A DNA stretch of 20,794 bases from a virus. Positions within the stretch are counted from its first letter, which is position 1, and each line of letters begins with the position of its first letter. This document shows positions 1 through 20,794 of the stretch, piece after piece. The notes below the pieces were generated by a model. The model made no database searches, was not told the origin of the DNA, and saw only the letters and a list, made by a program, of their open reading frames with translations. The position numbers and the translations under genes are program-made. The stretch is from the IMG/VR virus record IMGVR_UViG_3300036846_000735, positions 1 through 20,794 of that record, one strand, 5' to 3'.

Positions 1-1566
1 AGCGCCGTTGCCCGAAGGCAGAATAAACACATAGTTATTATTGGTACTTTCGACATAAAGCTGTCCAGTTGAGTTTGGACCAAGAACGACATGGCCGTTG
101 CCGGTGACGAAAATATTTCCGTTAACACTTAGGGCGGAACCCGAACCCATAGCTACATTGCCAGTAACATTTAGGGCGGAACCCATAGTTACATTGCCGG
201 TTGAGTTATCAACCGTCATCGGACGCAAACTATTAAAGGTGCCGAGATAGTCACCACTGGCGGTCAGCAATAAATAAGTATTTGAGCCGTCGTTGTACCA
301 CATCGATCCGTAACCGGACCCGTTGGACATATGGAACTGGCCCGCCACCGGGGTGGTGCCGGTCGATGTCGCGAATATCGTGTTGTTTAGTGTCAGCGCT
401 CCAGCGCCTGTAAGCGACAACAACTGCGTCACGGCTCCCGAGGCATTCGGGAAGTCGTAAATCCTCAGACCGCCCGCCGTACCAGCGCCCCGGTTGATAA
501 AGACATCCGTCTCGCCGCCGCCACCCGTGTAATTCCACCCGATACCTATCGCGCCGCTATTGGCAAGCACATTGAATGTCGTATTAAGCTGCGCCCACGT
601 AAAACTTCCTATGTTGGCAACACCACCGCCGGTTCTAAACCCGCCGTTAGTCTGTGTCAGTCCAGAACTTACGACCCGCAGAGCCTCCGTAAGGGTCGCA
701 TCGGTGGAAACGCGGCGCGTCGAAAAGACAATATCGCCTTGGCTGTTGTTCGATCCGCTGGTGACCCAGCCCTGAATAGTCGCGAACCGCCAAACCTGTT
801 GATTAGCACTAAACAAAATCGTGCCGCCGTTACCCACACCAACGCCAACATCATCCAGCATCAAGACATTTACGAGCGAGCCTGCCGTGTTGAAAGCGGC
901 TGTACCCTGACCAACAACTCCTAATCCTGACACCGTAACTCTAGCAAATACGCCCGTTGCTCCGGTTCCGATGCCGAGATAGCCATCAGCCAACTGCATC
1001 TGAAGGGTCGTGCCGCCGTACCAAGCAAAATTATTGCCTGTCGTCCCCACCGAATGCCACAGCGTGCCGCTGTCGATCCCAATCGCGTAATCAGCAGACG
1101 AAGAACTCAAACTGGGATAGAGAACGAGCTTGGTGCCAGCCGACCGGGTGGTGAATGCTGGCGGCGCAGTACCGTAGGCAAGCCACATCATCCAATTCGA
1201 CGTGGTGTTACTCAGCGTGATCTGCGGCGCTGTGCCGGTAAAGGTCACCGGGCCTGTAAGCGTGCCGCCGGTCAGTGCGAGGTATGGCCCACCGGTCACA
1301 TAGGCCTGCGCCTTAACAAAGGCGGTGGTCGCCACACTGGTCGAATTGTTGGCGGTAGCCGGTGTTGTCGCGGTCGCGGCGGTCAGCGCTGTTGTGCCGT
1401 TGACCGTCAGATTACCGGGATTGCTTAAAGTCCCTCCGGTGAGCAACAGAAACGGGCCGCTCGGTGACGATGTCGTGTCCCAGGTCGAGCCGTTCCACAT
1501 CCACGCGACACCACCAGACGTAAATGTCTGGCCGTTTGTCGGCGTGTCGGGGAAATTCATCGGCAT
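1..1566 (-). CDS. Tail fibre protein, C-terminus cut by the left window edge
   Basis: The frame is open from ATG 1566 to base 1 (522 codons, no stop), so the protein continues outside the window. The start overlaps the upstream stop as TAATG. The N-terminus MPMNFPDTPTNGQTFTSG resembles the start of the next fibre gene upstream ([18 protein letters not shown]), so both may attach by the same type of N-terminal domain. Residues about 40-45 and 98-105 carry LTGGTL-type fibre motifs, and a Thr/Ala-rich stretch with NNSTSVATTAFVKAQ (about residues 75-90) is typical of phage side-tail fibres. The rest is Gly/Asn/Thr/Ser-rich and beta-structured, including a STDATLTEALRVVSSG segment like those in trimeric fibre shafts. 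A C-terminal chaperone domain is expected beyond the edge but not seen. The role is most likely host receptor binding; no enzymatic motif is visible. Confidence 0.85.
   Translation of the reverse strand, partial: MPMNFPDTPTNGQTFTSGGVAWMWNGSTWDTTSSPSGPFLLLTGGTLSNPGNLTVNGTTALTAATATTPATANNSTSVATTAFVKAQAYVTGGPYLALTGGTLTGPVTFTGTAPQITLSNTTSNWMMWLAYGTAPPAFTTRSAGTKLVLYPSLSSSSADYAIGIDSGTLWHSVGTTGNNFAWYGGTTLQMQLADGYLGIGTGATGVFARVTVSGLGVVGQGTAAFNTAGSLVNVLMLDDVGVGVGNGGTILFSANQQVWRFATIQGWVTSGSNNSQGDIVFSTRRVSTDATLTEALRVVSSGLTQTNGGFRTGGGVANIGSFTWAQLNTTFNVLANSGAIGIGWNYTGGGGETDVFINRGAGTAGGLRIYDFPNASGAVTQLLSLTGAGALTLNNTIFATSTGTTPVAGQFHMSNGSGYGSMWYNDGSNTYLLLTASGDYLGTFNSLRPMTVDNSTGNVTMGSALNVTGNVAMGSGSALSVNGNIFVTGNGHVVLGPNSTGQLYVESTNNNYVFILPSGNGA
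129..198 (-). repeat. Short tandem repeat inside the fibre gene
   Basis: Two imperfect copies (129-162 and 171-198) share the run agggcggaac and then cccatag.tacattgcc. The first copy holds six extra bases. On the minus strand they encode successive beta-type units of the form GNVTMGSALNVTGNVAMGSG. This looks like a local duplication of one shaft repeat rather than a mobile element. Confidence 0.6.
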
Positions 1567-2825
1567 TAGTGCATTCCGCTCTTCAAAGCATCGATTTCAG
1601 CCTTGAGTTCCTTAACCGCGTTCACCAAGGCGTAGATCAGTGGACCGGTTTCGAGGGTCAGGATCTCGTCGTAAGGTGTGCCGTCAGGCGCAGTATTGAC
1701 CTTGCGCCCGACCATTTCCGGCATAACCGCTTCGACCGCCGACGCATCGAGGCCAATACGCGTTGTCTCTGGATCGTCCAGGACCGCGCCAAGCTCACCA
1801 TTGTAACGGAAGTTGATTGGGTTGAGTTGAAGGATAGCTGCTAGCCCTCGCTCGTAAGGTGTAATGTCAGTCTTGACACGAGGATCAGACAGCGAGGACC
1901 AAGAACCTGTTTGATTATAAGTAGTGTACGGCGTCGCCGGTGTGAACTCGGCAAGGATCGTCCCTGCATTATTATTGAAAACGAAGTTGTTGTTGGCCCC
2001 ATTACCGACATTAAAGCTGATGCCGCCACCGTTGTTGCCACCATTGCTGGCTATACGGGGAGACGTGGTGGTGGCGTTGGGGTCGAAATAGTGTGCGCCA
2101 TTAGTCGGCTGAACAATGTTGCCGGAAAACGTCGCGTTGTTGCCGTTGAGGGTCAGCGAATTGACCTGAGCCGTGCCACCGGCTGGCGCCGTCGCCAAAA
2201 TCAACCGCGTCCCATTAGCTGTCGATGACCAGTTTTCCGTCGTTGCCCCGTAGATCGCTGCCGCGCCGGTATAGGTAGCTGCGCCGTTGGCGCCCTGAAA
2301 TGTCCAATTGCCGATTAGATCGCCCGACAACAACGCTGTCGGCGCCGCCGCCGTACCACGGGACCGGCGCGTGAGCATATAGGCCGGGTTGGTGCCATAG
2401 CTGTCGATCCCGATAACGGGTGTACCTTCGGACGCGGTGATGAACCGGCCTTGTCCTGTCATTCCCGGCTGCGGTGCCCCCACCGTGTCGTTGATCAGCA
2501 GTGCGTTGGGGCCAGGGCCGGTTGCCGGCTGAACACCAATCGTTCCACCTGTTAGTGGCAGATAAAGACCACCACCCATATTGTTGGCAGTAACCCACTG
2601 AGAACTCGTCCCATCATTGTAATAGACATAAAGCTGCCCAATACCGGGCGAGCTATTCCACCAAAGCAATCCCGGTGTTGGAACTGGTGGCGGCGTATCG
2701 GCGATCGTCGTGAGAAAGCCGACCCCATTACCGGATTTCCACTTAACCGTATCCCACAGCCAGCTACCATCACCCGTGGTGAATATCTGGCCGTTGGTTG
2801 GTGTGTTGGGGAAATCAAGCGCCAT
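1566..2825 (-). CDS. Tail fibre protein with C-terminal S74 intramolecular chaperone
   Basis: The protein has 419 aa. An in-frame GTG-initiated extension to 2885 exists, but ATG 2825 overlaps the upstream stop as TAATG and gives the N-terminus shared with the next fibre, so it is preferred. Residues 1-30 form the FPNTPTNGQ attachment-type segment. Residues 43-82 are a module ending GQLYVYYNDGTSSQWVTAN, also found twice in the upstream gene. Residue 88 on has a YLPLTGGT motif, followed by an Asn/Gly-rich shaft. Residues 312-419 match the Peptidase_S74 chaperone: S313-D314-P-R-V-K318 is the expected self-cleavage site and Ser/Lys pair, and the end is a predicted coiled coil (VNAVKELKAEIDALKSG). 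In this family the domain drives trimerisation and is then released by autoproteolysis; both steps are inferred here. The likely role is receptor binding at the baseplate. Confidence 0.88.
   Translation of the reverse strand: MALDFPNTPTNGQIFTTGDGSWLWDTVKWKSGNGVGFLTTIADTPPPVPTPGLLWWNSSPGIGQLYVYYNDGTSSQWVTANNMGGGLYLPLTGGTIGVQPATGPGPNALLINDTVGAPQPGMTGQGRFITASEGTPVIGIDSYGTNPAYMLTRRSRGTAAAPTALLSGDLIGNWTFQGANGAATYTGAAAIYGATTENWSSTANGTRLILATAPAGGTAQVNSLTLNGNNATFSGNIVQPTNGAHYFDPNATTTSPRIASNGGNNGGGISFNVGNGANNNFVFNNNAGTILAEFTPATPYTTYNQTGSWSSLSDPRVKTDITPYERGLAAILQLNPINFRYNGELGAVLDDPETTRIGLDASAVEAVMPEMVGRKVNTAPDGTPYDEILTLETGPLIYALVNAVKELKAEIDALKSGMH
2580..2699 (-). repeat. LWW/YxDG tail-fibre module, copy 3
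   Basis: This segment encodes residues 43-82 of the 419-aa fibre, with the pattern TPPPVPTPGLLWW, then GQLYVYYNDG, then SQWV. The same module occurs twice in the neighbouring collagen-like gene (4220-4345 and 4895-5032). It is an aromatic-rich beta module common in phage fibres. The function is unknown; fibre assembly or ligand contact is possible. Confidence 0.7.
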
Positions 2826-5800
2826 TACGCTAGCCTTGCTTCTAGCTGATCGATCCGCGCTGCCATCTCCTGCACCGCTTTCCACAGCACAGCGGTCAAC
2901 TGCGCATAATCCAGCGCCTGCTCGCCATTGCTGTGGATATGCCCGCCAAAATCGTCGCCGCCGCCAATCACCGCCTGGACATCCTGCGCGACAAAACCCC
3001 AGCGCCGCACCTTGCGGCCTTCTCGCGGGCCGTTGTTGAGCCGGTAGGTCTGTGGCCTGAGGGTCCGCACAAAATCAAGACAATCGGGCAGGTCGGCAAG
3101 GTCGGTCTTATGCTTTGCGTCCGAAGACGTCACATGATTATAGGCAACACAGTAGCTCCACGCGTTGCCGGTGTTGCCACAGACAAATCCGTTATCAGTT
3201 ACACTCCAATGGTGCGTATAAAAATTTATAGCAGCAGAAGTCATCGTCAGCATAGCCGCCGCACCGTTAATCGTCTCAAAATGAAGGTTGGTGTTGCGGA
3301 AGTAGCTGTGTGCATTGCCGAGAAGAACGGCCCCGCTGTTCCCGGCACCATCGTAATGGTAAACGTAGTTAGCATCGGCTGATAGAGAAGCCTTACCGTT
3401 GGAATAATAGACACCAGCGCTGCTGATCTGCGCGGTATTGGTACCCGACGAGTTCTGAAACAGAACACCACCGTTGCTTGGGCCGCAGTGAAACGCTATC
3501 TGGCCCGCATCGGCATAGATAAACGGGCCACCCGTGCTGTTGACCGCCCCGGTGCCGCCCGCGAGATAGAGGTAGGGTCCCGCAACCGTTAAGCTGCCGC
3601 CACTGCTGACCGTGATCTGGTTGCCTCCAATATAGAGGGACGCGCTGCCGCCATTGGCGTACCAAATCCATGAAGCGGCTGAATTACTGCGATCTTGGAA
3701 GGAGAAACCAGCGTTTGTACCATTGCTGGTTAAAAGCCCGCCAAACGACGCCGCGCTGTTGCTCGACAGCGGTACATTGAGCGTGAACAGCGTTATGGTG
3801 AGCGTCGCCAGCGTCGTCAGTGTGGCAGCGGTTCCGGCTGTCCCTGATGGCGCACTAAAAAAGGTGAAAGCAGTGGTTCCGCCAATTCCAAGAAGTGCGC
3901 CGGGGTTGGTCGTCAAATACTTCCACGTTGGCCCTGTCGCGAGATACAGATTGCCGCTTAGCCCAGACTGCACCGCATTAAACGATGTCGCGATAGCGCT
4001 TCCCGCCAGCATGTCCGCAGGCGTCGTGATCGCTGACCCGCTTCCCGGTGCCGTCGCGACATTGAGGCGACCGGCCATATTGAGATCGCCCGGCCCACTG
4101 AGTGATCCGCCAATTAGCGGCAAATATGGTGTTACGACATCAATGGTCGAAGGTGATGTGCCAGTATTTAGATACAAGCCTGGACCGACTTGCCAGTTTG
4201 GTCCCTGCGGCCCCGGCGGCGAACTATTGGCAATTACCCATTGTTGCGAATTACCGTCGTCATACCAAAGATAGAGTTCACCACCGACATCATCCCACCA
4301 CATATTGCCGACAGCGGGTGAAGCAGGTGGTGTCGGCCCTACTGTAACAGTACTACCTCCGCCACCCGTACCTGTCGGACCTGTTGCCCCTGTCGCCCCT
4401 GTAGGCCCGGTCGGGCCTGGAACGACTGATGCTGCTCCCGTGGGACCTGTAGGTCCTGTAGGGCCTGGAACTGTGGAATTTGCACCTGTAGGACCTGTTG
4501 CTCCGGTAGGTCCAGCTATACCAGTATTACCAGTGGGTCCCGTTGGTCCTGCTACGCCTGTATTACCGGTTGGACCGATAGCACCTGTTGCACCCGTGGG
4601 GCCGGTCGGACCGGGAACTGTTGATGCAGCACCAGTTGGCCCGGTCGGGCCAGTTGCCCCCTGCGGGCCAGGGACTTGGCTGATCGCCCCGGTCGCCCCC
4701 TGCGCCCCGGTCGCCCCGGTCGCCCCATTAGCCCCCTGCGGCCCGGTATCCCCGGTCGGGCCAGGAATGGTCGAGGCCGCTCCTGTTGCCCCGGTTGCCC
4801 CGGTTGCGCCCGTGGCTCCAGGCGTCCCAGGCGTGCCGGTCGCGCCTGTGGGACCGGTCGGCCCTCCCGCTGGCCCTGTAGGCCCCACAACGCCGCTATT
4901 GGCAATCACCCATTGTTGGGAATTGCCGTCATCATACCAGACGTAAAGCTGCCCGTTGGAAACCGCGCTATCCCACCAGAGATTGCCCTGTGTCGGGCCA
5001 ACCGGTGGTGTGTCGGAGACGGTGATCGAACCACCGCCCCCGGTTCCCCCGCCCGCTGGTCCGGTCGCGCCGGTCGGTCCGGTTGGCCCCGCAGGCCCGG
5101 CTGGGCCGGTCGCGCCGGTCGGGCCAGCGCCGCCACCGGTTCCACCGCCGATCGGCACACCGTTTTTGAAAAACCCGCCCTTCGCATCGACCTTGCCGTC
5201 CGCATTCACATCCCCGGTGTGGTGCGTCGTCGGCGTATCAAGCGTGATCGAACTGACGGCTTTTTGCGTCGAGCTTTCAACATTGGTATTAAATGCCTTG
5301 CCTTGCACGCTCAGCGGATTGGTCGGGGTGGTAAATTGAAATGTCCCGCCGCCTGACGGGTTAAAATCCATATTGGTCGCGCCATTCTGCGTCCGCACCT
5401 GAAAGCTGTTGGTGCTGACATTGGGGAGCGCGTTGGGCTGCGAGCGAAAACCGGGGATAAAAAAGCCGTCCGAGAGATCGTGCATCCGGCTGGCAAACTG
5501 GTCCTGCTGATCCCCCTTGTTCCACCAGTTGTCGATCGACCGGCTGGCAAAGACCGTCAGACCCTCATCGCCCTTTTGCACCGGGATGGTGATCGCCATC
5601 CCACCGCCGCCAAGATTGAGGGTCGGCATCGTCAGCTTGGGGATGGCATTCCACTGGATCGCGCCACCCGGTTGCAGTGTCGCCAGCTTTATCGAGCTAT
5701 TGCCATCGACCGTGTTCTGCTGCGGATTATGGCTCTCGGCGATAATCGGCATCGCCGTCCACATCCCCGATTGATGGGCCTGATGGGTCTGACGATTGAG

Positions 5801-5866
5801 TTCATCGAGATCGTAGAACCGCTCGGTCAGATCAAAGACGCCGCTGCTGCTGTTGTCGTCAGCCAT
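2825..5866 (-). CDS. Gp138-type baseplate spike fused to collagen-like fibre with S74 chaperone
   Basis: The protein has 1013 aa, starting at ATG 5866 seven bases after the upstream TGA (GAGGGG-type Shine-Dalgarno). Residues about 30-235 match the Gp138 N-terminal central-spike domain: [18 protein letters not shown], then [24 protein letters not shown], then [16 protein letters not shown], ending in [17 protein letters not shown]. Residues 248-272 and 328-500 are Gly-Pro-Thr/Gly-Ala-Thr collagen-like triplets. They are interrupted at 279-324 and followed at 508-549 by two aromatic modules ([21 protein letters not shown]). [12 protein letters not shown] fibre motif lies near 581, then a Gly/Ser/Ala-rich shaft. 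Residues 913-1013 are Peptidase_S74, with cleavage expected before S915 and K920 as the paired Lys, ending in a coiled coil. The domain order implies one trimer acting as both puncturing spike and fibre. This is an unusual fusion; the family assignments are from memory. Confidence 0.85.
4220..4345 (-). repeat. LWW/YxDG tail-fibre module, copy 2
   Basis: The segment encodes residues 508-549 (GNMWWDD, then [18 protein letters not shown]). It is highly similar to copy 1 at 4895-5032 at DNA as well as protein level: both contain ctattggcaat.acccattg on the plus strand. This suggests duplication of the module around the collagen tract. Confidence 0.75.
4367..5125 (-). repeat. Collagen-like Gly-X-Thr repeat tract, interrupted once
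   Basis: The tract encodes residues 248-500 of the spike-fibre protein. It is mostly GPT, GAT and GPA triplets with spaced ST(I/V)PGPTG segments, and one aromatic module at 4895-5032 splits it. In bacteria and phages such Gly-X-Y tracts fold as trimeric collagen-like rods and often vary in length by recombination. Codon choice varies between triplets, so the DNA is less repetitive than the protein. Confidence 0.9.
4895..5032 (-). repeat. LWW/YxDG tail-fibre module, copy 1
   Basis: The segment encodes residues 279-324 (GNLWWDS, then [21 protein letters not shown]). It interrupts the collagen-like tract near its start. Compare copies 2 (4220-4345) and 3 (2580-2699). Confidence 0.75.
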
Positions 5867-5873
5867 CAGCCCC

Positions 5874-6206
5874 TCACGGCATCACAAGATAGACGTGACC
5901 GTCCGTGCCAAGATTGTCAAAAGTCGGCACACTGTCGGGCGAATTAAACGGTCCGGTGGTCATCACCGTGATCACCGTGGTGGTCGCCAGCGGGATATAG
6001 CCAAACTGGCCGAGAAGATCGGTGCCGGTGACGATCGGCAGACCGATAAGGATCGGTGTTATGCCATCGACATCATAGATATCGAGTTGCCAGCACTGGG
6101 TCACGGTGTTCCATTTGAAAAACAGCGTGTAGGCGACACCGCCCCAGGTGACGGTCTCGTTAAAGGGATGCCCGCTCTCGGTCGGGATTTCGGCGATGCT
6201 GGCCAT
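5874..6206 (-). CDS. Baseplate plug protein, Pam3 gp18-like (DUF6983 type)
   Basis: The protein has 110 aa, and its ATG directly abuts the upstream stop (TAAATG). The pattern [19 protein letters not shown], then WQLDIYD, then a Gly-rich turn, IVTGTDLL and a C-terminal [12 protein letters not shown] matches the small cyanophage Pam3-type baseplate plug family. That family typically reads as LdGxxYxLxxxWN...WxLDIYDxxG...LGxxxxLVYV. In Pam3 this protein sits at the tail tip near the hub and spike. Its position between a Dit-like protein and a Gp138-type spike fits that role. No enzymatic residues are seen. The length is normal for the family as I recall it. Confidence 0.78.
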
Positions 6207-7082
6207 TTACGGTGAGATAATCTGAGGGGGCGCGGGCGGAATGGGGATGACCTGCCCTGCTTGGTTGCCGGTCGAAACCGGCGGCGGTGGCTCGACAAAG
6301 TCTTTACCGGTAACAGCGGGCGCGATCGGAATTTCCTGCCCCTGCTGATTTTGGCTGACCATGCCGACTTTACCGCCGCCGCCGATGCCACTGTCGCTGC
6401 TGCTCGTGCTGTACTTAGTGCTGTCGCCAATACCTTTTTCATTTAACTGAGCATCGGAGCTATTCGCGTGCGTGGTCTGATTGGCGGTTGAGCTTGCGGT
6501 CTCGGCTGGCTTTGTCGTCGGCTTGTCGCCATTCCCCGTTGCGGGCGCGGTCTTGTCCGGTTCTTGGTGTTCGTTGGCCGAGGACGACATCCCCTGCACT
6601 TGAGCGGTCTGGGTCGCGACGATGATCACCTCGCGGCACATGATCTGCGCCATCAGCGTATATTCGTTGTGGTTGTCGGTGCTGACCACCAGCCGCTCGA
6701 TCAGCATATTCTGATACGAGCGCTTGCCGGTAATCACGTCAAACGGCATCAAGGACGCTTGCCAGCTTAACAGCAGGCCGTAGACGCCACTCTCCGCCGA
6801 CAGATCAAAGGCCAGCGCGGTTGACCAGCCAGCGGTGATATTGACCTGTACCGGGCGCTTAAACGCGTGATCGCTGACGGGTGCCCCGCCCTCGACGGGA
6901 TGGTCGGTTATCTGTAGCTCATCGGTGTGCTGTTCCTCGATCGTCACATTAGCGACGATCCCGCCGATCGACCGGCGGTGCGGCTGAAAGAGCGCGGGCG
7001 TCCAGTTGCCATAGGGCAGGACCGGACTGGCCGCAGGCGCGGCGGGCGTCTCCCTGACCATTGATGGCGGCGGCGAGGCCAT
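6207..7082 (-). CDS. Dit-like baseplate/tail-tip protein with disordered C-terminal tail
   Basis: The protein has 291 aa, with ATG overlapping the upstream stop as TGATG. After a Pro/Ala-rich start, residues about 43-160 match the Dit-like N-terminal domain: ANVTIEEQHTDELQITDHPV, then GGAPVSDHAFKRP, and later SYQNMLIERLVVSTDNHNEY with EVIIVATQTAQV. This domain normally forms the ring joining the tail tube to the hub. Residues about 162-291 are a low-complexity Ser/Asn/Gln/Thr/Pro tail with two related segments, GQEIPIAPAVTG and AGQVIPIPPAPP. That tail is much longer than the core needs and may bind hub or fibre partners; this is inference. Neighbours are the hub upstream and the plug downstream. 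Confidence 0.82.
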   Translation of the reverse strand: MASPPPSMVRETPAAPAASPVLPYGNWTPALFQPHRRSIGGIVANVTIEEQHTDELQITDHPVEGGAPVSDHAFKRPVQVNITAGWSTALAFDLSAESGVYGLLLSWQASLMPFDVITGKRSYQNMLIERLVVSTDNHNEYTLMAQIMCREVIIVATQTAQVQGMSSSANEHQEPDKTAPATGNGDKPTTKPAETASSTANQTTHANSSDAQLNEKGIGDSTKYSTSSSDSGIGGGGKVGMVSQNQQGQEIPIAPAVTGKDFVEPPPPVSTGNQAGQVIPIPPAPPQIISP

Positions 7083-8368
7083 CAGGTTTCCACCTGTCGC
7101 TTATAGGTCGTGTTACCGACCTTGGCGCTCTCGATCACCATATTGTCCTCTCCCACCGCGAGACAGACGAGATCGTCGTACCAGGGCTGACCACGCGTAT
7201 CGCCGCTGATCTCGATGGTAAAAATCTTGTAGCGTCCGACCGGCGATGTCGGCGTTGGGACTTCGATCTGCGGTGTCCCCTTGCCTGCCAGCGCCTCCTG
7301 CTTCTTCTGGGTCTCGTAGGTGCCTTCGACACCGGCCCCCGGTATGTAGGAGATGCCCGAGATAAATTTCTTGTCGAGTTGCACCAGCCCGCACACCTTA
7401 AAGCGCGGATTGAGCAGACAGCGGATTTGCATCCCTTCCGGTGTCGCTTCTGGTATCCCGATAAGGCCGGTCTGCGGGCTGAGGATCACCGCCTCGCCGG
7501 GTAATATCTCCTTCTGTTCGACCACGTGCAGCTTGTTGTTGTCGGGAAAGCAGTTCGCGCCGTATTTGTTCATCATGTCGCGCAGATATTTATGGGTCGG
7601 TCCAGCGACGATCAGTGGCCACTTTAATACCTGGGTGCCGACAGTGGGGCTGAGATAGCCCGCCGGTATTCCGGTATCCTTGACATATTGCTGGATAATA
7701 TCGCTCTCTTTGGTGCCCACCTCAAACCGGTGAAATGATGTGGCCCCCGCGAGGCTGTCGGTATCGACCGCTCTGATCTCCATATAGGTGTCGGTGATAT
7801 TCTCGCGCCCGATACGATACTGCACCACGGTCCCGTCAAAGATCATACCGTATTGCGCGAATTTGTAGCCCGCGCTCAGTTGCACGCGGGTAAACTGGAT
7901 GATCTTTTTCATCGTCTGCGGCGACAGATTATAGACCTTCGCCTCCAGCACATTGGGTGTACCGACCACATTTTTGTGGACGTTAAAGGTCACCCGCAAA
8001 CCGCCAAGCTCAAGCCCCGCCGCCTGCTTGGCATCGCTCGCTGGCGTCGAAGCTGGAGGATCGGCCTTGGCGGTGACCTGCACATCGGGAAGCTCGATCG
8101 TGTCTGCACGTGATCCAGGCGCGCGCTGGACGCGCGCCAGGGCGGGGCCTGATTGGACGGGGGAGGCAGATGCGGGTGGCCCGAATTGCTCGCTCTGTTT
8201 GTAGACGATCAGACTGATCTGCCTGATCCACTGCGCGTTGTCGGGGGCCTTGCCGCCTTGCTTAAAGCCACCCGAATACGGCCCCTGGCTGGGCTGCATC
8301 TTCCCCGCCAGGGATTGCCACACCTCCTGCGTCGCAGGATTGTTCCAGGCGGGATTGCCATCCGGCAT
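7082..8368 (-). CDS. Baseplate hub protein with Pro/Ala-rich insertion
   Basis: The protein has 428 aa. ATG 8368 overlaps the tape-measure stop as TGATG; a GTG one codon upstream (8371) is possible but less typical here. The core resembles the phage baseplate hub family: GLRVTFNVHKN, then TPNVLEAKVYNLSPQT (about residues 123-152), repeated beta segments, EGMQIRCLLNPRFKVCGLVQL, and a C-terminal YKIFTIEISGDTRGQPWYDDL. The first beta strand WIRQISLIVYK (about 47-57) is separated from the rest by about 60 residues of low-complexity sequence (58-117) that contain IELPDVQVTAK. The protein probably links the tube end and spike. No hydrolase motif is seen here; those sit in the tape measure protein. 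Confidence 0.78.
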   Translation of the reverse strand: MPDGNPAWNNPATQEVWQSLAGKMQPSQGPYSGGFKQGGKAPDNAQWIRQISLIVYKQSEQFGPPASASPVQSGPALARVQRAPGSRADTIELPDVQVTAKADPPASTPASDAKQAAGLELGGLRVTFNVHKNVVGTPNVLEAKVYNLSPQTMKKIIQFTRVQLSAGYKFAQYGMIFDGTVVQYRIGRENITDTYMEIRAVDTDSLAGATSFHRFEVGTKESDIIQQYVKDTGIPAGYLSPTVGTQVLKWPLIVAGPTHKYLRDMMNKYGANCFPDNNKLHVVEQKEILPGEAVILSPQTGLIGIPEATPEGMQIRCLLNPRFKVCGLVQLDKKFISGISYIPGAGVEGTYETQKKQEALAGKGTPQIEVPTPTSPVGRYKIFTIEISGDTRGQPWYDDLVCLAVGEDNMVIESAKVGNTTYKRQVET

Positions 8369-11064
8369 CACACCACCGTCGCGCGATTATGACGGATCAC
8401 CTGACCAGTATCACGATCCTGCGTGTATTTGATCCGCTTGGCGGTCGCATCCGGCCCATGCGTCTCATGTACATGATAGGTGTTGTTCTGAACCACCTGG
8501 GTCGGCTGTTGCCCCCCACGATGGAAGCGCGCGTAGGCCTGCGCCCCCCAGCCCAGCCGTGCGGTTTGGATATCATTCGCCCGCTCCTGGGCGGCGGCCA
8601 GTGCCGCCGATCGGCGCACGGTCACATCGCTGCGCCAGCGCGTGCCGGGGATATTGAGAAGCTCCCCATTGGGGCCAATGGTATTCGAGGATATCTCCTC
8701 GACTTCGCCCGGTCGGTGCCCCGGTGTATTGAGCCATGTCCGCCCGGTCGCGACACCGACATGTTTGAGGTTCTTATTAAGCAAGACATCGCCCTTGCGT
8801 AAGGCGTTGGCCGCAACCGCATAGCCCCACGTGGCAAAGCTGCGCGCCATCAGACGACTAGACCCTTGGGTCCCCGGCACGCCCGCGTGTTGCAGATACG
8901 CGTTGGTAAATTCCGCGCACCATAGCCCAAGTTCGGGATCACGCTGGATAACACCATGTGGGTCTTTGAGAAATTCACGCACCGCCTCGCCGCGATGCCC
9001 CGCCAGCCCGACCATCTGATCAACCACATTAGCTGGCTTGCCGTCACCCCCAAGAATTCCGCTGGTGTCGCCGCCAATCGGCGGGGCCGCCGTGGTTTCA
9101 AACGCGCTTGCTCCCATCTGCTGCACTTGCCGCATCAGTTCAGGATGGGTGTTGGTCCACGGCTGGATGCCGCGTGTCGCCACCAGATGGCCCGCCATCT
9201 GCTTTTGCACTTCCGGCGTAAACATGGTTGTCGCCGGATCGAGATGCAGCGCCTTTATTTGATCCCGAATGGTATCGGCGGTGATCTGAAACGCTCCGAC
9301 AGGCGTGTGTCCCGTCCGTGCTAACATCCCTTTCTGATAGTCCAGAACTTGGTTTAGTGTCTTATGGATGAGATCGACCTTTTCCCCGCCATAGACTTCG
9401 TTGTAGTCGATCGCGCCCTTATGAAATGTGCCTTCCGCCCGCGAGATTAGCTCAGCGGCGGCATCGGTGAGCGCGCCAATCCCACCGGAACCGACAGGCC
9501 CACCACCGGGGCCAAGCGGCGAGCCGGTTTCACCCCCGCCGCCGCCGCCGCCGCCGCCTCCGCCGCCTCCTCCGCCGCCACTGCCGCCGCCGTCGCCACC
9601 GGTTGTCGCGGGAGCCGTCGTGCCATCCGGCTTTTTGACCCCAAGCTTATCCAACGTCTCATCCGTCAGATCGACCTGCGGGCGATAAGAACTGTCGCCG
9701 GCAAACCAACCGAGAAATGACTGTAAGAGACGCTTTGAGGTCTCGCCGATCGAACCGGAACCACCCGAGAAAAAGGATTGCAGCCCAGAACTGATATTGC
9801 TGGGCAGCACCATCTCGCCGTGGTGCAGCGTGGCATCGACAATACCACCATGCTGCATCGCTGGCTTTTTGTCGCCGCTGCCCTGGAAGAGCTTACCAAT
9901 CAAATAAAACGGATCGAGATAATTTGCCTTCCACCAATCGTCTTTGCTTTCCCGCGATTTAGGATCGGTGACCGTCTTGTAGACTTCGTAAGCGCCGCCA
10001 GCCGCCCCAGCATAGACACCAAATTTACCCAACCATCCCAGCCTGCCGCCTGCTGTCGCCCCCGCAGCACCCGCCGCCTTAGCCGCAGCCTCGGTCTTCC
10101 ACAATGCCGAGGCCAAGCCACCAACGGCCCCGGTCAAGGTCTGGATCATGCCAACGATTTTGACCCCAAACGACAGCGCCCACAGTCCCCCCAGCACTTC
10201 GAGGATCAGCTTGATATGGTTGAGGCCCCACAGCAGATAGGGGATCAGATCATGAATAGCCGTGGCAAAATCGTGGATTGATTGTTGCCCTTCAGGACTG
10301 ATCACCCAGTTGGTCAGGGCTGTGCCGATCTCCTCGACCGCCTTGGTAACCTTGGGATCGGTAATGATCTCACCAAAGACAACCTGAAAAGTATGGGCAA
10401 GCGTGGCAAACGTTTGCTCCATCTTGATCGAGTTATCTTCAAACCGCTGCGCTTCCTGTTCCCGCGTCGTGCCCCGCTGTTTGGCAATCGCATCGTAGAG
10501 CGCGTCGCTCGCCGCAGCAGCACGCCGCAGCGCTTCCTGATGGTGATAGGCGTCTTGGACGACACGAACGAGTTCCTGCCCGCCCGCTTCCGCGATCTTA
10601 TCGCGTTCGACCCAGGCTTTTTTCTCGTCGCCCCCTACCGCCGCAACGGCATCACTGTATTTTTTGATCGCCGTCCAGAGAAATTCGTTGGCGTTGGTGA
10701 CATTGCCGATATAGGCGTGGACGGTCGCCGCCGTGGCGGGATCGAGCAGCTTATTATTGAGTTGCACCAAGAGCGGGCCAGCTTCACTCGCTGAATGCCC
10801 AATCGCCGACAGCGCCGCGCCAACACGCTCCATCTCCAGCGCGGTGACGTTGGCCTGCTTGGCGGCAAAGCCAAGCTGGCCAAAATGCGTCGTCGTCCGC
10901 CGCACCATCTCCTCAAGGCCGACCATCGCCCCGAGAGCAGCAATCCGAATACCGTTGAGGCCCGCGATCCCCTGTTGGACATTCTCGTGGAATTTCTTCG
11001 CCGATCCTTCATCGACAAGATATTTTAGCCTGATGACAAAGGATTGCAGTGTTTGATCAGCCAC
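8368..11064 (-). CDS. Tape measure protein with lysozyme-like and Cys-peptidase-like domains
   Basis: The protein has 898 aa, with GTG start 11064 behind GGAGGA at 8-base spacing. Residues 1-250 are mostly helical with tail-tape character. Residues about 275-320 and 335-360 are hydrophobic (LILEVLGGLWALSFGVKIV), and GGIVDATLHHGEMVLPSNI near 406-424 is a tape-measure hallmark. A 16-Gly linker (496-511) leads to a lysozyme-like region at about 535-650, with E544 in SRAEGTF as candidate catalytic Glu, then DYNEVYGGEKVDL and GAFQITADTI. Residues 678-815 resemble the TIGR02594/CHAP-like peptidase pattern, with C716 in LWCAEFTNAYLQHAG and H768 in LKHVGVATG. The C-terminus is charged. The protein sets tail length and probably locally opens peptidoglycan during DNA entry. 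Domain functions are inferred from motifs. Confidence 0.86.
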   Translation of the reverse strand: MADQTLQSFVIRLKYLVDEGSAKKFHENVQQGIAGLNGIRIAALGAMVGLEEMVRRTTTHFGQLGFAAKQANVTALEMERVGAALSAIGHSASEAGPLLVQLNNKLLDPATAATVHAYIGNVTNANEFLWTAIKKYSDAVAAVGGDEKKAWVERDKIAEAGGQELVRVVQDAYHHQEALRRAAAASDALYDAIAKQRGTTREQEAQRFEDNSIKMEQTFATLAHTFQVVFGEIITDPKVTKAVEEIGTALTNWVISPEGQQSIHDFATAIHDLIPYLLWGLNHIKLILEVLGGLWALSFGVKIVGMIQTLTGAVGGLASALWKTEAAAKAAGAAGATAGGRLGWLGKFGVYAGAAGGAYEVYKTVTDPKSRESKDDWWKANYLDPFYLIGKLFQGSGDKKPAMQHGGIVDATLHHGEMVLPSNISSGLQSFFSGGSGSIGETSKRLLQSFLGWFAGDSSYRPQVDLTDETLDKLGVKKPDGTTAPATTGGDGGGSGGGGGGGGGGGGGGGGETGSPLGPGGGPVGSGGIGALTDAAAELISRAEGTFHKGAIDYNEVYGGEKVDLIHKTLNQVLDYQKGMLARTGHTPVGAFQITADTIRDQIKALHLDPATTMFTPEVQKQMAGHLVATRGIQPWTNTHPELMRQVQQMGASAFETTAAPPIGGDTSGILGGDGKPANVVDQMVGLAGHRGEAVREFLKDPHGVIQRDPELGLWCAEFTNAYLQHAGVPGTQGSSRLMARSFATWGYAVAANALRKGDVLLNKNLKHVGVATGRTWLNTPGHRPGEVEEISSNTIGPNGELLNIPGTRWRSDVTVRRSAALAAAQERANDIQTARLGWGAQAYARFHRGGQQPTQVVQNNTYHVHETHGPDATAKRIKYTQDRDTGQVIRHNRATVV
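9532..9579 (-). repeat. Trinucleotide (GGN) microsatellite coding a 16-Gly linker
   Basis: On the plus strand this is a run of ccg/cct triplets. It codes for Gly496-Gly511 of the tape measure protein and is flanked by Gly/Ser/Pro-rich sequence. Its position between the tape part and the hydrolase-like domains makes it a flexible linker. The repeat could change length by slippage without breaking frame. Confidence 0.9.
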
Positions 11065-11236
11065 GACGGCTATCCTCCAGCGCCTCGTTTATCCGCGCCT
11101 CGTTTTCGCCCCGCACATCGAGCGCTTCGTTCATTCGGGCAACATCGAACATGTCGAGCGTGCCATCGACCAAGCTCTCGTATTTGCACAGCCCTTCGAG
11201 AACCGGACGCATGATCCAGTCCTCTTCCTCGTTCAT
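11057..11236 (-). CDS. 59-aa downstream tail-assembly-chaperone frame (T-like extension)
   Basis: This short frame runs from ATG 11236, which overlaps the preceding stop as ATGA, to TGA 11057, past the tape-measure start. The product begins MNEEEDWIMRPVLEGLCKYE and continues with LVDGTLDMFDVARMNEALDV and then RGENEARINEAL. It is acidic, helical and of even composition, unlike an antisense artefact. Proteins of this look follow the tail assembly chaperone in related phages. It can be made alone from its ATG or fused to the chaperone, since the frame stays open upstream to the T7 heptamer at 11299-11305 (80 codons from there to the stop). This mirrors lambda G/GT: the fused form would bind both tube and tape measure. 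The fusion itself is inferred. Confidence 0.75.
   Translation of the reverse strand: MNEEEDWIMRPVLEGLCKYESLVDGTLDMFDVARMNEALDVRGENEARINEALEDSRRG
11062..11078 (-). promoter_or_regulatory. Shine-Dalgarno and GTG start of the tape measure gene
   Basis: GGAGGA (11078-11073) lies 8 bases before GTG 11064. It supports the GTG start and sits inside the 3' end of the 59-aa frame, whose stop is at 11057, so the two genes are translationally coupled. Confidence 0.75.
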
Positions 11237-11673
11237 TGCGACAAAACGGACGGAGATGGGGAGACCGCGTTGTCCAAACCGTTGGGCTGGCTGCCGGGAA
11301 AAAAACTTCCGAGGTTATCCTGCAACACAGCAAAGGACAGTTGCAGCATGTCGGACATCTCCAGATCGTCAAACATCATCGTGCCCGCAGGCGTCATCAA
11401 CGGCACCCAGTTGCGCCCGTTAAACAACGAGACCGCCGACAAGCAGGTCTTGAGGCACCATTCGCTGTCCTCGGTTGACATCTCCGCGACGGCTTGCGCC
11501 ACCGGGCCAAGCGCGTGCCAGAAATTGCTCTGATCGACATTGGCAGGCATCTGCGCCCAGCTTTCCCCCAGCCCCGAGAACAGCGGCATCAGCTTGCGCA
11601 CCAGATGAAACTGCTTAAAAGCGTCGAGCTTCCCCGTGCGGTACTTGCGCCCGCTAAATTCCACCTCTTGCAT
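11233..11673 (-). CDS. Tail assembly chaperone (G-like)
   Basis: The protein has 146 aa, with ATG 11673 behind a strong GGGAGGAAG Shine-Dalgarno. It starts MQEVEFSGRKYRTGKLDAFK and continues with QFHLVRKLMPLFSGL. A mid-region KTCLSAVSL and the C-terminal MMFDDLEMSDMLQLSF with VLQDNLGSFF match myophage tail assembly chaperones located between tube and tape measure genes. Its job would be to coat the tape measure helix and recruit tube subunits. The last 21 codons after FF (PGSQPNGLDNAV onward) are the unshifted tail. The alternative -1 product would be about 205 aa (125 + 80). Downstream genes overlap it. An inverted repeat precedes it (11687-11711). Confidence 0.8.
   Translation of the reverse strand: MQEVEFSGRKYRTGKLDAFKQFHLVRKLMPLFSGLGESWAQMPANVDQSNFWHALGPVAQAVAEMSTEDSEWCLKTCLSAVSLFNGRNWVPLMTPAGTMMFDDLEMSDMLQLSFAVLQDNLGSFFPGSQPNGLDNAVSPSPSVLSQ
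11299..11305 (-). promoter_or_regulatory. Probable -1 programmed frameshift site T TTT TTT
   Basis: On the coding strand the chaperone reads AGT TTT TTT CCC, giving the in-frame heptamer T TTT TTT, an ideal X XXY YYZ slippery site. A -1 slip after codon 125 enters an 80-codon open frame that ends at 11057. An AGGA sequence ends 12 bases upstream and could stimulate slipping. No strong downstream pseudoknot was identified by eye. Transcriptional slippage on the T run could give the same product. Confidence 0.65.
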
Positions 11674-11686
11674 GATCTTCCTCCCT

Positions 11687-11711
11687 ATTCGTCACCAATT
11701 TGGTGACGAAT
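11687..11711 (-). promoter_or_regulatory. 12-bp perfect inverted repeat between tube and chaperone genes
   Basis: The arms attcgtcaccaa and ttggtgacgaat are exact reverse complements around a single central base (11699). As RNA this would form a stem of about 10 bp with a 5-base loop. It touches the tube stop codon (11713-11711) and ends one base before the chaperone Shine-Dalgarno region. No U-run follows, so it is not a standard intrinsic terminator. It may limit read-through, protect the tube mRNA 3' end or reduce chaperone translation. A DNA-binding palindrome is also possible. Confidence 0.75.
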
Positions 11712-12175
11712 TACGCAACGCCCGCCGGCACCGCGATCCCCGAGCCGAGGACAAAGTCGGTGACACCAGCATGGAACGTCCACACCATTTCTCCGCCCTC
11801 TTTCGCGTATGTGATATCGGCGAATTTGGCGAATGCACACTGCTGCATGACGATCACGTCGTTCAGTTGCAGATCGCGCACCGAGATGGTGTTAAAACCG
11901 TAGACGCCGGTCGAGGCCGTATCGCGCGCATACATCTGCGACAACACCTGATTGGTCGGTGATGTCTTTAAGAGGCGAACGGTAACGTTTGATCCCTTGC
12001 CCGCGTGCAGCGAATGCATAACACAGCCATCCGCGCCGATCGTCATCGTGCTTTTGTCCTCGACCATCGTGATCGAGATACCGCCATCACTGGCGCACGA
12101 TCCCGCGCCAAGCGTTACCGTGCCGTTGGGACCGGTGATCGAGGCGACAATGTCTTGAAAGGAGTATGTGGCGAT
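11711..12175 (-). CDS. Tail tube protein (DUF3277), apparent ATC start
   Basis: The protein has 154 aa if initiation is at ATC 12175. The frame reads ATYSFQDIVASITGPNG right after it, the conserved N-terminus of the DUF3277 tube family, which normally begins MATYSF. Other family marks are EDKSTMTIGADG, VMHSLHAGKGSNVTVRLLKT, a QLND/VIVMQQCAF region and ITYAKEGGEMVWTFHAG. An in-frame TAG lies four codons before the ATC, and no ATG, GTG or TTG precedes residue 37 (ATG 12067). A start there would delete the conserved first strand. AGGAGG lies 5 bases before the ATC. The product stacks as hexameric rings inside the sheath. The upstream HNH gene separates it from the sheath gene. Confidence 0.85.
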   Translation of the reverse strand: MATYSFQDIVASITGPNGTVTLGAGSCASDGGISITMVEDKSTMTIGADGCVMHSLHAGKGSNVTVRLLKTSPTNQVLSQMYARDTASTGVYGFNTISVRDLQLNDVIVMQQCAFAKFADITYAKEGGEMVWTFHAGVTDFVLGSGIAVPAGVA

Positions 12176-12186
12176 TTTAGCCTCCT
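12173..12186 (-). promoter_or_regulatory. Ideal Shine-Dalgarno in front of an ATC start codon
   Basis: AGGAGG (12186-12181) is followed by CTAAA and then ATC (12175-12173). The spacing is optimal, yet the codon is not a standard initiator. Either ATC is used here, or the sequenced molecule carries a mutated or misread ATG. Confidence 0.65.
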
Positions 12187-12187
12187 A

Positions 12188-12919
12188 TCACTTGGGTTGT
12201 ACTGTACGACGACGAGGACCGCTTTTCTTGCGGTTATCTTCGGCGAACAGCGGTTGCAGATTTGTGTAGTGGCAGGCTTCGAGAAACTGGTTTCGATCGG
12301 TGAGATCAAACGAGGCCAGCGGCTTCTTATGATCGACATGCCAGACCGGGCCGTAATTTTCCCAGGTCATGCCCGGCAGAAAACGAGCCTCAAGCCACGC
12401 CTTCAATTCCGTGGGCAAACAACCCAGATCACGTATCGCCGAGCCGCCCCTTAGCTCTCCGCGTACTACCTTACATAGGCGGCGGCGTAGGTAGGCCTTT
12501 AATTTGTAAACAACATCCGTCGCCAGTTTTTCTTTCTGCCAATCGCGCAAACGCGCCTTGACCTTATCGAGATTGTTCTTGCGATAGGCGACGCTGCGCG
12601 CCATCTCGGTTTCCGGGTCTTGGTAATAAGCGACATGCCGCCTTGCACGCGCCTTTGCTCGAAGCACGTCGCCGTTCTCAGAATAATATTCCGCGAAGCG
12701 CAGGCTCTGCATCTTGGGATCGCGACGGGCGTTGGCTTCCTTGACTTTATCTGGATTGCGTTCACCCCAACGCGCCGTAGCTTCTCGCTCACATTCGCGG
12801 CAACCACGGCTAGCTACGCGCCTCTCAGCAATGTGGCCACGCGGGCACGGCTTACCCGTAAAGTAAGCCGTAAGCCCCTTCTCGACCGCTCTCTGCCGCG
12901 ATATAATTACGTAAGCCAT
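12188..12919 (-). CDS. HNH homing-type endonuclease 1 (between sheath and tube genes)
   Basis: The protein has 243 aa from ATG 12919, inside the last 13 bases of the sheath gene. The frame extends far upstream, but that part is only the sheath gene in another frame. Residues 19-43 form a Cys/His zinc-binding type motif (FTGKPC25PRGH29, then C40-x2-C43). The middle is Arg/Lys-rich and helical. The C-terminus holds the HNH core: W193-H194-V-D196-H197, then TN220LQPL and DN229, preceded by PGMTWENYG. The HNH motif binds a metal and cuts DNA. It closely resembles the second HNH protein here (16195-16905). No clear Shine-Dalgarno precedes it. It looks like a free-standing homing gene inserted between two essential structural genes. 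Confidence 0.87.
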   Translation of the reverse strand: MAYVIISRQRAVEKGLTAYFTGKPCPRGHIAERRVASRGCRECEREATARWGERNPDKVKEANARRDPKMQSLRFAEYYSENGDVLRAKARARRHVAYYQDPETEMARSVAYRKNNLDKVKARLRDWQKEKLATDVVYKLKAYLRRRLCKVVRGELRGGSAIRDLGCLPTELKAWLEARFLPGMTWENYGPVWHVDHKKPLASFDLTDRNQFLEACHYTNLQPLFAEDNRKKSGPRRRTVQPK

Positions 12920-14451
12920 TGATAAATAAAGGCTTGCATCGTAACACCTAAACCAACCGCCGCCAACAAGGCCCGGTTGACATTGATGAGCACATTTGCG
13001 AAGTGAATTGCCCCGGCCAACTTCACCGCAATCTGGATCAGCGGGGCGATACGGGCTTCGCGATCGGATTGCGCCTGGGTATCGACCGAATTGGCAAAGG
13101 TGTACCAGCCGTTCGCCAGATAATCGCCGTATTGCAGCGTGCCAAAGCCCGGTGCATTCCACACGCCGGGCGCGATCAGTCCGTTGATGACGCCCTGGCT
13201 CAGCCCGCCATCGGCCTTGTTGACCAACATATGCACACCGGGATTGGTCTGCGGCACCTTTGGTGACTGGTAGAGCAAATTCCACATATCGTTCTGGATG
13301 CGGTTGGCTAACCAATCCAAGCCGTGGATTTCGTCCCAGTAAGCGCGACCGGACATCACGCCTTCCTCAACGATCGATGTGCCGTTGTTGTACTGGACGT
13401 AGGTATTACACCGTTTATTGGCGAGCGTTGAGGCCTGCGCGCCAGTGAGCAGTTCTGGGATGACACCGGGCTGCACCTTGAATTTCGCCGTCAGCGTGGT
13501 GTTCGATCCCTCAAAATTGACCGTCAGCACGCGGCCAAAGAATGAGGCGATCGCGTAGGCATTGGTGATCGAATATTGCAGCACAGTGCGCATGTAATCG
13601 GCCAGCATCGCCTGACTGGCGAGATCGGTGCTGTTGGTCGGATCAAGCGTGATCGCCTCAGCCGTCGTCGCCCCATAGACATGCTTATCCGCCGCCGCCT
13701 CGATATAGGCCGAATTGGCAAGGTGCTGCGCATCGGTAAGGGCCACCGAGGCGGCAAACATCGCGGCGTACCAACCACGCCCATCCACCCGCGCCAGCGC
13801 CGCCACGGGCGTCTCCGGAGCGAGGCCCTGCGCGCTGCGCTCGGCCAAGGCCGCTGTCATGTGAAGCTGCGCCGACAGATCGACACCGGTCGCGGGCGCG
13901 GTGAGAAAACCAACCGTCGATGTCACGCCCGTCGTGCCGCTGGTCATAATAAACTGCTGACCATTCCAGATAAATATCGCGGTCGGTACGCTGATCTGCA
14001 CCTGCGTCTGGATAATCGAGGCGACACCGTTGAGATTGACCACGCCCGCCAGATTGATCCCGGTGATATGGACCACCGCGCCGCCATCAACGATGACATC
14101 AAAGGCCCCGTTGGCGACGCCTGTCCAGGCGCTCAGAAGCTGCTCGACAGGCGGTAGCGGTCCGCCGGTCAGGCGACCTGCCGTCGCGGTGCGCGCCCAC
14201 GTCCCGATATAGAGAAGACTGGGCTGTGGTATCTGGCCAAAGAACAGGACCGCCGCGCTGTATTCCGGCCCGGTGGTGCCAAAATCCCCGGTCACCTCCT
14301 CGATCGTGTTGTATTCGCGGATCGCCTCCCCCGCATCAACAATGCCCGTGTCGCCGAGGATCAGCAGCGTATCAAAACGCGTCTGCGGGGCGGCCTGCGG
14401 GGCAAAGCTCACCTGAACATCAACCACGCGTGAAACGGATAAGCCCTGCAT
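12907..14451 (-). CDS. Tail sheath protein (DUF3383)
   Basis: The protein has 514 aa from ATG 14451, behind AAGGAG at 7 bases. An in-frame upstream start at 14511 would overlap the preceding gene and lacks family similarity. The N-terminus MQGLSVSRVVDVQVSFAPQA, then FDTLLILGDTGIVD, EYNTIEEVTGDFGTTGPEYS and SLLYIGTWAR match the DUF3383 myophage sheath family. The C-terminal domain has AIHFANVLINVNR. In the family as I remember it, proteins often end near this NVNR; here 21 further residues (ALLAAVGLGV onward) follow and overlap the inserted HNH gene. The sheath contracts to drive the tube through the envelope. It is followed by HNH 1 and then the tube gene. Confidence 0.88.
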   Translation of the reverse strand: MQGLSVSRVVDVQVSFAPQAAPQTRFDTLLILGDTGIVDAGEAIREYNTIEEVTGDFGTTGPEYSAAVLFFGQIPQPSLLYIGTWARTATAGRLTGGPLPPVEQLLSAWTGVANGAFDVIVDGGAVVHITGINLAGVVNLNGVASIIQTQVQISVPTAIFIWNGQQFIMTSGTTGVTSTVGFLTAPATGVDLSAQLHMTAALAERSAQGLAPETPVAALARVDGRGWYAAMFAASVALTDAQHLANSAYIEAAADKHVYGATTAEAITLDPTNSTDLASQAMLADYMRTVLQYSITNAYAIASFFGRVLTVNFEGSNTTLTAKFKVQPGVIPELLTGAQASTLANKRCNTYVQYNNGTSIVEEGVMSGRAYWDEIHGLDWLANRIQNDMWNLLYQSPKVPQTNPGVHMLVNKADGGLSQGVINGLIAPGVWNAPGFGTLQYGDYLANGWYTFANSVDTQAQSDREARIAPLIQIAVKLAGAIHFANVLINVNRALLAAVGLGVTMQAFIYQWLT

Positions 14452-14464
14452 GGGAAGTCTCCTT
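14449..14464 (-). promoter_or_regulatory. Shine-Dalgarno and start of the sheath gene
   Basis: AAGGAG (14464-14459) lies 7 bases before ATG 14451. It overlaps the stop region of the preceding gene and decides the start in favour of MQGLSVSRVV. Confidence 0.75.
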
Positions 14465-15067
14465 TTAAGCGGGACGGGTAAAAATAGCGGCGATCGGATC
14501 GAGAACTTCAAACACCGTCAGGGACATCTGCGTCAGTGTGGCGGTGCCCGCCTGGGCGCGGAAAGCCGCGTCAAACCAGTATTGCTGCCCGCTGATCATC
14601 CCGGTGAGGAGCGTGCTCACGCCAAACGGATCAAAGTCATTGGAGCGCGAGGACAGCATGCTCACCATATTGCCAACCAGTTGGCCGTTGGTGGCGGTGA
14701 CCAGCGTGCCCGCCGCAGGCGGCGTGCCCTGACCCCACACCAGTTGCAGATCACTGCCATTACCATTTTGGGTATTACCCAGCATCCCATCGAGCAAGAG
14801 GATCGCGCGGCTGTCGTTGGTTGGTGTGATATCGACACCAATGCCCGCCGTTACAAAAGCGGGCGAATTGCTATTGGGCGGGTTCGCGGTGATTAGGGTC
14901 ACCGCGATCTGCGAGCGCAGCTTCAGTGCGGCGATATCGGCTTGCACCGCCGCCAGCGCGGTTTGCAGATCACTGATCTCGTTGGCGGCGGTTCCAAAGT
15001 TATTCCGCATATCGGCGGTATAGGCCGCGCCTTCGGCAGGCACCAACGGATCGATGTTTGATGTCAT
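14465..15067 (-). CDS. Structural protein of unknown role between neck and sheath genes
   Basis: The protein has 200 aa, starting at ATG 15067 and overlapping the upstream stop as ATGA. Residues 1-50 read DPLVPAEGAAYTADMRNNFG and then a helix EISDLQTALAAVQADIAALK, a likely short coiled coil for oligomerisation. Residues 60-200 are beta-rich (VTLITANPPNSNSP, AILLLDGMLGNT, YWFDAAFRAQAGTATLTQMS). This arrangement of a trimeric helix followed by a beta head would suit a neck or head-tail fibre. I do not recognise a named family. No transmembrane or enzymatic motif is seen. Confidence 0.7.
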   Translation of the reverse strand: MTSNIDPLVPAEGAAYTADMRNNFGTAANEISDLQTALAAVQADIAALKLRSQIAVTLITANPPNSNSPAFVTAGIGVDITPTNDSRAILLLDGMLGNTQNGNGSDLQLVWGQGTPPAAGTLVTATNGQLVGNMVSMLSSRSNDFDPFGVSTLLTGMISGQQYWFDAAFRAQAGTATLTQMSLTVFEVLDPIAAIFTRPA

Positions 15068-15756
15068 CGCTCAAAGTCCCAGATCGTGTCGCCGTCGTCC
15101 CAGCTTGTTTTCCCGTCATCCCATTTGGTTTCAACCGGCGCGGTCTCCGCTGTAACGTCCCCGGTGTCGTACCACGTCTCCACCTCACGCCCCTGGCTCT
15201 CGCCATAGATCGGCCCGCGTGCGCGCAACAGATTGCGCACCAGATATACGCGGCGCACTTCGCGGTTGATCACGATCTCCAGATCGTAGCGGTCGCGCCA
15301 TTGCTGACGAAAGAGTTCAGGGACGTGGGTGATCCGCTCCGCCTCAACGAGACCGACCGCGTTCTCACGCCAGCCCGCACGGTTCTGATCGACAAAGATG
15401 CCGTCGCGCAGGATCGCGATATTGTCCCCCGCATTTGGCCCGTAACACGATACGAGATAATTCACCTGTTCCTGGCGACGTAACACGTCGTGACCGGGAT
15501 CAGGGCTGGCGTAGTGGTGCATATAGGGTTCGAAATTCGCCGTGCTGCGGGTAATCCCACAGGCCGCCCAATCAACCGAAACATCCGGTGTCGGCGGCGG
15601 ATTGGGTTGCCAGCGCGGGCGAACCAGATTACCCGGCAACCCAATAATCCCGGCGACAGTCGCTTGCAGGAAATTGACCCAGCTAAGCTCTGTCAGTGTC
15701 TCGGTCGGCGAAGGACCGAGAAAGCCAGGATGTGTACTATCGGCGGCCCACGCCAT
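15064..15756 (-). CDS. Neck terminator protein, gp12-like
   Basis: The protein has 230 aa from ATG 15756, which overlaps the upstream stop as TGATG; a TTG one codon earlier is less likely. Matches to the phage neck/tail terminator gp12-like family include WVNFLQATVAGIIGLPGNLV with RPRWQPNPPP, DWAACGI, RQEQVNYLVSCYGPNA, LRDGIFVDQNR, and WRDRYDLEIVINREVRRVYL with RNLLRARG. The protein caps the tube and joins the tail to the head connector. The extreme C-terminus is an acidic Trp/Asp tail (KWDDGKTSWDDGDTIWDFER), an unusual repeated W-D-D-G pattern. Its place between connector and sheath genes fits. Confidence 0.8.
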   Translation of the reverse strand: MAWAADSTHPGFLGPSPTETLTELSWVNFLQATVAGIIGLPGNLVRPRWQPNPPPTPDVSVDWAACGITRSTANFEPYMHHYASPDPGHDVLRRQEQVNYLVSCYGPNAGDNIAILRDGIFVDQNRAGWRENAVGLVEAERITHVPELFRQQWRDRYDLEIVINREVRRVYLVRNLLRARGPIYGESQGREVETWYDTGDVTAETAPVETKWDDGKTSWDDGDTIWDFER

Positions 15757-16208
15757 CAATGCACCGTGCTAGCAGGCATCGGGTGCGGATCGGTTACGTT
15801 GTCGCCGCCCGAGGCTGGCGGCGGCGGATCGACCGCGTTGATCGAGACCGCGACGACGTGGATAAAGCCCCGCCCATAACCCGCGTAATCATCCAATGTG
15901 CGCACGACATAGACACTGCCATGCCAGTAGATGTGGTCGGGATGGGTAACGACGTTGCCCAATTCGTCGGTCGAGGTGCCCTGAAAGCGGAACGGCGAAT
16001 AGACATCGATCGCCTTGTTGAAATATTCCTCTTCCGGCACGCGCTGCAATTCGTTGGGGCCGGCGGCGGTCACCACCGCACGTGTGGTGATCGAGCTTTC
16101 AGTGGTCTGCCCCCGCCCATTGACATCGGTAACGACGGTGCGGCGGACGACGACGATATTGTCCCAGAAGGAGGGATCGAAGGCATCTGTCACATCATGT
16201 ATAGGCAT
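15756..16208 (-). CDS. Head-tail connector candidate
   Basis: The protein has 150 aa. ATG 16208 lies behind GAGGAAGA, inside the 3' end of the HNH 2 gene (14-base overlap). The N-terminus MPIHDVTDAFDPSFWDNIVV and the core RRTVVTDVNGRGQTTESSIT, a GP-Q-V acidic loop, then YWHGSVYVVRTLDDYAGYGR with GFIHVVAVSINAVDPP resemble small beta-rich connector (stopper) proteins next to gp10 and neck-terminator genes. The C-terminus is Pro/Gly-rich and probably disordered. The family name is uncertain; position and fold pattern carry the call. Confidence 0.68.
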   Translation of the reverse strand: MPIHDVTDAFDPSFWDNIVVVRRTVVTDVNGRGQTTESSITTRAVVTAAGPNELQRVPEEEYFNKAIDVYSPFRFQGTSTDELGNVVTHPDHIYWHGSVYVVRTLDDYAGYGRGFIHVVAVSINAVDPPPPASGGDNVTDPHPMPASTVH

Positions 16209-16905
16209 CGTTCTTCCTCATATTATCGATAGCCCATAATGGTTGTAAGTTTGTAAAATGACAGGCTTTCAACAATTGTTCTCGATCACTTAAATCAAAT
16301 GACGATAATGGCTTTATATGATCTATATGCCAGCCATCAATAGACCAATTCTCCCACGTCATCCCTGGCTGAAATTTGGTTTCAAGATATATCTTCAGTT
16401 CATCTATACTACAGCCTACATCCCTAACAGCAGAGCCACATCGCCTCTTCGAGGCAATATAACCTCGAAGATGTCGCGCCAATCTCACACGCAACAGCGC
16501 CATCAATCGCTGACGCGGATCGGCTTTCACTGTGCTACTGCGTCTACTTTGTGCTGCTTTTCTTTTTTCTGGCTTTTCCGAATACCAAGCAGTACGCCAG
16601 TCATACATACACTGAGCACAACGGCCATTGCTGACCAAGCGGTCGCCGAGATGACCATTGATACAAGGCTTTCCGGTGCGATAACGGGTCTCTCCCGCCT
16701 GTTTCGCTAACTTGCGAGCGCCTGCGTTCCACGCCTTTCGCTCTTGCGGAATTATGTCGCGACGAGAGGTCTCATAACGTATTTGCTCACAACGCACGCA
16801 ATAACCGTTTTGAGTTCTACGCTGCGCTAGATGCCCATGAACACAAGGCCGTCCCGTGGAATAAAACGGCTGGTTCAGCAGTGCTGCCGTTTTACGTGCC
16901 AGCAT
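16195..16905 (-). CDS. HNH homing-type endonuclease 2 with two zinc motifs
   Basis: The protein has 236 aa from ATG 16905, behind AAGGA and inside the last 14 bases of a small upstream gene. Two Cys/His motifs occur in tandem: C21/H25/C36/C39 (STGRPCVHGH) and C81/H85/C96/C99 (RTGKPCINGH). The HNH core is W192-H193-I-D195-H196, then TN219LQPL and DN228. The region GSAVRDVGCSIDELKIYLE to the end aligns well with HNH 1 (GSAIRDLGCLPTELKAWLE). The gene is clearly AT-richer than its neighbours: 16261-16320 has 20 G+C of 60 bases, against 44 of 60 at 17281-17340. This points to recent acquisition. Its end leaves the next gene's Shine-Dalgarno intact. Confidence 0.88.
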   Translation of the reverse strand: MLARKTAALLNQPFYSTGRPCVHGHLAQRRTQNGYCVRCEQIRYETSRRDIIPQERKAWNAGARKLAKQAGETRYRTGKPCINGHLGDRLVSNGRCAQCMYDWRTAWYSEKPEKRKAAQSRRSSTVKADPRQRLMALLRVRLARHLRGYIASKRRCGSAVRDVGCSIDELKIYLETKFQPGMTWENWSIDGWHIDHIKPLSSFDLSDREQLLKACHFTNLQPLWAIDNMRKNDAYT

Positions 16906-17038
16906 GGCCGTTCCTTAGCGAGACGAGGACAAAACTGCCGCCAAGGGCAATAACAAGACTGGTCGCGAGACCGCTGGGGACGACAAAGGCCAGGAGGATG
17001 CCAAGACCAACACCCACGGCAAAGCCAACGAACTTCAT
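16892..17038 (-). CDS. 48-aa two-helix membrane protein
   Basis: This small frame runs from ATG 17038 to TAA 16892, with GGGAGG 7 bases upstream. It starts 14 bases after the gp10-like gene. The product begins MKFVGFAVGVGLGILLAFVV, then a PSGLAT turn, then SLVIALGGSFVLVSL and a short polar end RNGHAGT. Two hydrophobic helices with a Pro-Ser-Gly turn suggest an inner-membrane hairpin. The topology resembles small holins, but a holin in the neck-gene cluster would be unusual, so the function is left open. The HNH 2 gene starts inside its 3' end. The strong Shine-Dalgarno and clean spacing argue for a real gene. Confidence 0.75.
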   Translation of the reverse strand: MKFVGFAVGVGLGILLAFVVPSGLATSLVIALGGSFVLVSLRNGHAGT

Positions 17039-17052
17039 CGATCGGCCTCCCT

Positions 17053-17676
17053 TTAATCCTCCTTGATGACATAGGAGATCGAATTCAACATCTGGGCGGT
17101 GTCAACGAGGGGAGTGACATCGGCGCTCGTCATCGCCTGTCGCGATGGCGTTCTGCGGCGGCGCGCCGCCACCGTGCGTTCCGAAAGCCTTGGCTCAAGC
17201 CCAGCGACGATGCGGTTCTTGACCGCCGAGACCGCTGTCGTCCCCGCCGCGTGCAGTGCCTTATACATCGTCGTCGGATCAAACGGCTGGACCGTGCCCG
17301 GTGCAGTCCCCTGGCGAAAGGTCAGCGCCGCCTGCCCCGCCTGCTGCATATAACGGAGCCACTGGTCCTTGCTCTCTTCAACGCCCGGCCCCAGCCACGG
17401 GCGCGCCGGGATGTTTTGGCTGGGCGCGCCGTGTTCGTGGATATAACCCAGTGTGGCGTTGCTCTGGATGCCTTCGCCGCCACTGCGCGCTTCGGTCTGC
17501 GTCGCACGCTGACGCTCATTGTAATGCGGCTGATCGGTATCGCTGGGTATCCCGATCAGCACTTCGATCCGGCCCAAGGCGTCGAGCGCCTGGGCCAGTT
17601 CGCGCGTGTGGTCCTCTTCGAGCGTCGCTGGCCCGTGCAGCGGGACCTGCGGCTGATTGGGGGGCAGCGGCGGCAT
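17053..17676 (-). CDS. HK97 gp10-like / virion morphogenesis neck protein
   Basis: The protein has 207 aa from ATG 17676, one base after the upstream stop (TAAGATG). The pattern IEVLIGIPSDTDQPHYNERQ, then NATLGYIHEHGAPSQNIPAR with PWLGPGVEE, a helical middle, GLEPRLSERTVAARR, and PLVDTAQMLNSISYVI matches gp10-like tail-completion or neck proteins. These typically show HEhGxxxxxIPaRPFLxPG and a C-terminal PLxDTGxLxxSIxY. The N-terminus is Pro-rich and extended. The role is joining head and tail; the neighbouring DUF4054, connector and terminator genes support this. Confidence 0.8.
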   Translation of the reverse strand: MPPLPPNQPQVPLHGPATLEEDHTRELAQALDALGRIEVLIGIPSDTDQPHYNERQRATQTEARSGGEGIQSNATLGYIHEHGAPSQNIPARPWLGPGVEESKDQWLRYMQQAGQAALTFRQGTAPGTVQPFDPTTMYKALHAAGTTAVSAVKNRIVAGLEPRLSERTVAARRRRTPSRQAMTSADVTPLVDTAQMLNSISYVIKED

Positions 17677-17677
17677 C

Positions 17678-18010
17678 TTAGTGGAAGACGCCTGCGGTCG
17701 GCTTTAGCCCAAAGCCGGGATTACGCTGTGGCAGCAGCGGCGATGACGGCTTGGGATCGAGCGCGAGATCGGCGGCAAGGACCGCCTCCAACTGCTTGAC
17801 CACATCGGCATGCATCTCGGCGAGCTTCTCGGCGGCGGATTGCAGCGGCTTGGGGGGAGACGCAACCGCCCCGGTCGCCCCACGCGGCGGATGCGCAGGC
17901 GCGGGCGGCTTTTCTTCCTTCTCCTTCTTCACCTCATCCGCGTAATAATCCCGCGTTTGCTCATGATATTGGATATTGCGCACCAGCTTGGCCCGCATGT
18001 TTGGTGTCAT
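17678..18010 (-). CDS. Small charged protein of unknown function
   Basis: The protein has 110 aa from ATG 18010, behind an AGGAGG-type Shine-Dalgarno 12 bases after the upstream stop. The N-terminus MTPNMRAKLVRNIQYHEQTR is helical and charged. A Lys/Glu- and Pro/Ala-rich linker follows (EVKKEKEEKPPAPAHPP), then a second helix AAEKLAEMHADVVKQLEAVL and a Pro-rich tail. I do not recognise the family. The position between DUF4054 and gp10-like genes suggests an accessory virion or assembly protein. Confidence 0.65.
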   Translation of the reverse strand: MTPNMRAKLVRNIQYHEQTRDYYADEVKKEKEEKPPAPAHPPRGATGAVASPPKPLQSAAEKLAEMHADVVKQLEAVLAADLALDPKPSSPLLPQRNPGFGLKPTAGVFH

Positions 18011-18022
18011 CGTGTCCTCCTG

Positions 18023-18802
18023 TTAACCGGGACAGCCGATCATGTGGATCGGCGCGGAACCGGCAAGCCTGAGATAATAGAGATACTGGTTGCCCCACGG
18101 CGTCAGGCCCCACCAACCGGCATTCGCTTCCATACCAAGCGAATTGTCGTAACTGAGCGATACACCGCCGACTGATCTGCTTGCCGCGACGCCAGAACCA
18201 ACCAATGGCGTATAGCCATAACCGGGCGTTCCGGTGGTAATCCCAGGCGGGCCAGCCCGCTGCGTCATCATGTCGGCAACGGCGAGATTGTGCGCCACGA
18301 AGAGATTGAGGCCAAGCACAAAAAACTGGCCCCAGCGCACCGGATCGATCGCGTAGGACATGTTGGGGGGCGAGCAGGCGATATTGATCCAATACTGGAT
18401 CGTCGCATCGGGAAACCGCGCAGTATCGGCAAAGGCTGGGTAATCGACGCGAAACTGCCCGACCGTCAGATAAACATCATTGGACGGCGTCGAGCTACAG
18501 AGGAGCGTCGCCATATCCGAGAGCACGCGCGTATCGCTCAGCGTCACATCGGCGGTGATATCGTAGATCACACCGTCGATCATGTTGCCCAGCAAGGCCG
18601 ATGTCTTGTTTGAGGAGAAGGTCGGTGTGGCGAGGATGCGGCTTGCGGGGCTGGGATCGGGGACCGGCGACGAGGCATCGACCGTTACTGTCCACACCGC
18701 AGCCGTGATCGTCCCGCCCATCGCGCCGATCTGCGCGGTGAAATCGAAGACAAAGAAATCGCTCGCTGGCGCGGGCTTGATCGGACCAAAGGCATCCGCC
18801 AT
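18023..18802 (-). CDS. Fused fibre-tail-adaptor-like domain and DUF4054 head-tail connector
   Basis: The protein has 259 aa, with ATG 18802 one base after the upstream stop (TGAGATG). Residues about 14-105 form an Ig-like beta region (DFFVFDFTAQIGAMGGTIT, then AAVWTVTV, DPSPASRI, GVIYDITADVTLSD) similar to small phage fibre-tail adaptor proteins. Residues 109-259 match DUF4054: YLTVGQFRVDYPAFADTARF, then a helical WGQFFVLGLNLFVAHNLAVA, and VGGVSLSYDNSLGMEANAGW with GLTPWGNQYLYYL. DUF4054 proteins act as head-tail connectors. In related phages the two parts are, as I recall, separate genes, so this looks like a fusion. No frameshift or stop lies between them. Confidence 0.75.
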   Translation of the reverse strand: MADAFGPIKPAPASDFFVFDFTAQIGAMGGTITAAVWTVTVDASSPVPDPSPASRILATPTFSSNKTSALLGNMIDGVIYDITADVTLSDTRVLSDMATLLCSSTPSNDVYLTVGQFRVDYPAFADTARFPDATIQYWINIACSPPNMSYAIDPVRWGQFFVLGLNLFVAHNLAVADMMTQRAGPPGITTGTPGYGYTPLVGSGVAASRSVGGVSLSYDNSLGMEANAGWWGLTPWGNQYLYYLRLAGSAPIHMIGCPG

Positions 18803-18803
18803 C

Positions 18804-19994
18804 TCAGGCCGCCCTCTTGGTTGGAGAAACCGTCACGCTGCGCGGGCCGCTACCACCACCAACAATGCGACCAGCGGCACCATTGCCTGCGACGCGCCCG
18901 CCATTCGAGGCAACGACAAGCCGATCGTTGGTCTCGGAGGTGATCCGGTCATAGGGGACAGCGGGGATTTCCCCTGGAACAGCGGGTATCCTGCCATCGC
19001 CCCTGCCTTCAATCGCCGCGCGATCGAGGGGATCGGTAGCCGCCAATGTCCCACTGAGAGGAAGCGGAATAGTACCGGTAAAGGCCGCCGTATCGTGGGC
19101 GTCGGTTGCTGCGAGCGTGCCAGCAATGACCACGCCGCCACTCATCACGCTCTTGTCGGTGGTCTCGGTCGCGGCCAGCATACCGCTCGGCGGCGTCAGC
19201 GTGGCCGCCACGCCGATCGCGTACATATAGGCGGCGACATGATTATAAAGACTAAACTGATCGGCTGCGGTCAGCGCCCCGCCGACATGCAGCGCCGCGA
19301 TACGCCCGCCGGTAAAGACGCAGACCGATTGCGGCGTGTTATCATCACTGCGATTGCCGATAAATAATCTGGCATTCGGCAATGGCGATGAAGCCATCCC
19401 GCCATCGCTTACCGCCAGTGTACCGTTGACATAAGCGGCCTGCGTAAGCGGATCGGGTCTTACCGTGCTGATAAAGCCTGTGTTGTTGGGGATGACGTAC
19501 CGCGAATAGCTCCCGCCACCAGTGGCCATCCGCGTTACCCAATAACCACCATCACTATTAAATTCGATCTGGACGAGGCTGGCAGCAACCGATCCATAAC
19601 TGCCTGCCGCCTCCGGATAAGTCCCGCCGATCTGATTGGGTGGCGTCTCGACCCAAACCGATAAACTATTGTCGTTTTGCAGGAAGTGGCCGCTCGCCGT
19701 GGCAGGATTAAAATTGGTGTCGATATAATCCGCTACCGTAATCCCCCCATAGCCACGATCGACCGTAAAAACCGGTGCGCCGATCTTGGTTGTCGCCAAT
19801 CTGCCGATCAGATCGATCCGTGCGCTTGGCTCGTTCTCGCCCGCCAACAGCCATAACCGGTCGAGCTTACCCCAAACCGCATCGTTCTTGAGACCGACAA
19901 CAAGCGCGTCAACCAGCGTCTCACGGGCGGCGCTGACACTGCCGCCATTATTGGTAACCTGTCCCACCCAGGCCGTTGTGTCTGGATCGGCCAT
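18804..19994 (-). CDS. LamG-like head/virion surface protein with GTLAATD repeats
   Basis: The protein has 396 aa, with ATG 19994 overlapping the upstream stop as TAATG. Residues about 25-260 look like a concanavalin/LamG-type jelly roll: VGLKNDAVWGKLDRLWLLAG, then GYGGITVADYIDTNFNP, LSVWVET, ARLFIGN, RIAALHVGGALTAADQFSLY. This pattern is frequent in phage virion proteins. Residues 270-330 hold three related units (SGMLAATETTDKSVMSG, AGTLAATDAHDTAAFTG, SGTLAATDPLDRAAIEG). The C-terminus is Gly/Val/Arg-rich (DRLVVASNGGRVAGNG). It probably decorates the head or neck and may bind carbohydrate, but no ligand is evident. It is the longest gene on the head side of the window. Confidence 0.7.
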   Translation of the reverse strand: MADPDTTAWVGQVTNNGGSVSAARETLVDALVVGLKNDAVWGKLDRLWLLAGENEPSARIDLIGRLATTKIGAPVFTVDRGYGGITVADYIDTNFNPATASGHFLQNDNSLSVWVETPPNQIGGTYPEAAGSYGSVAASLVQIEFNSDGGYWVTRMATGGGSYSRYVIPNNTGFISTVRPDPLTQAAYVNGTLAVSDGGMASSPLPNARLFIGNRSDDNTPQSVCVFTGGRIAALHVGGALTAADQFSLYNHVAAYMYAIGVAATLTPPSGMLAATETTDKSVMSGGVVIAGTLAATDAHDTAAFTGTIPLPLSGTLAATDPLDRAAIEGRGDGRIPAVPGEIPAVPYDRITSETNDRLVVASNGGRVAGNGAAGRIVGGGSGPRSVTVSPTKRAA

Positions 19995-20368
19995 TATCCG
20001 TGGGTGATCGTGCCAGCGGTAATCGTCACCGTCTGACCATTCGAGATCGCGGTCGAATTGAGATTGATATCGCTGCCCGTTGTACCGACCGTCAGATTAT
20101 TGACGATGACGTTGGCGTTGCTGTCCTTGATCCTCGCCGCCGCCGCTGTGCCAGCACCGCCTGCGGTGCCGGATTTGGGGACGCCTGCCAGCGTAATCGC
20201 CTGCGCCGCTTCAGTAAAACTTGGCTTACTAAGCGTAATGATGCAAAGGACAACGGCATAAGCCGCCGTGCAGATTTCCAGCGTCCCCACCCCCGTGCCC
20301 GCATCGATCGCGGTGATGACACTGGTCATCCGCGTATCCTTGAGGGCATTGGAATAGGTAACGGCCAT
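19994..20368 (-). CDS. Probable head decoration/surface protein, 124 aa
   Basis: ATG 20368 abuts the upstream stop (TAAATG). The sequence MAVTYSNALKDTRMTSVITA with IDAGTGVGTLEICTAA, then AGVPKSG, AAAARIKDSNANVIVNNLTV and GTTGSDINLNSTAISNGQTV with TITAGTITHG is a compact all-beta protein. It resembles small virion surface proteins encoded before LamG-like and DUF4054 genes in related phages. No enzymatic, membrane or signal motif is visible. The exact family is not certain; a cement or decoration role is inferred from context. Confidence 0.65.
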   Translation of the reverse strand: MAVTYSNALKDTRMTSVITAIDAGTGVGTLEICTAAYAVVLCIITLSKPSFTEAAQAITLAGVPKSGTAGGAGTAAAARIKDSNANVIVNNLTVGTTGSDINLNSTAISNGQTVTITAGTITHG

Positions 20369-20794
20369 TTAACGCCCCTTGCGTGCCCAGAAGGCGCGGT
20401 TGCGGATATTCTGGTTGTGCAGGCTGTCGCCGACCTGAACACCGCTATAGGGGATCACCGGACCGGTATTCTTTCCTGGGTTCCCAGGCGACGACAGATT
20501 ATTCATCGGCGGCGTCGCGCTCTTGATCTCCTTCTCGGACACGTCCTCGTCCATTGTCGTCGGTGCGGAGGTCATGCTGGCGGTGGTGGTGGAAGCCGTA
20601 GGCATCGATGTCGTCGTCATCATGTCCTGATCTTGCGACTTCAATTCCCGCTCGGCGGGCTTGATGCCATTCGGATTGCTCACCGTGCCCAGGAGATTGG
20701 GGCGACGCACGGGATGCGGGGCCTCCTCGCTGTCCTTGGCGTGGACGCCCTCGATCGTGCCCTTGTTCTCGCTCGCGTAGAACACCTCCTCGCC
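20369..20794 (-). CDS. Low-complexity protein, 5' end beyond the right window edge
   Basis: The frame is open to the right edge (GGC GAG GAG GTG), so the start is probably outside; an internal GTG at 20785 lacks a properly spaced Shine-Dalgarno. The visible 142 codons read VFYASENKGTIEGVHAKDSE, a Thr/Ser/Met-rich stretch with TTTSMPTASTTTASM (about 75-95 codons in), an acidic patch, then PVIPYSGVQVGDSLHNQNIR near the end. Composition suggests a largely disordered structural or scaffolding-type protein. No named family is recognised. Confidence 0.6.
   Translation of the reverse strand, partial: GEEVFYASENKGTIEGVHAKDSEEAPHPVRRPNLLGTVSNPNGIKPAERELKSQDQDMMTTTSMPTASTTTASMTSAPTTMDEDVSEKEIKSATPPMNNLSSPGNPGKNTGPVIPYSGVQVGDSLHNQNIRNRAFWARKGR

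Follow-up and report, generated by a model that had tools for sequence, protein, structure and literature searches.

Gene Content of the Tail Module

The window analyzed here, that is, the whole 20,794-nucleotide stretch of the virus record IMGVR_UViG_3300036846_000735 (20.8 kb), carries on its minus strand a contractile-tail module whose genes follow one another in the order sheath, endonuclease-like open reading frame (ORF), tail tube, tail assembly chaperone (TAC), DUF6889, and tape measure; hub and baseplate-like genes come past the tape measure (table 1). The chaperone thus lies between the tail tube and the tape measure, as in G/GT-type systems; the original prediction had likewise drawn on the order ahead of the tape measure gene. 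The TAC protein matches Phage_TAC_15 with 87.5 bits (curated cut-off 22), and the 59-aa frame that follows it matches DUF6889 with 59.7 bits (curated cut-off 23.9). Both PF21829/DUF6889 and phrog_4364 are listed with unknown function.

Table 1. Features of the chaperone locus and its surroundings (positions in the window unless a relative is named)
Feature	Position	Strand	Evidence
Tail sheath	12907–14511	−	PF11863, E 3e-123; phrog_205 tail sheath, E 5.7e-113
Tail tube (KPP10_Orf10)	11711–12175	−	PF11681, E 3.8e-33; directly upstream of TAC
TAC, short form, G-like, 146 aa	11233–11673	−	PF21822 Phage_TAC_15, E 1.3e-24; phrog_1688 tail assembly chaperone, E 8e-30
Shine–Dalgarno-like AGGA, ending 12 nt ahead of the heptamer	11318–11321	−	pairing of −4.1 kcal/mol in the window
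Slippery heptamer T TTT TTT, Phe124–Phe125 in frame	11299–11305	−	sequence; heptamer conservation in the family
Open −1 frame up to the ATG, then the 59-aa T-like part	11060–11314	−	sequence; family comparison
ATGA overlap: TAC stop and ATG of the 59-aa frame	11233–11236	−	sequence
59-aa frame, DUF6889, T-like C-terminal domain	11057–11236	−	PF21829, E 2.2e-16; phrog_4364, E 6.8e-22
Predicted frameshift fusion, GT-like, 205 aa	11057–11673	−	translation; colinear with natural in-frame fusions and with the annotated frameshift products of Mulock and Magia
Tape measure protein, 898 aa	8368–11064	−	phrog_12506 tail length tape measure, E 1.5e-6; position; GTG start, GGAGG at 11078–11074
Two-gene loci: solo TAC and separate in-frame TAC-DUF6889	L251, L253, L254, L256, L075:2144–3171		

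Two further observations concern the neighboring genes. The ORF between sheath and tube (12188–12919, minus strand) matches endonuclease VII (phrog_1035, E 1.1e-14) and shows an HNH-like motif at its C-terminus, spotted by eye; it had no match at E < 1 among Pfam profiles and none in Rfam, which also returned no RNA family, such as a group I intron, anywhere in the window. This ORF is probably a mobile endonuclease gene. At the start of the tube gene (12172–12186, minus strand) AGGAGG is present, but ATC stands where close relatives show ATG or GTG before GCN-ACN-TAY; this is either an error in the sequence or a rare case of initiation at AUC.

Slip Site and Reading Frames in the Window

The in-frame heptamer T TTT TTT reported earlier is indeed present, at codons 124–125 of the 146-codon TAC gene, a slip site of the kind found in G/GT-type genes. 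Past it, the 0 frame adds 21 further residues before the TGA at 11235–11233. The −1 frame opens right behind a TAA, at 11314, and, as had been proposed, continues without a stop into the 59-aa frame ending at 11057. The original count of 31 open −1 codons needs correction, as there are 26 ahead of the ATG, of which 21 lie past the heptamer. Within the window the heptamer does not stand out by itself, since the tail genes there mostly encode Phe by TTT (69 TTT vs. 17 TTC). Its significance rests instead on the relatives, since frame, site, and openness are kept family-wide.

Conservation of Frame and Slip Site in the Family

Loci were gathered from viral contigs, named phages, and bacterial genomes, and 227 of them carry both TAC and DUF6889. 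Searching genome contigs with the TAC protein alone gave no close relatives, and the DUF6889 alignment then gave 60; near-identical phages were also sought, and none were found. Relative to TAC, DUF6889 lies in the −1 frame at 219 of the 227 loci and never in the +1 frame, the remaining 8 being single in-frame ORFs. After clustering at 50% TAC identity (n = 88), the corresponding numbers are 84, 0, and 4.

Dereplication at 70% identity left 124 frameshift-type (non-fused) loci, which were compared with synonymous-codon shuffles of each locus's TAC gene. An X XXY YYZ heptamer stands at the site in 108 loci (38.8 expected), T TTT in 121 (39.1 expected), and the −1 frame runs unbroken between the site and the end of TAC in 123 (81.9 expected); as clusters at 70% identity are not fully independent, these figures are comparisons rather than exact probabilities. 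Past the site, the residues encoded in the −1 frame are at several positions more conserved than those of the 0 frame, for example an Arg at position 3 (82 of 120 loci). Frame relation, slip site, open −1 frame, upstream element (see below), and two-domain architecture all emerge from this comparison, and a chance origin is implausible.

The heptamers found at this one homologous site are varied. TTTTTTT is the commonest (38 of the 124 loci), followed by TTTTTTC (26), CCCTTTT (15), GGGAAAT (9, within GGGAAATTTTTTG), GGGTTTT (8), AAATTTT (6), and a few others. The original prediction had named two observations that would count against it, stops in the −1 frame of relatives and loss of the T run beside an intact 59-aa gene. 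Regarding the former, stops between heptamer and domain are absent from all dereplicated loci except L142 (positions ~300–520), from Candidatus Glomeribacter, a fungal endosymbiont, in which a −1 stop precedes DUF6889 while the heptamer is kept in GGGAAATTTTTTG; this locus is plausibly decaying. As to the latter, other slippery sites occupy the same position where the T run is missing, and a canonical heptamer was scored absent from the open zone in 17 of the 124 loci, most of which retain T TTT with an A behind it (GCCTTTTA and the like). Loci such as L044, L054, L104, L122, and L127, often in Burkholderiales-type prophages, are of this kind, keeping T TTT A (GCCTTTTA, TCCTTTTA). The motifs "twofour" and "twoonefour," proposed from annotated phage frameshifts (PMC10885494), are taken here to cover such T TTT A-type sites.

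Candidate Stimulatory Elements

Shine–Dalgarno-like pairing exceeds the synonymous expectation at codons −21 to −6 (120 loci; P ~ 1e-9, ignoring kinship) and, more weakly, in the overlapping stretch from −30 to −15 (P ~ 0.01), with no excess in stretches further upstream. The AGGA ahead of the window's heptamer is, on this comparative ground, likely to be a frameshift stimulator. Downstream RNA folding gives a weak signal across the family (mean z −0.89 vs. −0.14 to −0.51 in controls), and in the window itself no strong RNA structure was seen downstream of the heptamer (z −0.74). A strong downstream hairpin was considered as a universal stimulator and rejected, since none is seen family-wide and clear hairpins are confined to few relatives, L010 and L014 among them.

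In-Frame Fusions and Two-Gene Relatives

Some relatives encode TAC and DUF6889 in a single frame. In L075 and in L073/L256, a solo TAC gene is followed by a fused TAC-DUF6889 gene; in L251 (Methylobacterium sp. J-068), the order is solo TAC, a large ORF and the tape measure gene, and then the in-frame TAC-DUF6889 gene; and in M. ajmalii the solo and fused genes lie on separate contigs. Judging from these arrangements, a solo TAC and a separate fusion gene replace the frameshift in Methylobacterium and in two viral contigs. Independent origins of the in-frame fusions were considered and are not supported, the fused copies of Methylobacterium and L073/L075 grouping together (support 94/96, not a firm fork). 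The Sutterella fusion (L149) may be a sequencing error because an ambiguous base stands at its junction.

The linker between the end of the TAC profile and DUF6889 spans 21 codons in the fusions, a length similar to the 20–30 codons that separate the slip site from DUF6889 in frameshifted loci; in the alignment, fused and frameshifted proteins join at the slip position. Such natural fusions indicate that TAC and DUF6889 are genuinely produced as one joined protein. We modeled the Methylobacterium sp. J-068 fusion with AlphaFold2, from an alignment without rows from phage records. In the model, confidence is high for the TAC domain and for the helical DUF6889 (mean pLDDT 87) and low for a linker that begins past the slip position. 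Among the predicted viral structures that match it best are some bearing the name tail assembly chaperone, and comparison with solved structures gave no significant fold match.

A Probable Frameshifted Chaperone Pair and Its Alternatives

Taken as a whole, profile matches, gene order, conservation of frame and slip site, natural fusions, and two annotated relatives agree with the −1 frameshift and G/GT-type chaperone pair first proposed for this locus, and we hold it very probable that the locus of this contractile-tailed phage encodes such a pair.

The 59-aa frame might instead be an ordinary separate gene, translated without any frameshift by coupled re-initiation at the ATGA. This overlap occurs in the window and in several close relatives, and an ATG lies near the domain start in 64 of the 124 dereplicated loci. 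However, within the stretch searched ahead of the conserved DUF6889 core, 35 of these loci lack any ATG, GTG, or TTG. Only 32 offer a start whose Shine–Dalgarno pairing reaches −5 kcal/mol or better, and the ATG of the window itself has no Shine–Dalgarno pairing match. With so many loci lacking a start codon and so few having a paired one, a free DUF6889 protein is unsupported as a conserved product. A separate gene would also leave unexplained why the frame is never +1, why the −1 frame is open upstream of the ATG, and why slippery sites are present, and in-frame fusions exist; we consider it very unlikely as a full account. The suggestion that both a fused and a free form may be made therefore holds in part: the 59-aa frame does have its own ATG, and coupled re-initiation there may occur in the window's own clade, whereas separate initiation of the 59-aa protein is not conserved across the family.

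The seven T's of the window would also suit transcriptional slippage, with an extra U in some mRNAs, and the fused product would be nearly identical. Polymerase slippage is known to require a run of a certain length, and many relatives have CCCTTTT, GGGAAAT, or NCCTTTTA at the site, where the runs are too short; moreover, the Shine–Dalgarno-like element upstream acts on ribosomes. Slippage of the polymerase rather than of the ribosome is very unlikely indeed. That the two frames are merely a single gene broken by sequencing or assembly error, or by decay, could be argued from the relatives in which TAC-DUF6889 forms one ORF. Most of these, however, carry a solo TAC as well, and 84 of the 88 clusters show this −1 break, so that this explanation can be given practically no weight.

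Under the −1 ribosomal frameshift that we favor, most ribosomes would read TAC to its TGA and yield the 146-aa short chaperone, which would coat the tape measure protein. A minority, probably slowed by the upstream Shine–Dalgarno-like sequence, would move back by one base at T TTT TTT, read the 21-codon linker in the −1 frame and then DUF6889, and so produce the 205-aa long form. The expectation is that this form binds the tape measure by its TAC part and recruits the tail tube protein by DUF6889. Both the short and the fused protein are predicted to be made, the short one in excess; the ratio of the two, their binding partners, and the absence of both from the virion are inferred from lambda.

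It is also conceivable, though we regard it as rather unlikely, that a T TTT core on which a single Phe tRNA re-pairs suffices for the slip, together with the upstream Shine–Dalgarno-like brake.

Comparison with Known Systems and Significance

Frameshifted tail chaperones are a textbook trait of tailed phages, exemplified by gpG/gpGT of lambda, in which a short chaperone and a −1 frameshifted long form bridge the tape measure and tail tube proteins (PMC5009743). The locus described here shares this pairing of a short form with a frameshifted long one, but differs in its protein families (TAC_15 and DUF6889), its contractile tail, and its slippery heptamer. Closer counterparts are Klebsiella phage Mulock and Burkholderia phage Magia, whose records annotate a "tape measure chaperone frameshift product," the Magia frameshift being also in print (PMC7883833). 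They share with the window the TAC_15 and DUF6889 families, the −1 frame, and the gene order, but their slippery sites are GGGAAATTTTTTG and CCCTTTT instead of TTTTTTT, and their TAC proteins are at most 34% identical to that of the window. Because these frameshifts were already annotated, the window is a well-supported addition to a known frameshifted family, and what is added here is modest: a role for DUF6889, the range of slippery sites in use, and relatives that rely on two genes.

We found no paper mentioning DUF6889 in the literature searched, and in most phage records examined it is unannotated, "hypothetical," or labeled "NTP pyrophosphohydrolase"; the fused product is therefore missing from those annotations. 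The last label occurs, for instance, in Klebsiella phage ST16-OXA48phi5.2 (L082, 2959–3111), where it is most likely a misannotation. What is suggested for DUF6889 (phrog_4364) is a function as the half of the TAC_15 chaperone that is encoded in the −1 frame.

T4-like phages are described as using two genes instead of a frameshift, one for the short form alone and another for the fused long form (Vladimirov, Gautam and Davidson 2022, cited in PMC10885494). To judge by this published description, their pair resembles that of the Methylobacterium and L073/L075 relatives, with two genes in place of a frameshift, and differs from the window, which itself uses the frameshift. The chaperone family studied here has two routes to the same protein pair, a frameshift or two genes. 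If one-tRNA slippage holds true, the upstream codon would be free to drift off the classical heptamer, examples being the loci with GCCTTTTA, GATTTTA, and TCTTTTA, and this family would offer a natural series for studying such slippage.
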